This document shows, in pieces, positions 1 through 64,000 of a DNA stretch of 64,000 nt. The stretch comes from Glutamicibacter sp. JC586 (GTDB lineage Bacteria > Actinomycetota > Actinomycetes > Actinomycetales > Micrococcaceae). The stretch is taken from the NCBI RefSeq assembly GCF_009805585.1, contig NZ_VHIN01000005.1:248001-312000 (forward strand). Direction: 5' to 3'. Numbering within the stretch: position 1 is the first letter of the stretch; the number at the start of each line of letters is the position of its first letter. The position numbers were made by a program, and so were the translations under genes. The notes under the pieces are model-generated. The model saw only the letters and a list, made by a program, of their open reading frames with translations. It searched no databases and was not told the DNA's origin.

Positions 1-299
1 GGCTCGCTGAGCCCGCTAAGAAATACTGCCAAGAGCGTTCCGGAGTTACCGCGCGCGGACTCCATCGAGGCACGCGCGGCAACTTCAAGAAATCCACCAA
101 TATCGTCAGTTTCCAGCTCGCTGACGGCATCTTGTCCAGCCCGAGCAGTGAGATACAAATTACTCCCGGTATCTCCGTCTGCCACGGGAAAAACGTTGAT
201 GGCATTGAGCCGATCAGAGTGATTCCCGAGACTCTTGACGCTCCGCGCAAGCCACTCATGGATTGCGTGCACGGAGGTATCGAGCTTTTGGGGGGTCAT
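1..299 (-). CDS. DAK2-domain protein (FakA-like kinase family), partial
   Basis: The minus strand reads from ATG at 299 to the window edge without a stop, giving about 99 residues of an N-terminus. The segment NAINVFPVADGDTGSNLYLT (about residues 33-52) is the Mg-ATP binding signature of the DAK2 domain found in dihydroxyacetone-kinase-like proteins and in the fatty acid kinase FakA; ARGNSGTLL near residue 83 is the second conserved motif. An AGGA lies about 4-8 bases before the ATG. In Actinobacteria this protein is commonly encoded next to recG, which would lie outside the window. The exact substrate cannot be told from this fragment; a role in phosphorylating a fatty acid or a small polyol is only a family-level expectation. 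The gene is cut by the window, not broken. Confidence 0.85.
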   Translation of the reverse strand, partial: MTPQKLDTSVHAIHEWLARSVKSLGNHSDRLNAINVFPVADGDTGSNLYLTARAGQDAVSELETDDIGGFLEVAARASMESARGNSGTLLAVFLSGLSE

Positions 300-321
300 G
301 AATTCCTAATCTAAAGGTGAA

Positions 322-1365
322 CTATCGAGACAGGTCGGTTGAGTTCACAAAGTCAGCAACTTTGTCCTCTTGGAGTGCCTTACCAAACTTATTAATGGCG
401 GCCATGTCTGGCACCACGATTGACTGACCGTCGGCCGAAGTCCCGGTGCCGCTATTTGGAAGGGTGAAGAATTCCATGTCGCTCTGGCGCACGTTGAGCA
501 TGGACGAAGCGTAGGAAGCCACCTGTTTCGAATCCAGCGAATCATCGACAGCGATGTATGGGGCAATTTGGCCTACTGCATCTGACACCTTCGCGGGGTT
601 GGTCAAAGTGTCCTTGGACATGAGCTGTCCTAGCAATGCCTTGACGAACAACTGCTGGTTCTTCACACGCTGGTAGTCGCTTTCAGGGAAGGCGTGACGT
701 TCACGTACGAAGGCCAGTGCCTGTTCCCCATTGAGAGTCTGGGTTCCCTCAGGGAATGTATTGCCCTTGAATGAAGTCGAAGTAAAAGCACGTGGGTTAT
801 TGATAGTCACACCACCAACTGCATCGGTGAGGCCTTTGAATCCTTCAAAGTCGATGGATGCAACGTGGTTAATTCGAACACCGAACAGACCTTCGAGGGT
901 TTCAACTGCCTTGGAAACACCTCCATGGGCGAAGGCCGCGTTAATCTTGGCTTCACCTACGCCAGGAATGTTCACCCAGGTATCACGCATGATGGAGGTA
1001 ACAAATACATTCTTATGATCTGACGGGATATGAACAAGCATCATCGTGTCAGAACGGCCGCCGTTGGGCAGAGTTCCAAATTCTTCATCACCGTCTGAGG
1101 CATCGCGAGTAGCGCGAGTGTCAGTACCGAGAAGGAGGATGTTGACAGCGTCCTTAGACTCGTCCTTGACCTCGGGACGGGTTTCTTCATTTGGGAAGGC
1201 ATCGGCAATCTTGCCGCTCTCAGAGTCGAAAGTTCGCCCCAAGTTCCAGAGATATCCTGCAGCTACAAGAGCCGCGATGGCGACCAGCGCTACAAGACTT
1301 AGGACAATCGCGCGGCCAGTGTGTTTTTTCTTCACTGGCTGACTCGCGTGTGCATCGAAGGACAT
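322..1365 (-). CDS. LCP (LytR-CpsA-Psr) family cell wall polymer ligase
   Basis: A 347-residue protein with a short basic cytoplasmic N-terminus, one membrane segment (about residues 18-41) and an extracellular LCP domain. Visible LCP landmarks are NILLLGTDTR, GGRSDTMMLVHI, SIMRDTWVNIPG and the FVRERHAFPESDYQRVKNQQ segment with the conserved arginines that bind the pyrophosphate of polyprenyl-linked glycans. LCP enzymes transfer secondary wall polymers (teichoic-type acids, arabinogalactan, capsule) from lipid carriers to peptidoglycan. It starts with ATG at 1365 after an AAAGGTAGCAT leader, and follows the partial DAK2 gene's start by only about 20 bases on the same strand. The presence of a sialic-type polymer locus at the other end of the window makes such a ligase useful, but no specific link is shown. 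Confidence 0.93.
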   Translation of the reverse strand: MSFDAHASQPVKKKHTGRAIVLSLVALVAIAALVAAGYLWNLGRTFDSESGKIADAFPNEETRPEVKDESKDAVNILLLGTDTRATRDASDGDEEFGTLPNGGRSDTMMLVHIPSDHKNVFVTSIMRDTWVNIPGVGEAKINAAFAHGGVSKAVETLEGLFGVRINHVASIDFEGFKGLTDAVGGVTINNPRAFTSTSFKGNTFPEGTQTLNGEQALAFVRERHAFPESDYQRVKNQQLFVKALLGQLMSKDTLTNPAKVSDAVGQIAPYIAVDDSLDSKQVASYASSMLNVRQSDMEFFTLPNSGTGTSADGQSIVVPDMAAINKFGKALQEDKVADFVNSTDLSR

Positions 1366-1431
1366 ATGCTACCTTTCACAGTTTCAACTGAATACATCTT
1401 ATCGGTCAGCGCGGAGATGTAGGCTTATGAA

Positions 1432-1953
1432 GTGTCTAAACTCAGTGTGAATTCCGAAGTGTCGCCGAAATGTTATGCAAAGACAAAGAAGTTTACTGCC
1501 ATGGCAGTCAGCGTCATAGCTCTGGCTTCGATCACTGGTTGTTCCTCGGTTGCCTCCGTTGATGCAGCGCCTGATGCTGCTAATCCTTCTTGTGCAGAAA
1601 TGATGGTAGCTCTGCCCGACGCAATTGGTGATGCAGAACGCCGGAAGACCACATCCCAAGCAACATCGGCTTGGGGCGATCCTTCGCAAGTGATTTTGCG
1701 ATGTGGCGTTGAGGTTCCAACGCCTACCTCGGATCCGTGTGTGTCTGTCAATGATGTTGACTGGGTAGCGCACGAAGACGAAAAAACTAAAATTTGGACG
1801 TTAACGACTTACGGTCGCACTCCCGCCACGGAAGTTGTGCTTGACCCGAATGTTATTCCTTCCAGCACCGTTTTGGCTTCCTTGTCCGATGCAGCCGCAA
1901 AGATCCCAGCGCAAAAGGCATGTGTCAGCGTGGAGAAGTCCGAAGAGCTGTAG
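1432..1953 (+). CDS. DUF3515 family lipoprotein
   Basis: A 173-residue secreted protein with a lipobox (LASITGC, cysteine near residue 37) after a hydrophobic stretch, so it should be lipid-anchored on the outer face of the membrane. The body matches the DUF3515 pattern: a conserved Cys after PSC, the ALPDAIGDAERRKT segment, WGDPSQVILRCGV, and a DPCVSVNDVDW motif, with several cysteines likely in disulphides. Its function is unknown. The GTG at 1432 gives a long 31-residue n-region; an internal ATG at 1501 or the GTGs at 1447 and 1459 could also start it, so the N-terminus is uncertain. It is transcribed divergently from the LCP gene, and an insertion sequence begins 37 bases after its stop. 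Confidence 0.8.
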   Translation: MSKLSVNSEVSPKCYAKTKKFTAMAVSVIALASITGCSSVASVDAAPDAANPSCAEMMVALPDAIGDAERRKTTSQATSAWGDPSQVILRCGVEVPTPTSDPCVSVNDVDWVAHEDEKTKIWTLTTYGRTPATEVVLDPNVIPSSTVLASLSDAAAKIPAQKACVSVEKSEEL

Positions 1954-1990
1954 AAAGACTGATGGTAACTAAAGAGGCGAGGATACGAAA

Positions 1991-2015
1991 TGAACTAGGT
2001 CCCGAAAGTTGGACT
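1991..2015 (+). repeat. IS3 element left terminal inverted repeat
   Basis: Begins TGAACTAGGTCCCGAAAG and ends TTGGACT. The last 15 bases and the first 6 are identical to the reverse complement of 3401-3425; only the four-base block at positions 7-10 differs. Confidence 0.9.
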
Positions 2016-2034
2016 AGCTAAATAATAGACCGAC

Positions 2035-2784
2035 TCAGGCTGCAAGGGTATGACACCGATATTCCGTCGGTGTCATGCCCTTCAGTCGTTCCTGACGACG
2101 ATGCCTGTTGTACCAATCGATATACGCCTCAATTTCCACCTTGAGCTCCGCAAAATCTGCGAAATGCTCTCCATGAAACATCTCTGACTTGAGATGACCA
2201 AAGAAATTCTCCATGACCGAGTTGTCGAAGCAATTGCCTTTACGAGACATAGACTGCACCGCGCCATGCTCCTCCAACAATCGTTTCCATGATTGATGCT
2301 GATACTGGAAACCTTGATCCGTATGCACCAACAGCTTCTTGTTGAAGTCCCGGGATCCTAAAGCCAGCGTCAAGCTTTCGTTGGTGAATGCCGTGGTTGG
2401 TGACGAGGCGATCGTGTAGCTCAGGATGCTGTGGTCAAACAGATCCATGATGGGTGACAAATACAGTTTTCTCTGATCAACCCGAAACTCAGTCACATCA
2501 CTGACGTAAACAGTGTCCGGGGTATCCACGTCAAACTTTCGTTGTAGCAGGTTTTCAGCGATCTTGCTCTGCTCACCCTGATACGAGTTGTAACGTCGCT
2601 TCGGGCGCGCTTTGGATTGGAATCCGAGGATCCGCATGAGCTTGCGGACCAGCTTCTTACCGACTTTCCAGCCTTCAGCGCGAAGGTCCATGTGGACTCT
2701 TCGGTACCCGTAGCGTCGTTTGCTGTTCTCAAAGGACGTGGTGATGGCTGTTTTGAGTTCCGAATGCGGATCCGTCTGGTCCAT
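2035..2784 (-). CDS. IS3-family transposase OrfB (DDE integrase core)
   Basis: The coordinates give the 249 residues from the first ATG, but the frame stays open upstream to at least 2930, overlapping the end of orfA in the -1 frame, so the functional product is probably an OrfAB fusion made by -1 frameshifting. The HTH_21-like segment (FENSKRRYGYRRVHMDL) is followed by the rve integrase core. The catalytic triad can be seen as D in YVSDVTEF, D in LLVHTDQGFQY and E in MENFFGHLKSEMF. It cuts and joins the IS ends. A run of five A (complement of 2919-2923) within the orfA/orfB overlap is the likeliest slip site. Confidence 0.92.
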   Translation of the reverse strand: MDQTDPHSELKTAITTSFENSKRRYGYRRVHMDLRAEGWKVGKKLVRKLMRILGFQSKARPKRRYNSYQGEQSKIAENLLQRKFDVDTPDTVYVSDVTEFRVDQRKLYLSPIMDLFDHSILSYTIASSPTTAFTNESLTLALGSRDFNKKLLVHTDQGFQYQHQSWKRLLEEHGAVQSMSRKGNCFDNSVMENFFGHLKSEMFHGEHFADFAELKVEIEAYIDWYNRHRRQERLKGMTPTEYRCHTLAA

Positions 2785-2885
2785 CAGTTTCAGGTGGTAG
2801 TAATAGGTTGATCTGGCCAGGCCTGCTGCGGCTAGCAGGTCTGTGAGGTCGTGCTCTGACTTGAGAGTGAGAATCGCCTTGGTTT

Positions 2886-3368
2886 TTACCGATGCCCTTG
2901 ATCCCTCAAGTCTCGGAGTTTTTCCAGATAAGCCACCTTGGCTAACAATCGTTTGTTTTCCAGGCGGAGTTTTTCTTCTTCGCTCAACGGCGGCTTCGAT
3001 GCTGAGCCTTTGGGGCGTCCCTTAGGCTTGGGCATCAGCGCTTCGTCGCCGCCCTTTCGCCATGCCAGTCCCCAATTCTTGACAAGATTTGCGGAGCTGA
3101 GATTGAACTCTGCGGCGAGTTCCATGGCAGTTTCACCGGCACGATAGCGGTCAACGACTTCCTTCTTGGTCTCATAGGAATACTGCGTTTTTGTTGGTTT
3201 CTCCATGAGGCATAGCTTGCCATGTAGCTTCCACCGCTCATAGAGTCGCTCGGCAGCCTTAGCGCCCACTTTGATCTTTGAAGCCGCAGACATACGCCCA
3301 TATCCTTGCTCGAAGAGGTCGACAAGTTGCTCGCGTTGGTACTCGGATAGTGTGCTTTGTGCGTACAT
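2886..3368 (-). CDS. IS3-family OrfA (helix-turn-helix DNA-binding subunit)
   Basis: A 160-residue protein from ATG at 3368 with GGGAG eight bases upstream; a TTG at 3383 would add five residues but lacks a better site. Two helix-turn-helix segments are visible (about residues 9-50 and 66-105, the second with AMELAAEFNLSSANLVKNW), then a basic linker PKPKGRPKGSASK and a C-terminal leucine-rich coiled coil (LSEEEKLRLENKRLLAKVAYLEKL) that mediates multimerisation in this family. It recognises the terminal repeats. It ends at TAA inside the orfB frame. The two-HTH design suggests the IS150 group. Confidence 0.88.
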   Translation of the reverse strand: MYAQSTLSEYQREQLVDLFEQGYGRMSAASKIKVGAKAAERLYERWKLHGKLCLMEKPTKTQYSYETKKEVVDRYRAGETAMELAAEFNLSSANLVKNWGLAWRKGGDEALMPKPKGRPKGSASKPPLSEEEKLRLENKRLLAKVAYLEKLRDLRDQGHR

Positions 3369-3400
3369 GAAACTGCTCCCCAAAAGTTGTTGACTTTTTC

Positions 3401-3425
3401 AGTCCAACTTTCGGGGAGCAGTTCA
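3401..3425 (-). repeat. IS3 element right terminal inverted repeat
   Basis: On the minus strand it begins TGAACTGCTCCCCGAAAG and ends TTGGACT, mirroring 1991-2015. It lies upstream of orfA, so the orfA promoter must lie in or beside this end. Confidence 0.9.
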
Positions 3426-3463
3426 AAAATCGGTACCCGCCTGTCAGTAGGCCAGCTGTGGGC

Positions 3464-3895
3464 TTACTTATCGGTCTTGACGACCAGTACGTCACATGGT
3501 GCCGAGTGAGCCACCGAGGAAGCTACGGAACCGAGCACGCGACCCAGGCCCTTCATGCCTACGTTACCTACAACGATCATCGAAGCCTTGCGGTCTTCCG
3601 CGTCGGAGATCAGCACGTCGCCTGGCTTGCCGTGACCGGCAGCGGCGGAGATCTTCACGCCTGGAACAGCGTTCTTCACGTCGTTAGCTACGCGCTGCGC
3701 GAGCTTGCGTGCCTGCTCTGCGTCGTCCAGGATCCAGGTATCGGAACCGATGGAAACAACTTCGGTGTTATCCGATGCGTGAGCGGTGATGACCACCAGT
3801 TCAGCGTCGATCTTCAGTGCCAGTTCAGCAGCACGACGTGCTGCGCGCTGTGCGGTTTCCGAACCGTCGACACCTACGATGATGGTTTCTGACAT
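3464..3895 (-). CDS. Universal stress protein UspA family
   Basis: A 143-residue single-domain Usp protein starting at ATG 3895 behind a strong AAGGAGC site. The N-terminal IIVGVDGSETAQRA strand-loop and the C-terminal G-2x-G-9x-G-type loop (VVGNVGMKGLGRVLGSVASSVAHSAPCDVLVV) are the ATP-binding hallmarks of the ATP-binding Usp class. These cytoplasmic proteins accumulate under stress and energy limitation. Its natural 3' flank has been changed by the IS element, which starts only 38 bases past the stop; any former terminator shared with the DUF3515 gene may have been separated from it. Confidence 0.93.
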   Translation of the reverse strand: MSETIIVGVDGSETAQRAARRAAELALKIDAELVVITAHASDNTEVVSIGSDTWILDDAEQARKLAQRVANDVKNAVPGVKISAAAGHGKPGDVLISDAEDRKASMIVVGNVGMKGLGRVLGSVASSVAHSAPCDVLVVKTDK

Positions 3896-3944
3896 ATTGT
3901 GCTCCTTATGTTGTGAGTGATGCTATTAAGTGATTGATAACACT

Positions 3945-4652
3945 TTAAGGCCTTGAGGCCACTTTATCCTGCAAAAAGCCGACGGCGCGTTCCCAAGCGA
4001 TAACTGCCTGCTCAGGGTCGTAATTTCCGGCGGTATTTTCGTCATTATGGAAGGCGTGGCCGGCGTCGTAGAAGTAGTACTTCACGTTCGCGCCGGATTG
4101 CTGACGGATTTGCTCTTCCTGAGCACGAGCCTGCTCAGGTGGATACATCTGGTCAAAGTTTGCGTAGTGACCCTGAACATCGGCGCGGATTCCAGAGAAA
4201 TCATTTGGCACACCCTGTCCGACTCCGTAGAACGGAACCGCGGCGGCGATTTTTTCTCCCTGCTGGGCAGCCAGCTGCAGAGCAAAGCCGCCACCCATGC
4301 AGAACCCGATCACGCCGAGCTTCTGGCTGGTCACATGTTCGTTAGATAGCAGGTAGTCCACAGCTCCCGAGAGTAGCTGCGCACCCTTTTCTTCGGGGAG
4401 TTCGGACATCATTTGCCCGGCTTCTTCCCCGTCGTGGGTGATGGATCCGCCATATAGGTCCGGTGCCAAAGCGACAAAGCCGAGGGCCGCTAGTCGGTCT
4501 GCCACGTCACGAATGTGGTCGGTCAGTCCCCACCATTCCTGAATGACAATGACCCCTGGACCTTTGCCCGATTCGGGGACCGCGAGGTAACCGTGTGCTT
4601 GCGCACCCGAGGATGGGAACGTCACGTTCTGGTGTGGTGTTTTTCCTGCCAT
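3945..4652 (-). CDS. Dienelactone hydrolase family protein
   Basis: A 235-residue alpha/beta hydrolase. The dienelactone hydrolase nucleophile elbow is seen as GFCMGG (Cys near residue 118), with the acid near the FDQMYPP segment and the His in DAGHAFHND near residue 200; QEWWGLTDHIRDVADRLA is the typical family N-terminal motif. Such enzymes open lactone rings in chloroaromatic degradation, but most family members of this kind have unknown substrates, and no aromatic-degradation genes lie nearby, so a general esterase-type role is as likely. Start ATG at 4652 has GGAGG about seven bases upstream. Confidence 0.92.
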   Translation of the reverse strand: MAGKTPHQNVTFPSSGAQAHGYLAVPESGKGPGVIVIQEWWGLTDHIRDVADRLAALGFVALAPDLYGGSITHDGEEAGQMMSELPEEKGAQLLSGAVDYLLSNEHVTSQKLGVIGFCMGGGFALQLAAQQGEKIAAAVPFYGVGQGVPNDFSGIRADVQGHYANFDQMYPPEQARAQEEQIRQQSGANVKYYFYDAGHAFHNDENTAGNYDPEQAVIAWERAVGFLQDKVASRP

Positions 4653-4739
4653 TACGCCTCCTGATCTTCGTGTGACACCAGTTTATGCAGGTCTGAGCCT
4701 AATTGGCATTGATCTGCCCCACATTGATCAGAAGTTCTT

Positions 4740-5711
4740 CTACTTTCCCGGTGTGACCTCGCCGATGCGCTCCAATGCGTCGGTGACCAAATTCCAGAAT
4801 CCGTCGTGGTCTAGGTCCACAGCTACCGAAGTATTGCAGTTTTCATCGGCAGGGGCACGGAAGTCGGTGACGGTCATGCCCAGGGTCAGATCTCCGCGCA
4901 GTTCCACGTTAACCGGCGCTTTGACGGTGCGGACAATCTGCGGGTCAATCACGTAGGCGACAGCGCAAGGGTCATGCACCGGTGGAGCGTCGAAGCCTTG
5001 GTGATCGCGGTAGGCCTGAGCAAAGAAGTCCATCAGTTCACGTACGAACTTCGCCGGGCCGGTACCAATGTTTTCGATGCGCTGCACTACCTCGGCAGTT
5101 GCCAGTGCCTGATGGGTCAGATCCAACCCGACCATAACTACCGGCCACTTCTCGTTAAAGACAATGTGGGCAGCTTCGGGGTCCACCTTGATGTTAAATT
5201 CTGCGACAGCACTCCAATTACCGGTGTGATAGCCACCGCCCATAAGCACCACCTCGCGAACGCGCTGAACAATGCGTGGTTCCTTGCGCACGGCTAGGGC
5301 AATGTTGGTTAGCGCGCCGGTAGGCACCAGGGTGATTTCACCGGGCTCGTGGCTCATGACCAGATCGATGATGACATCCACGCCGTGACGCGGATCGAGT
5401 TCGATGGTGGATTCTGGCTGCGCTGGCCCATCCATGCCCGAATCACCGTGCACATCGGCTGCGGTTTCCACCTCGCGCACTAGCGGACGGGCGCACCCGG
5501 CGGCAAAAGGGATGCCGGTGATGCCCGCGATGGTTCCCACGGCCAGTGCGTTGGCGGTGACCTTATCAAGGGTCTGGTTTCCGGCCACCGTGGTCACTGC
5601 CAACAGGTCAATGGCTTCGCTGCCGTGGGCCAGAATCATCGCTACCGCGTCATCATGTCCCGGGTCGCAGTCCAGAATGATTTTTCGGGGCGTAACGCTA
5701 TCCTGGGCCAT
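4740..5711 (-). CDS. Inosine-uridine-preferring nucleoside hydrolase family
   Basis: A 323-residue protein from ATG 5711 (GAGGA about 9 bases upstream); the longer frame to 5795 adds non-homologous residues. The family's Ca-binding and catalytic cluster CDPGHDDAVAMILA opens the protein, ALTNIALAV and VLMGGGYHTGNWSAVAEFNI are the second and third active-site motifs, and the histidine in PPVHDPCAVAYV is the substrate-contacting segment. It cleaves the N-glycosidic bond of ribonucleosides, salvaging bases and ribose. It is divergent from a LacI-type regulator with a 176-base gap carrying a palindrome, so nucleoside- or ribose-responsive repression is a reasonable inference. Confidence 0.93.
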   Translation of the reverse strand: MAQDSVTPRKIILDCDPGHDDAVAMILAHGSEAIDLLAVTTVAGNQTLDKVTANALAVGTIAGITGIPFAAGCARPLVREVETAADVHGDSGMDGPAQPESTIELDPRHGVDVIIDLVMSHEPGEITLVPTGALTNIALAVRKEPRIVQRVREVVLMGGGYHTGNWSAVAEFNIKVDPEAAHIVFNEKWPVVMVGLDLTHQALATAEVVQRIENIGTGPAKFVRELMDFFAQAYRDHQGFDAPPVHDPCAVAYVIDPQIVRTVKAPVNVELRGDLTLGMTVTDFRAPADENCNTSVAVDLDHDGFWNLVTDALERIGEVTPGK

Positions 5712-5833
5712 GGTGTCATCCTCATATCTATCGGCAGTGAGCCAGTTACTGTGTGTGGTGCGGGAATGATTGATGTCGGTTCTTAAGCTATGCAAGAGCC
5801 GTCTGGCTAATTCTTTCGTGTTGACTCTTGAAC

Positions 5834-5847
5834 GTCAAGCGCTTAAC
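5834..5847 (+). promoter_or_regulatory. Candidate LacI-family operator
   Basis: A perfect AAGCGCTT palindrome (5837-5844), with a central CG as in many LacI/PurR-type operators, flanked by GTC and AAC. It overlaps the divergent region between the nucleoside hydrolase and lacI-type gene and is next to a TTGACT that could be a -35 hexamer. A second short inverted repeat, CTTGA-ACG-TCAAG, abuts it on the left. Assignment is by context only. Confidence 0.45.
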
Positions 5848-5887
5848 TGTAGAACTCTCTGGGGAACGCAACGACTACGATAGATCC

Positions 5888-6937
5888 ATGACCTATGGCG
5901 AAAAGACCGGCAGCTCCCGCGAACCCCGACGAGTTACCGCGGCGATGGTGGCAGCGCACGCTGGGGTTTCCACCGCGACGGTCTCCCTGGTCGCCAACGG
6001 AAAATCCGCCGGACGCGTCTCAGCAACCAACGAACAGCGCGTGCTCGAATCCATCCGAGAGCTCGGTTACTTTGTCGACAGCATCGGCAGCTCGCTGGCC
6101 AAAGGTGTCAGCTCGCTGATCATCATGGTGGCCCCGGATATTTCCAACCCGTTCTTTGCCAAGGTGATCGCCGGCGTTCGTTCGGTGCTCGCCAATGACT
6201 ACCAGCTGATGCTCTCGGTAACGGACGCAGGAGTCTCCCCTAGCGCCAGCGAAACCCGAAAGATTATGGGTCTGCGCCCCGCGGGGCTACTGGTTCACGC
6301 GCCGAGCCAAGAATTCCTCGACGAGATTTCTGGAAACCTGCCCATGGTGGCTCTCGACGCCCCGGGAATCAGCGAGAAGTTCCCTGCGGTCAACATGGAT
6401 GTTGCCCAAGGCGCCCGAGATGTTGTGGCGCATTTTGCCGCTCTGGGACACCGCAAGGCCGCTTATCTAGATGCCAGTACCGGCACCGACACCCTCGCGG
6501 TGCGCCGCGAAGCGTTTTTGGCCGCAGCAAAAGAGTACGGCATCGAAGTGTTACCGACCTCGGTCGCTAGCTCGACGATTGATGTCACCGCAGCTTCTGA
6601 AACTTTCAGTGAGCACTGGAAATCCTGGACGCAGGCCGGCGTCACTGCGCTGGGTTGCGCCACCGACAATCACGCTTTTGGTGTCCTGCACGCCGCCCGA
6701 CAGCTGGGGATCCGCATACCGCAGCAACTTGCGGTTGCCGGTTTTGATGATCTTCCGTACTCGGCGACTTCCAATCCGGCGATCACTTCCGTTCAACTCA
6801 ACGCGCAGGAAGGCGGTCGACTGGCCGCGTTGAAGTTGCTCGAGCTAATCCAGGGTGAAAACCTTAAATCGCTGCAAAGCATGCTTCCAAGTTCCCTGAT
6901 CGTGCGCGGGTCAACTCAGTTGGCAGACCAAGACTAG
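5888..6937 (+). CDS. LacI-family transcriptional regulator
   Basis: A 349-residue protein from ATG 5888; a TTG at 5828 would add 20 residues that do not look conserved. The N-terminal helix-turn-helix reads VTAAMVAAHAGVSTATVSLVANGK, followed by the hinge helix region and a periplasmic-binding-protein-like sensor domain (MVAPDISNPFFAKVIAGVRSV ... VAGFDDLPYSATSNPAITSV). It should bind DNA as a dimer and respond to a sugar or nucleoside. It is divergent from the nucleoside hydrolase, which is its most probable target, and may autoregulate through the palindrome at 5837-5844. The effector is not known. Confidence 0.92.
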   Translation: MTYGEKTGSSREPRRVTAAMVAAHAGVSTATVSLVANGKSAGRVSATNEQRVLESIRELGYFVDSIGSSLAKGVSSLIIMVAPDISNPFFAKVIAGVRSVLANDYQLMLSVTDAGVSPSASETRKIMGLRPAGLLVHAPSQEFLDEISGNLPMVALDAPGISEKFPAVNMDVAQGARDVVAHFAALGHRKAAYLDASTGTDTLAVRREAFLAAAKEYGIEVLPTSVASSTIDVTAASETFSEHWKSWTQAGVTALGCATDNHAFGVLHAARQLGIRIPQQLAVAGFDDLPYSATSNPAITSVQLNAQEGGRLAALKLLELIQGENLKSLQSMLPSSLIVRGSTQLADQD

Positions 6938-6949
6938 GCCAACCACTTA

Positions 6950-7486
6950 CTACTCGATGAGCTTGCCACTTTTGGCCAGTTCCGGTGTGGTGCACGACGA
7001 GAGATCAAAACAGCATGGTCGACGCTTACCGTCCCGCAATTTAGAAATACTCACCTCGACTCGTCGCTGACGAGTATCCAAATTCTTGGTGGAACCTACC
7101 CAACGGACCCACTCCCAGCGAGCCATGGGAGTCAGGCTAGTCCAAGTCGAGTCCAAATCGCTGGCCTGATCCAGGGCTTGTGCCAGATCATCTGGCACCG
7201 AAGTTTCAGGCCACTGAGCGCTTGGTTGCATCGCTAGGGTGATGATTGCGCCTTGCTCAGCGTTAATCTCCGGCGCTTGTTCAGCCTCCAGGTCGATCCA
7301 ATGACCGCGTCGGCCATCGGGGTCGATCACAATGGTGTGGCCTTCGAAGTCTCCGAGTAGATCCACCGCAACCTGACCACGACTGGAGAGAAAATCGCTC
7401 GACTCTTGGTCCAGACGCAGGATTCGATGCTCATTAATGAAGTCAATTCTTCCCTGCACTTCAAATGGTTCTTTAGACGCCGCCAT
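6950..7486 (-). CDS. YdeI/OmpD-associated family protein with DUF1905-like N-terminus
   Basis: A 178-residue cytoplasmic protein. The N-terminal 90 residues resemble the DUF1905 beta-barrel; the C-terminal part (VPDDLAQALDQASDLDSTWTS, ARWEWVRWVGSTKNLDTRQRR) fits the YdeI/OmpD-associated (bacteriocin-protection) family, which has a helical domain with the pattern W-x-W-V-x-x-A/G-K/T. The biochemical role of this family is poorly defined. It converges on the lacI-type gene with 12 bases between stops. A Cys-Cys pair in the RRPCCFDLSSC stretch is a possible metal or redox site but is not a known family feature. Confidence 0.8.
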   Translation of the reverse strand: MAASKEPFEVQGRIDFINEHRILRLDQESSDFLSSRGQVAVDLLGDFEGHTIVIDPDGRRGHWIDLEAEQAPEINAEQGAIITLAMQPSAQWPETSVPDDLAQALDQASDLDSTWTSLTPMARWEWVRWVGSTKNLDTRQRRVEVSISKLRDGKRRPCCFDLSSCTTPELAKSGKLIE

Positions 7487-7832
7487 AATGTCCTGCCTTT
7501 CGAATTCTCAGAGGAAGTCTAGTGCAGACGGGTAAAGAGGTCACGTCTCGAAGTTTGAATTCAACACGCCCTGACGGTACCGCCGCCACGATGATTAATC
7601 TTGTGCACCTGTGTGAATTCAGACGGTAGCTACGATTGGCACGTACCGCTTGGCATGTGATCCGCGTGCCGCGTCGCTTAAGTACGTTGAGACTTCATGT
7701 TGCCCAGTCGAAGATCGCCGAAAGTACAAGAGTCCACGAAGCTGGACCGCAACCAAACAAGCCACTCTGGGTGAAAACGAAAATAACCTCTGACATGAAC
7801 TTTCATTCATTATCAGAGGTTATTTCCATTTG
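7487..7832. other. Intergenic stretch without recognisable gene
   Basis: 346 bases between the YdeI-type gene and tRNA-Leu. Apart from the tRNA-Leu terminator at 7781-7825 and the presumed promoter of the YdeI-type gene close to 7487, I see no coding potential or conserved RNA. Confidence 0.6.
7781..7825 (-). terminator. Rho-independent terminator of tRNA-Leu
   Basis: Perfect 13-bp inverted repeat AAATAACCTCTGA / TCAGAGGTTATTT with a 19-base loop. On the minus strand, directly downstream of tRNA-Leu, it is followed by TCGTTTTC. Confidence 0.85.
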
Positions 7833-7916
<84 letters not shown>

Positions 7917-8197
7917 ATATGTAATTTTTGTTGCCACGTGCTTTTGCAACAAGAAATAGCTTACACACACATTTTCGGTTCACCTAATCGAAGCCCATTC
8001 CTGTGGCCAGAGACACAGAGTCCACCCTCTGACTACTGCGTCATTAAGCAGGGCATACTCCTATCACTCACGTATTTTTCGGCATTTCCACAGCTGAAAA
8101 CAGTAAGATCGATTATGAAGTTCTGTGTTCACTGCTTTTTGCCTTGAATGCGAGACACTTAGATAAGCAATGGACCATCAAGGAAGGAGCACGAATA

Positions 8198-9007
8198 ATG
8201 GGCTTTCTCGACAATGTCGAACGCGGCTTAGAGAAGGTCGTCACAAGCTTCTTTCGTGGAACCAGCACCGCAGACCTGAAGCCAGTCGAGCTGACCAGTG
8301 CGTTGCGCAACGAAATGGACCGCGGAATCCTTCCCATCAGTGAAGGGCGCAGCCTCGCTCCGAACGACTTCGTCGTGACGTTGAGCAGTAAAGACTTCGC
8401 CACTGCAAAAACCTGGGGACGGGCCGTTGTTAACGAGATGGCTAAGGTCACCGCCGAACACGCCACCGCTCAGGACTACACCGTGCATGGCGACATCATG
8501 ATCCACTTTGTTTCCAAGGATGATTTTAAACTTGGAGAAATGGACATCACCGGTTCCGTTAAGGAATCAAGCTCCAACGTCGTTGCTTCAGCTCCGGTGA
8601 AGATGCCGATTGGTAAGCCATCTTCACCTTCTTCAAATTCCAACGGGCAGTCACGCCCAACCGTGCGCCCCATTGAAGAAATCCCTAAGGTTCCTACGCA
8701 GAAGCAGGCGATCCTCGAAGTTGCCGGCCAGCGTTACGCACTAAACCACCACTCCATCGTGTTGGGACGTTCCGCTAGCACCGACATCCCTGTTGATGAC
8801 ACCGGTGTTTCACGCCAGCACATTCGCGTAGAAACTCGTGGCAAAACTAGCTTTGTCGTCACCGACCTAGGTTCAACCAACGGAACCTACGTGGACGGCA
8901 AGAAGATTTCAGCCGAAACTCGTATTTTTGACGGATCGATCATTACTATCGGCCAGACAAAAATCGTCTTCCGGCTCATTACCTCGAATAATGGAGGTCG
9001 CGCGTGA
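8198..9007 (+). CDS. fhaA: FhaA: FHA-domain protein with DUF3662 N-terminus
   Basis: 269 residues from ATG 8198 (AAGGAGC 10 bases upstream); the longer frame from 8144 is not needed. The N-terminal FhaA-type DUF3662 domain (MGFLDNVERGLEKVVTSFFRG..., about residues 1-120) is joined by a Ser/Pro linker to a C-terminal FHA domain with the phosphothreonine-binding motifs LGRS, SRQHIRV and DLGSTNGTYVDG. In mycobacteria FhaA binds phosphorylated MviN/MurJ and regulates peptidoglycan synthesis at poles and septa. It leads a seven-gene operon; its stop overlaps the GTG of fhaB by four bases. Confidence 0.95.
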   Translation: MGFLDNVERGLEKVVTSFFRGTSTADLKPVELTSALRNEMDRGILPISEGRSLAPNDFVVTLSSKDFATAKTWGRAVVNEMAKVTAEHATAQDYTVHGDIMIHFVSKDDFKLGEMDITGSVKESSSNVVASAPVKMPIGKPSSPSSNSNGQSRPTVRPIEEIPKVPTQKQAILEVAGQRYALNHHSIVLGRSASTDIPVDDTGVSRQHIRVETRGKTSFVVTDLGSTNGTYVDGKKISAETRIFDGSIITIGQTKIVFRLITSNNGGRA

Positions 9008-9483
9008 ACGATCTGGTTCTCAGCCTGTTCCGAATAGGTTTTCTTGTCCTCATCTGGCTACTCGTTTTGAGTGTTGTTGGATCGATGCGCCGTGATTTGG
9101 CCGTTGGAAAACGAGACCGTACCGGCAAGCCCAGCGCCCGTCAGCTCAAGAAACACCCAGAGCTAGCCGAGCCTGAAGCTCCAGCACGCAAAGCTGCCAC
9201 CACATTGGCCATCGTTGAAGGTCCTTTGGCCGGAAACAGCATTCCGCTCAACGGCCAACCGATCATGTTCGGCCGTGCCCAAGATGCCACGGTGGTTCTG
9301 GACGATGATTACGCTTCAGGACGTCACGCACGCCTGTTCCCCCAGGGATCACGTTGGTTTATTGAAGATCTTGGTTCCACCAATGGAACTTTTGTCGGTG
9401 AAACTCAGCTTTCCCGCGCCCAAGCAGTAGAACTAGGACAGCGGATCCGCATTGGAAAGACTGTCTTGGAATTGAAGGCCTAG
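9004..9483 (+). CDS. fhaB: FhaB (FipA-type) FHA-domain membrane protein
   Basis: 159 residues: an N-terminal membrane helix (about residues 5-25) followed by a basic linker and a C-terminal FHA domain with FGRAQDATVVLDD, SGRHARLF and DLGSTNGTFVG, the full phosphothreonine-binding set. The mycobacterial homologue FhaB/FipA links FtsZ and FtsQ and is a substrate of the PknA/PknB kinases. The GTG start overlaps the fhaA stop (GTGA), so translation is coupled; pstP begins three bases after its stop. Confidence 0.94.
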   Translation: MNDLVLSLFRIGFLVLIWLLVLSVVGSMRRDLAVGKRDRTGKPSARQLKKHPELAEPEAPARKAATTLAIVEGPLAGNSIPLNGQPIMFGRAQDATVVLDDDYASGRHARLFPQGSRWFIEDLGSTNGTFVGETQLSRAQAVELGQRIRIGKTVLELKA

Positions 9484-9486
9484 CCT

Positions 9487-10884
9487 ATGGGCCTCAAACT
9501 CAAATTTGCAGCAAAGTCTGATGTTGGACGGATTCGTAAGAAAAACGATGACTCCGCCTACGTCGGTGAATACCTTGCAGTACTCGCCGATGGCATGGGT
9601 GGCCACGTTGGTGGCGACGTCGCCTCGGCATCAACCGTCTTGGATCTTGTTCACCTAGATCATCCAGATATTGACGATCCACAGAACGCCCTACCCGATG
9701 AAATTCAGGCCGCTAATCTGGTTTTGAATGAACTTGTGGGTTCCAACCCAAAGCTTTCGGGCATGGGCACCACTGTGACCTCACTCCTGTTGTCGGGCAG
9801 CACTCTGCAAATGGCCCATATCGGTGACTCGAGGGCTTACCGTCTGAAAAACGGCACTTTTGAGCAAATCAGTCGTGACCACACCTTTGTGCAACGACTC
9901 GTTGATGAAGGTCGCATCAAACCAGCCGAGGCAGAAGTCCACCCTCACAAGAATGTGCTTTTGCGCGTTCTCGGCGACTCCGACGCGTCCCCAGAACTTG
10001 ATGTTCAGCAAATCGAGGCAGAGCCCGGTGAACGCTGGATGCTCTGTTCTGATGGTCTGACCGATGCCGTGCCATTGCCGGTGATCGAAGAGATCATTCG
10101 CAATACCGCCGACATGGATGAAGCCGTGAATGATCTGGTCGCCGTCACACTAAAAAACGGTGCCCCGGATAATGTCACGGTAGTGATGTTTGAGGTCATC
10201 GAAGCTGCAGATCGTCAGGACAGTGAGCCTGCCGTTTTTGAGCCGGCACCGGATACCGCTCAGCTTTCTATCGCTGCTGAAGGCGATGTTGAAGCGAGCG
10301 CTTCGATACTGCGCCACGAGATTTCCCAGCGCCCTCACCTACTGGTGGGTGCTGCCCAGCTGGCCACACAAACCGGTCAGATCCCTGTGGTAACTCAGTA
10401 CACCGGTGAACGTCGCGCAGCGGCGCTGCTGACCCACCGCTCACCTGCAGCGGGTCAGATCCTAGATCCGCTAGAGAGTCCGATTGCTCACCGTCGCTGG
10501 ATGATGCCAATTCTCTTGACGCTTGCAGCCTTCCTCGTCGTGGCCCTGGCAGTGTGGGGTTACATGTGGACGCAGACCCAATACTTTGTAGGCACCGTGG
10601 ATAACAAGGTGGCCATTTACAAGGGTGTCCCGCAGGAGCTCGGACCGATTTCGCTCTCTGAAGTTGATACGGTCTCTCAAGTGCCTATTGAGTCGCTACC
10701 GGAGTATTCGCGCCAGCGAGTTGAGGCCACGATCTCGGCTGATAACCGCGAGCATGCTCAAATGATCATTCAAGAACTATTGGTCACCGCGAAGCAAAAC
10801 TGTCCGGTTCAAGCCCCGAGCGGCACCGACACATCGAATAACCAAGCCCAATTGCCCGCCTACTGTCTGGAGATCATGCAATGA
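9487..10884 (+). CDS. pstP: PstP: PP2C-type Ser/Thr protein phosphatase
   Basis: 465 residues with an N-terminal PP2C catalytic domain (about 1-240), a linker, one membrane helix (about 338-358) and a short extracellular tail. Metal-binding motifs are visible: SDVGRIRKKNDDS, LADGMGGHVGGDVAS, AHIGDSRAYRL, LCSDGLTD and GAPDNVTVV. It removes phosphates from PknA/PknB and their substrates and so sets the balance of the signalling system encoded in this operon. The stop overlaps the rodA start (ATGA). The intracellular juxtamembrane region is longer than usual and carries many acidic residues. Confidence 0.96.
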   Translation: MGLKLKFAAKSDVGRIRKKNDDSAYVGEYLAVLADGMGGHVGGDVASASTVLDLVHLDHPDIDDPQNALPDEIQAANLVLNELVGSNPKLSGMGTTVTSLLLSGSTLQMAHIGDSRAYRLKNGTFEQISRDHTFVQRLVDEGRIKPAEAEVHPHKNVLLRVLGDSDASPELDVQQIEAEPGERWMLCSDGLTDAVPLPVIEEIIRNTADMDEAVNDLVAVTLKNGAPDNVTVVMFEVIEAADRQDSEPAVFEPAPDTAQLSIAAEGDVEASASILRHEISQRPHLLVGAAQLATQTGQIPVVTQYTGERRAAALLTHRSPAAGQILDPLESPIAHRRWMMPILLTLAAFLVVALAVWGYMWTQTQYFVGTVDNKVAIYKGVPQELGPISLSEVDTVSQVPIESLPEYSRQRVEATISADNREHAQMIIQELLVTAKQNCPVQAPSGTDTSNNQAQLPAYCLEIMQ

Positions 10885-12278
10885 ACGAAGTGCAGACCGC
10901 CCCGGTACCACGGCGCAATCTTGAGCTAGTCCTGTTGGTCCTCGCCTTGGGCGTTGGAGCTGCAGCATTCTTCTTGGTGGGTAGCACTACCGAGGGCGTC
11001 GATAACACCGACTTCTATGTACAAATGAGCATCATGGCCGCCTTGGCTTTGGTAGTTCATGTTTTGCTACGCATCTTCGCCAAATATGCCGATCCGGTAA
11101 TACTTCCAATTACCATCGCGCTGAACTCCCTTGGCCTAGCCATGATTCACCGCATTGACTTGGCAAAAGGAACCTCGCAGTCAGCGCGACAACTGTTGTG
11201 GACGGCTATTGCCATCGTGATTGCGGCGGCCGTTCTGTGGGCCGTCAAGGACCATCGCGTACTGCGCCGATTCACTTACATTGCCCTGCTGTTATCCATT
11301 GTGTTGTTGCTCTTGCCATTGATTCCACACTTTGGTGTCACCATCAACGGTGCACGAATCTGGATCCGAGTAGGTAGCTTCTCCCTGCAGCCAGGCGAAC
11401 TGGCAAAAATTACGCTCTCGATCTTCTTCGCTGGATATTTGTCCTCAAACCGCGACTTGATCCTGATGGCCGGTCACAAGTTCGGCCCGCTGCAGCTTCC
11501 ACGACTGCGCGATATGGCACCAATGCTCGTCGCGTGGTTGCTTTCCATCGGCGTACTGGTTGTCCAGCGCGACCTCGGTTCCGCAATTCTGTTCTTCGGC
11601 CTGTTTATCGTCATGGTCTACGTGGCCACCGCCCGTATCTCTTGGGTGTTGATCGGTCTGTTAATGGTGGTGATCGGTGGTCTGGTCGCCGGCTCGACCA
11701 TGAGCCACGTGACCCGACGACTTGATGTATGGCTGAACGCTTTTGACCCAGCCATCTACCAAGCCAAGGGTGGCAGTATGCAGATCGTGGAAGGCCTGTT
11801 CGGCATGGCCGACGGTGGACTATTTGGCACCGGCCTTGGTGCTGGCTCCCCGTACCGCGTACCGCTGGCTAATTCGGACATGATTATCGCTTCCTTCGGT
11901 GAAGAAATCGGTCTGATTGGCGTTACTGCCATCGTGCTGCTGTACATGCTGTTGGTTTCCCGCGGACTACGCGCTGCCTTGGGTTCGCGAGACACGTTCG
12001 GCAAGCTTTTGGCTGCCGGCCTGTCCTGCACCTTGGGCCTGCAGGCCGTAGTCATCATCGGTGGTGTCACTCGATTGATTCCGCTGACCGGTTTGGCCAC
12101 GCCATTTATGGCTGCTGGTGGTTCGTCCTTGCTGGCGAACTGGATCATCATCGCGCTGCTGCTCTTGATTTCCCACAATTCACGGCGCCCAGCCATAGGC
12201 GTCTCAGGACCCACCGATGAAATTGCAACGCCCAGAAAACCTCAAACTACGAGCACCAAGGTGGTGAAGAGCAAGTGA
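10881..12278 (+). CDS. rodA: RodA/FtsW-family SEDS peptidoglycan polymerase
   Basis: 465 residues with about twelve hydrophobic segments. SEDS landmarks are NGARIWIRVGSFSLQPGELAKI and the catalytic-loop region VQRDLGSAILFFGLFIVM, plus GGLFGTGLGAGSPYRVPLANSDMIIASFGEEIGLIG and PLTGLATPFMAAGGSSLLANW. It polymerises lipid II glycan chains with its cognate class B PBP, here encoded next with a 4-base overlap (GTGA). Membership in the FtsW or RodA subfamily is called from the operon with pbpA and the PknA/PknB cluster, where the RodA type is standard. Confidence 0.94.
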   Translation: MNEVQTAPVPRRNLELVLLVLALGVGAAAFFLVGSTTEGVDNTDFYVQMSIMAALALVVHVLLRIFAKYADPVILPITIALNSLGLAMIHRIDLAKGTSQSARQLLWTAIAIVIAAAVLWAVKDHRVLRRFTYIALLLSIVLLLLPLIPHFGVTINGARIWIRVGSFSLQPGELAKITLSIFFAGYLSSNRDLILMAGHKFGPLQLPRLRDMAPMLVAWLLSIGVLVVQRDLGSAILFFGLFIVMVYVATARISWVLIGLLMVVIGGLVAGSTMSHVTRRLDVWLNAFDPAIYQAKGGSMQIVEGLFGMADGGLFGTGLGAGSPYRVPLANSDMIIASFGEEIGLIGVTAIVLLYMLLVSRGLRAALGSRDTFGKLLAAGLSCTLGLQAVVIIGGVTRLIPLTGLATPFMAAGGSSLLANWIIIALLLLISHNSRRPAIGVSGPTDEIATPRKPQTTSTKVVKSK

Positions 12279-13735
12279 ATCAGGCTATCAAGCGAGTATG
12301 GATTGCACTGACCATGCTCTTTGTCATCTGTCTCGGCGGGCTGAGCTACATCCAGTTCTTCGACGCTGACAAACTTACCGACAACGCGCTGAACAAGCGC
12401 CAGCTCTACCGTGAGTTTGACCTTCCCCGTGGTGCCATCTTGGTTGATGGTAAGCCCATTGCCGAGTCGGTACCTACCGACGACGGTCAGTTTGAATACC
12501 AGCGCGAGTACACCAACGCTGAGATGTATGCGCACCTCACTGGCTACTACTCGCTAGCAAACGGCACCACCCAGCTGGAGTCTTCACTCAACGACTGGCT
12601 GACCGGAAAGAGCTCAGATCTGCTCTACGACCGGTTGCTGGCCATGTTCACTGGCAAGAAGACTGAGGGTGCCTCAGTTGAGCTCACCATCGATGGCGAT
12701 CTGCAGAAGACCGCTTTCAACGCCATTCCTGACGGCGTGAAGGCCACGGTTATTGTTACCGATCCAAAGACCGGCGACATCCTTGCTATGGTTTCTAAGC
12801 CAACCTACGACACCAATCTCTTGGCAGTGCACTCCACGTCCAAGGCCGCTGAGAACCTGAAAAAGGTCAGCAAGATTGACGGACTGAGCCCTTATCTAAA
12901 TCCTGCGATTAGCGACCTAAATTTCCCAGGTTCCTCGTTCAAGATCTTGAGTACTGTCGCAGCACTGGAGTCCGGAAAGTACGACCTGGACACCACCATC
13001 GATAACCCGTCCTCTGTGCGGTATAAGAATTCAACGAGGTCGATGAACAACTTCGGTGAAGGTGTCTGTGCCCGCGAGCCTCGCGCCAAGTTGGCCTTCA
13101 TTTTCGCGCAGAGTTGCAACACTCCGTTCTACGGAATCAGCAAGACCGTGGGCGCTAAGGCCTTTGGCGATGTTGCAGAACGCTTTGGCTTCGGCCAGCA
13201 GCTGAACATCCCACAGCGAGTCACCCCTAGCCAGTTCCCCTCCGACGGAGCCGACGAAGCCGAGTTGGCTCGTATGGCTATCGGTCAGGGCAGCAACAAG
13301 GTCACTGCGTTGCAGATGAACATGGCCGCCATGGCCATTGCCAATGACGGGGTGATCATGAAGCCAAACATGATCGACAAGGTAATTGCGCCGGATCTTC
13401 GCGTGATCGAAGAACCAAAGCCTGAGAAGTTCTCCACCGCTACCTCCAAGGAGGTCGCATCAGACCTCAAGGAGCTTATGGAAGGCCCAGTCACCCGCGG
13501 TACCGCGATGAACGCAGCAGTTCCAGGTGTGGACTTCCGAGCCAAGACCGGTACTGCCCAGCTGTATCAAGAAGGCGGTGTCTCCTACGTGAACTCGTGG
13601 ATGACCGGTTTCGCTCCAGCAGATGATCCCCAGGTCGCCATCACGGTCACCTTGCAAGACGTAGATTACGACACTGGTCACAACACGACCGGTGCCATCA
13701 TGAAGAAGATGTTAAAGGCGGTGTTCAACAAGTGA
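12275..13735 (+). CDS. pbpA: PbpA: class B penicillin-binding protein
   Basis: 486 residues with one N-terminal membrane helix (about 8-28), a short PBP dimerisation region (about 45-125) and a transpeptidase domain. The active-site motifs are S220-x-x-K223 (GSSFK), S280-C-N282 and K424-T-G426. It crosslinks glycan strands made by the partner SEDS protein encoded just upstream. GTG start at 12275 overlaps rodA's stop; its own stop overlaps pknA's GTG. The family's usual PGSTFK is PGSSFK here, a conservative change. In mycobacteria PbpA is itself phosphorylated by PknB. Confidence 0.96.
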
Positions 13736-15582
13736 GGCCAATAACCGGCACCACCTTGGGCGGTCGTTACAAGCTCACCGACCGCATTGCGATCGGTGGC
13801 ATGGGCGAAGTGTGGAAAGCTCGCGATCAAGTACTTGGACGCCTTGTGGCGATCAAGATCCTCAAAGAGGAATACACCGACAATGAAAGCTTCCTGACGC
13901 GATTCCGCGTCGAGGCCCGCCACACTGCCCTGCTGAATCACCCGGGCATCGCCGGCGTCTTTGACTACGGCGAAGAGCAAGGCTCCGCGTATCTGGTCAT
14001 GGAACTTGTTCCTGGCCCGCCGCTGTCCACCATCATTGAGCGCGAACGCAAGCTCGAGGTAGACCGCACCCTCTCACTCATTGCGCAGACCGCTCGGGCC
14101 CTTGCAGCGGCTCACGAGCACGGTCTGGTGCACCGTGACGTAAAGCCGGGCAACATCTTGGTCATGCCTTCTGGCGTCGTAAAAATTACCGACTTTGGTA
14201 TTGCGCGCCTGGCCGACCAGGTGCCGCTGACCGCCACCGGTCAGGTGATGGGCACCGCCCAGTACTTGGCTCCGGAACAGGCTACCGGACAGAACGCTAC
14301 CGGAAGCTCCGATATCTACGCCTTGGGCGTCATCGGATACGAGTGCTTGGCAGGACGTCGTCCGTTCACCGGCGAATCGCAGATCGCCATCGCACTGGCC
14401 CAGGTCAACGACGCTCCCCCAGCGTTGCCGGACACCATCCCAGCTCCGGTGCGCCAGCTGATCATGTCGATGCTGGCCAAGAACCCTTCGGACCGCCCAA
14501 AAAACGCGACCGCTTTGGCCAAGGCCGCCGACGCATTACGTGCCGGCGACACCAACACCGCCACCATGGCTGTGCCGGGTATGCTCGCCACCGGTATTTC
14601 CGAGGATGCCACCCAAGCATTGAACTTGGACGCCGATGCTACCCGGGCGATGGATCGCATGGATTCGGCGCCAACTATGACCAATTCGATGCCTACCGTG
14701 GTTGAACCGACGCGCACCGAAAGTGGATTCACTGCCGCAGCACCTCAGGGCGCCAGCGGTTTTGATGATGAAGACGCCGACGCGCAAGATCCCGAGCAGC
14801 GCGAATCCAAGCGCAGCCCTTGGCTGATTCCGCTGATCGTGATTATCGTTCTTGCTGTGCTGATCGCACTCGCTGCATGGCTGGTCCCTGCCCTGACCGG
14901 CAACAAGGGTGATACTCCACCGGCAGCCTCCTCGAGCCAGAGCACCGAAGAGTCCACCGACCCATCGGAATCTTCGTCCCCGTCTGAAGAGACTACGGAA
15001 CCATCTGAGGAAACTACCGCGCCTACTGATGATTCCCAATCTCCTAGCGAGAGCGAATCAGCCAGCGAAAGCGAAAGCCCTGAGTACGTTCAGGTGTCCT
15101 CTTCCTTGGTAGGACAGGATATTGACACGGTCACCGCTCAGCTTGAGGGCTTGGGGCTACAGGTCAACGCCGTAGCTAAGGAAACGTCCGACGCTGACCC
15201 TGGCAAGGTTATTTCGCTGAGCCCAACGGGCAACGTGGAAAAGGGAAAGACCATCACGGTCAACTACGCCATGGCTCCGGAAACCGTTGAAGTACCTTCG
15301 GTGGTTGGCATGAGCTACGAAGCTGCCCAGAAGCAGATTCAAGACGCCGGTCTTGCGGTATCCAAGGGTGCAGAACAAAGCGATTCCTCCGTAGCCGGTA
15401 CCGTACTTAGCCAGAGTGTGACTGCTGGTAGCCAGGCAAAGCCAGGCACCACCGTTTCCCTCACGGTTTCCAGTGGTCCTGAAGAAACGCCGTCGGCCAC
15501 CCCGACCCCGTCTGAAACTGCCTCTGAAACTCCAGCCACGTCGGCAACACCGAGTGAATCGGCTCAAAGCGACGCACCATGA
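13732..15582 (+). CDS. pknA: PknA-type Ser/Thr kinase carrying two PASTA domains
   Basis: 616 residues: kinase domain (about 10-265) with the glycine loop [13 protein letters not shown], catalytic lysine in [15 protein letters not shown] catalytic loop and DFGIAR; a Ser/Thr/Glu-rich linker; a membrane helix (about 362-385); an extracellular Ser/Glu-rich stretch; then two PASTA repeats (about 452-515 and 520-585) and a Ser/Pro/Thr tail. The classical mycobacterial PknA has no PASTA domains, so this extracellular sensor is notable. It phosphorylates division and wall-synthesis proteins, with PstP as opposing phosphatase. It overlaps pbpA and pknB by four bases each. Position identifies it as the PknA orthologue rather than a second PknB. 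Confidence 0.94.
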
Positions 15583-17528
15583 GTGAAGTCGACGCGTTGC
15601 CGCCAGGTTTGCCACGCATGATCAATGAACGATACGAGATCGAATCGCTCATTGGTCGTGGTGGCATGGCGGATGTTTACCTCGCCACGGACCACGTGCT
15701 CTCCCGCAAGGTGGCCGTGAAAGTTTTGCGCCCTGATACCGCTAGCAACCCGATGGTTGTTAACCGTTTCCGGCGTGAGGCCAAAGCCGTGGCGGCGCTC
15801 AGCCACCCTAATATTGTCGCCGTTTATGACACCGGCGAGCTTCCGGCTACGGAGCAGCATCACGAACGCCTGCCGTTCATGGTGATGGAATATGTCAACG
15901 GCAAGACCTTGAAACAGGTCATCTCCGAAGGCGAGATTGAACCCGAGTTCGCGGTTCGCATTACCCGTGGCGTCGCTGATGCCTTGGGACATTCGCACGC
16001 TAATAACGTGGTGCACCGCGACGTTAAGCCGGCCAATGTGATGGTCAGCGACGCTGGGCACGTCAAACTCATGGACTTTGGCATCGCCCGGGCAACCGAT
16101 AACTCCGCGACCATGACGCAAACCGCTGCCGTAGTGGGCACCGCACAGTATTTCTCCCCGGAGCAAGCTCGTGGTGAACAGGTAGACTTCCGTTCCGATA
16201 TTTACTCGGCTGGTTGCCTGTTTTATGAGCTAATGACCGGGCGGCCACCATTTACCGGGGACTCCCCTGTCTCGGTCGCCTACCAGCATGTGGGCGAAAT
16301 TGCGATGGCCCCCAGCGACGTAAACCAGGATCTAGACCCAATCTATGATCCAATCGTCGCCAAGGTACTGTCCAAAGATCGTGATGAGCGTTTCCAGAGC
16401 GCCGATGAATTTGCCACTGCTCTCGAAGACGCACTGAATGGAATTGAATTCCGTGAAGATCAGGACGTCGCGGCCCCGTATACTTTGCCGATTTACGGTA
16501 CCCATGATGACACCGAGGTAGGTTTCGCTGCCCAGGCAGCTGAGCTGACCCCTGAGCATCCGGTGTTCCCTACCGAGCATGAACCGGTAGAAACTACCCG
16601 GCACAAGTCCAATCGCACCCTCATTGTTTTACTGTCGCTGATCGCTGTCATCGCGGTGGCAGTAGCTAGTTTCCTAATCATTCGTTCGATTCAGGCCGAG
16701 CAAGAGAAACGTGCTCCGGTGGCGGTTCCCGACGTCAAGAATATGTCCGAGGATGATGCCAGCAGCCTGTTGCGTGATGCCACGTTTAACGTCAAGGTAG
16801 AGCGTGAATTCGATGAGGATGTGGATGAGGGCAAGGCCACTCGTACCGATCCAACATCTGGTTCAGAAGTAGCCAAGGAATCCACGATCACCCTGTATCT
16901 TTCCGAAGGCTCAGAACAGCGCACGATCCCAGAGAATCTTGCCAATCAGTCTGAAGCCACCGCGCGAGACGCGCTGCGCGAAGCCGGACTGGTGGTAGGC
17001 AAGATTACCCGCGAGGACTCGGCGACTGTTGAAACGGACCGCATTATTGGCACCAGCCCAGAATTGGGTTCCAAGGTTAAAGCCGGTTCCGAGGTTGACC
17101 TGATTCTCTCCACGGGACAGGTTCAGGTTCCGGACTTGATTGGCAAAACCCTTGATGAGGCTAATCAGGAACTGAAAGATCAGGGCCTGGAGAAGATGTC
17201 AATCGACTCGAGCGCCGATCCAAAGATCACCGATGAGGTTGAACCTGGTCAGATTGTTGAGCAGAGCCCCGATGATTCCGGAACCATTGATCAGGGTGGC
17301 ACGGTTTCCGTGGTTCTAGCGGAAGCTCCAGCGGAGCCGACCCCGTCTGAATCTGAGACTCCTAGCCCATCAGAAAGCAGCTCCCCATCGGAATCAGCTT
17401 CTGAGTCACCGTCTGAATCTGAGGACAATGAGAATTCAGCTGATGAATCGGATTCATCCGACGGTGGGCCTAGACAGGGTAAACCGTTGCCCTCACCAGA
17501 AAATCCTGACGAGGGCAACGATAATTAG
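15579..17528 (+). CDS. pknB: PknB: PASTA-domain Ser/Thr kinase
   Basis: 649 residues: kinase domain (about 14-275) with [30 protein letters not shown] and DFGIARA; a linker rich in acids; a membrane helix (about 347-369); three PASTA repeats (beginning near 382, 449 and 516) that in this family bind muropeptides and lipid II; and a low-complexity Pro/Ser/Glu tail. It senses wall precursors and controls growth through FHA proteins, MurJ and wall enzymes. It is the last gene of the operon. The last 15 codons carry a perfect 10-bp inverted repeat (17485-17520) that can end transcription; pabA converges 10 bases downstream. Confidence 0.96.
17485..17520. terminator. Hairpin in the 3' end of pknB (shared convergent terminator)
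   Basis: CGTTGCCCTC / GAGGGCAACG, perfect 10-bp arms with a 16-base loop, inside the final pknB codons and just beyond the pabA stop on the other strand. No strong T-run on either side, as common for actinobacterial terminators. Confidence 0.6.
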
Positions 17529-17538
17529 TTCTTAGCGA

Positions 17539-18183
17539 CTATTCGCCACTGAACAATGGACTCAGGGTAGCGGCCTTCTGTGCCGCTCCCTGAAGTCCTA
17601 CAAATTCCAGCCAGTTACCCAGCATTTGGTAGCCCTGTTCGGTTAGCACCGACTCTGGGTGGTACTGCAGACCCCATAGCGGTGCATCGCGGTGCGCCAG
17701 GGCCATGATGACTCCCCCAGCAGTCTCAGCAATGATTTCCAACTCTTCTGGGATGCTCTCACGCACGGCCGCCAACGAATGATAACGGGTAGCCGTAAAT
17801 GGGTTGGCCACATTTTTGAAGACCGGGTGGTTTTCATGATGCACCAGCGAAGTCTTGCCGTGCATCAGTTCCTCGGCATGGGTTACCGTTCCACCGTAGG
17901 CTTCGGCTAACGCCTGATGCCCAAGGCAGACACCCATCATGGGCTTGTTCTGCACACCGCACCACTTGATCAGTTCGATACTCACGCCGGCGCCCGCTGG
18001 ATCGCCAGGGCCTGGAGAGATTAAGACGCCATCATAGTCAGCGGCTAGCTCGATCGCTTCTTGCGCGCTGAGGTCGTCATTGCGGTACACAGTTGTCTGT
18101 GCGCCGAGCTCCTGCAGGTAGCCCACGAGGGTGTAGACAAAACTGTCGTAGTTATCGATCACTAAGATCTTGGTGCTGCTCAC
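17539..18183 (-). CDS. pabA: Aminodeoxychorismate/anthranilate synthase glutamine amidotransferase subunit
   Basis: 214 residues from GTG 18183; the open frame to 18240 adds non-family sequence overlapping the upstream gene. Class I glutamine amidotransferase: it begins KILVIDNYDSFVYTLVGYL, has LISPGPGDP, the nucleophile Cys in GVCLGHQAL (residue about 86) and the His-Glu of LQYHPESVL. It supplies ammonia from glutamine to the chorismate-using subunit in folate and/or tryptophan synthesis; the partner gene is not in the window. Its GTG overlaps the upstream small gene's stop by four bases, and the pair with the sortase is conserved near actinobacterial pknB. Confidence 0.93.
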   Translation of the reverse strand: MSSTKILVIDNYDSFVYTLVGYLQELGAQTTVYRNDDLSAQEAIELAADYDGVLISPGPGDPAGAGVSIELIKWCGVQNKPMMGVCLGHQALAEAYGGTVTHAEELMHGKTSLVHHENHPVFKNVANPFTATRYHSLAAVRESIPEELEIIAETAGGVIMALAHRDAPLWGLQYHPESVLTEQGYQMLGNWLEFVGLQGAAQKAATLSPLFSGE

Positions 18184-18350
18184 GAGGTACTCTGGCCAAT
18201 CGTAGAATCGGTGAAGGGGCTGATGTACTGATTCAGCCACGGAAAAACGTACACCATCAGTAATAGCACGATGGCAGCGATGACAATTAATGCTTCAATA
18301 ATGCGAAGCCACAAGGGACCGGGTAGGTTCCGAAAAATCCAGGCATACAT
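18180..18350 (-). CDS. Small single-pass membrane protein between sortase and pabA genes
   Basis: A 56-residue ORF starting at ATG 18350 behind a strong AGGAGG site (7 bases spacing). It begins MYAWIFRNLPGPLWLRIIEA, has one membrane helix (about residues 18-40, IIEALIVIAAIVLLLMVYVFPW) and a short polar tail containing FTDSTIG. I recall similar unnamed small proteins at this place in related genomes; the strong ribosome site, coding content and GTGA overlap with pabA support a real gene. Function unknown; a role with the neighbouring sortase or in the membrane is only a guess. Confidence 0.8.
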   Translation of the reverse strand: MYAWIFRNLPGPLWLRIIEALIVIAAIVLLLMVYVFPWLNQYISPFTDSTIGQSTS

Positions 18351-18359
18351 TGTTTCCTC

Positions 18360-19163
18360 CTAACTCGTTGCGTCGATAACCATGTCGCGGATTTCCTTTG
18401 GCGGACCGGCATCAGGTGGTTGCCAATCAGTAAGCTCCGAGTAGGCAATCATTCGCTGTTGGGTCGTATATTTCGGGTGGCATGTAGTCATCGTCAAGAT
18501 CGTTTTGGTCGGCTTCACTCCCCACTGATGTGGGGTGGGTAGTAAGACATCACCGTTAGAAGGAGCGACAACTTCAGTGGCATACCAGGTGTAGGTGTAA
18601 TATCCTTCTGCGGTCTGCAGATAGATCTTGTCGCCCTTTTGCAACTTGTCGATGTCCCAGAAAACCTGACCGTGTGTTTGACGGTGAGCAGCCACCGCAA
18701 AGTTCCCCAATTCCCCAGGCTGCTGAGTTGTTGGGTAATGGCCAATGCCGAGATTATCGATGACGTGATCATCCACACCCGAGGTCACCGGGTGATGGGA
18801 TCCTCCGTTGCCAAAGCGCGGGAAGTACATGATCCCAAAAGTACTGCCAGGGGTAATCTTGGTGACCGGTGCTGGTCCGTAATCTTTGGGTTCTTCTTTT
18901 TCCTGCTCAGAATCTCCCTGCGAAGAATCTCCCGGTTCATTTGGAATAACCACGTCACCCAGTTCTTGAACAAGTCCTTGAGTAGCTTCCTTCTGAGCAT
19001 TGGCGGAATCGATGTTGGTCCACCACAGTTCCCATGCGACATACAGCATGAGCAAGATCCCCAAGGTAATGAACAGTTCACCAAGAAATCCGAGAATGAC
19101 ATTTCCCGCGGAGCGAGGACGATGCCTTGCCCGACGCCCCCGTGCTGTGAGATCTCGATTCAC
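18360..19163 (-). CDS. Class E sortase
   Basis: 267 residues: an Arg-rich cytoplasmic N-terminus, a membrane helix (about 22-45), an acidic Ser/Glu-rich linker and the sortase beta-barrel. The catalytic triad is visible as His in VAAHRQTHG (about 160), Cys in LTMTTCHPKY (about 226) and Arg in TTQQRMIAYSEL (about 237). Class E enzymes of high-GC Gram-positives attach proteins with LAXTG-type signals to peptidoglycan. No substrate with such a signal is encoded nearby, as is usual for the housekeeping sortase at this conserved place. Nine bases separate it from the next small gene, so they are co-transcribed. Confidence 0.93.
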   Translation of the reverse strand: MNRDLTARGRRARHRPRSAGNVILGFLGELFITLGILLMLYVAWELWWTNIDSANAQKEATQGLVQELGDVVIPNEPGDSSQGDSEQEKEEPKDYGPAPVTKITPGSTFGIMYFPRFGNGGSHHPVTSGVDDHVIDNLGIGHYPTTQQPGELGNFAVAAHRQTHGQVFWDIDKLQKGDKIYLQTAEGYYTYTWYATEVVAPSNGDVLLPTPHQWGVKPTKTILTMTTCHPKYTTQQRMIAYSELTDWQPPDAGPPKEIRDMVIDATS

Positions 19164-19383
19164 GGCTCTGCGACTCCTTCAGAAACTTGTACTTAAGAAT
19201 GTGTCAATCTACTTGGAGCATCGCAGGCCAAAACCCGATAGTTCTCAGGTGTTACGGCTAGTATGGAAGCTACGTAGGAATGCAACAAGCAGTTCTGAGC
19301 ATCCTTGTGCCCAAGCCTACCGGGAAGACCTTTCGTCTCCCACCTTTACTACATGAAGCAGATGAAGCCGAGGGAGCATTCGA

Positions 19384-19641
19384 GTGCCGGAGTCAAAACC
19401 ACGACGCAAGAACAAAACGCAGGATGCCACTGAGCGCCAGCGAGCCCACTCCATTGACGCGCCTATGCCAGGTTGGTACAAGCCTGTCATGTTTGGCCTA
19501 ATGCTCCTTGGTCTGCTGTGGATCATTGTGTATTACATTTCGCAGACTATGTTCCCAATCCCCAACATCGGTGGATGGAACATTGTTGTTGGATTCGGCA
19601 TCGCGATGGTCGGATTCTTCATGACAACAGGCTGGAAATAG
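19384..19641 (+). CDS. crgA: Cell division protein CrgA
   Basis: 85 residues from GTG 19384: a polar basic N-terminus (MPESKPRRKNK...), then two membrane helices (about 36-55 and 63-82) with the family segment PGWYKPVMFGLMLLGLLWIIVYY and NIGGWNIVVGFGIAM. CrgA is a septum-associated protein that interacts with FtsZ, FtsI and CwsA in actinobacteria. It is divergent from the sortase gene and ends two bases before a perfect 15-bp hairpin shared with the convergent guanidinium exporter. Its length is normal for the family. Confidence 0.95.
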   Translation: MPESKPRRKNKTQDATERQRAHSIDAPMPGWYKPVMFGLMLLGLLWIIVYYISQTMFPIPNIGGWNIVVGFGIAMVGFFMTTGWK

Positions 19642-19642
19642 C

Positions 19643-19676
19643 ACTAACGTCGGTCCCCACAGGGACCGACGTTAGT
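19643..19676. terminator. Bidirectional hairpin terminator crgA / gdx
   Basis: Perfect 15-bp inverted repeat ACTAACGTCGGTCCC / GGGACCGACGTTAGT with the loop CACA, lying exactly between two convergent genes. It starts two bases after the crgA stop codon. Confidence 0.85.
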
Positions 19677-19698
19677 TCGTTAAAGCTCTCGAGGTGCT

Positions 19699-20016
19699 TT
19701 AGTGGCTGACGGCTTTGAGTCCAATGACGCAACCGACCAAGCCAAGAATGAATACCATTTTGAGCACAGAGAATGCCTCCTGTCCGGTGACCATGGAGTA
19801 GATCACCGCGAGGGAAGCACCCACACCTACCCAAATTGCATAGGCAGTACCTACCGGGATCTCTTTCATGGCGTAGGCAAGTCCCGCCATCGAGACTACC
19901 AATCCAGCAAAAAAGATGATGCTGGGAACTAACTTCGACAAGCCATCACTCATGCCAAGGGCAACGGCCCAGACGGCTTCGAAAACACCGGAAACAATTA
20001 GAACTAACCAATACAT
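19699..20016 (-). CDS. gdx: SMR-family guanidinium exporter (Gdx/SugE type)
   Basis: 105 residues from ATG 20016 (AGGA 7 bases upstream); a GTG at 20031 is weaker. Four membrane helices fill the protein. Features of the guanidinium-exporter subtype are the glutamate of helix 1 (SGVFEAVWAVALGMSDG, Glu13) and AYAIWVGVGA in helix 3. Family members export guanidinium in exchange for protons as antiparallel dimers. A guanidine-III riboswitch lies 17-56 bases before the start, which supports the guanidinium assignment over general quaternary-ammonium export. Convergent with crgA; lysG lies 84 bases upstream on the same strand. Confidence 0.93.
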   Translation of the reverse strand: MYWLVLIVSGVFEAVWAVALGMSDGLSKLVPSIIFFAGLVVSMAGLAYAMKEIPVGTAYAIWVGVGASLAVIYSMVTGQEAFSVLKMVFILGLVGCVIGLKAVSH

Positions 20017-20032
20017 GCCAGGATCCTTCACT

Positions 20033-20072
20033 GGCCGTCTTGTCGATCTCCGGGTACGGCTCCCTCGTCCGG
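20033..20072 (-). promoter_or_regulatory. Guanidine-III riboswitch (ykkC-III)
   Basis: The minus strand reads CCGGACGAGGGAGCCGTACC, then CGGAGATCGACAAGACGGC. This preserves the blocks CCGGACGAGG, GCCGTACCCGG and GACAAGACGGC that I recall from the known actinobacterial ykkC-III aptamer. The aptamer's last helix ends just before the AGGA ribosome site of the exporter, suggesting translational control: guanidine stabilises the pseudoknot and frees the site. Identification is from memory of the motif and should be confirmed with a covariance model. Confidence 0.88.
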
Positions 20073-20100
20073 GCGTAGGCTTTGTTTACCTACGTCGCGT

Positions 20101-20985
20101 TCAGGGTATCAAATGCAATTCGTGCGCACGCGCGGCTGTGACCAAAATGTCATCAATCGTGCTCAAGATTTTCGAATCCACGGCCCATCGCTGCAGGTAC
20201 AACGGAACATCGGTAAACCATTGATCATGTAGGACCTCGAGCCGATCAGATTGCGCAAGTTGCAGTTCGGGAATCATCCCCCATCCCATTCCAGCTTTAA
20301 CGGCGCTCACGTACTTCAGCGAGTCAGGAACATGATGGACCTGTGCTTCAGGCCGTTGGCCCGAACCGGCTAGGCGCTCGAGCATCCGGTATTGCAATGG
20401 ATCCTCGCGGTCAAAAACGACCATCGGTGTTCTCGCCAAGGCTCGTGGATTCGGTTTCGCAAGGTAACGCTGAACAATGCGTGGCGCTGCCGCCGCGCGG
20501 TATCGCATGGCACCAAGCTTCTTGCTTACGCAACCTTGAAGCGCTTCAGAAGTCGTAGTGACCACAGCGCTGACTCGTCCACTGCGAAGCAGTTCCAGTC
20601 CCCTATGTTCATCGGTTCGCAGGATTTCAACCGATAGGTTCTCGAGCTCTGCCAACTGTTCAAATACAGGTGAAAACCAGGTGGACAAAGAATCAGCGTT
20701 CACACCGATAGCCACCGACAGTGGTGATTCATCTGAAATTTCTCTTGCGAACTCGGCACTAAGTAGCGACATTTGACGCGCGTAGCGCAGCACCTTGTAT
20801 CCCTGTTCTGTTGGCATCACCGGTCGACTTCTGATCAACAGAATCGCACCGATTCTATTTTCTAGGGCCTTGATGCGCTGACTCACGGCAGAGGCAGTCA
20901 CGCCCAAGTCAATAGAAGCATCGTCAAAGCTTCCAGTATCTATCACAGCTAAGAGGGTCTCGAGGTGTTCAACGTCGATATTCAC
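20101..20985 (-). CDS. lysG: LysG/ArgP-type LysR regulator of lysine export
   Basis: 294 residues with the LysR winged helix-turn-helix at the N-terminus (VEHLETLLAVIDTGSFDDASIDLGVTASAVSQRIKALE) and a two-lobed effector domain. It is divergent from lysE with a 71-base gap, the arrangement of the Corynebacterium glutamicum lysE/lysG pair, in which LysG activates lysE when lysine or arginine accumulates. The start ATG at 20985 is inside the region where the lysE control site must lie. Ends 28 bases before the guanidine riboswitch of the next gene. Confidence 0.93.
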   Translation of the reverse strand: MNIDVEHLETLLAVIDTGSFDDASIDLGVTASAVSQRIKALENRIGAILLIRSRPVMPTEQGYKVLRYARQMSLLSAEFAREISDESPLSVAIGVNADSLSTWFSPVFEQLAELENLSVEILRTDEHRGLELLRSGRVSAVVTTTSEALQGCVSKKLGAMRYRAAAAPRIVQRYLAKPNPRALARTPMVVFDREDPLQYRMLERLAGSGQRPEAQVHHVPDSLKYVSAVKAGMGWGMIPELQLAQSDRLEVLHDQWFTDVPLYLQRWAVDSKILSTIDDILVTAARAHELHLIP

Positions 20986-21056
20986 ATTAGGAACTCTAAT
21001 CTAGAATGAGAAAGTTAAGTTCGACTTAGGTAAGAGACTCTCATACGGTTTTCTTC

Positions 21057-21674
21057 ATGACTCCTGCACCGTTTCTCCTCGGCTTAACAACTGGGTTGTC
21101 GCTGATCGTTGCCATCGGCGCACAAAATGCCTTTGTGCTCCGTCAGGGAATTCGAAAAGAGCATGTTTTCGTCACTGCTACAGTCTGTGCACTATCCGAT
21201 GCTGTTCTCATCGGTGCGGGAGTTAACGGGATGGGCGTTCTAGTTGAGCGACTGCCCTGGCTGCTAACCATTGCTCGACTGGGTGGCTTCTTGTTCCTTG
21301 CCACCTACGCTGTATTCGCATTCCGCCGGTCTCTCAAACCTGACGCGCTCAAAGTTTCAGTATCAAACCGATCGGTCACGACCCTTTCTATTATTGGTAC
21401 AACACTGGCTTTGACGTGGCTCAATCCCCATGTCTATATCGACACGGTGCTATTACTCGGATCGGTGGCCGTAGCTCAAGGCCAAGGCGCTCCCTGGTTC
21501 GCCTTTGGCGCCATCCTTGCTAGCTTCATCTGGTTTTTCTTGCTTGCCTATGCGGCCCGACTACTCGCGCCACTATTCGCAAAGCCGAAAGCTTGGCAAG
21601 TCCTCGACTTCACCATCGGGATCCTCATGTTGCTATTCGCAACGTTGCTCATTTGGCCGATTTTCACCAAGTAA
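21057..21674 (+). CDS. lysE: LysE/ArgO-family basic amino acid exporter
   Basis: 205 residues, almost wholly hydrophobic with five to six membrane helices. It has the family opening FLLGLTTGLSLIVAIGAQNAFVLRQGIRKEH and the ALTWLNPHVYIDTVLLLGS motif. LysE proteins export L-lysine and L-arginine with proton or hydroxide coupling. Divergent from its regulator lysG. The 3' side runs into the DnaA-box cluster, with the first near-consensus box overlapping the stop codon; no hairpin terminator is seen after it. Confidence 0.95.
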   Translation: MTPAPFLLGLTTGLSLIVAIGAQNAFVLRQGIRKEHVFVTATVCALSDAVLIGAGVNGMGVLVERLPWLLTIARLGGFLFLATYAVFAFRRSLKPDALKVSVSNRSVTTLSIIGTTLALTWLNPHVYIDTVLLLGSVAVAQGQGAPWFAFGAILASFIWFFLLAYAARLLAPLFAKPKAWQVLDFTIGILMLLFATLLIWPIFTK

Positions 21675-22135
21675 TCCACAGCACCCCCGGGTTATCCACA
21701 CCCAGTGTGCACAACTCCCATCAACAGTTGTTCACAAACTTATCCACAAGTGGGGACAAGTTCGATGATACTACTGGCATAAAACTGTTTGCACTAGTCA
21801 AATTGCCTATTGGTGAATCAAATGACACGGTTGTAAGTTATTAACACTGTGGATTTAGGCTGTGGATAGTCGTGCAATGTGTGCTATTTGCAGCCAATCC
21901 TGCTAATCGGTTAAACTTTCGAACCTCAAGTTATTAACAAGCCGCCGGTTCGTATATGCGCTATCTACAGGGGTTGTTTAAAAGTTATCCACAACTGGGG
22001 ACAAGGTTGTGAGTATTGCTTAACTCCCCCGGAATATCCTTGGTTTCAAGGGCATCCACGCCTGTTAATATCTCCACAACCTCACAAGTTACATGGCTGT
22101 AAGTTATTAACAGTGTGGATAATCTGTGTGGATAA
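21672..22135. other. DnaA-box cluster in convergent intergenic region
   Basis: 481 bases between the 3' ends of lysE and the rhomboid gene. Five exact TTATCCACA boxes: 21692-21700 and 21740-21748, 21985-21993 (plus), 22114-22122 and 22127-22135 (minus). Single-mismatch boxes at 21672, 21706, 21728, 21751, 21861 and 21996. Two near-perfect duplicated units: TTATCCACAA-TGGGGACAAG at 21740 and 21985 (one base differs), and TGTAAGTTATTAACA-TGTGGAT at 21832 and 22098. AAGTTATTAACA occurs a third time at 21928. As both flanking genes end here, promoters do not explain it. Confidence 0.85.
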
Positions 22136-22155
22136 CGAATGTGCGTGTTTTCGAA

Positions 22156-23013
22156 CTAGCCTACGGAGTATTTGACCGACTGCATAGCTAGATACACAGC
22201 GGTCAGGAGAATGACCGATAAAGCAGTCAACAAGACCAGCTGTATTCGCGAACGCTGTGGATTACTTCGAGGAATCATCACAATGCTCGCCGAGGCGATG
22301 ATGCCAGTGATCGCACCACCTAGGTGTCCCTGCCAAGAGATCCCCGAAACGACAAAGCCAAGCACGATGTTCAGTACCAGAATGATGCCCATCTGACGTA
22401 ACGCTTGCTTGTTAGAGCGGAAAACAACAAATGTTGCCAGGAAGAGGCCAGCCAGCGCTCCGGACGCACCTAATGTGGCGCTCAATGGCTCGCTGAGCAG
22501 TAATATGCCGAGGGATCCGCCGATAGCGCTGAGCAGATACAACCAAGCAAATCGCAACCGACCTAGACGAGGTTCGAGCAATGTACCGAAAATATAGATT
22601 CCGTACATGTTCATAGCCAAGTGCAGGAATGAACCCATTGAGTGAGCAAAAGCGCTGGTAATTAGACGCCATGGTTCATAGGCAGCGATCGCAGGGGCCA
22701 GAACCAACGAGTTGGTGAATCCCGGAATGATCCACTGCAACAGGTACACAAAGACGTTCAGTGCGATAACAATGTAGGTGACTACCGGTGCGCCGGCTCG
22801 CAGCCGTCCCCCGAATTCCGTCTTCTGCTGGGGAATTCGTCGGTTAGCTTCGGCCACACATTCCACGCACTGCACACCTACCGGAGCTGATACCTGACAT
22901 TGCGGACATACCGGGCGACCGCACCTGTTGCAGGAAACGTAAGCAACCGTGTCCGGATGACGATAGCATGTCGGAGCCACTTGGCTCTGAGGGTTGATCT
23001 GCCCGTAGGACAT
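22156..23013 (-). CDS. Rhomboid-family intramembrane serine protease
   Basis: 285 residues. The N-terminus is a zinc-ribbon/B-box-like module with paired cysteines (PTCYRHPDTVAYVSCNRCGRP, CPQCQV, GVQCVECV). Six membrane helices follow. Catalytic Ser lies in LGASGALAGL (about 184) and His in SWQGHLGGAI (about 232); HLAMNMYG in helix 2 is the conserved HxxxN motif. It cleaves membrane proteins within the bilayer; substrates are unknown. It lies downstream of ppiA on the same strand in the usual actinobacterial order. Confidence 0.94.
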   Translation of the reverse strand: MSYGQINPQSQVAPTCYRHPDTVAYVSCNRCGRPVCPQCQVSAPVGVQCVECVAEANRRIPQQKTEFGGRLRAGAPVVTYIVIALNVFVYLLQWIIPGFTNSLVLAPAIAAYEPWRLITSAFAHSMGSFLHLAMNMYGIYIFGTLLEPRLGRLRFAWLYLLSAIGGSLGILLLSEPLSATLGASGALAGLFLATFVVFRSNKQALRQMGIILVLNIVLGFVVSGISWQGHLGGAITGIIASASIVMIPRSNPQRSRIQLVLLTALSVILLTAVYLAMQSVKYSVG

Positions 23014-23046
23014 CAGTACCTGCCTTGTGTAGAAGTGCTTAAACTT

Positions 23047-23086
23047 CAGGCCCCGACAACGCCACTAGGTGGATCGTCGGGGCCTG
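23047..23086 (-). terminator. Terminator of ppiA
   Basis: Perfect 11-bp inverted repeat CAGGCCCCGAC / GTCGGGGCCTG with an 18-base loop, just beyond the ppiA stop and before the rhomboid start. Confidence 0.8.
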
Positions 23087-23103
23087 AGCTTTTGGAGTCG
23101 GTG

Positions 23104-23649
23104 TTACAGAGTCTCGATATCGACCGAGTTGATAACAACGTCCTCCAGTGGCTTGTCACGGCCATCGGTTGCTACAGCGTTCAGAGCGTCGACAACCTTA
23201 CGGGAGTCTGCATCAATAACTTCACCGAAGATGGTGTGCTTGCCCTGCAGCCAGGTGGTTGGAACGGTGGTGATGAAGAACTGCGAACCGTTGGTTCCAC
23301 GGCCCATGCGGATACCCGCGTTAGCCATGGCCAGCTTGTATGGCTCGTTGAAGTTCAGTTCTGGGTGGATCTCATCGTCGAACTGGTAGCCTGGGCCGCC
23401 GAAGCCCTGGCCCAGTGGGTCGCCACCCTGAATCATGAAGTCAGAGATGATGCGGTGGAAGATGGTTCCGCTGTACAGCGGGGTGTTGGTCTTCTTGTCA
23501 CCGGACTCTGGGTGTACCCACTCCTGCTCACCGGTTGAGAGGCCAACGAAGTTCTTTACGGTCTTAGGTGCGTGGTTGCCGAAGAGATCGACAACAATAT
23601 CGCCCAAAGTAGTGTGAATCGTGGCTTTATGAGTTGCGTTTGCGGTCAT
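23104..23649 (-). CDS. ppiA: Cyclophilin-type peptidyl-prolyl isomerase PpiA
   Basis: 181 residues, a single cyclophilin domain without signal peptide, so cytoplasmic. The active-site segment is TIFHRIISDFMIQGGDPLGQG, with catalytic Arg in FHRI, and GTNGSQFFIT later. It speeds cis-trans isomerisation of prolyl bonds during folding. ATG at 23649 follows a weak site. Its position between the gyrase/tRNA block and the rhomboid gene is conserved in actinobacteria (compare Rv0009 in M. tuberculosis). Confidence 0.96.
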   Translation of the reverse strand: MTANATHKATIHTTLGDIVVDLFGNHAPKTVKNFVGLSTGEQEWVHPESGDKKTNTPLYSGTIFHRIISDFMIQGGDPLGQGFGGPGYQFDDEIHPELNFNEPYKLAMANAGIRMGRGTNGSQFFITTVPTTWLQGKHTIFGEVIDADSRKVVDALNAVATDGRDKPLEDVVINSVDIETL

Positions 23650-23820
23650 GTCTACATTGTTCCATGATCAGGGCGTGACCCGCTAAAAACTGACGTACGC
23701 GTTGAGTGAAAATTTAGAACAATCTCTGATGGCATCCGGGCTAACACTGGCTTGCACCGCCGTATCTGCATAGTCTTGGACTGTCGGAGACCGTGATCGA
23801 CTTTCAGTCTGGAGCTATGC

Positions 23821-24027
23821 ATGAGCAAGAAGAGCAAAGTAGGAAAAGTACTAGCCGTTGGCTTGATTGCCGGAGTCGTTGCCATTCTGGTTGCCATGTG
23901 GAAAGCCTCAAAGCCCATCGAAGACCCATGGGAAAACGAACCAGGGGTAGCTACGCCGCAGGAGCCTCTAGATTCTCGAGAAGCCAGTGTGGAAGAAATT
24001 CGAGAGATCATCGAAGATGACAAATAA
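23821..24027 (+). CDS. Small single-pass membrane protein, unknown function
   Basis: 68 residues from ATG 23821 with GGAG 7 bases before it. Basic N-terminus (MSKKSKVGK), one membrane helix (about 10-26, VLAVGLIAGVVAILVAMW), then an acidic tail with DPWENEPGVATPQEP and a Glu-rich C-terminus. The topology and the place beside ppiA recall the M. tuberculosis cwsA neighbourhood, but the protein is much shorter than CwsA and I see no clear sequence match. It converges on the EamA gene with 3 bases between stops. Confidence 0.7.
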   Translation: MSKKSKVGKVLAVGLIAGVVAILVAMWKASKPIEDPWENEPGVATPQEPLDSREASVEEIREIIEDDK

Positions 24028-24030
24028 AAA

Positions 24031-24903
24031 CTAGATACTCGTCCGTTTTGGTTGGGCTTGCCCTCGTATTACGAGGGCAAGCCCTGCGAGTATGACAGCC
24101 AGTCCAACGTAGGTCGCCGGTGAAACTACTTGTCCAAGCAATAGAGCAGCCAAAAGCGCGGCACCTGGGATCTCGAGCAGGATCAACATCGACACCGTCA
24201 ACGCGCCTAAGACGTTGAGTAGGTGGTTCATGGCGGTGTGACCGAGTATTTGAGCACAGAGAGTCAGCAACACAATGCCCAACCATCCATGGGCATCAAA
24301 TCCCCAGATGGGCATCCGCGTCGAAAAGCAAAGAACCAAAAGCGCCAGAGCGGTGATGGCATAACAGCTCGAGGCATAGGTCGCGGTGCTCATGGTTTGA
24401 CGAGCTACAGATCCTGCAAGGGTATAGATTGCGGCGAGAATGCCGCCAGCTAGAGCCAGGAAGTCTCCTAACAACGCTTGACCGCCCAAGCTCATGTCGA
24501 ACCCGGTGATCACAATCGCCCCGCCCAGAGCAATAGCCATTCCTACGAACACCTGGGTTCGATACTGCACTTTCCTCATCACTTGAAAGACAGCTATCCA
24601 AACACCTTGGATACACACCAAGGCAGTCCCGGCAGCCACGCTGGTCAATCTCATTGAGTACATGAAGCACACAAAATGTAGCGCCAAAGAAATTCCTGCA
24701 ATACCTGTGAAGATCCATTCGCGAGAAGTCATTCTCAGATATACACGTGGGTTCTTTCGCAATGCGGGGACGCTCAAGATAACCGCTGCAGCGCCATTGC
24801 GCCAGAAAGCCATGGAGAGTACCGGGACGCCTGGGAATGCGGCGATGATGGGTCCGGAAGCAGAAATTCCGAGGATCCCAAGGGCTGCGAGCAAGGACGT
24901 CAT
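24031..24903 (-). CDS. EamA/DMT-superfamily transporter
   Basis: 290 residues with ten predicted membrane helices in two EamA repeats (about 1-140 and 150-285). The AFWRNGAAAVIL segment after helix 2 and LLEIPGAALLAALLLGQVVSP in the second repeat are typical. Substrate is unknown; relatives export amino acids, nucleosides or other metabolites. The last codons contain a perfect 13-bp inverted repeat (24054-24066/24072-24084, GGGCTTGCCCTCG) that may terminate the convergent small gene. Confidence 0.9.
   Translation of the reverse strand: MTSLLAALGILGISASGPIIAAFPGVPVLSMAFWRNGAAAVILSVPALRKNPRVYLRMTSREWIFTGIAGISLALHFVCFMYSMRLTSVAAGTALVCIQGVWIAVFQVMRKVQYRTQVFVGMAIALGGAIVITGFDMSLGGQALLGDFLALAGGILAAIYTLAGSVARQTMSTATYASSCYAITALALLVLCFSTRMPIWGFDAHGWLGIVLLTLCAQILGHTAMNHLLNVLGALTVSMLILLEIPGAALLAALLLGQVVSPATYVGLAVILAGLALVIRGQAQPKRTSI
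24054..24084. terminator. Hairpin inside the 3' end of the EamA gene
   Basis: GGGCTTGCCCTCG / CGAGGGCAAGCCC, 13 bp perfect, loop TATTA. It lies 27 bases past the stop of the convergent small gene. No T-run on either side, so terminator function is an inference. Confidence 0.5.
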
Positions 24904-25008
24904 TGACTAAAAACACCTTCGTCTTTTGTTGCTGTTTTCAGCAATAACCAAGCCCACCATGGACCTGTCTTTCTTATAAAGAAGTAATATTCTCACTTTG
25001 GAATATGA

Positions 25009-26004
25009 TCATTTTTCCTTACTGACCACTGGTTTCATAGAGTCTTTGCGTCTCCAGTAGGCAGCGAACATTGCGCCGGACAAATTATGCCAGACAGAGA
25101 ATGCAGCCGCTGGCAATGCTGCCTCCGGAGTGAAATACTGCTTCGCGAGTCCACCGGCAAGCCCTGAATTCTGCATCCCCACTTCGATAGCCATGGTTCG
25201 GCGAGCGTCTGCCGGAACGCGCATCAGTACACCCGCGCCGTAGCCCAGCAAAAGTCCTAATCCGTTATGCAAGATGACCGCAAGCAGGACCAACAAACCT
25301 GCAGACAGGATCGCTTGCGCGCTACCGGCCACAATAATTGTTACGACAACGGTGATCGCCACAACCGAAGCCCATGGCAGGATGCCACTCACTGCGGTGA
25401 CCCACCGGTTGAAGATCATGCGCAGCGCTATACCTAGAACTACTGGGATCAAAACGATCTGTACAACACTTAGAGCCATAGATCCTGCGTCCACCGGCAT
25501 ATATTGGCCGGCTAGCCACAACGCCAACAGGGGCGTCAGCACCGGGGCAATCAGGGTCGATACGGAAGTCATCGCAACAGATAGCGCTACGTTGCCTCGT
25601 GCTAAGTAGGACACGACATTTGAAGCGGTTCCGCCCGGCGCGCACCCAACTAAGATCAGTCCAGCTGCCAGTGCCGGATCTAGCTGGAGAACCGTGGCTA
25701 CCAACCAGCCCATGGTCGGCATCACGACAAATTGGGCAACTACACCGCCAAGAACTGGTAACGGATTTTTCACGACTAAGGCGAAGTCCGGCAGGGTCAA
25801 GGTCAAACCCATGCAGAACATGATGATCATCAATAATGGATTGATCCAACCAGCAAAACCAACAAAAACCTGGGGGAGTAGCATCCCGAACAGCCCGCCG
25901 AGCAGGATCAGTACCGGAAAGAGCAAGACAGCTATGCGCGAATCTCTCTCGATTTTTTCGCTCTGAGCTGCTCCGGCACCATTGCCGGTTTTTTCATTTT
26001 CCAC
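25009..26004 (-). CDS. Bile acid:sodium symporter (BASS) family transporter
   Basis: 331 residues with about nine to ten membrane helices. BASS features: MFCMGLTLTLPDFALVVKNP early, GCAPGGTASNVVSYLARGNVALSVAMTSVSTLIAPVLTP in the middle (the sodium-binding crossover) and AIEVGMQNSGLAGGLAKQYF late. Bacterial members move organic anions with sodium; bile acids are only the namesake, so pantoate- or keto-acid-like substrates are equally possible. Begins at GTG 26004 close to the divergent mannosyltransferase gene. Confidence 0.93.
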   Translation of the reverse strand: MENEKTGNGAGAAQSEKIERDSRIAVLLFPVLILLGGLFGMLLPQVFVGFAGWINPLLMIIMFCMGLTLTLPDFALVVKNPLPVLGGVVAQFVVMPTMGWLVATVLQLDPALAAGLILVGCAPGGTASNVVSYLARGNVALSVAMTSVSTLIAPVLTPLLALWLAGQYMPVDAGSMALSVVQIVLIPVVLGIALRMIFNRWVTAVSGILPWASVVAITVVVTIIVAGSAQAILSAGLLVLLAVILHNGLGLLLGYGAGVLMRVPADARRTMAIEVGMQNSGLAGGLAKQYFTPEAALPAAAFSVWHNLSGAMFAAYWRRKDSMKPVVSKEK

Positions 26005-26114
26005 TTACGATATCTTGCCACCAATGAACGAAAACCAACAATGACCAACAGAAGTTAATGAACTGCCCCAGTCCTATTTACCTTGATGTCATCCTTGGTC
26101 GCCATCCTGAATGT

Positions 26115-27257
26115 GTGAAGGTTGCAATCGTTGCTGAATCGTTCCTGCCCCACTTCAATGGGGTCACCAACTCTATTCTGAAGACCCTGGATCATCTGGC
26201 CCTTACGGGACACGATGCCGTGGTCATCACCCCTGCCGGCTCACTCGCCGGCGAACTTACCGGTCATGGGGTTCCAAGCCACTATCGTGGCTTTCGAATC
26301 CACACGGTCCCCTCAATGCCGTTGGCAAGCTACCCAGAAGTTCGGTTAGCGACTACTAGTGTTGGCCGACTGCGAAAGATCCTTGCCCGCGAACGTGTCG
26401 ATGTTGTTCACCTGGCCAGCCCCTTCATTCTAGGATGGCAAGGTTTGCGCGCGGCTCAAGAGCTGAATTTGCCTACCGTAGCCCTCTATCAAACAGAGGT
26501 CCCCAACTACGCCAGTCGATACAAGATGCCATGGCTCACCCAACGACTCTGGGATCATGTCCATGCCATTCATAGTGCTGCCGATGTAACCCTCGTTCCC
26601 AGTACCTTTTCTTTCCAGCAGCTCAAGAACCTTGGCATCGATAGACTTAGGATCTCAGGCAGGGGAGTCGACACACTCCAATTCACCCCTAAACGCCGTA
26701 GCGAGCACTTCAGGGATGCCATAGCACCTAATGGAGAGGTTGTTATCGGCTATGTCGGTCGCCTAGCCGCAGAGAAGCAGGTGGCTGATCTGAGGGCTTT
26801 AGCGGACCTCAAGGACACCAAGCTCGTTATCGTAGGCTCCGGTCCGTTAGAGGCCGAGCTACGAGCGTTACTACCTCAAGCGCATTTCACGGGATTCCTC
26901 TCTGGAGATCGACTAGCGGAAGTCATGGCATCCATGGATGTCTTTGTGCATCCGGGAGCCTCCGAAACCTTCTGCCAAACCATTCAAGAAGCTATGGCTT
27001 GCGGTGTACCGGTCGTGGCCGTAGGCCGCGGAGGTCCGCTTGACCTGGTGGATTCCTCGCGCACCGGCTGGCTTTATCAACCAGGAAACCTCACGGAGCT
27101 TCGAAGTCGTGTCAGTGACCTCGTCTATGACGATGCTAAGCGTTTAGCATTTGCTAGCGCAGCGTTGAGAAGTGTTCAGGGGCGCTCATGGTTCAATATT
27201 GGCGAGCAACTTCTCGGACACTATCAAGAAGTTCAGACTGCCCGAATCAGCCGCTAA
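26115..27257 (+). CDS. GT4 glycosyltransferase, MgtA-like alpha-mannosyltransferase
   Basis: 380 residues from GTG 26115; ATG 26058 would add 19 residues before the conserved opening VKVAIVAESFLPHFNGVTNSIL, which normally sits at the start. GT-B fold: N-terminal acceptor domain with the GGVTNS-type loop and HLASPFILGWQG, C-terminal donor domain with IGYVGRLAAEKQ and the EX7E motif as HPGASETFCQTIQEAMACGVPVVA. The sequence is close to GDP-mannose-dependent enzymes such as MgtA of corynebacteria and mycobacteria that mannosylate glycolipid anchors. Acceptor is inferred only. Ends near the tRNA-Ala cluster with a shared hairpin. Confidence 0.88.
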   Translation: MKVAIVAESFLPHFNGVTNSILKTLDHLALTGHDAVVITPAGSLAGELTGHGVPSHYRGFRIHTVPSMPLASYPEVRLATTSVGRLRKILARERVDVVHLASPFILGWQGLRAAQELNLPTVALYQTEVPNYASRYKMPWLTQRLWDHVHAIHSAADVTLVPSTFSFQQLKNLGIDRLRISGRGVDTLQFTPKRRSEHFRDAIAPNGEVVIGYVGRLAAEKQVADLRALADLKDTKLVIVGSGPLEAELRALLPQAHFTGFLSGDRLAEVMASMDVFVHPGASETFCQTIQEAMACGVPVVAVGRGGPLDLVDSSRTGWLYQPGNLTELRSRVSDLVYDDAKRLAFASAALRSVQGRSWFNIGEQLLGHYQEVQTARISR

Positions 27258-27287
27258 CCGAACAGAACAAAGTTGTTGGTAAATGAA

Positions 27288-27320
27288 GAAGGACGGAAAG
27301 CTTAATGCTTTCCGTCCTTC
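27288..27320. terminator. Hairpin between mannosyltransferase gene and tRNA-Ala
   Basis: GAAGGACGGAAAGC / GCTTTCCGTCCTTC, 14 bp perfect with loop TTAAT. On the minus strand it follows tRNA-Ala and then a TTCTTCATTT stretch; on the plus strand it follows the glycosyltransferase stop. Confidence 0.8.
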
Positions 27321-27327
27321 AATACTG

Positions 27328-27400
<73 letters not shown>

Positions 27401-27460
27401 GTATACAGTTTTTGGTGTTCCACACCGATCGATCCTCAGCGGATCAATCAAAAAGAATTA

Positions 27461-27482
27461 GCGGAAAGCTGATGCTTTCCGC
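27461..27482. terminator. Terminator between the two tRNA-Ala genes
   Basis: GCGGAAAGC / GCTTTCCGC, loop TGAT, followed on the minus strand by TAATTCTTTTTGATTG. It shares the GGAAAGC core with the hairpin after copy 1, consistent with tRNA-plus-terminator duplication. Confidence 0.85.
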
Positions 27483-27493
27483 CAGTCTTTTTG

Positions 27494-27566
<73 letters not shown>

Positions 27567-27573
27567 AAAAGCT

Positions 27574-27693
27574 TTAAGAAACTTTGTCGGCTACCTGATG
27601 CCAGGTTTCCTTTGTTTCCGAAGAAGCCTTCGCTTTCTTGACCAAGACTACCGCAGCAGTCGCAATCGATGCGAGAACCAGGAACTTTTTCAT
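27574..27693 (-). CDS. DLW-39 family small protein
   Basis: A 39-residue ORF between tRNA-Ile and tRNA-Ala, starting at ATG 27693 behind GAGGAAG. It begins MKKFLVLASIATAAVVLVKK, a hydrophobic N-terminal helix, and ends in SSETKETWHQVADKVS. The known DLW-39 family of actinobacteria has this size, this genomic place next to tRNA-Ile/tRNA-Ala and gyrA, and a C-terminal D-L-W-x-x-A-T-D-type motif; here the tail is E-T-W-x-x-V-A-D, a diverged form. Function is unknown. The stop is 7 bases from tRNA-Ala copy 2, so it may be co-transcribed with the tRNAs. Confidence 0.82.
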   Translation of the reverse strand: MKKFLVLASIATAAVVLVKKAKASSETKETWHQVADKVS

Positions 27694-27724
27694 TTCTTCC
27701 TCTTTCTCTCCAGCAAGGTTTCCG

Positions 27725-27798
27725 TGGGCGTACCAAGACTTGAACTTGGGACCTCTTCGTTATCAGCGAAGCGCTCTAACCGCCTGAGCTATACGCCC
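27725..27798 (-). tRNA. tRNA-Ile (anticodon GAT)
   Basis: 74 nt. Acceptor GGGCGTA / TACGCCC with discriminator A, anticodon stem CTTCG / CGAAG with loop CTGATAA (anticodon GAT), T-arm CAAGTTCAAGTCTTG. CCA not encoded. It follows gyrA-DUF3566 on the same strand, the standard actinobacterial order. Confidence 0.97.
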
Positions 27799-27862
27799 TT
27801 GCTTTTGTTTGTTCCCTTTGGAACGAAATAAAACTCTACCGGGGATTTCCAGAACTTACAAA

Positions 27863-27906
27863 TCGAGCCCGGGTGTCATGCATCACAGCATAAATCCCGG
27901 GCTCGA
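27863..27906 (-). terminator. Terminator of gyrA-DUF3566 transcript
   Basis: TCGAGCCCGGG / CCCGGGCTCGA, perfect 11-bp arms, 22-base loop, 13 bases past the DUF3566 stop and followed on the minus strand by TTTGTAAG. Confidence 0.8.
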
Positions 27907-27918
27907 CTAGGCGTGTTT

Positions 27919-28506
27919 CTAGTCGTCGGTGAGGGTTACACCCACGCCACCGACCAGCGAAGCAGCAATGTTGTACAGCACCGCTCCCAAGGTGGAGATC
28001 ACCGAAATAACAACTACATTCACCACTGCGATGATCGTTGCGTAAGAGGCAACCTGACCCAACGACATGGACTGTCGCAGGTCGAAGCTTCCCTGAGCAA
28101 TAGCATCGCGGATCAGCTGGTTGAAGGCGTCGAAGGTACCCATCAGATCAAGCAATGCCCAAATACCTACGGACGCAACCACGGTGATCACACCGAAAGC
28201 TACCGAAAGTAGGAAGGCGAGCTTAAGCACCGAGAACGGTTCAACCTTGGAAACCAGCAGGCGAGCCTTGCGAGCCTTAGCCTTAGGTGCTGGGCGAACC
28301 AGGCGCTCCTGGGTGGTGGCGGGGCGCTGTTGGCCACCGGTAGGTCGTTGGCCGGCAGGACGAGCCTGACTGCCGGTTGGCCTTGCACCGCCAGCTGCTG
28401 GGCGATTACCGGTGGTGGTTGGCGCCGGACGCTTTACCTGGGCACCTCGCGGCGCTTCGCTCTTCGGGGCACTGCCGTTGGGGCGTGGCGTCGAGGGCGT
28501 GCTCAT
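27919..28506 (-). CDS. DUF3566 transmembrane protein
   Basis: 195 residues. The first 80 are a disordered Pro/Arg/Gly/Thr-rich segment; the DUF3566 domain (about 82-195) has two membrane helices (about 96-120 and 153-185) and the family signature [27 protein letters not shown]. The mycobacterial relative is Rv0007. Proposed roles are in envelope or division but unproven. Its ATG overlaps the gyrA stop by four bases, so it is translated together with gyrase, an association kept across actinobacteria without an explained reason. Confidence 0.93.
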
Positions 28507-31130
28507 GCGTTACCTCCGTTAGTGGTGTCATCGTCCTGGACGTCAGATTCGGTTTCCGGCGCGGTTGATGACTGATCGATCGTGTTTTCTGCGTCCAACG
28601 TTACGGCATCTTCCTCCAAGTTCTCTTCGAGCTGTGTCTCGGAGTTCTTGGCTACCGCAATAATAAAGTCCTTCTTATCCGGCTTCGCGAAGATCACACC
28701 CATGGTGTCTCGACCCTTAGCAGGAACCTGCGAGGCAGCGGAGCGAACAACCTTGCCACCGCTCATGACGACCAGGACTTCGTCGGTTTCATCAACGATC
28801 AAAGCGCCGACCAACTCGCCACGTTCCTCGTTTAGCTTGGCAACCTTAATGCCCAAGCCACCACGTGATTGAACACGGTATTCGGCAACGTCGGTACGCT
28901 TGGCGTAACCTTCGTTGGTCACCGTAAACACGAAGGAGTTCTCGCGGACCACATCGGCGGCCAGCAGCTCGTCCCCTTCGCGGAACTTCATACCGGTAAC
29001 ACCCGAAGTAGCGCGGCCCATCGGACGCAGCGCGGTATCGGTAGCGGTGAAGCGCACAGATTGACCCTTGCGCGAGACCAGCATCACATCATCGGATTCA
29101 CTGACCAGCTGTGCGGAGACCAGTTCATCATCATCACGGAGGTTGATCGCGATCACCCCGGCGGTGCGGTTAGTGTCGTAATCCTCCAGGCGCGTCTTCT
29201 TCACCAAACCGTTGCGGGTGGCCAACATCAGGTAGGCAGCATCCTGGTAGGTACGCAGATCCAGTACCTGGGCGATGTGTTCGTCTGGCTGGAAGGCCAT
29301 GACATTTGCCACGTGCTGACCCTTGGCATCACGACCGGCCTCGGCTAGCTCATAGCACTTGGTGCGGTACACGCGGCCATGGTTGGTGAAGAACAGCAGC
29401 CAGTTGTGGGTAGAAGTGACGAAGAAGTGCTCCACCACATCGTCCCCGCGAAGGTTTGCACCCTTGATACCCTTGCCACCGCGAGCCTGCGAGCGGTAGT
29501 TGTCGATGCGGGTGCGCTTAACGTAACCGCCGCGGGTGATGGTCACAACCATTTCTTCTTCTGGGATCAGGTCTTCGACGCTCATGTCGCCGTCGTAACC
29601 CATCAGAATCTTGGTGCGGCGATCATCCCCGTGCTTGTTGACGATCTCGCCCAGTTCTTCGGAGACGATCTCGCGCTGGCGCTCTGGGGAGGCGATGATT
29701 CCTTGGAATTCGGCGATCATCCGCTCGAGCTCTGCGTGGCGATCCTGAATCTTCTGGCGCTCCAAGGCGGCCAGACGACGTAGCTGCATATCCAGGATGG
29801 CGCGTGCCTGATCCTCATCGATATCCAGCAGTTCCATCAGACCATCGCGGGCTGCCTCGGTGGTAGCCGAGCGTCGAATCAGCGCAATGACCTCATCAAG
29901 AGCATCCAAGGCCTTGAGCAGACCACGCAGGATGTGAGCCTCTTCTTCGGCCTTCTTTAAGCGGAACTGGGTGCGTCGAACAATGACTTCGATCTGGTGG
30001 GTGACCCAGTGACGGATGAACCCATCCAGTGGCAAGGTGCGTGGCACCCCGTCAACGATGGCCAGCATATTGGCCGAGAAGTTGGTCTGCAGCTCGGTGT
30101 GCTTGTACAGATTGTTCAGCACAACCTTGGCCACGGCATCGCGCTTAAGTACGATCACCAGGCGCTGACCGGTACGGCCCGAGGTTTCATCGCGCATATC
30201 GGCAATGCCGGCAATCTTGCCATCGCGAACCAGCTCGGCGATTTTCACCGCGAGGTTATCCGGGTTGGCCATGTAGGGAAGTTCGGTGACTACCAGGCAG
30301 GTGCGTCCCTGAATTTCCTCCACATTCACTACCGCGCGCATGGTGATCGAACCACGTCCGGTGCGGTAGGCGTCGGCGATGCCCTTGGTGCCAAGGATCA
30401 TCGCGCCCGATGGGAAGTCCGGGCCCTTCACGCGCAGCATCAGTTCGGCGAGCAGCTCTTCGCGGGTTGCTTCTGGGTTCTGCAGATACCACTGCACACC
30501 GTCGGCGACTTCACGCAGGTTATGCGGTGGAATGTTGGTGGCCATACCCACGGCGATACCGGATGAGCCGTTGACCAAAAGGTTCGGGAAACGGGCCGGA
30601 AGAACCGTAGGTTCCTGGTTTTTACCGTCGTAGTTGTCCTGGAAATCAACGGTGTTTTCGTTGATGTCGCGGACCATTTCCATGGCCAGTGGGGCCATTT
30701 TGGTTTCGGTGTAACGCTGGGCGGCGGCGCCATCGTTACCCGGGGATCCAAAGTTACCCTGGCCAAGTGCCAGTGGGTAACGCATGACCCAGTCCTGGAT
30801 CAGGCGAACCAGCGCATCGTAAATCGCGGTGTCGCCGTGCGGGTGGTACTGACCCATGACTTCGCCGACCACGCGTGCGCACTTGTTGTAGGCGCGCTCG
30901 GGGCGGTAGCCACCGTCGTACATCGCGTACAGCACGCGGCGGTGCACTGGCTTCAGGCCATCGCGCACGTCCGGCAGTGCACGGCCAACAATAACTGCCA
31001 TGGCGTAGTCCAGGTAGGACCGCTGCATTTCGGTCTGCAGGTCGATCTGATCGATCCGCCCGCCTTCATGGATCGGTTCGATAACCTCGCCGTCCAGCGG
31101 TTCATCCTGTGGGGTTTGCTCGTCGCTCAA
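28503..31130 (-). CDS. gyrA: DNA gyrase subunit A
   Basis: 875 residues. Breakage-reunion domain (about 30-500) with catalytic tyrosine in [11 protein letters not shown], then six C-terminal beta-pinwheel blades with the GyrA box ([10 protein letters not shown], near 545), and an acidic tail. The quinolone-resistance region reads [15 protein letters not shown]; the position equal to E. coli Ser83 is Thr, a natural residue in several lineages and no proof of resistance. It wraps and passes DNA to introduce negative supercoils with GyrB. It lies 57 bases after gyrB and overlaps DUF3566. Confidence 0.98.
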
Positions 31131-31187
31131 TGTGTTCCCTTATAAGTCAAAAAGTCTTCGGTGAATTTCCTCAAGGCCCTAGGCCGA

Positions 31188-33251
31188 TTAGATATCCAGG
31201 AAGCGCACGTCCTTGGCGTTCTGCTGAATGAAGTTACGGCGGGACTCCACGTCCTCACCCATCAGCACGGAGAAAACCTCATCCGCAGCGGCTGCATCAT
31301 CCATGGTGACCTGGCGCAGGGTGCGGAATTCTGGATCCATGGTGGTGTCCCACAATTCCGAGTAGTCCATCTCGCCCAGACCCTTGTAACGCTGGATTCC
31401 GTTGTCCTTTGGCAGGCGCTTGTTGGAGGCCTGTCCGGCCAGCAGTGCGTCGTCGCGTTCCTTATCGGAGAACACGTAGTCATGTGGCGCATTGGACCAC
31501 TTGATGCGGTATAGCGGGGGAGCAGCCAGGAAAACGTAGCCGTGCTCGATCAGCGGGCGCATGAAGCGGAAGATCAGGGTCAACAGCAAGGTGGTGATGT
31601 GCTGACCGTCCACGTCAGCATCGGCCATCAGCACGATCTTGTGATAACGCAGCTTGGCCATGTCGAATTCTTCGCCGATGCCGGTGCCGAAGGCGGTGAT
31701 CATCGCCTGAACTTCGGCATTGCCCAACGCACGATCCAACCGGGCGCGCTCCACGTTCAGGATCTTGCCACGCAGCGGCAGGATGGCCTGGGTGTGTGGG
31801 TCACGTCCGCGCTTGGCCGAGCCTCCTGCGGAGTCACCCTCCACGATGAACACTTCGCACTCGGCAGGGTTCTTCGAGGAGCAGTCCGAGAGCTTACCTG
31901 GCATGCCGAAGGATTCCATCGGCGACTTACGCCGGGCGTTATCGCGGGCCTTGCGGGCCGCCATACGTGCCTGGGAAGCTAGCTGTGCCTTGCGGATAAT
32001 GTCGCGGGCAACGTTGGGGTTGCGCTCGAACCAGTCGCTAAGTTCCTCGTTGACTACACCCTGGACAAAGCCACGGGCCATCGAGTTGCCCAGCTTGGTT
32101 TTGGTCTGGCCTTCGAACTGTGGTTCGGAGAGCTTGACCGAAATGACTGCGGTCAGACCTTCACGAGCGTCTTCACCGGTGAGGTTGTCATCCTTTTCAC
32201 GCAGGATCTTGTTATCCCGGGCGTAACGGTTGAGCAGGCCGGTCAACGCTGCGCGGAAGCCTTCTTCGTGGGTACCACCCTCATGGGTGTTGATGGTGTT
32301 CGCGTAGGTGTGCACGGATTCGGCGTAGGCGCTGGTCCACTGCATCGCGATTTCCAGGCTGATGCCACGAGCTGAATCCTCAGATTCGAAGGCGATAACC
32401 TCTTCGTGAACCAGTTCTACCTTTTTGGCGGCGTTCAGGTGCTTGACGTAGTCCAGCAGGCCGTTTTTGTAGAGATAGTCCACGGTACGTGGCTTGACTA
32501 CCTGGTTTTCGATCTCTTCGTCGACTTCAGCCTCAGGCTCGGCATTCACCGGGGTGCGCTCATCGGTCAGGGTGATACGCAGGCCCTTGTTCAAGAAGGC
32601 CATCTGCTGGAAGCGAGCACGCAGGGTCTCAAAGTCGAACTCGACGGTCTCGAAGATTTCCGGATCTGGGTAGAAGGTTTGGGTGGTACCGGTCTTCTCG
32701 GTCTCTTCCCCCTTGGCCAGCGGGCTGGTGGTGACACCGCCATTGCTGAAGCCGATACGCCAGGCGTTGCCCTGACGGCGAACGATCGTATCTACCTTGC
32801 GCGAGAGCGCGTTAACTACGGAAATACCCACACCGTGCAGACCACCGGACACGGCATAACCGCCACCGCCGAACTTACCGCCAGCGTGCAGGATGGTCAT
32901 GACTACCTCAACGGTAGGCTTGCCCTCGGTCGGGTGGACATCCACCGGAATGCCACGGCCGTTGTCCTCACAACGTACGCCGCCGTCGGCCTGCAGGGTG
33001 ACGTTGATGGTGTCGCAGTAACCCGCTAATGCTTCATCGACGGAGTTGTCGACTACTTCATAAACCAAGTGGTGAAGGCCGCGAGGGCCGGTGGAACCGA
33101 TGTACATGCCAGGGCGTTTACGTACCGCTTCGAGTCCTTCGAGGACGGTAATATCCTGGGCGCCATAGGTATGTTCGACTTTGGAAGTCATCGATTCCGC
33201 GGGAACCTGGCTTTCTGCCGGATCCTGCGGTGAAGCATTTTCAGTAGACAC
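31188..33251 (-). CDS. gyrB: DNA gyrase subunit B
   Basis: 687 residues from GTG 33251. GHKL ATPase domain with [26 protein letters not shown] and [19 protein letters not shown]; transducer; TOPRIM domain with [14 protein letters not shown] and [13 protein letters not shown]-terminal segment [17 protein letters not shown]. It supplies ATP-driven strand passage for GyrA. The 282-base gap before it holds its own promoter, so gyrB-gyrA-DUF3566 probably form a separate transcription unit from recF; supercoiling-responsive control is usual for gyrase but not visible here. Confidence 0.98.
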
Positions 33252-33533
33252 GGGTGCTACGAACTCCTCGAATTAAGCGCGCGATCACCGTGACGTTGCA
33301 ATCAACGTTTCGGGTAATCATGGTCTGGAGGGACATCACCGTGGGTTTAAGCCACAGCAACACCATTTCACTGCTTCTAATTCTACCGCGTATAGCAAAA
33401 TATTCGGTGCTTCTGTGGCCTAAATCGGCCACATAAAGCTAGTAATTGACCATCTGAGGCAGTCGCGGAGCTTAAGTGAGGGGGGATCCACCCTCCGGGT
33501 GCGTTAGCGCGCCATATGCCGTGCCAGCTATTT

Positions 33534-34091
33534 TTATCCGTAGGTGTCTCGAGGACCGCGTCCGGCGACCGAGCGCATCCCGTGGCGCCACGATGGAGCA
33601 TTAGGCCCTAGAACCTTAAGCACCGTGACAATTCCAGGACCTAGTTCGGCATCAAACTTCTTCAAAATATCGTGGCTCATCAGGCGCATCTGTGCAGCCC
33701 GTGCGGTGGTATCGCAGCGCATGACCACGACCGTATCCTCAAACGACTCCGGCGTGCAGTGCTTCGCATTCTCCTCACCGATGATCTCTGCCCAGCGACC
33801 GAGCACTGATCCCACGGCGACTTGAGTGTTCCAGCCTCGTGCTTTGGACAGGCGTGCGACGACCTCTCCGATGGCCCGCGGGTCACGCTGGGCGCCAGGT
33901 TGCGCTGGTGACTTGTTCTCCATGAATCCGCGGCGAGCGGCCTGACGTTTGCGGACTTTCTCCATGCGTGCCGCATCAACACGGCGCTCGCCACGTTCTT
34001 CAGCCAGCCGACGCATCCGATTGAGCAACGCCTTGGCGGCGTCAATTTCCGGATCAAAGCGGTGTTCGTCCCGCTCTTCGGGCTCACGCAT
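33534..34091 (-). CDS. DUF721 (DciA-like) protein
   Basis: 185 residues from ATG 34091, overlapping the recF stop by 8 bases. An Arg/Glu-rich N-terminal extension is followed by the DUF721 domain (about 75-165: RDPRAIGEVVARLSKARGW, WAEIIGEENAKHCTPESFED, VVMRCDTTARAAQMRLMSHDILKKF). In many bacteria DUF721 proteins are DciA, the ancestral loader of the replicative helicase DnaB, and the mycobacterial homologue Rv0004 behaves so. Position in the dnaA-dnaN-recF cluster supports that role here. Confidence 0.92.
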   Translation of the reverse strand: MREPEERDEHRFDPEIDAAKALLNRMRRLAEERGERRVDAARMEKVRKRQAARRGFMENKSPAQPGAQRDPRAIGEVVARLSKARGWNTQVAVGSVLGRWAEIIGEENAKHCTPESFEDTVVVMRCDTTARAAQMRLMSHDILKKFDAELGPGIVTVLKVLGPNAPSWRHGMRSVAGRGPRDTYG

Positions 34092-35247
34092 CGACAACCT
34101 GGCCAGGGGATACCTGGAAGAAATGTCCCTTCAGTGCTTCGGGGACATCTTCTACAACGGCAGCGGTGACTAATACTTGCTCAGCGCCGGCGACAATATG
34201 CGCCAATCGGTCTCGGCGGGTGGCATCAAGTTCGGCAAAAACATCGTCCAAGATCAGAATTGGTCCCGAACCTGGTCGAGGGTCGTCATCACCAAAGACC
34301 CGGTAGGCAGCTAGTCGCAAGGCCACTGCAAAGGACCATGTCTCGCCATGGGAGGCGTAACCCTTCGCGGGGGTTGGACCCAAAATCAATGTGAGGTCAT
34401 CACGGTGGGGCCCGAATAATGAGATGCCACGATCAAGTTCCCGGTTCCGGTTAGCCTCGATAGCTCCAAGGATGAGATCTTGAATCTCGGGTTGGCTCAA
34501 CTCTTCCAACGCAGGCAGAGTCTCCAGGTTCTCGTCGCTCTCAGACTCCAAAGATGACCTGTAGATTGCTTTAGCTTCTTTGGCTCCATCGGCCAGGTCA
34601 GCATACGCGGCCTGCATATATGGCCTAATCAGCATAAGAACATCAAGGCGTCCCCGCATGAGCCGGGCGCCGCACGTAGCTAATTGCAGGTCCCACGCTT
34701 GCAAGGTGTTTTCTTGTGAGGCAGAAAGTTTGGACTTGCCACGAATGGATTTGAGCAACGCGTTACGCTGCTTGACGATTCTTTCGTAGTCATTTTTGGT
34801 ACCGGCCTCGATCGGACGCAGCGCTACTAAGAGCTCGTCTAGGAACTTTCGGCGGTGGGACGGATCTCCCTTGACCAAGGCTAAATCTTCGGGGGCAAAT
34901 AACACGGTTCTGAGCATGCCCAAGATTTCGCGAGCGCGAACTGGGTTGGCTCGATTGATTCGTGCCCGATTTATTTTCCCGCTGGTGATCTCCACTTCGA
35001 GCGTGGTTTTCTGGCTACCGCGGTGCAAAGTACCGCGGATCAAGGCACGCTCGGCACCGAAATTCAGCAATGGTGCGTCGTTGCTGACGCGGTGAGAGGC
35101 CAGGTTAGCCAGGTAACCGATGGACTCGACAATGTTCGTTTTGCCGACCCCATTGGGGCCGATTAAAACATTGATGCCAGGAGCTAGATGCACGTCAGCC
35201 TGCGCATACGAGCGGAAGCTCGTGAGGGAAAGCTGCGAAATGTACAC
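34084..35247 (-). CDS. recF: RecF recombination mediator
   Basis: 387 residues from GTG 35247. SMC-like ATPase: Walker A in LIGPNGVGKTNIVESIGYL (residue about 30), signature region SHGETWSFAVALRLAAY, and Walker B in PILILDDVFAELDATRRDRL. It binds gapped DNA and assists RecOR to load RecA at stalled forks. It follows dnaN after 57 bases and overlaps the DUF721 gene. Length is normal. Confidence 0.97.
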   Translation of the reverse strand: MYISQLSLTSFRSYAQADVHLAPGINVLIGPNGVGKTNIVESIGYLANLASHRVSNDAPLLNFGAERALIRGTLHRGSQKTTLEVEITSGKINRARINRANPVRAREILGMLRTVLFAPEDLALVKGDPSHRRKFLDELLVALRPIEAGTKNDYERIVKQRNALLKSIRGKSKLSASQENTLQAWDLQLATCGARLMRGRLDVLMLIRPYMQAAYADLADGAKEAKAIYRSSLESESDENLETLPALEELSQPEIQDLILGAIEANRNRELDRGISLFGPHRDDLTLILGPTPAKGYASHGETWSFAVALRLAAYRVFGDDDPRPGSGPILILDDVFAELDATRRDRLAHIVAGAEQVLVTAAVVEDVPEALKGHFFQVSPGQVVDA

Positions 35248-35304
35248 CTAGGTCCTGACAACTTCGAGATGGCAACTGAGGACTTCAGTCGCCATCGGAT
35301 GGGC

Positions 35305-36432
35305 TTAGTTCGAGTTTGGCAAACGTACCGGCATCACAAGGTAGCGGTACTGATCCTGATCGGCTTCATCCAACTTCTTCTGGCCAGTGAGCATCGCTGG
35401 CTTGGGAGCACTGGTGAAGGAGAATCGCACAAAATCGGTGGTGAACGAGTTCAATCCTTCAGACAAGAAGGTTGGATTGAACGCTACAACGATGTCTTCG
35501 CCACGCAATGAAGCAACGATAGCTTCTTCAGCTTGTGCGTCCTCGCCGGTACCAGCATCCAAGGTTAATTGACCATCAGTGAACGCCATACGAACCGGGG
35601 TGTTACGTTCTGCAACAACCGATACACGACGTACAGCTTCCATAAGTTCACTAGTGCGAACCGTGGCATGGATTGGCGTATCACTTGGGAATAGCGAACG
35701 GATCTTTGGGTACTCACCGTTGATTAGCAATGAGGTGGTGCGGCGGTTGGAGCTTTCAAAGCCCACCATGTCACGATTTTCGCTGATCGCAAGCTTCAGT
35801 TCTCCAGCACCAGAGAGAGTCTTAGCAACTTCGCTCAGGGTCTTGGCTTTGATCAAGAAGGAAGTGGAAATCTCCGAAGTGTTTGGAGTCCAGTTCAGTT
35901 CGCGTAGTGCCAAACGATAGCGGTCAGTTGCCAGGAAAGTGATGAGGTCGTTTTCAATCTCAACCTTGATGCCGGTGAGCACTGGAAGAGTGTCATCCTT
36001 CGAAGCAGCAACAATCACCTGTGAAACTGCAGCCGAGAATGCCTGGCCGTCGATTGTGCCAGCGATAGCTGGAAGTTCTGGAAGCGATGGGTATTCTTCG
36101 ACTGGCATGGTAGCCAAGTGGAAGCGTGAGCGACCACAAGTCAAAGAGATCTTGGTGCCATCGGTCTCAAGAGTCACTGTTGAGTTTGGTAGCGATCGGG
36201 TGATCTCGGCTAAAAGCTTGCCTGATACCAGAATTGAGCCTTGCTCAGAGATGTCCGCAGGAATCTCGATATGCGAGGAAATCTCATAATCAAATCCCTC
36301 GAGGCGAACTAGGCCTTCATGGGTAGTGATCAGGATGCCAGCTAGTACTGGTGAGGGTGGGCGTTGTGCCAAGGACCGGGCGGTCCAGGATACGGCTTCT
36401 GCCAATACATCCTTTTCAACGCTGAACTTCAC
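35305..36432 (-). CDS. dnaN: DNA polymerase III beta sliding clamp
   Basis: 375 residues from GTG 36432. It has the three DnaN domains; the opening MKFSVEKDVLAEAVSWTARSL, the middle NTPVRMAFTDGQLTLDA and the C-terminal clamp-loader/peptide pocket end YRYLVMPVRLP are typical. The ring holds the polymerase on DNA. Transcribed away from oriC, 468 bases from dnaA. Confidence 0.98.
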   Translation of the reverse strand: MKFSVEKDVLAEAVSWTARSLAQRPPSPVLAGILITTHEGLVRLEGFDYEISSHIEIPADISEQGSILVSGKLLAEITRSLPNSTVTLETDGTKISLTCGRSRFHLATMPVEEYPSLPELPAIAGTIDGQAFSAAVSQVIVAASKDDTLPVLTGIKVEIENDLITFLATDRYRLALRELNWTPNTSEISTSFLIKAKTLSEVAKTLSGAGELKLAISENRDMVGFESSNRRTTSLLINGEYPKIRSLFPSDTPIHATVRTSELMEAVRRVSVVAERNTPVRMAFTDGQLTLDAGTGEDAQAEEAIVASLRGEDIVVAFNPTFLSEGLNSFTTDFVRFSFTSAPKPAMLTGQKKLDEADQDQYRYLVMPVRLPNSN

Positions 36433-36900
36433 GAAAAATCCGCCTTTCGGAACCCTTTGAATCTTAAGTCAGGCCAAGAAGGTTGTTCCCTCGCCAAGTT
36501 CTTAAGCATAGAGCAGGTAGTTGCACGTTCTCTCCATCTTAATCTTGCCACGTGCTGTTGGTGCAAAGTCATCATTACCTCTGGCTTGTTGATGAGCGCT
36601 GCGAGAAAAAGATTTGAACAGGTTTGGCTCGAGGTACAGGAGTGGACTCGTTATTTGGATGAATAAGTGTTTAAAGGAGAAGTGTTAATAACCCTTGTGG
36701 ATACTGTGGACAACCCGCAAACACCTAGAAATCTCGGCGATTGTGCATGTGAACAATCTGTGGTTGAAATTGACACTCAGTTCCAGAGGTCTGTTGAAAC
36801 TCAGTTCCACCATTTTTAACGTCCACACGGGTACCCACCTTTATCCGCAGGTAGTCACCAGACCATCCACAGATTTATCCACACCTGTGATTTCTTGGGA
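36433..36900. other. Probable oriC (dnaA-dnaN intergenic)
   Basis: 468 bases between dnaA and dnaN, the usual actinobacterial origin. DnaA boxes: exact TGTGGACAA at 36705-36713 and TTATCCACA at 36875-36883; near-consensus TGTGGATAC at 36696, TTATCCGCA at 36841 and CCATCCACA at 36863. GTTAATAAC at 36684-36692 matches the TTATTAAC motif of the 21.7-22.1 kb cluster. The dnaN promoter should also be here. Gyrase, recF and dnaN run leftward and rpmH-parB rightward from this zone, as expected for genes leading away from the origin. Confidence 0.8.
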
Positions 36901-38337
36901 TTAATGCTCCCGCTGACTCTGCTTGATACGGTTCGTTAGCTCTGTGACTTGGTTAAAGATGGCCCGGCGTTCAGCCATCAGCTCACGAATCTTACGATCA
37001 GCGTGAATCACGGTGGTGTGGTCACGTCCACCAAGCTCAGCGCCAATCTTTGGCAACGACATGTCAGTAAGCTCACGCAAAAGGTACATAGCGATCTGTC
37101 GGGCGGTGACCAATGTGCGCGTCCGAGACTTGCTATTAAGCTCATCGATAGTCAGACCGAAGTATTCAGCAGTCTGTTTGATGATGGTGGATGGGGTAAT
37201 CTCTTGCGCACCATCCTCACTGATTAGATCCTTGAGCACGGTTTCCGCTAGAGCCAAGTCAACTATTTGGTTGTTCAGCGAGGCGAAGGCCGTGACTCGG
37301 ATCAGTGCTCCCTCGAGCTCACGAATGTTGGTGGAGATGCGTGAAGCGATGTACTCCATGACATCTCCAGGAGCTGAAAGGTTCTCAGCGTCGGCTTTCT
37401 TGCGCAGGATCGCGATACGAGTTTCCAGCTCAGGTGGCTGAATATCAGTGAGCAGGCCCCATTCGAAGCGAGAACGCATGCGATCTTCGAAGCCTTGCAG
37501 CTGTTTGGGAGGCAGGTCAGAAGTAATCACAACCTGCTTGTTGTGATTATGCAGCGCGTTGAAAGTGTGGAAGAACTCTTCCTGCGTGGCGTCCTTGTTG
37601 GCCAAGAACTGGATATCGTCAATCAACAGAATGTCGACGTTGCGGTACGTCTGTTTGAAGCTGGCACCCTCATCATCACGGATGGAATTAATGAAGTCGT
37701 TGGTGAACTCTTCCGAATTCACGTAACGCACGCGAATGCCTTTGTATAGGTGACGAGCGTAGTGACCAATAGCATGAAGCAGGTGGGTCTTACCTAGCCC
37801 GGAATCACCATAAATGAACAACGGGTTGTAGGCCTTGGCAGGTGCTTCGGCCACTGCCACCGCTGCAGCATGGGCGAAACGGTTCGAAGAGCCAATGACA
37901 AAGGTGTCAAAAATGTATTTAGGGTTTAGCCGGCCAAACTCTTGCGAGTTCGATGGGGGAGTCGGCTGAGGCGCTGGCTGTGGCCGAGGACCTGGAGTCT
38001 CAGTGACCGAAGGAGTCGCAGGAGCCGGAGCGGATGTTTCTGGCGCTTCCTCTTCGAGTTCGTCAGAAAGAGAAAGATCGACGCTGACAGCGCAGCGGAT
38101 ATCGTCCTGAAAAACTTCACGTAGAGCCTCATCTAGAGGTTCACGAAGTTGGGTCTGCAGGATATCGCGCGTTAAGTCGTTCGGAACGGCAACGAGCAAC
38201 GTCGTTCCGATCAGCCCCTGTGGCTTAGCCAACGATACGAAGGCACGGTAGCGGGCTTTAACGCGATCGTCGTCCTCGATCTTGCGAATCACCTGGCGCC
38301 AGGAGCTACCAATGCTATTGGTTTCGTCGCTGCTCAC
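36901..38337 (-). CDS. dnaA: Chromosomal replication initiator DnaA
   Basis: 478 residues from GTG 38337. Domain I (1-90), a Pro/Thr-rich domain II (about 95-135), AAA+ domain III with Walker A GDSGLGKTHLLHAIG and Walker B ILLIDDIQFLANKD, and domain IV with the DnaA-box reading motif GGRDHTTVIHADRKI near the C-terminus. It binds TTATCCACA boxes and melts the origin. Boxes occur on both sides of the gene and in the distant 21.7-22.1 kb cluster. Confidence 0.98.
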   Translation of the reverse strand: MSSDETNSIGSSWRQVIRKIEDDDRVKARYRAFVSLAKPQGLIGTTLLVAVPNDLTRDILQTQLREPLDEALREVFQDDIRCAVSVDLSLSDELEEEAPETSAPAPATPSVTETPGPRPQPAPQPTPPSNSQEFGRLNPKYIFDTFVIGSSNRFAHAAAVAVAEAPAKAYNPLFIYGDSGLGKTHLLHAIGHYARHLYKGIRVRYVNSEEFTNDFINSIRDDEGASFKQTYRNVDILLIDDIQFLANKDATQEEFFHTFNALHNHNKQVVITSDLPPKQLQGFEDRMRSRFEWGLLTDIQPPELETRIAILRKKADAENLSAPGDVMEYIASRISTNIRELEGALIRVTAFASLNNQIVDLALAETVLKDLISEDGAQEITPSTIIKQTAEYFGLTIDELNSKSRTRTLVTARQIAMYLLRELTDMSLPKIGAELGGRDHTTVIHADRKIRELMAERRAIFNQVTELTNRIKQSQREH

Positions 38338-38852
38338 TAAGGGCGCCCCACTCTCGATAAAAATGCAATCTTGGTCACACGGATCTTGTTTCCAAGGCCC
38401 GAAAACGCCGTTTTTTGGACGACGTCACCATTGATTCTATCTACCATCCACAAACTTATGCACAGCCAAGTGGAAAAAGTTGAGCTCCAAGCTGTGGAAA
38501 AGGGGTTTTCCCTTGATAATAAGCGTTTTAAGCTCCGAGATGACTTGCGCTTTCGTGAGAATATGTGAACTTTCTTTCGTTGTACACGGAAGTAATCCAC
38601 AAGTTTGAGGTAGATTATTCACAGGCCAACACTCGAAGCGAGTCGTGTTGGTGGAGTTAACGCGCCAATTTGACCTGTGGCGAACATTTTTCTATTGTTA
38701 TTTAGTCCTGTGTGCTTCATTTGCGACTTGCTCATTTTCGAAGAGCCCGCGAAATACGCGCACATTTTATAAGTTACGAGCGTCAACTTAGTGGTCTTGG
38801 TTAGATAGTCCACGGGTAGTGCGCATCATCTACATCGTCTTGGAGTGTCACC
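38338..38852. other. dnaA-rpmH divergent promoter region with degenerate DnaA boxes
   Basis: 515 bases holding the divergent promoters of dnaA and rpmH. Imperfect DnaA boxes: CCATCCACA at 38444, TTATGCACA at 38456, TAATCCACA at 38593, TTATTCACA at 38615, allowing DnaA autoregulation. Markedly AT-rich toward 38680-38790. No coding frame is convincing. Confidence 0.7.
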
Positions 38853-38990
38853 GTGAGCAAGCGGACTTTTCAGCCAAACAACCGTCGTCGTTCGAAGAAG
38901 CACGGTTTCCGTCTTCGTATGCGTACCCGTGCAGGTCGTGCCATCCTTTCGGCACGTCGCGGCAAGGGCCGTACCGAACTCTCAGCATAA
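38853..38990 (+). CDS. rpmH: 50S ribosomal protein bL34
   Basis: 45 residues from GTG 38853. The sequence [28 protein letters not shown] and the ending [14 protein letters not shown] are typical for bL34, very basic and of normal length. A TTGGAG site lies 8 bases before the GTG. It is followed by rnpA, the universal pair beside the bacterial origin. Confidence 0.98.
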
Positions 38991-39055
38991 ATTTGCGACT
39001 CAGCTGTTGGCTTCATGATCTCAACGAGCTCAACTAAAGAGCTGGTTGAAACATC

Positions 39056-39409
39056 ATGTTGCCAAAGAATCAGCGACTGCGCTTAGCGCAGGACCTAACA
39101 GTCACAGTACGTTCCGGCGTCCGAAGCGGACGCCGGAACGTCGTGCTATATGCACGCCGCCGCGAAACCGATGAGGTTGTGGGGGACCGGTTTGGATTCA
39201 TAGTTTCCAAGGCTGTTGGTATTGCTGTTAAAAGGAATCTCGCCAAACGACGGATGCGAGAAATTGCCCATGAGCTTCGGCGAACACACGGCGATGTTGA
39301 CGTTGTTATACGCGCACTTCCTGGTGCCTCGGAACTTTCTTGGGACGAACTTCGTTCCCAAATCAACGCATCATTTTCAGCTGCGTTACGAAAGCTCGAG
39401 GATCGCTGA
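39056..39409 (+). CDS. rnpA: Ribonuclease P protein component
   Basis: 117 residues from ATG 39056: [18 protein letters not shown] opening and the RNA-binding RNR motif as [18 protein letters not shown] (about residues 60-77), then [10 protein letters not shown]. It helps the RNase P RNA cleave 5' leaders of tRNA precursors. It lies 65 bases after rpmH and its stop overlaps yidD (TGATG). The coding sequence contains a perfect 15-bp palindrome (39109-39141), described separately. Confidence 0.96.
39109..39141. repeat. Perfect 15-bp inverted repeat inside rnpA
   Basis: ACGTTCCGGCGTCCG, loop AAG, CGGACGCCGGAACGT. The arms encode part of [12 protein letters not shown]. In mRNA this is a very stable hairpin 54 bases after the rnpA start, with no T-run. 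Confidence 0.9.
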
Positions 39410-39786
39410 TGCGTAAAGATTCAGCTCCCCGCACTGGTTTGCTGTGGTTCATCATTGATATTCCACGCAACACTGTCATCGGGTTGCTTAAGATTTACCG
39501 AAAAATCATCTCGCCCTTATATGGCGATGTATGCCGATACTTTCCTAGCTGTTCTGCCTATGGGCTCGAAGCAGTGACTCAGCACGGTGTTGTTAAAGGT
39601 GCCGGACTGACCACTTGGCGAATCCTTCGGTGCAATCCGTGGTCTCACGGGGGCGTCGATCATGTTCCTGAGGGACCGAGGATTTGGCCAGAAGGCAAAC
39701 TGCCGAGGATCATAGTTCTGAATCATCCTGTGATTCCCGACGATGAAGACGCCGCGGAAAGCGGCCGCAAGGAGCTCGACCACTGA
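39409..39786 (+). CDS. yidD: Membrane protein insertion efficiency factor YidD
   Basis: 125 residues from ATG 39409 (overlapping the rnpA stop); the longer frame from 39340 lies inside rnpA. The family core [31 protein letters not shown] with its cysteines and [17 protein letters not shown] is clear. The C-terminal 45 residues are an acidic/basic extension beyond the usual length of about 75-85. It is a small amphipathic membrane-associated factor helping YidC, which overlaps it by one base. Confidence 0.95.
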
Positions 39787-40760
39787 TGAACAACTTTCTA
39801 GACACCATACTGACTCCGTTTACTTACGCGGTGTCGTGGGTTTTGTGGGCTTTCCACGAACTGTTCACCAAGATTGGGATGGATGAGGGTTCAGGTGTTA
39901 CCTGGACTCTGTCGATCATCTTCCTTGTGTTGCTGATTCGTACCTTGCTGATTCCAGTCTTCGTCAAGCAGATCAAGTCGCAGCGCGCCATGCAGGCCCT
40001 GCAGCCGGACCTGCGTAAGCTTCAGGCTAAGTACAAGGGTAAGACCGACCAGATGTCGCGTCAGGCCATGGTGCAAGAACAGCAGGCGCTGTTCAAGAAG
40101 CACAAGACTAACCCGCTGTCCTCGTGCTTGCCTCTGTTGATTCAGATGCCGTTCTTCTTCGCGCTGTTCCGCGTGCTGAATAACGCTTCCCACGCTAGTG
40201 AGAACCATCAGTCAGTTGGTGCTCTGTCTGTTGACAACATCCGTAGCTTTGATAGCGCTCAGATTTTTGGCGCTCCACTGTCTGAGACGTTCCTAGGCAC
40301 CTTCAATTCGGGACACACCAACTGGTCCGTAGTCGTCGTGGCTATCATCATGATCCTTGCGATGATTGCATCTCAGTTCTTCACCCAGCGTCAGCTGATG
40401 ACAAAGAACATGAGCAAGGAGGCCCTCGAAGGCCCGTTCATGCAGCAACAGAAGATGATGCTGTACATCCTGCCTTTGGTCTTCGGTATTGGTGGTATCA
40501 ACTTCCCAATTGGTGTTCTGATCTACTGGACCGCTACCAACCTCTGGACGCTGTGCCAGCAGTTCTGGGTTATCCGTAACAACCCAACCCCAGGTTCTCA
40601 GGCAGAGCGCGAACTGAACGCTCGCCGTGCAACCAAGGGCTTGCCTCCAGTAGGCGTAAAGAAGGAAGATGCAGCCGCAGCTGCCGAAGCCGCAGCAGAG
40701 CAGGCTGCTAAGGGTCAGCGCGAACAGCCAAAGCGTAACAACCGCCGGAAGAAGAAGTAG
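39786..40760 (+). CDS. yidC: Membrane protein insertase YidC
   Basis: 324 residues with five membrane helices (about 5-30, 37-58, 115-140, 180-205, 225-250), no lipobox. Family segments: LIRTLLIPVFVKQIKSQRAM, KHKTNPLSSCLPLLIQMPFFFALFRVL and GGINFPIGVLIYWTATNLWTLCQQ. The C-terminus is Ala-rich then strongly basic (KRNNRRKKK), which may contact ribosomes. It inserts and folds membrane proteins alone or with SecYEG. Begins with a TGATG overlap to yidD; jag follows after two bases. Confidence 0.97.
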   Translation: MNNFLDTILTPFTYAVSWVLWAFHELFTKIGMDEGSGVTWTLSIIFLVLLIRTLLIPVFVKQIKSQRAMQALQPDLRKLQAKYKGKTDQMSRQAMVQEQQALFKKHKTNPLSSCLPLLIQMPFFFALFRVLNNASHASENHQSVGALSVDNIRSFDSAQIFGAPLSETFLGTFNSGHTNWSVVVVAIIMILAMIASQFFTQRQLMTKNMSKEALEGPFMQQQKMMLYILPLVFGIGGINFPIGVLIYWTATNLWTLCQQFWVIRNNPTPGSQAERELNARRATKGLPPVGVKKEDAAAAAEAAAEQAAKGQREQPKRNNRRKKK

Positions 40761-40762
40761 CG

Positions 40763-41290
40763 ATGACTGCAACAGAGAATATCGACGCACCAGCCCTAGA
40801 AACTCAGATCGAGGATGAATCCGAAGTTCTCGACGAGGGTGAAGTCGCTGCAGACTATCTAGAAGAACTTCTGGACATAGCTGATCTCGATGGCGACATC
40901 GACATTGAGATCCGTGGCGGGCGTACCTACATTTCGATCCTTACCGAGGACGCCGATACTTCACTCAATAGCCTCATCGCCGACAAGGGCGAGACCCTCG
41001 ACGCGCTACAGGAGCTAACCCGCCTGGCTGTTCTTACTGCCACTGGTGAGCGTTCCCGTTTGATCCTAGACATCGCAGGCTACCGTTCGGACCGTGCAGA
41101 CCAGCTGAAGAAGATGGCTGAAGAAGCTATTGACACTGCTCGTTCAACCGGAGAAAAAGTACACCTGGACCCGATGAGCGCGTACGAGCGTAAGCTCGTA
41201 CACGACGTGATTGCCGATGCAGGACTGCACTCGGAATCCGAAGGTGAATCAACTCGACGCCATATCGTTATTTCGGTACTGGACAGCTAA
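40763..41290 (+). CDS. jag: Jag/KhpB-type KH-R3H RNA-binding protein
   Basis: 175 residues: acidic N-terminus, KH-like domain (about 30-95; LIADKGETLDALQELTRLAVL) and R3H domain (about 105-170; LDPMSAYERKLVHDVIADAG, ESEGESTRRHIVI). These proteins bind RNA and affect cell division and elongation in Gram-positives. Two bases after yidC, in its conserved place. Confidence 0.95.
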   Translation: MTATENIDAPALETQIEDESEVLDEGEVAADYLEELLDIADLDGDIDIEIRGGRTYISILTEDADTSLNSLIADKGETLDALQELTRLAVLTATGERSRLILDIAGYRSDRADQLKKMAEEAIDTARSTGEKVHLDPMSAYERKLVHDVIADAGLHSESEGESTRRHIVISVLDS

Positions 41291-41330
41291 GCTACATCGC
41301 GCGTAAGCGTGCTGATCGACCTAAAGGACC

Positions 41331-41978
41331 ATGACCATGACTGAGGATCTCAGCCTTACTGCAGAAGAGACACTAGCCGCTGAAAAGATCTTCGGCGATC
41401 GACTGGATCTCGCCAAGCGCTATGTCCAGCACTTGGCCACCTCAGGTATTGAACGTGGACTGTTGGGTCCCCGCGAGGTTCCGCGCTTGTGGTCCCGCCA
41501 CGTGCTTAACTGTGCCGTGATCGAATCAGTCATTGAGCATGACGTCGAGGTCGCCGACGTGGGCTCTGGAGCGGGCCTACCAGGTCTTTGCCTAGCTATC
41601 GCTCGACCGGACCTAAAACTGACGCTCATCGAACCACTCGAGCGCCGTTGCATCTGGCTCTCCGAGGTTATCGATGACCTTGGCTTGGATAACGTCACGG
41701 TGATGCGTGGTCGTGCAGAACAGATGGTTGACGCAGTTAACGCGAGCTACGTGACCGCACGCGCCGTGTCGGCCCTGACTAACCTTGCCGGTCTGACGAT
41801 CCCTCTGTTGCACGGTCAAGGTCAGCTCATCGCCATTAAGGGCCGCTCGGCTGCTGAAGAGATTGATAAAGCTTCCAAAGCCATCCGTAAGCTCGGTGGC
41901 AAGGAAACGGAAGTTCTCACCGTTGGTGGAGAATTCCTCGCAGAGCCAACTACGGTGGTTCGCATTAAGGTTGGCTAG
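41331..41978 (+). CDS. rsmG: 16S rRNA (guanine-527-N7) methyltransferase RsmG
   Basis: 215 residues with the SAM-binding Rossmann fold: ADVGSGAGLPGLCLAIARPD (motif I, near residue 70), LTLIEPLERRCIWLSEV (motif II) and VTARAVSALTNLAGL. It methylates G527 in 16S rRNA; loss gives low-level streptomycin resistance in many bacteria. The AAAGGACC site precedes the ATG at 41331; a second ATG three codons later is possible. Precedes the parAB locus as usual. Confidence 0.96.
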   Translation: MTMTEDLSLTAEETLAAEKIFGDRLDLAKRYVQHLATSGIERGLLGPREVPRLWSRHVLNCAVIESVIEHDVEVADVGSGAGLPGLCLAIARPDLKLTLIEPLERRCIWLSEVIDDLGLDNVTVMRGRAEQMVDAVNASYVTARAVSALTNLAGLTIPLLHGQGQLIAIKGRSAAEEIDKASKAIRKLGGKETEVLTVGGEFLAEPTTVVRIKVG

Positions 41979-42023
41979 CCCAACGCGATAGTCTGTTAAA
42001 TAGTTCTTGGTTGTTATCAATGG

Positions 42024-42037
42024 ATTTCACGTGAAAC
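42024..42037. promoter_or_regulatory. parS-like site (one mismatch)
   Basis: ATTTCACGTGAAAC upstream of parA; lacks only the first G of the 14-bp core GTTTCACGTGAAAC. Confidence 0.7.
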
Positions 42038-42080
42038 GCGTGAATGAAGTTGCTTAACAAACTGAATAACTTGTTTTGAA

Positions 42081-42096
42081 TGTTTCACGTGAAACA
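42081..42096. promoter_or_regulatory. parS site upstream of parA
   Basis: Perfect 16-bp palindrome TGTTTCACGTGAAACA, 57 bases before the parA GTG. ParB bound here could also repress parA. Confidence 0.95.
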
Positions 42097-42152
42097 TTGT
42101 CGATGTAACCATGAATATAGGCTGCATCAATTCACGAGGAGGAGTTTTACCT

Positions 42153-43076
42153 GTGTCCAAGACTAAGAGCTCGTCGGATAGTGCTTTTGACTTCAGTGAC
42201 TCGTCCTCGCCGCTGGCTTCACAGATAGCTAGCGAACATCGTCGTCGTGAAGCTTTGGAGGCCCGCACGGTGCCAGCTCCTGATAAGACCCGCTACTTCA
42301 CTATTTCAAACCAAAAGGGTGGGGTCGGCAAGACCACAACTACCGTTAACCTGGCTGCTGCTCTAGCTCAGGGTGGTATGAATGTGCTGGTGATTGATAT
42401 TGACCCACAGGGCAACGCATCAACGGCCCTTGGCATCGAACACCATTCTGAAGTAGACAGCATCTACGACGTGCTAATCAACGATCTTCCATTGTCTGAC
42501 GTTGTGGCTACCTGTCCAGACCTTCCATCACTGCAGGTCGCTCCGGCCACGATTCACTTAGCCGGCGCAGAGATCGAACTAGTTTCCCTCGTGGCTCGTG
42601 AACAGCGCCTACAGCGAGCCCTGGACGATTATGCACGTACCCGGCAGCGTGAGGGTCTTCCACGTCTTGATTACGTGTTCATTGACTGCCCACCAAGCTT
42701 GGGTCTTCTGACCGTCAACGCGTTTGTTGCTGCACGTGAAGTGCTCATCCCAATCCAGTGCGAGTACTACGCATTGGAAGGACTGAGTCAGTTGCTGAAA
42801 AACATTGAGATGATTCAGAAGCATCTCAACTCTAAGCTGACCGTTTCGACAATTCTGTTGACCATGTATGACGGCCGAACCAAACTGGCTGCGCAGGTGG
42901 CTAATGAGGTTCGGGAGCATTTCCCGGAGCAGGTCCTTGAAGCGGTGATCCCTCGTTCAGTACGTATCTCGGAGGCTCCAAGCTACCAGCAGACGGTCAT
43001 TACCTACGATCCAAACTCCACTGGCGCACTTTCATACAAGGAAGCAGCCCAAGAGATGGCAGAGCGCGGAGCGTAA
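42153..43076 (+). CDS. parA: Chromosome-partitioning ATPase ParA (Soj)
   Basis: 307 residues from GTG 42153, chosen because GAGGAGG lies 9 bases upstream; ATG 42111 would add 14 residues and has no ribosome site. An approximately 50-residue N-terminal extension precedes the deviant Walker A FTISNQKGGVGKTTTTVNL; Walker A' is LVIDIDPQGNAST and Walker B is YVFIDCPPSLGLLTVNAF. It forms a DNA-bound gradient that pulls ParB-parS complexes. Two parS-type sites lie just upstream, and parB follows after 192 bases. Confidence 0.96.
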   Translation: MSKTKSSSDSAFDFSDSSSPLASQIASEHRRREALEARTVPAPDKTRYFTISNQKGGVGKTTTTVNLAAALAQGGMNVLVIDIDPQGNASTALGIEHHSEVDSIYDVLINDLPLSDVVATCPDLPSLQVAPATIHLAGAEIELVSLVAREQRLQRALDDYARTRQREGLPRLDYVFIDCPPSLGLLTVNAFVAAREVLIPIQCEYYALEGLSQLLKNIEMIQKHLNSKLTVSTILLTMYDGRTKLAAQVANEVREHFPEQVLEAVIPRSVRISEAPSYQQTVITYDPNSTGALSYKEAAQEMAERGA

Positions 43077-43268
43077 CCAGCCTTTGAGCACCCACGGGAA
43101 TCTACGTAGATTTACGTGTCATATCACTTGTTTTTAGTCTTCATTTTTTGCAATTGGACACAAGTCTAAGACTTACCGTAGGATCTCGCGCGCGCATCCT
43201 GTATGTCGGTTTAAAAACACGTAGACTAGTCTCGGCTGAATGTTCGGACGAAAGGGCGTGCAATTAAC

Positions 43269-44468
43269 ATGGCAGAGAAGAAGCGTGGATTGGGTAGGGG
43301 ACTAGGTGCTCTTATCTCGAGCTCGCCTGTCACTGAAATTGCCGAGGAAAAAGTGGATGTTTCACGTGAAACATCGAACCCAGAGCCTAAGGCAAGCGCG
43401 CCACAGACTAAGTCCGCACGTCCTGTAGACATGTTCTTTGAGCCGGGGCGTAAAACCTCTGCACCCAAAACAACTGCTCCAGCCGCTAGTAAGACTACTA
43501 AGAGGCCTCGAGCTACGATGCCTGGCTTGAACACCACACTGTCACCTAAGCCTGCGACAGAGAAGCCGCAGGTGGAACAGCCACTGAAGAAGGTGGAGTC
43601 AAAGAAGGAAACTCCATCTGTCACTCCTGATGAATCTTCTGACTTGGTCGAGGTTCCCGGTGCAAAGTTTGCGGAACTTGATGTAACACTAATTCACCCC
43701 AACCGAAAGCAGCCACGAACCAATTTCGATCAGGAGCACATGGATGAACTCATCCACTCCATCCGTGAAATTGGCCTGCTGCAGCCGATCGTTGTTCGAC
43801 CCTCACGCGAGGCAGACGACGCCCCATATGAGTTGGTCATGGGTGAGCGCCGTTGGCGTGCGACGCAAGCTGCCGGACTCGATACCATCCCAGCGATTAT
43901 CCGTGATACTCAGGATAACGACCTTCTAAGGGATGCGTTACTTGAAAACTTGCACCGCTCGCAGCTCAACCCACTCGAAGAAGCTGCTGCATATCAGCAG
44001 TTAATGGATGAATTTGATTGCACTCAAGAGGTACTTTCTGAGCGAATCGGTCGCTCTAGATCGCAAATTTCCAATACAATTCGACTCATGAAGTTGCCTC
44101 CGCTTGTACAACGACGTGTAGCGGCCGGCGTCCTTTCAGCAGGGCACGCAAGAGCACTGTTGGGGCTGTCTAACAACGAAGCAATTGAGCAGTTGGCTCA
44201 GAGAATCATCAACGAGGGCCTTTCTGTTCGCGCGACGGAAGAAGCAGTAGCGCTCAGTGATGACAAGCCAAAGAAGGCGACTAAGAAGGCTCGCGAGACT
44301 CAGCGTAACGAGCGATTGGATTTCTTGGCCACATCCCTGGCTGATCGCTTAGATACTAACGTAAAGATTCAGCTTGGATCGCGTAAGGGCAAAGTCAGTA
44401 TCGAATTCGCCTCTGTTGAAGACCTCAACCGCATCATGCAGGTAATTGATCCGGAAATGAAGCAGTAA
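43269..44468 (+). CDS. parB: Chromosome-partitioning protein ParB
   Basis: 399 residues. Basic N-terminal ParA-stimulating peptide (MAEKKRGLGRGLGALIS), a long Lys/Pro/Thr-rich linker to about residue 120, the CTPase/ParB N domain with NRKQPRTNFDQEHMDELIHSIREIGLLQPIVV and the GERRWRATQAAGL motif, the HTH parS-binding domain (TQEVLSERIGRSRSQISNTIRLMKLP) and a C-terminal dimerisation domain. It loads on parS and slides as a CTP-gated clamp. A parS site lies within its own coding sequence (43358-43373) and another forms its terminator. Confidence 0.97.
   Translation: MAEKKRGLGRGLGALISSSPVTEIAEEKVDVSRETSNPEPKASAPQTKSARPVDMFFEPGRKTSAPKTTAPAASKTTKRPRATMPGLNTTLSPKPATEKPQVEQPLKKVESKKETPSVTPDESSDLVEVPGAKFAELDVTLIHPNRKQPRTNFDQEHMDELIHSIREIGLLQPIVVRPSREADDAPYELVMGERRWRATQAAGLDTIPAIIRDTQDNDLLRDALLENLHRSQLNPLEEAAAYQQLMDEFDCTQEVLSERIGRSRSQISNTIRLMKLPPLVQRRVAAGVLSAGHARALLGLSNNEAIEQLAQRIINEGLSVRATEEAVALSDDKPKKATKKARETQRNERLDFLATSLADRLDTNVKIQLGSRKGKVSIEFASVEDLNRIMQVIDPEMKQ
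43358..43373. promoter_or_regulatory. parS site inside parB
   Basis: Perfect TGTTTCACGTGAAACA in the parB linker, read as V-S-R-E-T. Confidence 0.95.
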
Positions 44469-44474
44469 TGGAGC

Positions 44475-44516
44475 AAAGAAGGGCGTATGTTTCACGTGAA
44501 ACATGCGCCCTTCTTT
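44475..44516 (+). terminator. parB terminator built around a parS site
   Basis: Inverted repeat of 42 bases: AAAGAAGGGCG, T, ATGTTTCACGTGAAACAT, G, CGCCCTTCTTT, followed by TTTCT; the only non-Watson-Crick pair is T-G. It starts 7 bases after the parB stop. The centre is the parS at 44488-44503. Confidence 0.9.
44488..44503. promoter_or_regulatory. parS site in parB terminator
   Basis: Perfect TGTTTCACGTGAAACA at the centre of the terminator hairpin. Confidence 0.95.
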
Positions 44517-44528
44517 TTCTTGACTCAA

Positions 44529-44544
44529 TGTTTCACGTGAAAAA
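44529..44544. promoter_or_regulatory. parS-like site (imperfect)
   Basis: TGTTTCACGTGAAAAA; differs from consensus only in the last C-A dinucleotide. 41 bases from the previous parS. Confidence 0.65.
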
Positions 44545-44732
44545 TAGGAAAGCATAAACATGTCACGGGCGGGTGCGGAGATGCCACTTCAAATGAGATG
44601 AGATGACGATCTAGACGGACTAGTCAGATTCCTCATGCACGCGGAAAGTTCCACACGGAATCATGCACTACAGGAGCTAACTGCTATGCCTAAGAACAAG
44701 CATGTGAGGGATATCCGATTAAGACGAGTACT

Positions 44733-44748
44733 CGTTTCACGTGAAACA
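44733..44748. promoter_or_regulatory. parS site
   Basis: CGTTTCACGTGAAACA: the 14-bp core is exact, first outer base differs. Confidence 0.92.
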
Positions 44749-45925
44749 TTTGCTGACAACGAGAGCTTGATCTGTATGTTGAGCAGAAGCCGCATAAGTA
44801 ATCTGTTGCGAGACTGTTCGATGGGAGAGTAGGCAGGGGACCGGCGCCTTTGATTCTCTCGCTTCTTTCATTGGGATCTCATGTCTGTATTCACCATAGC
44901 GGTCTGATGAAGTGTCGCAATTGGCATGCTGCACTTGCTGACCGTGGGACCCAATGAGGTCTGTTATTGATCTAAGAGACCATCGCAAAATTGTCGGTCC
45001 GTCAGCTGTCTATGGCAGATGACTGTTGATCACAAAGCCACATGTTTCTTTGATTGCGTCTGGTGTAGGGGAAGGTGACACAAATGTCGTAGTTGGCGTA
45101 GGCGAGCGTGGCGATAGGTGAATCCCTAGCATCTTGGATTAGGGCCAGCCTGATCAACACAACACACGATCAATCAATTTTCCGCTTCGGCGCCCACCAA
45201 ATGACATGATGATATTGCCATCAGGCTCACATGTAGTGCCAGCAGCGTCAGCGGCGTTCACTGTTCGAGCTCATGTATCAGTTCATCTATGATTGTGCCG
45301 AAGAATCTTATCTGCAAAGTAGTGGGACTCCAGACTTCATGCCTCTATTCCGCAAGAACGGCCAGTCGAACACTTAGTGCTGTCATACGCCGTCGCGTTT
45401 TGCATGAAGGAACATACAACATAGAGTCAGGCCAGAGCCCTATCAAACAAAGTGACCAGACAAAGTCTACGGCGGGGGAGTGGTATTGAACGGCAACGAG
45501 ACGAGGCTTGACTCCAATCGAAGAGCAGCGAACCAGCCACTGTGCTGTGGCCCCTCTTGAGCACAAATGCTAGCGACTCCTAACGCGGAGCATGCTCGAC
45601 CCAGTCCTGACAAAGGTTCTGCCGTCGTTGATGAACCATTAAATTGGAAACAAGACTGCTCCCACTGATTTCTAAGGCGCCAGACGGTATCTGTTCTACA
45701 TCAGTGCCGATGTCTCTCTGATTACTGTTTTGACCTAGTGTGCCGCGCTGAGAATCTGTCTAGAACCTCAGGAATAAAGTTCAGCATGCACGGCCAGGTG
45801 TCTAAACGGAATTAGGCCCCAAAGCGTGTGACGGTAATAGGTGTTCGTCCTGACAGCCTCTCCGGGAGTCTACCTGGATCAAATTAGGGATCTGCGTTTG
45901 GGTGTCTATTCTCAACCAGTGACGT

Positions 45926-45941
45926 TGTTTCACGTGAAACA
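45926..45941. promoter_or_regulatory. parS site
   Basis: Perfect TGTTTCACGTGAAACA in the gene-free region. Confidence 0.95.
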
Positions 45942-46247
45942 CTCGGTGCAAACAGGGGTGGATATTATGATCAGCGAATGAAGACGCTCATATCAAAATA
46001 CACGGTTCTGACGTATCCAGACATCGAGCCTATAATCCGGCAAATCGGTATCCCCGAAACTTTGACAACGGTCATAACCTGCGGCTCAATCCGTAAACGT
46101 TCGTGGCTATTTGATGAACTACATCAGGACTAGCAGGCGAAATCTGAGAAGCAGAAACATTTTGACCAGTTGCCTGTCTAGATTCGCATGTTCTCTTCAC
46201 TCCACAGATGAAAAACCGTTGTTACCATCTACAAGAAGTGACGCGCA

Positions 46248-46263
46248 TGTTTCACGTGAAACA
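46248..46263. promoter_or_regulatory. parS site
   Basis: Perfect TGTTTCACGTGAAACA in the gene-free region. Confidence 0.95.
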
Positions 46264-46310
46264 CTAAACTTACGAAGTTGCTGAGCATCGGGTTTCTAGA
46301 CAGAGACAGT

Positions 46311-46326
46311 AGTTTCACGTGAAACA
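46311..46326. promoter_or_regulatory. parS site
   Basis: AGTTTCACGTGAAACA: core exact, 63 bases from the previous site. Confidence 0.92.
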
Positions 46327-48070
46327 TCTAAGCGCCTAAACGGCGTAACCAGCTTCGTATACGCATCACGACACAGTTCGAATCAAGAATGAACAAGATG
46401 CCGCATAATTCGTTCCGCATCCGTGACTTGCTACGTTCTCAGCTAACGATAGGTGTACTTGGACCGCAATATACTTGCTGCTAACAGACATCGGGTTCAC
46501 TCATTCGGATCACTTCCAAGATCCGATATGAGTAAGAAGCAGCAGTAGGTATTTCCTTGATGATGCGGGCATGCCTCGGTAGACGCTCCTGAGTCGTGAG
46601 TGTACACATCGCGGACAGATTGGGGCAGCGGCCCGCTTACTCTAGATAGAAAGCGTCTCACAAGCGCATATAGGCCGCTGAGAGGACCCTCTGGCCCATC
46701 ATTGCCTACAAGGTCACTCGTAGTCCTAAACCAGCCCTGAAGAGCCTCGTAGGGGAGTGTGGCGAGCCGGCAGAACGACTAGCGGCTAGTAACATCCGCT
46801 ACAGGCTTTTGAAACTGGTCTAGACAGCCAATGAGCACGGTAGGACCCATAGATAAGCAGCAGATAATCCGAAAAGATAGTTCGATCTTGCGATTCAAGT
46901 GCTTACACAAGGCAGAAAGTGACTGCTTTGAAACTCAAAAAGGATGCACTGGGACAGCAACAAAAGTGGCGCGAATTCCTTGTTAATTTGAACTCACTGG
47001 CACTTAGAAACCAGAAGATCGCAAGACTGACCGCGACCATAAACGGCGGCGATGTGCCGCCAAGCCATTGCCTGCCCATGGGCCAGATAGATTCGTTTAG
47101 CGGCCACCCAAAGCTTAGCGAGGCTAAATGATGAGGGTTGACCCGGAGTGTTTGGACGCAACGTACTCATGGGCATTCGAAGTTGGGGAGTTGCACCGTC
47201 AAGGACGGGTAACTGGGCCAAACAGATGCACATGTGTATTGGCGAACTGAACTTGTTTTGATGTGAAAACGAGAGCTGACGATCTTACCGAAATATCAGG
47301 AAGCAGATAGAAATGGGGATCTGAGATAAAGAACAGTCATCTCCCGATATCAACGATAGAAGATAGTCCGTGTTCTCCTGACCGTACGGGTGTGTTAATG
47401 ACTTCGACGATCCGGCCATGGGCGGCTGAAGAACGGGGGAACGATTATTCCGCATGCCCTGCATCTGGTGGAGTCTGACTCCACAGCAACAGCCTCGTCT
47501 TTATTCTTGGAAGAGAACCGATGACAGAATTCGAGTATGCGGCTGCGTGATCGTTCACAATTCAGCGGAACTTGTAACTTCCTTCTTTCTATGCAGATTA
47601 CTGACAGTGAGGAGTTGTACAACACTTGCTGTTAACGGCAGAGAGTTTAAGTGATCTCCGCAGAGGAGTGACTGTGAGAGGGGAGTGCGGCTAGGCCTGG
47701 GACGATCATAGTCGAGTGTCGGCGAGTGGCCTTCGTGGCCTTCAAGCAGAAACCAGGCATCCGGACGATTCGATGCTGCAGCTGCTGGGACAAGAAATGC
47801 TGTGCACCTGTTCATGGCCTTAGTTCTTCGGGCCTAGCCGCCAATAGAAAATGAACGAGTTAGTGGCACACCGAGCAGGCAGTAGGTTGTCGCCAGCGGA
47901 GGGAACCGAAAACGTCGTGTTCAGTGATGAAGGAGGCAGAATTTCGTTTCTTAGTTTTAAAACAAAGGAAAAAGTTTTCTTATAACTTCTCGTTCTCCAA
48001 ATCGACTTCAGGATCAGGAACTTGTTGACCCTAACCCTAGGTAGGGTCTGTAAAGCAGTGAAGAAACGAA

Positions 48071-48101
48071 TGGAGGGACCGGCCGATGGCCGATCCCTCC
48101 A
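48071..48101 (-). terminator. Terminator of trxA
   Basis: TGGAGGGA / TCCCTCCA outer arms with inner CGGCC / GGCCG and loop GAT; on the minus strand followed by TTCGTTTCTTC. 17 bases past the trxA stop. Confidence 0.85.
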
Positions 48102-48118
48102 GAAGTGAAGCTAATGAC

Positions 48119-48451
48119 TTACAGGTAGTCTGCGAAGTCCTTCTCGATGACAGCCTTTGGCTTGGCACCGATCGAGGTAGCTACGTGCTCGCCACCCTTG
48201 AAGACATAAACAGCAGGGATGCTGGTGATGCCGTACTTAGCGGCAATGCCCTGGTTTTCATCAACGTTGATCTTTACAACGTCAACCTTTTCAGCGTGCT
48301 CTTCAGCAATCTGATCCAGTACTGGGCCCAGCTGGCGGCAAGGGCCGCACCACTCTGCCCAGAAATCGACGATGACTGGCTTGTCGGCATCCAGAACTTC
48401 GCTCTGGAAGGTTGCTTCAGTTACTGCTTTTGCGTTGCTCATGAGAGACAA
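48119..48451 (-). CDS. trxA: Thioredoxin
   Basis: 110 residues with the classic active site FWAEWCGPCRQLGP (Cys near 35 and 38), the cis-Pro loop GITSIPAVYVFKGGE and normal length. A cytoplasmic disulphide reductase recharged by TrxB, encoded 20 bases upstream on the same strand; ATG 48451 has AGAAAGGGG before it. Order murJ-pseudokinase-trxB-trxA near parB is the actinobacterial norm; here the usual short distance to parB is replaced by 3.6 kb of gene-free DNA. Confidence 0.97.
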   Translation of the reverse strand: MSLMSNAKAVTEATFQSEVLDADKPVIVDFWAEWCGPCRQLGPVLDQIAEEHAEKVDVVKINVDENQGIAAKYGITSIPAVYVFKGGEHVATSIGAKPKAVIEKDFADYL

Positions 48452-48471
48452 CCCCTTTCTGAGAAATCTAC

Positions 48472-49440
48472 TTAGACGGTAGCTGCGGTTTCGGTGGTGA
48501 TGTTGGCCAGGTAGTGCTCTACGTCCTGCGCAGCAGCGCAGCCGGAGCCGGCCGCGGTGATGGCCTGGCGGTAGGTGGAATCGATGACGTCGCCGGCGGC
48601 AAAGACGCCTGGCAACGAAGTCTTCGAGGTACGTCCGTCGACAGCAATGGTGCCTTCAGCAGTGAGCTCGAGCTGATCCTTGACCAGATCTACTCGTGGA
48701 TCATTGCCGATAGCAACGAAGATGCCGGTGACGTCCAAGGTGCTTTCGGAGCCATTGACGAGGTTCTTCAGAGCGATGCTCTCAACCTTATCGGTGCCGT
48801 TGATTCCGACAACCTCGGAGTCCCATACGAAGTCAATCTTCTCGTGGGCTAGGGCGCGGTCTGCCATGATCTTCGAAGCACGCAGCTCACTGCGGCGGTG
48901 TACAACGGTGACCTTAGCAGCAAATTTGGTCAGGAACAGTGCCTCTTCCATCGCAGAGTCGCCGCCACCGATGACGGCGATGTTCTGCTCGCGGAAGAAG
49001 AAACCGTCGCAGGTAGCGCACCACGAGACGCCGTGACCGGACAGGCGCTTCTCGTCCTCCAGGCCAAGCTCACGGTATGCAGAGCCGGTGGAAACGATCA
49101 CAGCGCGGGCGCGGTAGACGGTGCCGTCGGCCAGCGACAGGGTCTTGATATCGCCCTTGAGATCCATCTCAGTGACGTCGTCGAACAAGATCTCGGCACC
49201 GAAGCGCTCAGCCTGCTTCTGCAGGTTGTCCATCAAATCTGGACCCATGATGCCCTCTGGGAACCCTGGGAAGTTTTCCACCTCGGTGGTGTTCATCAGT
49301 TCGCCACCAGCGGTAACCGAACCTGCGATGACCAATGGTTTCAGGTTCGCACGGGCGGTGTAGATTGCAGCGGTGTAACCCGACGGGCCGGAACCGACGA
49401 TGATTACGTCGCGGATTTCGTCGTTCTGTGCTGAAGTCAC
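48472..49440 (-). CDS. trxB: Thioredoxin-disulfide reductase
   Basis: 322 residues. FAD-binding VIIVGSGPSGYTAAIYTARA at the N-terminus, redox-active WCATCDGFFF (Cys near 142 and 145), NADPH-binding AVIGGGDSAMEEALFL and the terminal FAD motif GVFAAGDVIDSTYRQAITAAGSGCAAA. It passes electrons from NADPH to thioredoxin encoded by the next gene. GTG start at 49440 with a GAAAGGG site. A hairpin at 49471-49507 separates it from the gene upstream. Confidence 0.97.
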   Translation of the reverse strand: MTSAQNDEIRDVIIVGSGPSGYTAAIYTARANLKPLVIAGSVTAGGELMNTTEVENFPGFPEGIMGPDLMDNLQKQAERFGAEILFDDVTEMDLKGDIKTLSLADGTVYRARAVIVSTGSAYRELGLEDEKRLSGHGVSWCATCDGFFFREQNIAVIGGGDSAMEEALFLTKFAAKVTVVHRRSELRASKIMADRALAHEKIDFVWDSEVVGINGTDKVESIALKNLVNGSESTLDVTGIFVAIGNDPRVDLVKDQLELTAEGTIAVDGRTSKTSLPGVFAAGDVIDSTYRQAITAAGSGCAAAQDVEHYLANITTETAATV

Positions 49441-49470
49441 GGGGATAGAACCCTTTCGTCCTAAAATTGC

Positions 49471-49507
49471 GAGGTGGATAGCGAGGCTTTAGCTCACTAT
49501 CCACCTC
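49471..49507 (-). terminator. Terminator after the pseudokinase-like gene
   Basis: GAGGTGGATAG / CTATCCACCTC with inner GAG / CTC and a single mismatch; on the minus strand followed by GCAATTTTAGG. Lies between the gene at 49541 and trxB. Confidence 0.85.
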
Positions 49508-49540
49508 AACGTATGGCTTTGCTAAAAAATTCCGCTACTG

Positions 49541-51184
49541 TTACTTGGCGGAGAATTCACCGATTTGCAGACCAAATGGTCGCGATGAGTTGCTTCCCGA
49601 CGCCTTGCGCGGCAGGTCGGTGACATCGAGGAAGACGTAGGAGCCTTCCATGGACTCCTTATCACCATCGGTCACTGCTACGGAGACCGATGGGCCGGAG
49701 AATGAACCCTTGGCTACGGACTTTGCATCCCCGAGGTCATCGGAGTCGCCAACAAGGATCTCGTAGTCGCCACCCGTGCCATTGAGACCTTCCAAGTTCA
49801 CCTCGGAGATGTCGGACTTGTCCTTGAGCTCGAGGATAAAGACCATATTGGAGGCGAAACCACCGAAGTTGCTGGTGGTGTAGGTGAAGGTGTCATAGGT
49901 GCTGGACACGTTACCGTCGATCATGTTGGTTAGCGAGCTGTCGGTCTGCGCGTTCAACTGCTGGTTGCCGGGAACCAAACGGGAAATATCGGAGATCTCC
50001 GGTTTAGCTAGGGCAGGTTCGCTGGATTTCTCCGGCTTGGCTGAATCTGACGGAGCGGCAGACTGTTGAGGTTCGTTTGAGTTATCTGCGGTGGTGTTCT
50101 TGTCGCCACCGAGGAAGTTAAAGGCGAAGACTACCGCGATGATCAACACGATCAGCAGCACAGCGCCAACCAGAATTCGGGTGCCCTTGGAGGTGGAATC
50201 CTCTTCCTGGGTATTTGCCTGTGTCTGGTTTGGGGCCGAGACGTTCTTGGCAGCAACGGCTGCGGCACCTGCCGCCGCAGCGGCGCCAGCAGCACCGGCA
50301 ACACCCTTCTTCTTGGCGGGGTCCTGCTCGGCCTTTGACTTCTGCTTGTCTTCAGCTGGCTGCTTGTTGGACTGTGCAGGCTTGCTTGCCGAGGCGGCTG
50401 CAGCTGCAGCTGCAGCTGCGCCGGCTGCCTTAGGCTTCGAAGAATCTGGTTGAGCATCCTGTGGCTTAGCGGCCTTAGGTGCCTCACCCTTGGACTGGGC
50501 TGCGGCATCAAGGGCCGCGGTGGCGGTGACGTTTGGCTCGTCATCCTGATCATTCAGACGCGTAACAGCTGGCTGATCCTGGGTGGATGGCTGCTCGGAA
50601 TCGGTGACCGGATGTGCGGTGGTAGCTGGAACCTGGTCATGAGGAGCGGTCTGGTCCGAAGGTTGCCCCTGGGACTGATCGTGGTTTTTCTTACCGAAGC
50701 GGTTCTTCAGTCCTGCAAAGCCGCTGGAGAAGGCGGTGCCGAACTTATTATGCTCTGGAGCGACCTCGTACTGGTTCTCGTCGTCGTAGGACTCTGGGGC
50801 GTCAGCACGGGTGATACCAAAAATCTCGGTGCCCAGGGTGTCGGTGAAGAACGGTTCAACGTACGGTGCGTCGTCGGATTCGAGAACAAGATCCAGCAGG
50901 TCCGAGGACCGTGCCACGTTGGCTACGAGGTAGCTGTGGTTGGTGTCGGTGATGCCAAGGTCTAGGACCTGGACGTTGGAGGCGCGCTCACCCATAGCGA
51001 TTTCGCGGGCGCTGGCGGCCAACTGGGAGGAGTTTTCGGCCGAAGCAACCATGATGCTCACGGAGCGGTTGAGTACCTGGTCAATGCCGGCGAGCACCAA
51101 ATCACCTTCAGCTGATGAAAGGACGGTCTCGGTGACCTGGTAACGGCCGCTGAGGACAGAGCCGACATCGATTGGCTGCGCCAC
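49541..51184 (-). CDS. Membrane protein with degenerate kinase-like N-terminus (MurJ-associated)
   Basis: 547 residues from GTG 51184 (GGAG 6 bases upstream); ATG 51190 and TTG 51196 are alternatives. The N-terminus (VLSGRYQVTETVLSSAEGDLVLAGIDQVLNRSVSIMV) resembles the first lobe of a Ser/Thr kinase but lacks the glycine loop, catalytic HRD and DFG, so it is a pseudokinase at best. A long disordered Ala/Gln/Lys-rich linker, one membrane helix (about 335-357) and an extracellular beta domain (about 400-545, like discoidin/carbohydrate-binding folds) follow. In M. tuberculosis such pseudokinase and extracellular parts are fused to MurJ (Rv3910); here they form a separate gene 115 bases downstream of murJ. 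Confidence 0.75.
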   Translation of the reverse strand: MAQPIDVGSVLSGRYQVTETVLSSAEGDLVLAGIDQVLNRSVSIMVASAENSSQLAASAREIAMGERASNVQVLDLGITDTNHSYLVANVARSSDLLDLVLESDDAPYVEPFFTDTLGTEIFGITRADAPESYDDENQYEVAPEHNKFGTAFSSGFAGLKNRFGKKNHDQSQGQPSDQTAPHDQVPATTAHPVTDSEQPSTQDQPAVTRLNDQDDEPNVTATAALDAAAQSKGEAPKAAKPQDAQPDSSKPKAAGAAAAAAAAASASKPAQSNKQPAEDKQKSKAEQDPAKKKGVAGAAGAAAAAGAAAVAAKNVSAPNQTQANTQEEDSTSKGTRILVGAVLLIVLIIAVVFAFNFLGGDKNTTADNSNEPQQSAAPSDSAKPEKSSEPALAKPEISDISRLVPGNQQLNAQTDSSLTNMIDGNVSSTYDTFTYTTSNFGGFASNMVFILELKDKSDISEVNLEGLNGTGGDYEILVGDSDDLGDAKSVAKGSFSGPSVSVAVTDGDKESMEGSYVFLDVTDLPRKASGSNSSRPFGLQIGEFSAK

Positions 51185-51311
51185 GTGCATCTCCAAGGGT
51201 TGATTGTTCTTCGGTAGCAGTACTAGAGACCACCACCTGTCATGTTACCTGTCTGCGGGGTCGATTTGGTGCCAATTTTGCGCAGAATCACTGGCAAGTT
51301 TCACTGGATCT

Positions 51312-53072
51312 TTAGCTCTTGAATCCAGGGATTCTGCGAAGGATCGGACCGAGGAAGCTATCGAGCTCTGGGACCTTGGTTTTGTGCAGTAATCCGATGT
51401 AGACAACACCCATGGTTCCGGCCACTAAGATGATCGAAATTATGGCGTTTATCAGTGAGGAGTAGGCGAATCCGAAGCTGAATCCACCCAAGAGCCACAA
51501 CACCAAAGAACCCACAACACCGGAGAGCGTAGCCATCCAGCCAATGCGAATGTAAGTGTCTATTACGGAGTTCACGTCGTAACCACCGTAGCGACGTTTG
51601 ACCAGGAAGTGGGTGCCGATGCAGGACAGGACGTTGGTCAGCCCGTAGATGAAAGCGATGGCCGCAGCGATGTGCATGGGATCTACCACGGCTGCTGCGG
51701 TGAAGGCCAAGACCAAACCTAGCCCAGCGGTAGCGGACTGGATCAGCATCGGGGTACGGGTATCTTCTTCTGCGTAGAACACGCGCAGCATGAAGAACTG
51801 CAGAGACTTAAACGGGAGCCCCAGAGCGGTAAGGACCAAGAGCTGGCCCAGTGCTCCGGCAGCTTGTGCGGCGTTTTCCGAGGAGCCAGCGAAGAGGCGA
51901 CCCAGTGGCCCGGCCAACACGATAAACACGATGGTGCAGAAGACGATGGGGATGGCCGTGGAGCGCATGCCGCGGTTGAGCAACTGGCCCACATCCTTGT
52001 AGCGCTTTTCGGTAAAGGCGCGAGCAAAGTCATTAAAGAGCACCGTGGCCACGGTCAGCGCGAACAGCGAGTGGGGCAAAACGGTGATCAGCTGCGAGGT
52101 GTTTAGCGCATATTCGCCGGCCACCGATGCGGCTTGTTCGGGGGACATTGAGGCGCGGGCGGCGGTAGCACCGGAAACGATTTTGGAGTACAGCAGCGAG
52201 GAGAGGTTGCCGATGACCATGGCGCCCAGGGTCCAGATGGCCAGCTTTCCAACGTGGCGTAGGCCCATGCCGCGCCAGCCGAAATCGAAGTTCAGCTTTA
52301 GCCCGACCTTCTTCAGCGGCCAGAACAGTACAAAGGCCTGCAATACGATGCCCAGGGTCGCACCCCCGGCAAGCCACATGGTCTTGAAGGCACTCCAATT
52401 TTCCATCGGATCGCCCGAAGAATAAGCGCCGAAGGTCAGGATGAACGCCCCAATGACCAGTAGCTGAATGATGTTGTTCACCGCCGGGGCCCACATGAAG
52501 GCGGCAAATCGTCCGTTGGCGTTCAGCACCTGGCCGAGCACCGCGTAGAGCCCGTAGAAGAAGATTTGCGGCAGGGACCAATAGGCGAAGGCCGTGCCGA
52601 GCATGATCATCGGTTCGGTCCAGTTATTGGTCAGCGCGATAATCAACGGTCTGGCGCACAGGGTGAGAATCAGGGTCAGCGCGCCCATCACGACTACTAC
52701 CAAGGTCAGCAGTTTCGAGGTGTAGGCAGCGCCCCGGTCTTTGGCCTTGGAAGCCTTGATGAGCTGTGGGATCAGCACTACGTTGAAGACGCCACCGGCC
52801 AGCAACATGTAGATGATCGTTGGGATGACGTTGGCTTTTTCGAAGATGTCGGCCACCGAGGTGACCGAACCAATGGCCATCGCCAGCATCGCGGTGCGTA
52901 CAAAGCCCAGCAGACGCGAAACCATAGTTCCCGAAGCCATCAGGGCGTACACCTTGGAGCGGGAGCGACCCTGCTGGCTATGAAGCTCTACAGGAGGTTC
53001 GGCGACTAAGTCCACGGCCCCGGTCATTGGCTGCTGATCGGAGCCCGCAGAAGAATTAGGAACCTGAGACAT
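51312..53072 (-). CDS. murJ: Lipid II flippase MurJ (MviN)
   Basis: 586 residues with 14-15 membrane helices. MurJ signature segments: MASGTMVSRLLGFVRTAMLAMAIG, LLAGGVFNVVLIPQLIKA, and ALTVATVLFNDFARAFTEKRYKDVGQLLNRGMRSTAI. It flips lipid II across the membrane for wall synthesis and is controlled by PknB/FhaA in mycobacteria; those partners are encoded at 8-17 kb. A roughly 40-residue polar N-terminus precedes helix 1. It ends before the pseudokinase-like gene and overlaps the Nudix gene by 17 bases. Confidence 0.95.
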   Translation of the reverse strand: MSQVPNSSAGSDQQPMTGAVDLVAEPPVELHSQQGRSRSKVYALMASGTMVSRLLGFVRTAMLAMAIGSVTSVADIFEKANVIPTIIYMLLAGGVFNVVLIPQLIKASKAKDRGAAYTSKLLTLVVVVMGALTLILTLCARPLIIALTNNWTEPMIMLGTAFAYWSLPQIFFYGLYAVLGQVLNANGRFAAFMWAPAVNNIIQLLVIGAFILTFGAYSSGDPMENWSAFKTMWLAGGATLGIVLQAFVLFWPLKKVGLKLNFDFGWRGMGLRHVGKLAIWTLGAMVIGNLSSLLYSKIVSGATAARASMSPEQAASVAGEYALNTSQLITVLPHSLFALTVATVLFNDFARAFTEKRYKDVGQLLNRGMRSTAIPIVFCTIVFIVLAGPLGRLFAGSSENAAQAAGALGQLLVLTALGLPFKSLQFFMLRVFYAEEDTRTPMLIQSATAGLGLVLAFTAAAVVDPMHIAAAIAFIYGLTNVLSCIGTHFLVKRRYGGYDVNSVIDTYIRIGWMATLSGVVGSLVLWLLGGFSFGFAYSSLINAIISIILVAGTMGVVYIGLLHKTKVPELDSFLGPILRRIPGFKS

Positions 53073-53595
53073 GCTTTGTAAGAACCTCGCGTGCCAGATC
53101 AGCGATCCGGCGTTCGTTAGGGAAGGACAGGCGTTTGCCTAGGGCCTCAAGGGGCACCCAAGCGACATCGACGGCCTCATGATCGGGATCATTTTCGATC
53201 GTCAGATGTCCGCCGGTGGCTTCCAGCAGGAAATGGTGCACGGTCTTGTGCACCCTGTAGTTGGTCACGGTGAACCAGTAATCGACCGAACCCAACGGGG
53301 CGAGGATTCTCCCGGCGATGCCGGTCTCTTCCTCGATTTCGCGGATGGCTGCTTCCTCGTTGGTTTCTAGTCCCTCGGGATGTCCCTTGGGCAGGCACCA
53401 CTCGAGCCGGCCACCACGGTTGTACCGGGCGATAATTGCGACGGGAAGTTTGGGTGCATTAAAGTCGATCACGATGCCGCCGGAAGAGACTTCTTCCACC
53501 GTTGGCAAGCTTGTATGACCGCCAGTTGCCTGCGCACGAGCCATTGACGCAGTCAATGGGGTGCGCTTTGGGGCAGACGGGATCGGTCGGTTCAT
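53056..53595 (-). CDS. Nudix (MutT-like) hydrolase
   Basis: 179 residues. The Nudix box reads GHPEGLETNEEAAIREIEEETGI, fitting G-x5-E-x7-REUxEExGU. A 25-residue N-terminal extension precedes a typical Nudix fold (SSGGIVIDFNAPKLPVAIIARYNRGGRLEWCLPKG). The M. tuberculosis homologue in this place is MutT4 (Rv3908). It may hydrolyse oxidised nucleotides or other nucleoside diphosphate derivatives; the substrate is not evident. Divergent from the CCA-adding enzyme and overlapping murJ. Confidence 0.93.
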   Translation of the reverse strand: MNRPIPSAPKRTPLTASMARAQATGGHTSLPTVEEVSSGGIVIDFNAPKLPVAIIARYNRGGRLEWCLPKGHPEGLETNEEAAIREIEEETGIAGRILAPLGSVDYWFTVTNYRVHKTVHHFLLEATGGHLTIENDPDHEAVDVAWVPLEALGKRLSFPNERRIADLAREVLTKHVSGS

Positions 53596-53719
53596 GGATC
53601 CACTCTATCGAGAAAGTAGCCTGCTTCGCTTTATCGACGTGGACAAGTAAGTTATATCGCAAGTGATTTCAACGCATTTTCAAACATTTTGCCCAGATTT
53701 CTGGCACGCTTAAGTAACT

Positions 53720-55171
53720 ATGCATGCACTTCCCTCACCTGACGTATTGCGTCAAATTCTGCCCGCGGTCATTTTCGATCTGGCTGACCGTTTTGTGTCG
53801 GCGGGCCACGAGTTGTCTTTGGTGGGTGGACCGGTCCGAGATCTCTACTTGGGTCGGGTTTCCCCAGACCTAGACTTCACTACTAGTGCGCGCCCCGAAG
53901 AAACCATCAAGGTGATCTCTGGCTGGGCCGACAATGTCTGGGATGTAGGTCGAGAGTTCGGCACGATCGCATTCAAAAAAGGTGAACACACTTTAGAAGT
54001 GACCACCTATCGTGCTGATGCCTATGACAGCCAGTCGCGTAAGCCGATTGTTGCCTTTGGCGATAACCTCCGCGATGATCTGTTCCGCCGCGATTTCACC
54101 ATGAACTCGATGGCGTTGCGTTTGCCTGAGCTTGAGCTTGTGGATCCTTTTGATGGGGTCGCCTCATTGACCGATCAGTCGATCCGTACTCCGGGTGCTC
54201 CTGATATTTCCTTCTCGGATGATCCGCTACGCATGATGCGTGCTGCTCGTTTTGCCTCCCAACTGCAGATCGAAGTCAGTCCAGAAGTTCGCCAGGCAAT
54301 GAGCGAAATGACCGATCGTATCGAGATCATTTCTGCTGAACGTGTGCGTGATGAACTGGTGAAGCTCATCAACGGAGCGGATCCGCGGGCGGGTATCAAC
54401 TTGTTAGTTGAGACCGGTCTGGCCGATAAGGTATTGCCCGAAGTTTCAGCGTTACGCCTGGAAATTGACGAGCACCATCGCCACAAGGATGTGTACCAGC
54501 ACTCGTTGACCGTGCTGGAGCAGGCCGCCGCGATGGAAACCGATCAAGACGGCCCGGTCCCAGGTCCTAGCTTCATTCTGCGCTTTGCCGCGTTGATGCA
54601 TGACATTGGCAAGCCCGCCACCCGCAAATTTGAACCCAATGGCGCGGTGTCTTTTCGCCACCACGACGTTGTAGGTTCCAAAATGGTCAAGGCACGCATG
54701 CGTGCTCTGCGCTTTGATAAGGACACTACAAAGGCTGTGGCTCGCCTGGTTGAGCTGCACATGCGCTTTTATGGCTATGGCGAAGCCGGGTGGTCGGACT
54801 CTGCTGTGCGCCGCTATGTCACCGACGCAGGAGATCTGCTGGAGTATTTGCACCGTCTGACGCGTTCGGATGTCACCACGCGCAATCGCAAGAAGTCGGA
54901 TCGGCTTGCCTTTGCCTATGATGATCTTGAGGCACGTATTGCGCAGATAGCTGAGCAAGAGGAACTGCAGTCGCTTCGTCCAGATTTGGATGGCCAGCAG
55001 ATCATGGGCATTCTGGGGATCAAGCCAGGCCCGGTGGTTGGCCGTGCCTACAAGTTCTTGCTCGAGCTGCGTCTGGACGAGGGTCCGCTGGGTGAACAAG
55101 CTGCTGTTGAGCAACTGAAAGCTTGGTGGAGTGAGCAGCCTGAGTCTCAAGAAGCTGCTACCGAAGAGTAA
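53720..55171 (+). CDS. CCA-adding tRNA nucleotidyltransferase
   Basis: 483 residues. Polymerase-beta-like head: SLVGGPVRDLYLG, carboxylates in DLDFTTSARPEE, and DFTMNSMALRLPELELVDPFDG; RNA-binding region with DDPLRMMRAARFASQL; then an HD phosphohydrolase-like domain with LRFAALMHDIGKPATR. It adds or repairs the 3' CCA of tRNAs; none of the four tRNAs here encodes CCA, so it is essential. Often annotated pcnA in actinobacteria. ATG 53720 after a weak site. A nested hairpin terminator follows. Confidence 0.95.
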   Translation: MHALPSPDVLRQILPAVIFDLADRFVSAGHELSLVGGPVRDLYLGRVSPDLDFTTSARPEETIKVISGWADNVWDVGREFGTIAFKKGEHTLEVTTYRADAYDSQSRKPIVAFGDNLRDDLFRRDFTMNSMALRLPELELVDPFDGVASLTDQSIRTPGAPDISFSDDPLRMMRAARFASQLQIEVSPEVRQAMSEMTDRIEIISAERVRDELVKLINGADPRAGINLLVETGLADKVLPEVSALRLEIDEHHRHKDVYQHSLTVLEQAAAMETDQDGPVPGPSFILRFAALMHDIGKPATRKFEPNGAVSFRHHDVVGSKMVKARMRALRFDKDTTKAVARLVELHMRFYGYGEAGWSDSAVRRYVTDAGDLLEYLHRLTRSDVTTRNRKKSDRLAFAYDDLEARIAQIAEQEELQSLRPDLDGQQIMGILGIKPGPVVGRAYKFLLELRLDEGPLGEQAAVEQLKAWWSEQPESQEAATEE

Positions 55172-55188
55172 CGCCTGACAAGTCTCGA

Positions 55189-55237
55189 AGCACGAATAGC
55201 ACCCGGCATCCGCATGGACCGGGTGCTTTTTCGTGCT
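55189..55237 (+). terminator. Terminator of the CCA-adding enzyme gene
   Basis: Nested inverted repeats: outer AGCACGAA / TTCGTGCT and inner AGCACCCGG / CCGGGTGCT followed by TTTT. 17 bases past the stop. Confidence 0.9.
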
Positions 55238-55412
55238 CGAAAAAAGTTCTTAAACTTTTTGCGGTAATCAGTGGCGCGGCCTGAGCTTTCCATGTAAACT
55301 AAAGACTGTGATTGGGAAGTCTCAATGAGACTTGCGGATCGATAAAACTTATTAGCGGGCCCCATGACTACTCATGGCTGGCCATCAAGAGATTTTAGGA
55401 GGTGGAGAAACG

Positions 55413-55526
55413 ATGAATATCAATCGAGATATTTCAACTCATCGCGCATCGCGAACTGGCGGCGGCTTTATGTCAGCCGGCAATCTCGGCGTTGTCTCTC
55501 CAACCTCCGGAACAGTGGATTTCTAG
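55413..55526 (+). CDS. Putative 37-residue peptide, unknown
   Basis: ATG 55413 with a very strong AGGAGGTGGAG site 6-13 bases upstream. The peptide begins MNINRDISTHRASRTGGGFM and ends GVVSPTSGTVDF. No signal peptide or membrane segment; Gly/Ser/Thr-rich in the second half. A leader of about 90 bases with a short hairpin (AAGTCTC-AAT-GAGACTT near 55317-55333) precedes it, and a U-run terminator follows 20 bases after its stop. I do not recognise a family. It could be a structural peptide, a regulatory leader, or a ribosomal peptide precursor; no modifying enzyme lies near. Confidence 0.6.
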   Translation: MNINRDISTHRASRTGGGFMSAGNLGVVSPTSGTVDF

Positions 55527-55544
55527 CCTACGGTGATCCCCACC

Positions 55545-55597
55545 TAAGTTCCTGAGGTTGAAAGTCAGTAATCGACTCCCACCCTTAGGAACTTTTT
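55545..55597 (+). terminator. Hairpin terminator/attenuator after the 37-residue ORF
   Basis: AAGTTCCT / AGGAACTT arms extended by GAGG / CCCTT pairing, an inner AGTC / GACT helix, followed by five T (55593-55597). If read through, the next ORFs would be expressed, so it could act as an attenuator. Confidence 0.75.
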
Positions 55598-55598
55598 C

Positions 55599-55757
55599 AT
55601 GTCTAGCCTTCTGTTTTCCTCATCCGCCCAACAGGCAGTTCGTACCTCGGAACTAATCTTCGCTGGTCCCGAAAGCCTGAAAGCTCGCGCCATCTCCACT
55701 ACGCGACAAGATCTTCCCACCCCTTCGAACGTCTGCGAAGGGAGTGAAAGCAAATGA
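55599..55757 (+). CDS. Possible 52-residue ORF, unknown
   Basis: ATG 55599 lies directly behind the terminator T-run, with AGGA 8 bases upstream as part of the hairpin stem. Begins MSSLLFSSSAQQAVRTSELI, Ser/Thr-rich with no recognised domain. Support: its TGA overlaps the next ORF's ATG (ATGA). Against: no homology seen and ribosome site hidden in a hairpin. Could be chance. Confidence 0.3.
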   Translation: MSSLLFSSSAQQAVRTSELIFAGPESLKARAISTTRQDLPTPSNVCEGSESK

Positions 55758-55876
55758 AAAAGCGTCAATCAAGTCGTAAGTTGAAAAACCTCGACAGCAC
55801 CGAATTCAACCGTCGCCTGCGAGAGCATGAACTGAAGAACCACGTGCCGGTAGAGATGTACCTGCGTATTCGCTGA
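55754..55876 (+). CDS. Putative 40-residue basic peptide, unknown
   Basis: ATG 55754 with GAAGGGAG about 9 bases upstream, overlapping the previous ORF by four bases. Begins MKKRQSSRKLKNLDSTEF and ends HELKNHVPVEMYLRIR; strongly basic, likely helical, could bind nucleic acid or ribosomes. I know no matching family. The good ribosome site and coupled overlap make it more credible than the preceding frame. Confidence 0.5.
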   Translation: MKKRQSSRKLKNLDSTEFNRRLREHELKNHVPVEMYLRIR

Positions 55877-55928
55877 TCCGAGACAACGCCATTACCGTTG
55901 TCCATCAATTGAATAAGAGGTACTCAGT

Positions 55929-55994
55929 ATGAACTCGCATATTAACGCCAAGAGGCCCGCCAGCCTGCAAGCCGGCGGGCTTCTCCGCGTCTAG
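55929..55994 (+). CDS. Possible 21-residue leader-type ORF
   Basis: ATG 55929 with AGAGG 7 bases upstream; encodes MNSHINAKRPASLQAGGLLRV. Half of it lies in the hairpin at 55951-55984, so it may be a spurious frame or a leader peptide. Confidence 0.25.
   Translation: MNSHINAKRPASLQAGGLLRV
55951..55984. terminator. GC-rich hairpin between short-ORF island and ino1
   Basis: GCCCGCC / GGCGGGC with flanking AGAG / TTCT pairs; followed on the plus strand by a TTATTTTG stretch at 55997-56004. It serves the plus-strand short ORFs and possibly the convergent inositol-phosphate synthase gene. Confidence 0.7.
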
Positions 55995-56016
55995 GGTTAT
56001 TTTGACAGCAGAGCGT

Positions 56017-57102
56017 TTAGCGCTCGAGGTCTCCGCGAATGAAAGCTTCAACCTTGTTGCGCGCGGTCTCATCGTCGTACTGCTCAGGTGGAGACTTCAT
56101 GAAGTAGCTCGAGGCAGACAAGATCGGGCCACCGATGCCACGATCAAGTGCGATCTTCGCGGCACGTACAGCGTCGATGATGACACCTGCAGAGTTTGGT
56201 GAGTCCCATACCTCAAGTTTGTACTCCAGATTCACCGGAGCATCACCGAAGTTGCGTCCCTCCAAGCGCACAAAGGCCCACTTCCGGTCATCTAGCCAGG
56301 CGACATAGTCGCTGGGGCCAATATGAACGTCATCAGCACCCAAGGCAGCTGAGGTGTTTGAGGTCACCGCTTGAGTTTTGGAGATCTTTTTTGATTCCAG
56401 ACGATCGCGCTCAAGCATGTTCTTGAAGTCCATATTGCCGCCAACGTTCAGCTGGTAGGTGCGATCGAGCACGACACCGCGGTCTTCGAATAATTTCGCC
56501 ATCACACGGTGGGTGATAGTAGCGCCGATCTGGCTTTTGATATCGTCGCCAACGATCGGAACGCCGGCGTCAGTGAACTTCTGTGCCCATTCTGGGGTGC
56601 CTGCGATGAAAACTGGCAGGGCATTAACGAATGCGACTCCTGCATCAATAGCGCACTGTGCGTAATACTTGGCGGCCTGCTCGGAACCAACCGGCAGATA
56701 GCAAACCAGCACGTCTACCTTGTTGTCTTTCAGCTGCTGAACAATGTCTACAGGTTCAGCGGCTGACTCTTCGATGGTCTCGCGGTAGTACTTTCCGAGG
56801 CCGTCGAGGGTGTGGCCACGCTGAACTTTCACACCGGTGCTTGGAACGTCGGCGATCTTGATCGTGTTGTTTTCACTGGCCAAGATTGCTTCTGAAAGAT
56901 CTAGGCCAACCTTCTTGGCATCAACGTCAAAGGCAGCAACGAACTGAACGTCGCCGACGTGGTACTGGCCGAACTGCACGTGCATAAGACCAGGCACTGT
57001 GGAATCTGCATCCGCATCTCGGTAGTACTCGACGCCTTGGATCAGTGAAGTGGCGCAGTTACCTACGCCGACAATGGCGACGCGGATCGGGTTTGCTGAC
57101 AC
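56017..57102 (-). CDS. ino1: Inositol-3-phosphate synthase
   Basis: 361 residues. NAD-binding opening [21 protein letters not shown], catalytic-region [16 protein letters not shown], and [31 protein letters not shown], all typical for the actinobacterial enzyme. It converts glucose-6-phosphate to inositol-3-phosphate, the first step to phosphatidylinositol, mannosylated glycolipids and mycothiol. ATG 57102 with AGGAGC. The 284-base region upstream must hold its promoter; no terminator of the following minus-strand gene is visible in it. Confidence 0.97.
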
Positions 57103-57386
57103 ATGAGCTCCTCATTGAGATGTATTCGTATTTGGGACTTCTGGGCGCGCCAAAGGAAGACCTTCGCACTAGCCCCTGATGTTCATAAGCTGAAGAAGGT
57201 CCAAAACATTCCCAATCAGCGAAACTTTACGTTGGATTCTTTCCCACAGAACAGCCAAATACTTGTTTGTTGACGCTAACGTGCATCTGCGGGTCACAAA
57301 GGTGTATAAGAGCAAAATAGTTATTACTCATGACTATTACCTTGAGTCTAAGTAATATCGTATGTCATGTGTAAACAAGCAATTAC

Positions 57387-58631
57387 CTATGACAGGGTTC
57401 TAGCCCTACTGCCGTGAGACTTCTGAAAGCCACGACGAATCTTTAACAGGACCTTGACCAACGGCGTTGGCAGGGTTGTCCGCAACCGATGGCGCAGGGG
57501 CTGGCGACGAATGAAAGCCAAAATCTCTGGGTCAGTGCGTAACTTGCCAGCACGTGCTCGTTGGGCCAAGACCTCGAGCGACTGAATGAAGCTACGGTCC
57601 ATGCGATGGAAGTAGTTTTCCCGCAGCCACGCCTTGCTAGGCTCACCAAAGTTTTGGGCGACAACATCATCTAGAGTCCCGATGATTCCCGACGCAGTAA
57701 AAACGGTATTGATCATCTGCGTGCTGACACCAAAATCGGAGAGCACCATGGTCGGTAATCCACGATCAATAGACTCCAAAGCCGCGGTAGACGACACGGT
57801 GAGCAAGGCACTGCCCGGAACTAGCGCTTCACTCATAGAACCAGTGTCAAAGCGAATCTTTGATTCTGGGCTGATCAATTTCTGAGCCTGCAGGTTCTCG
57901 AACAGACTGTCATAAGGGTAGTTCTCCATGTGAGTCTGTGGTTCACCTGCTTTGGCACGAAGCTTGATTAGGACCTCGAGACCCGGATTCATCTGGCTGG
58001 CTTTTTCCAATGCCAACAAGATCGATTCACGCTGTTGCTCAGTTTCCGGCACCTTGGCCTGCGGAGCAAACACCAGTCGGTTGATCTGTCGCTCTTGGGC
58101 CGGAGGGAAGCCGGCGGAATTCAGAAACGGTAGCTTGCTGACCATGATGGTCGGCTGGTGCCCCTCATGTAGCTCCGTCATGTAGGAAAAATCGCGAGCT
58201 TCGGCATGTGAATGGCAAATAAAAGCATCGCCAGCCCGACGATAGTTCCACCCCTTCTTGGTTGCAGGGTAAGCGACCCCGGGCAACGCAGAAATCAAAG
58301 CAGTACGCCGGCCAGCGACCGGTTCGGTACGCAGTATCCGAGAATAAATCTCAGCAACGACTGGACCAGTGGCCGAAGCAAAAACAACATCTTGCTCAAC
58401 AGTGTCGGCGTTCAGCGCAGAAAGCTGAATGACCGTCAACGCTGAGGGATCTAAATCAGTTCCTTCGAAGGCTGCAGCAATTTGTTGCTCTGTGGGCATC
58501 ACCGGGGTGCGCGCCAAATAAATCTTCCGGTCCCATTCAGGGCCTAGACGGTGCAAGAAGCTTGTCGCCAGTTTCAGATAGGAATCTGAATCGGCAATAG
58601 CAAGAATTGAGGGTTTCATTAGTGGCTTCAC
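57387..58631 (-). CDS. DUF6716-like putative glycosyltransferase
   Basis: 414 residues with a GT-B-like two-domain build. The C-terminal half carries NPGLEVLIKLRAKAGEPQTH and LLTVSSTAALESIDRGLPTMVL, a Ser-Thr donor-binding motif like that of CMP-sialic acid-using polysialyltransferases. It resembles the DUF6716 family in actinobacterial nonulosonic acid loci, from memory. It is the last gene of the operon, overlapping the gene upstream by four bases (ATGA). Basic C-terminus (RRGFQKSHGSRARTLS) suggests membrane association. Donor and acceptor are not proven. Confidence 0.65.
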   Translation of the reverse strand: MKPLMKPSILAIADSDSYLKLATSFLHRLGPEWDRKIYLARTPVMPTEQQIAAAFEGTDLDPSALTVIQLSALNADTVEQDVVFASATGPVVAEIYSRILRTEPVAGRRTALISALPGVAYPATKKGWNYRRAGDAFICHSHAEARDFSYMTELHEGHQPTIMVSKLPFLNSAGFPPAQERQINRLVFAPQAKVPETEQQRESILLALEKASQMNPGLEVLIKLRAKAGEPQTHMENYPYDSLFENLQAQKLISPESKIRFDTGSMSEALVPGSALLTVSSTAALESIDRGLPTMVLSDFGVSTQMINTVFTASGIIGTLDDVVAQNFGEPSKAWLRENYFHRMDRSFIQSLEVLAQRARAGKLRTDPEILAFIRRQPLRHRLRTTLPTPLVKVLLKIRRGFQKSHGSRARTLS

Positions 58632-59653
58632 ACCTTCAACGAACTGGATAGGTGCTCACGAAGCGCGAGTTCGGTATCGTCGGTCCACCAGTGCTCCGGG
58701 ACAGCCTGTGGGTAGAGGAAGCGAGCATCGGAACCCAACAACAAGCGCAGGGACGGGATGACGGTGGATGGCAGTGCACGGATCTCTTGACCTGGGCGGA
58801 GCACCCGTAGTCGCATTTCAATGGGCACCGTGTGTTCTTTGAGCACTACTTGATCAATTTTTGAGATCTTTTCGAGCAGCTCAGGGATTTCACGACGATG
58901 TGGGAAGTAGGCAACAGGGCCTTCGGCGGCAATCTGTTCTATCCACTGCAGGTAGGGACGTTCGTGAATGAGTTGATCGGCAACCATGGCTGAACCGATT
59001 AGCAGAGTTGGTTCGGTGAAACTTTCCGCCACCGGTTGGGTCGCGAGCCATTCGAACTTGTGCTGAGCAAACTTGATGCCCAATGCGTCCATCTTCTGAC
59101 GTGTTGGCGGATCCACAAAAAGCGCCGAAACAATCAACAGTCGCTCTTCACGCGCTAGCTGACGCAGACGATGCCAGGTGGCAAGCCCCATAGCTTTGCG
59201 GGCAGCTGAGTTGTTGGCTCGAGCGCGCACCAGTGGCACGGGGGTGTCGCTGACCAGCTGTTTGATCAAGGCTAGGGTGGCTAGTCCGTCATCGATAATG
59301 ATGATTTCCTTGGCCTTGACTCCAGCAAGCAGACTGCGTTGCACCTTCCCGGAATATGCGTCTCCGGTGACATATCGGTCCGAAGAGCTCTTAGGGTGCG
59401 GTGGCTTTCGTGCGGCCGGTTCAAAGTGAACTCCGGCCGGGGCATGTGCCAACAAGGCTTGGGTGGTGGCTTCCAGCGGCATCCCTAATCGAGGCACGAC
59501 CCGGATATCTGTGCCGAGTAGCCCTGCCGCATGTGTTTCGACGGCAGAGAGCAACTGTAAAGGGGATTCAACCCACACATGCGCCGTGCCAAATCGAGGC
59601 CGCGGAACTTCGTGGGTATCATGCTGGGTTAGTTTCATCATGGTCAGGGTCAT
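58628..59653 (-). CDS. Polysialyltransferase-family-like glycosyltransferase
   Basis: 341 residues. KEIIIIDDGLATLALIKQL contains the D/E-D/E-G motif of bacterial alpha-2,8-polysialyltransferases, and GPVAYFPHRREIPELLEKI resembles their HP-type donor motif; FGTAHVWVESPLQLLSAVETHA is a typical family opening. It probably adds CMP-activated nonulosonic acid to a growing chain on the cytoplasmic face. Overlaps both neighbours by four bases. The exact sugar and linkage cannot be read from sequence. Confidence 0.72.
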   Translation of the reverse strand: MTLTMMKLTQHDTHEVPRPRFGTAHVWVESPLQLLSAVETHAAGLLGTDIRVVPRLGMPLEATTQALLAHAPAGVHFEPAARKPPHPKSSSDRYVTGDAYSGKVQRSLLAGVKAKEIIIIDDGLATLALIKQLVSDTPVPLVRARANNSAARKAMGLATWHRLRQLAREERLLIVSALFVDPPTRQKMDALGIKFAQHKFEWLATQPVAESFTEPTLLIGSAMVADQLIHERPYLQWIEQIAAEGPVAYFPHRREIPELLEKISKIDQVVLKEHTVPIEMRLRVLRPGQEIRALPSTVIPSLRLLLGSDARFLYPQAVPEHWWTDDTELALREHLSSSLKV

Positions 59654-60996
59654 TTTGCCAGTCGGCCCAGGGATTTGGACAATTTATCGAGCCTCTTCGA
59701 ACCCCTACGTAGAACTTTGCGGGAGGCTCCGCGCACCTTGGAGGGTAGCGAGCGCTTGGAAGAAGCCAAATGCACGTAGCGTGGGGGCAGATCCAACTTG
59801 GTAATGCGACGACGTTTGAAGTGCTCGGAGAATCCGAGGTAGTTCTCGGTCAAAAACTCTTCGGCTGTTTCTCGCAATTGTGGTAGTTGAGCAGGTTGCA
59901 TGCAATAGGCCACGGCAGCGAGTAACTCCGAAAGCTGGTCAGTATCTTCTTGGTGCGCCGGCGCTGGGATGTCCTGAACGAACAGAGCATGAATGATCGA
60001 GAGCGGAATACGATTCGAATTCTCATAGGGAGCCAACGCCTGGAGCATCATGGCGGTACCCACGGCGTGGACTTCGGTATCAAGAATGTATCGGGCAGTG
60101 GCTAGACCGGTGGAGAAACACGAGATGACCACCTGAGGTCGTACTGAAGCGATCACTGTTTCTGCTAGATGATCGGTTTTTAGTAGTCGGAAATCTAGCC
60201 CCATTTCAGCGCCGACCGTAGCTAAGCGAGCCGCTGAGGTGGCGCTGGCTGAAGGGTGGGCCTTGAACAACACCGAGGTGATGCCACGGTTTACAGCTTC
60301 CTGAAGCATTTGCACGTGTAGAGCAAATTCCTCTTCCGAATCCATCAGTCCTAGTGATCCGAGATATTGGCCAAGGATCAGGGCGGAGGATGCAGGCAAA
60401 TCAAAGTGGGCGTCTACTGCCAGCTCAGTGAAAACCTGCGCCAACTGCTGGGCGTGCAGTTCTTTGCGTTCCGGTTCGAATTCGGCCAAGAGGTGAGGAG
60501 CCAGGCCGGGAACCAAATCAACATGGATGGTACCCATCAGGCGCTGACGCAGCGACAGCGCCAACTTAGACCGGGTTGGACCGTAGGACATTAGCCCATC
60601 CGAGTGAACCCACAGTTGGGCGTCGAAGAAAATTCTGGCCAGCGCTCGGGCCGGGTTGACCTGGATCGATTCCAGAACCAAGGTCAATGGCCCATCACCC
60701 AGGTCCCACGCTTGACGCAGCAAGCGCTCAAAAATGTGCAGCTCATCTTCACGTGGATTGAATTGGAAAGGCCGGCGCGGGGCCAGCAGCGCGGCGAAAT
60801 CCACCACGCGGTCAAAGCGGGCGGCCAGTTTAGTGAAGCCGGGAACCTGATCCAACGGAGTCGTCAGTTCCGGAATCTGGGAGCCATTTACTAGCACCAA
60901 AACGTGCTCATCTGCCTCGGGTAGCAGTCCTGCGTCGGCCATCGCGGCCAAAGAAGCGAGCTGGAAGTAGCTGCTGGCTTCAATCAGTGCGATCAC
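59650..60996 (-). CDS. Polysialyltransferase-family-like glycosyltransferase
   Basis: 448 residues. Motifs: LWVHSDGLMSYGPTRSKL (S-D-G at the acidic-Gly motif place), VLFKAHPSASATSA (HP motif binding CMP-sugar) and VVISCFSTGLATARYIL (Ser-Thr motif). The C-terminus is Arg/Lys-rich (KRSLPSKVRGASRKVLRRGSKRL), as in membrane-associated capsule polymerases. It is encoded between the GT2 enzyme and the second polysialyltransferase-like gene with ATGA overlaps. Together the enzymes likely initiate and extend a nonulosonic-acid-rich polymer. Confidence 0.75.
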   Translation of the reverse strand: MIALIEASSYFQLASLAAMADAGLLPEADEHVLVLVNGSQIPELTTPLDQVPGFTKLAARFDRVVDFAALLAPRRPFQFNPREDELHIFERLLRQAWDLGDGPLTLVLESIQVNPARALARIFFDAQLWVHSDGLMSYGPTRSKLALSLRQRLMGTIHVDLVPGLAPHLLAEFEPERKELHAQQLAQVFTELAVDAHFDLPASSALILGQYLGSLGLMDSEEEFALHVQMLQEAVNRGITSVLFKAHPSASATSAARLATVGAEMGLDFRLLKTDHLAETVIASVRPQVVISCFSTGLATARYILDTEVHAVGTAMMLQALAPYENSNRIPLSIIHALFVQDIPAPAHQEDTDQLSELLAAVAYCMQPAQLPQLRETAEEFLTENYLGFSEHFKRRRITKLDLPPRYVHLASSKRSLPSKVRGASRKVLRRGSKRLDKLSKSLGRLAK

Positions 60997-61991
60997 TTGC
61001 TCACCCCGATCTTTCCAGGCTGGAGGTAGGAAAGGATGTGCCGGCGCCGGGCAACATCCATTTCCAGGACTACTTGGTGGGCAACGCCATGATCGATGTC
61101 GCTGAAGATTTCACGCAACTGTTGTTTGATCGTCAGCCGCACCTGCGGTGGATAGTTTTTCGAACGCTTCTCATGGTGGCACACGATCGCGAAAAACTGG
61201 CGCAAAGCCTTAGGCAGATGGCGGGCAGAATCTGGGTGTTCGCGCACCGCGGCGAGTACCTGCTTGTAGGCCTGAAGGAAGCCGAGCTGACGTTCGTCAA
61301 AAACTTGGCTCAGTGAACTTGGCAGACCCCGACGGTAAAACACGCTCGGTGAGGAGATGACCGCATAGCGTGAGGTGTCCAAATGTAGCTTCCAAATCCA
61401 CGGACGATCCTCGGCAGACTGCAGCTGCTCATCAAAGTAGAAGCATCCGATGCTTTGCATTAGCTCGGTGCGATACATCCCGGCCCACGAGTAAGGGTAA
61501 TCCACCATGGAAGGTGAATCGATAGGTTCGATGTCGTCGGCAGGATTAAGTACAACGCCACGTAGCGCCTGCGGAGCACGGAACATCACCCGGGCGGTAC
61601 CGGTGACGCGCACGTGGTCGCAGCGGACAAAGTCCACGTGCAAGTTGTGCAAGGTATTGGCTAGGGTGGCCAGGTGCTGCGGGCCGTACCAGTCATCTGG
61701 GTCTAAGAAGGTGTAGAACTCGCCGGTGAGTTCTTTCAGCGCGATATTGCGGGCGGCCGATACCCCGACGTTTTGCTCGAGCTCAATCAGTTTGAGCCCA
61801 GGTACTTGATCGATGTAGGACCGAACGAGGGAGGCGGTAGCGTCGGTGGAAGCATCGTCGACCACGATCACTTCCATCTCCCAGTCGCCCAGTTGTTGCC
61901 TCGATAGGGAAGCCAGTGCGTCGCAAATGTACGCTTCCTGGTTATAGGCCGGGATGACCACGGAGATGCGGCCAGGGATCGGGCTGGTCAT
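60993..61991 (-). CDS. GT2-family glycosyltransferase
   Basis: 332 residues with a GT-A domain: ISVVIPAYNQEAYICDALASL, VIVVDDASTD (nucleotide-binding Asp) and FYTFLDPDDWYGPQHL; the C-terminal 130 residues are a helical accessory region with SAEDRPWIWKLHLDTSRYAV (the ED-x-x-W catalytic motif). It could make a linkage unit or add a neutral sugar between nonulosonic residues. First gene of the four-gene glycosyltransferase run; a terminator separates it from neuB upstream. Confidence 0.92.
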   Translation of the reverse strand: MTSPIPGRISVVIPAYNQEAYICDALASLSRQQLGDWEMEVIVVDDASTDATASLVRSYIDQVPGLKLIELEQNVGVSAARNIALKELTGEFYTFLDPDDWYGPQHLATLANTLHNLHVDFVRCDHVRVTGTARVMFRAPQALRGVVLNPADDIEPIDSPSMVDYPYSWAGMYRTELMQSIGCFYFDEQLQSAEDRPWIWKLHLDTSRYAVISSPSVFYRRGLPSSLSQVFDERQLGFLQAYKQVLAAVREHPDSARHLPKALRQFFAIVCHHEKRSKNYPPQVRLTIKQQLREIFSDIDHGVAHQVVLEMDVARRRHILSYLQPGKIGVSK

Positions 61992-62046
61992 AACGAGACT
62001 GGCTTCCTTTGCTTGGTGCGGGGCGATGAAGGGAAAACTAATGACA

Positions 62047-62081
62047 CTCGGCGGCCGGACCGTGAAGGTTCGGCCGCCGAG
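62047..62081 (-). terminator. Terminator of neuA-neuB
   Basis: CTCGGCGGCCG / CGGCCGCCGAG, perfect 11 bp plus inner GACC / GGTT pairs and a five-base loop; followed on the minus strand by TGTCATTAGTTTTCCC. 22 bases past the neuB stop. Confidence 0.85.
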
Positions 62082-62102
62082 AAATCACGGTGTGAACTGA
62101 AC

Positions 62103-62996
62103 TTATGCGTCGACGCGGCGCAGACGGCTCAGCGGTGCCAGCTCGCCTGGGAAGACCTTCTTCACGCCGTCACCCATGGCCTGCTCGAGGATGCGGATGT
62201 CGCGGATCAGCGACTCGAAGCCCTTTGGCTCCAGCGACGAAGCCTGATCCGAACCCCACATGGTGCGATCCAGGGTGATGTGACGCTCTACGGTCACGGC
62301 GCCCAGTGCCACAGCAGCTAGCGAGATCTGCAGGCCGCGTTCGTGGCCCGAGTAGCCCACTGGGACCTGGTAGCGGTCGCGCAGGGTTTCGATCATGCGC
62401 AGGTTGGCTTCTTCTGGAGGCAATGGGTAGGTGGAGGTTGCGTGCATCATGACCAGCTTGGAGGTACCCAGGGTCTCCACGGCCTTGTCGATCTGCTCGA
62501 TGGTGGACATGCCGGTGGAGAGGATGATTGGCTTGCCGGTTTCTGCCAGTGCCTTGAGCAGCTCAATATCGGTGACCGAGGCGGAAGCTACCTTGTGGGT
62601 GACCGCACCCTGCTCTTCCATGAATTCCACCGAAGGAACGTCCCATGGGGAAGCGAAGGCGTGCAGGCCCTTAGACGCGGCGTAAGAGATGAGCTCCTTG
62701 TACTGAGCCTGATCGAACTCAACGCGGTAGCGGTAGTCCAGGTAGGTCATGTCGCCCCATGGGGTGGAACGGATCTTGTCACGCATGTCGGTTGGGGTGG
62801 AGATTTCCGGGGTGCGCTTCTGGAACTTCACCGCGTTGGCGCCGGCTTCAGCCGAAACGTCGATCAGCTGCTTTGCGATTTCGATGTCACCGTTGTGGTT
62901 GATGCCGATTTCGCCGATGACGTAGACCTGCTGGCCAGCGCCAAGCAGGGATTCGCCGATAGCAACTGGCTTGATGTCGGTGTTCACGGAGGTCAT
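62103..62996 (-). CDS. neuB: N-acetylneuraminate synthase family (NeuB), no SAF domain
   Basis: 297 residues from ATG 62996 (AAAGG 8 bases upstream); ATG 63011 overlapping the upstream stop is also possible. TIM-barrel features: VYVIGEIGINHNGDIEIAKQLI, AGANAVKFQKRTPE, ASASVTDIELLKALAETGKP, LSTGMSTIEQID, GYSGHERG and VERHITLDRTMWGSDQ. It condenses phosphoenolpyruvate with a hexosamine or hexose to make a nonulosonic acid (Neu5Ac, legionaminic acid, Kdn class). The protein ends at about the close of the barrel; the C-terminal SAF (antifreeze-like) domain of classical NeuB is absent. ATGA overlap with neuA. Confidence 0.93.
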   Translation of the reverse strand: MTSVNTDIKPVAIGESLLGAGQQVYVIGEIGINHNGDIEIAKQLIDVSAEAGANAVKFQKRTPEISTPTDMRDKIRSTPWGDMTYLDYRYRVEFDQAQYKELISYAASKGLHAFASPWDVPSVEFMEEQGAVTHKVASASVTDIELLKALAETGKPIILSTGMSTIEQIDKAVETLGTSKLVMMHATSTYPLPPEEANLRMIETLRDRYQVPVGYSGHERGLQISLAAVALGAVTVERHITLDRTMWGSDQASSLEPKGFESLIRDIRILEQAMGDGVKKVFPGELAPLSRLRRVDA

Positions 62997-63007
62997 TAGA
63001 TTGCCTT

Positions 63008-64000
63008 TCATTGGGTGAAACTTGGGGAATTTGTGGTGGAACGGGCACTGATTACTAGCTCTGCGAGTTCTCGTACCGCTCCATAGCCGCCCTTGCGGGT
63101 CAGCCGGTGGCGTGCAGCGTGGTGCACTTGGTCGTTAGCGTCGGCCACGGAAATGGGCCAGCCAACAAGATTCATGGCACCGAGGTCATTGATGTCGTTG
63201 CCGACATAGGCCACACGTGCCGGGTTGATCGATTCATCGGCCAACCACTGGGCCAGGTATTCGGCTTTGTTCTCGATACCGTGTGCCACTTCAACTTTCA
63301 GCTTTGCTGCCCGGGCGGCAACCACTGGATTGGCTTCCTTGGACAGGATCAGGAACTTCACTCCTGCCGCCCGAAGTCGTGCCACTCCCATGCCATCGGA
63401 GCGTGAGACGCGCACGGTTTCGGTGCCATGCTCATCCACATAAGCGGTGTCCGGGGTGTGTACGCCATCAAAATCGGTGATGACCGCGTCCACCTCAATT
63501 GGAGCTAGCTCATCGCACACGGTGAGTGCAGCGAGTTGCAGATCGGCCTCGGTATCAATGTCGATTCCGTGTTCTGCTGGCACCTCATGGACCCGAACTC
63601 GACCGAAGAAACGATGCCTGGCTTCAAGGAACCCTGCGGTGTCCATCGCGTAAAACGCTCCGGTTTCACGGAAACGAGGTTCGCGATCTTGGCGGCGTGG
63701 GCGGTGAAGCTTTTCATGCCCGATGGCCACTGCCTCTCCTTGATCATCGAGTCCCCAATGGAATCCGTGATCAGATACGGCAGCGAAGCTCACCTCAGCT
63801 CGCCCAGAAGTTACCGCGGTGATCGCGGCGTCCAGGTCTGCCGGGTCGATAAACGGGCTGGTGCACTGGATGAAGAGTGTCACCGCTGGCTTCTGTGCGG
63901 TGTTGGCCAAAACATGCTCGAGGACCGATTCGCTGCTGGCCGTATCCCCGGCGAGATCTGCCGGTCGGTCAACAACTCGTGCCCCGTAACGTAGTGCTTC
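63008..64000 (-). CDS. neuA: CMP-nonulosonate cytidylyltransferase (NeuA) fused to HAD phosphatase, partial
   Basis: The frame runs off the window edge: the sequence before the TTG at 63910 continues in frame as EALRYGARVVDRPADLAGDT, a typical NeuA segment, so at least 330 residues are present and the N-terminus (with the CTP-binding PARGGSKG-type motif) is outside. LFIQCTSPFIDPADLDAAI and RETGAFYAMD belong to the cytidylyltransferase. From about 63510 down, ITDFDGVHTPDTAYVDEHG begins a KdsC/YrbI-type HAD domain (SRSDGMGVARLRAAGVKFLILSKE; YVGNDINDLGAMN). It activates the sugar acid with CTP and may also dephosphorylate its 9-phosphate. Confidence 0.93.
   Translation of the reverse strand, partial: EALRYGARVVDRPADLAGDTASSESVLEHVLANTAQKPAVTLFIQCTSPFIDPADLDAAITAVTSGRAEVSFAAVSDHGFHWGLDDQGEAVAIGHEKLHRPRRQDREPRFRETGAFYAMDTAGFLEARHRFFGRVRVHEVPAEHGIDIDTEADLQLAALTVCDELAPIEVDAVITDFDGVHTPDTAYVDEHGTETVRVSRSDGMGVARLRAAGVKFLILSKEANPVVAARAAKLKVEVAHGIENKAEYLAQWLADESINPARVAYVGNDINDLGAMNLVGWPISVADANDQVHHAARHRLTRKGGYGAVRELAELVISARSTTNSPSFTQ

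Follow-up and report, generated by a model that had tools for sequence, protein, structure and literature searches.

In the 64-kb window (the whole stretch of DNA that was analyzed), a lysE-type exporter gene (21057..21674, plus strand) and a rhomboid-family protease gene (22156..23013, minus strand; its 3' end is a conserved landmark) converge, and both terminate at a non-coding segment (21672..22135) which carries a dense cluster of DnaA boxes outside the canonical origin. This convergence had been claimed in an earlier note on this DNA and was confirmed here. Five exact copies of TTATCCACA were found within the 464 bases, as the same note had reported, at 21692, 21740, and 21985 on the plus strand and at 22114 and 22127 on the minus strand; the whole genome (26 contigs, 3,523,497 bases) has 23 exact copies, five of which are packed into 444 bp of the cluster. 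Outside the cluster, the window contains one further exact TTATCCACA, at 36875, and in 100 shuffled versions of the window the mean number of exact copies was 0.19 and none reached 6. When boxes with at most one mismatch to TTATCCACA/TTGTCCACA are considered, 11 are present in the cluster (five exact and six with one mismatch), and the figure of at least six one-mismatch boxes given earlier holds for this wider consensus but not for TTATCCACA alone, for which there are two (21672 and 21861).

On the plus strand, an exact box TTATCCACA (21692..21700), which has at most one mismatch in 17 of the 18 genomes of the genus and is exact (TTRTCCACA) in 13 of them, is followed by a near-consensus box TTGTTCACA (21728..21736; at most one mismatch to TTRTCCACA in 18/18 genomes) and by an exact box at 21740..21748 (at most one mismatch in all 18 genomes, exact in 17) which belongs to the first copy of the repeat TTATCCACAA-TGGGGACAAG. 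The box of the second copy (21985..21993, plus strand) is exact in all 18 genomes. The minus strand carries two copies of a module: copy 1 (21832..21869) reads, on that strand, as boxes CTATCCACA and AAATCCACA and then GTGTTAATAACTTACA, and copy 2 (22086..22135) as TTATCCACA-CAGA-TTATCCACA-C-TGTTAATAACTTACA-N4-TGTAACTT, with its boxes at 22114-22122 and 22127-22135. Three copies of AAGTTATTAACA are present in the cluster, the third of which (21928..21939) has no adjoining box. The internal duplication noticed earlier was recovered as well, in the form of a 50-nt pair (78% identity) with a spacing of 266 and a 25-nt pair (92%) with a spacing of 245. Within the module, an inverted repeat, TTACA-N4-TGTAA, adjoins GTTAATAAC (window 21832-22112), as it does in matches to the family pattern described below; its form suggests binding by a dimeric protein that is not DnaA.

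Conservation of the boxes and of their place

Cluster DNA was detected in all 18 genomes of the genus, including the one studied here. In their alignment, box columns are 93% identical to our genome compared with 61% for the other columns, and the 93% was never reached when the box mask was shifted circularly (0 of 507 shifts). Whole modules, namely TTGTTCACA...TTATCCACA-nn-TGGGGA, TGTAAGTTATTAACA-n-TGTGGAT, TGTTTAAAAGTTATCCACA, and GTTATTAACA-n-TGTGGATAA-n4-TGTGGATA, have been kept, with some exceptions for each of them, and the spacers have diverged. The shuffles, the genome-wide box count, and the circular-shift test rule out a chance origin of the cluster. A mobile or phage origin was also rejected, since a blastn search (words of 11, E up to 0.01) of 50,697 phage and 72,556 plasmid records gave no match to the cluster.

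At the family level, the composite module (box, GTTAATAAC, and inverted repeat) was searched as the pattern TTATCCACANTGTNNNTAACTNACANNNNTGT with at most three mismatches and was found in 142 of 197 genomes (27 of 32 genera), and the reversed control pattern gave no match in the 197 genomes. Among the matches listed, all 135 whose position could be compared are located 3' of the rhomboid gene at a distance of at most 3 kb (median 220 bp); this check covered 89 of the 142 genomes, those for which module matches and the rhomboid gene were both listed, and left out 14 with listed module matches for which the rhomboid gene was absent from the listing and 39 with matches outside the listing. Among 80 named loci around gyrA that were compared, a box score of at least 4 in the 2.6 kb that follow the 3' end of the rhomboid gene was observed in 19 of the 26 scored loci assigned to Micrococcaceae and in four of five Curtobacterium loci. 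The neighbor on the lysE side varies among genera (no lysE was detected in L123-L131), and the cluster stays in most of these loci. Box conservation at the lysE/rhomboid junction in relatives, one of the points on which the earlier note had let its proposal stand or fall, is thus found in the genus and in most of the family, and both the boxes and the position of the cluster have been kept by selection.

In the genus that includes Psychromicrobium silvestre, one exact box is present ~100-180 bp past the rhomboid gene in all three genomes (G126, G140, and G042). The cluster is reduced and dispersed in G140 and G042, which have a box pair ~1.1-1.3 kb past this gene, and has moved in G126, where a six-box group with one module is located at 28.4-28.6 kb from dnaA, 12 kb past the rhomboid gene, at which one exact box is left. 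In genus g25, the cluster of G068 is split by ~2.6 kb (C1:374472 and 377095, one module per side) and G041 has two modules 0.2 kb apart; a split of 2.5-2.6 kb was observed in four genomes of genus g20 among those listed, and the cluster of G105 is split too. In G163, the cluster adjoins an inverted rhomboid gene. In G070, gyrA and ppiA are separated by ~10 kb of additional DNA, and the cluster (7 exact boxes in 500 bp) lies 26.7 kb from dnaA; it has stayed with the rhomboid gene, implying that it follows the gene end and not the distance from oriC. The genera represent a natural experiment, the cluster being dense in some of them and split, moved, or reduced in others.

Outside the family, the 3' side of the rhomboid gene has few boxes (0 to 3 exact ones; 28 loci, class level). 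However, all four genomes sampled from one distant genus (7.9-9.7 Mb, probably Streptomyces) have three exact boxes at the same place; the order and orientation of the three are constant, they fit into the ~230 bp that follow the 3' end of the rhomboid gene, and their flanks are conserved. GTTAWTAAC and the box-GTTAWTAAC-inverted repeat module were not seen in the four sequences of this genus that were aligned, and it therefore seems that the place is older than the family and that the module is an elaboration. A related form, box-GGG-TTATTAACA-CTGGGGATAA, is present at the same place in several Microbacteriaceae loci, and the Microbacteriaceae-type pattern box-GNN-TTATTAACA-N-TGGGGATAA matched in one of 119 genomes of the order, that match being without an intact TTATTAACA.

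The neighboring oriC and the GTTAWTAAC element

The minus-strand genes gyrA (28503-31130), gyrB (31188-33251), dnaN (35305-36432), and dnaA (36901-38337) are located in the same window, and the dnaA-dnaN gap (36433..36900) is a canonical oriC with tandem boxes, a GGG spacer, and TTATTAACAC (36680-36713). The gap contains one exact TTATCCACA (36875), one TTGTCCACA (36705), and five boxes with at most one mismatch; the two exact boxes previously counted there are obtained if TTGTCCACA is included but not for TTATCCACA alone. The earlier observation that TTATTAAC adjoins DnaA boxes in this gap was reproduced. In this architecture, tandem boxes are followed by a 3-4-nt spacer (AGGG/GGGG in the genus and other letters in some genera) and by TTATTAACAC, after which CTACTAA or CTACGAA triplets are found in the gaps of other genera; the order of tandem boxes, spacer, and triplets matches a description in passages of PMC8287927, and the origin of Kocuria rhizophila has been placed in the dnaA-dnaN gap in print (a passage of PMC12500396). 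The canonical oriC was found in all eight genus members aligned and in 10 other loci listed (of 80 named), with Psychromicrobium (L131) among them, and its presence in every gap inspected gives no sign of its loss. This agrees with the earlier view that the cluster is not simply the main origin. The cluster and oriC are ~15 kb apart (~14.3 kb when measured to the closer end of the dnaA-dnaN gap), a distance by which a classical bipartite origin is ruled out: in a bipartite oriC, as described in passages of PMC4285127, the spacer gene between the two box clusters is usually dnaA and measures up to about 2 kb.

Upstream of dnaA (window 38338-38860), four one-mismatch boxes (38456, 38493, 38593, and 38615) were observed, which would fit dnaA autoregulation. 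A further box cluster was observed upstream of dnaB, outside the window (contig C20 of our genome, ~338.7-339.3 kb, at the end of L061). In G000, G015, and G004, which have sufficient left flank, this dnaB-side cluster spans 1.2 kb, contains 9-14 boxes that are exact (1-2 of them) or have one mismatch, and is located 48-63 kb from dnaA; dnaB was identified by a profile match of its C-terminal part in our genome, whereas visual inspection was used for its start and for the other two genomes. Together, the dnaB-side and rhomboid-end clusters suggest that there are several clusters near oriC.

Of the six copies of GTTATTAACA in the genome studied here, three belong to the cluster and one to the dnaA-dnaN gap, and the other two are elsewhere; the reversed control pattern occurs five times. 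GTTAWTAAC was also counted in 80 named loci plus 19 genome regions (99 sequences, with at least one organism, Psychromicrobium silvestre, in both sets). The dnaA-dnaN gaps (48 kb) contain 42 copies and the DNA 3' of the rhomboid gene (199 kb) contains 57, compared with 6 in the remaining 3.19 Mb. The element is not universal, as fewer than half of the gaps (42/94) and of the rhomboid ends (29/76) have it. It may serve to unwind the duplex or else be bound by a second protein that acts at both oriC and the cluster; in Escherichia coli, IHF acts at both oriC and datA, according to a passage of PMC5742627. The duplex stability of the cluster is as low as that of the oriC gap. A rule for unwinding, taken from passages of PMC8287927, combines a box, a spacer of up to 16, and at least three NTN triplets. 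This combination is found at 4 of the 11 cluster boxes, in runs of exactly three (background rates of 0.18 for the window and 0.28 for the cluster itself), and at one of five boxes in our own dnaA-dnaN gap, likewise with a run of three; the unwinding triplets at the cluster are not above a level that could be due to chance.

Strand skew and rival explanations

It is possible that the cluster is a second, perhaps dominant, initiation site, with the dnaA-dnaN oriC as its partner or alternative. DnaA would then assemble on the modules, open the AT-rich GTTAWTAAC tracts, and load the helicase, and forks from the cluster side would copy dnaN-recF-gyrB-gyrA head-on to their transcription. The near confinement of GTTAWTAAC to oriC gaps and rhomboid ends and the low duplex stability of the cluster are consistent with such a site, as is part of the strand skew. 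The skew set comprised 19 genomes with at least 80 kb around dnaA, 14 with a dense cluster (score of at least 4; seven of them from one genus) and 5 others (three genera); G117 was excluded as its region lacks dnaA. The minimum of cumulative GC skew was located 16-21 kb from dnaA in 10 of the 14 dense-cluster genomes (the exceptions being G000 at 9.1 kb, G006 at 10.4 kb, G105 at 11.8 kb, and G070 at the stretch edge) and 1.8-2.6 kb from dnaA in the three genomes of the Psychromicrobium genus; the distances in G163 and G068 were 4.1 kb and 2.3 kb. However, the minimum coincides with a gene-orientation switch and is off the cluster in six genomes, lying 2-4 kb past it in G172, G156, and G047 and 5-7 kb short of it in G000, G006, and G105. 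Considering that genes converge on the cluster and that a C-rich coding strand alone yields a minimum there, we dropped the minimum as proof of an origin. The GC-skew mapping suggested in the earlier note thus returned a distant minimum in most dense-cluster genomes but is confounded by gene orientation.

For the dnaN-gyrA interval, skew was expressed on a scale from lagging (0) to leading (1) based on orthologous genes and within-genome controls, and the plus-strand genes had values of -1.86 to 0.39 in the 14 dense-cluster genomes and 0.28 to 0.77 in the 5 others. With correction for codon bias (C-ending), pooled fourfold-site skew was 0.04 (bootstrap -0.14 to 0.17) in the former and 0.48 (0.41 to 0.56), only half way to leading, in the latter. 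A comparison by genus (8 vs 3) gave p = 0.006 in a one-sided rank test, and the orthologue-wise difference of the interval from its flanks gave p = 0.04; the interval value of G126 was -0.02 with orthologues. The interval in the 14 dense-cluster genomes has a lagging-type skew, as if it were replicated from the cluster side, which is a lead and not a proof, because gene orientation and codon bias confound such evidence for initiation. The 5 others, moreover, are not free of boxes, the cluster being split in G068, moved in G126, reduced in G140 and G042, and placed at the inverted rhomboid gene in G163. The dnaA-referenced test over 69 loci was weak (rho -0.20, p 0.11); the test without dnaA reference gave rho -0.32 and p 0.007 on loci that are related by descent. 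Microbacteriaceae with few boxes have the same negative interval slope, the box-plus-trio combination occurs only in its minimal form (runs of three NTN, background 0.18), and the canonical oriC is intact in the same lineages. We therefore consider a second initiation site possible but doubtful. That many Micrococcaceae initiate at two places 15 kb apart, with the cluster dominant in dense-cluster lineages and dnaN, recF, and gyrase copied head-on, appears unlikely.

By analogy, the cluster might also be a DARS-type reactivating site, at which ADP-DnaA would oligomerize and lose ADP to give ATP-DnaA, promoting the next initiation. The ordered boxes in both orientations would suit this, but we know of no actinobacterial helpers for such a site and regard it as quite improbable. 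DARS sites have a core of three boxes, according to a passage of PMC5742627. Alternatively, the boxes could play no role in replication and instead act in transcription, by terminating or controlling that of lysE or of the rhomboid gene. One terminator-like stem was found inside the cluster and two promoter-like sites in the 800 bp scanned, but shuffled sequences yield 0.7 and 1.2 of these, respectively, so that no signal is clearly above the shuffles. As both genes terminate at the cluster, promoter control does not explain it, in line with the earlier argument; the lysE-side neighbor also changes between genera and the cluster mostly stays, and a role in transcription is hardly credible.

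A candidate regulatory DnaA site and known systems

DnaA-box clusters in Streptomyces coelicolor and Bacillus subtilis, analogous to datA, repress untimely initiation, as described in passages of PMC5742627 and PMC10950094. Considering this precedent, the intact oriC, the deep conservation of place, and the dnaB-side cluster, the best reading is that the cluster is an oriC-proximal regulatory DnaA assembly site, similar to the S. coelicolor and B. subtilis clusters or to E. coli datA, to which we assign a probability of roughly 0.58. The analysis shows the boxes and that they are conserved, at a fixed place and alongside an intact oriC; that the site binds DnaA, sequesters it, and affects timing is inferred. 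DnaA is predicted to bind the cluster boxes, and an ordered complex would form on the two box-GTTAATAAC modules. Because the cluster is 15 kb from oriC, it would be duplicated almost at once after initiation, and the doubled site would sequester DnaA, by drawing it off or by altering its nucleotide state. Re-initiation may be held back by the duplicated cluster either way, through pure titration or with added ATP hydrolysis.

Several observations count against a regulatory site. Pure titration needs box number alone, yet the module, its spacing, and the inverted repeat have been kept; the reduced, dispersed, or moved cluster in the three genomes of the Psychromicrobium genus implies that the dense form is dispensable; and the presence of half of the GTTATTAACA copies of the genome in the cluster and one more in oriC suggests an origin-type function. 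In short, the shared GTTAWTAAC and the strand skew lean to initiation, whereas regulation is favored by the precedent, by the intactness of oriC, and by boxes at the same position in distant genomes. The earlier note had proposed a titrating or reactivating site or an auxiliary origin, a view that is partly supported, by the conserved boxes and by a cluster that is not simply the main origin. The locus appears to be a DnaA site that most of a family has retained at a single gene junction, and it contains a rare element otherwise almost restricted to oriC. We found no account of a DnaA site at the lysE/rhomboid junction in the literature searched, and to our knowledge little is known about the restraint of DnaA after initiation outside E. 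coli, B. subtilis, and S. coelicolor. The cluster provides a precise deletion target in bacteria that are harmless and could show whether regulatory DnaA sites and origins interconvert.

Like the canonical actinobacterial oriC (e.g., that of Kocuria rhizophila), the cluster has DnaA boxes, DNA of low stability, and the rare GTTAWTAAC, but it is located 15 kb from dnaA-dnaN and its triplets do not exceed a possible chance level. E. coli datA is, like the site here, a non-coding box cluster outside oriC, and works with an IHF site through IHF-dependent hydrolysis of DnaA-ATP (a passage of PMC5742627). E. coli DARS1 and DARS2 consist of ordered box groups, as are present at the site here. In B. 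subtilis, DnaA-box clusters proximal to oriC were reportedly described by Okumura et al. in 2012. These clusters are near oriC, as is the site here, and restrain untimely initiation according to passages of two reviews (PMC5742627; PMC10950094). The S. coelicolor clusters share with our site an actinomycete host, a position proximal to oriC, and a non-coding context. Smulczyk-Krawczyszyn et al. are said to have described them in 2006 as DnaA-box clusters outside oriC, and they are named D78, H69, and H24. The site here differs from them in having more boxes and the box-GTTAWTAAC-inverted repeat module, which was not seen in the four distant sequences aligned. Considering that three boxes are present 3' of the rhomboid gene in 4/4 genomes of the probable Streptomyces genus, one of the S. 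coelicolor clusters, presumably H69, may be the same locus as the cluster described here.
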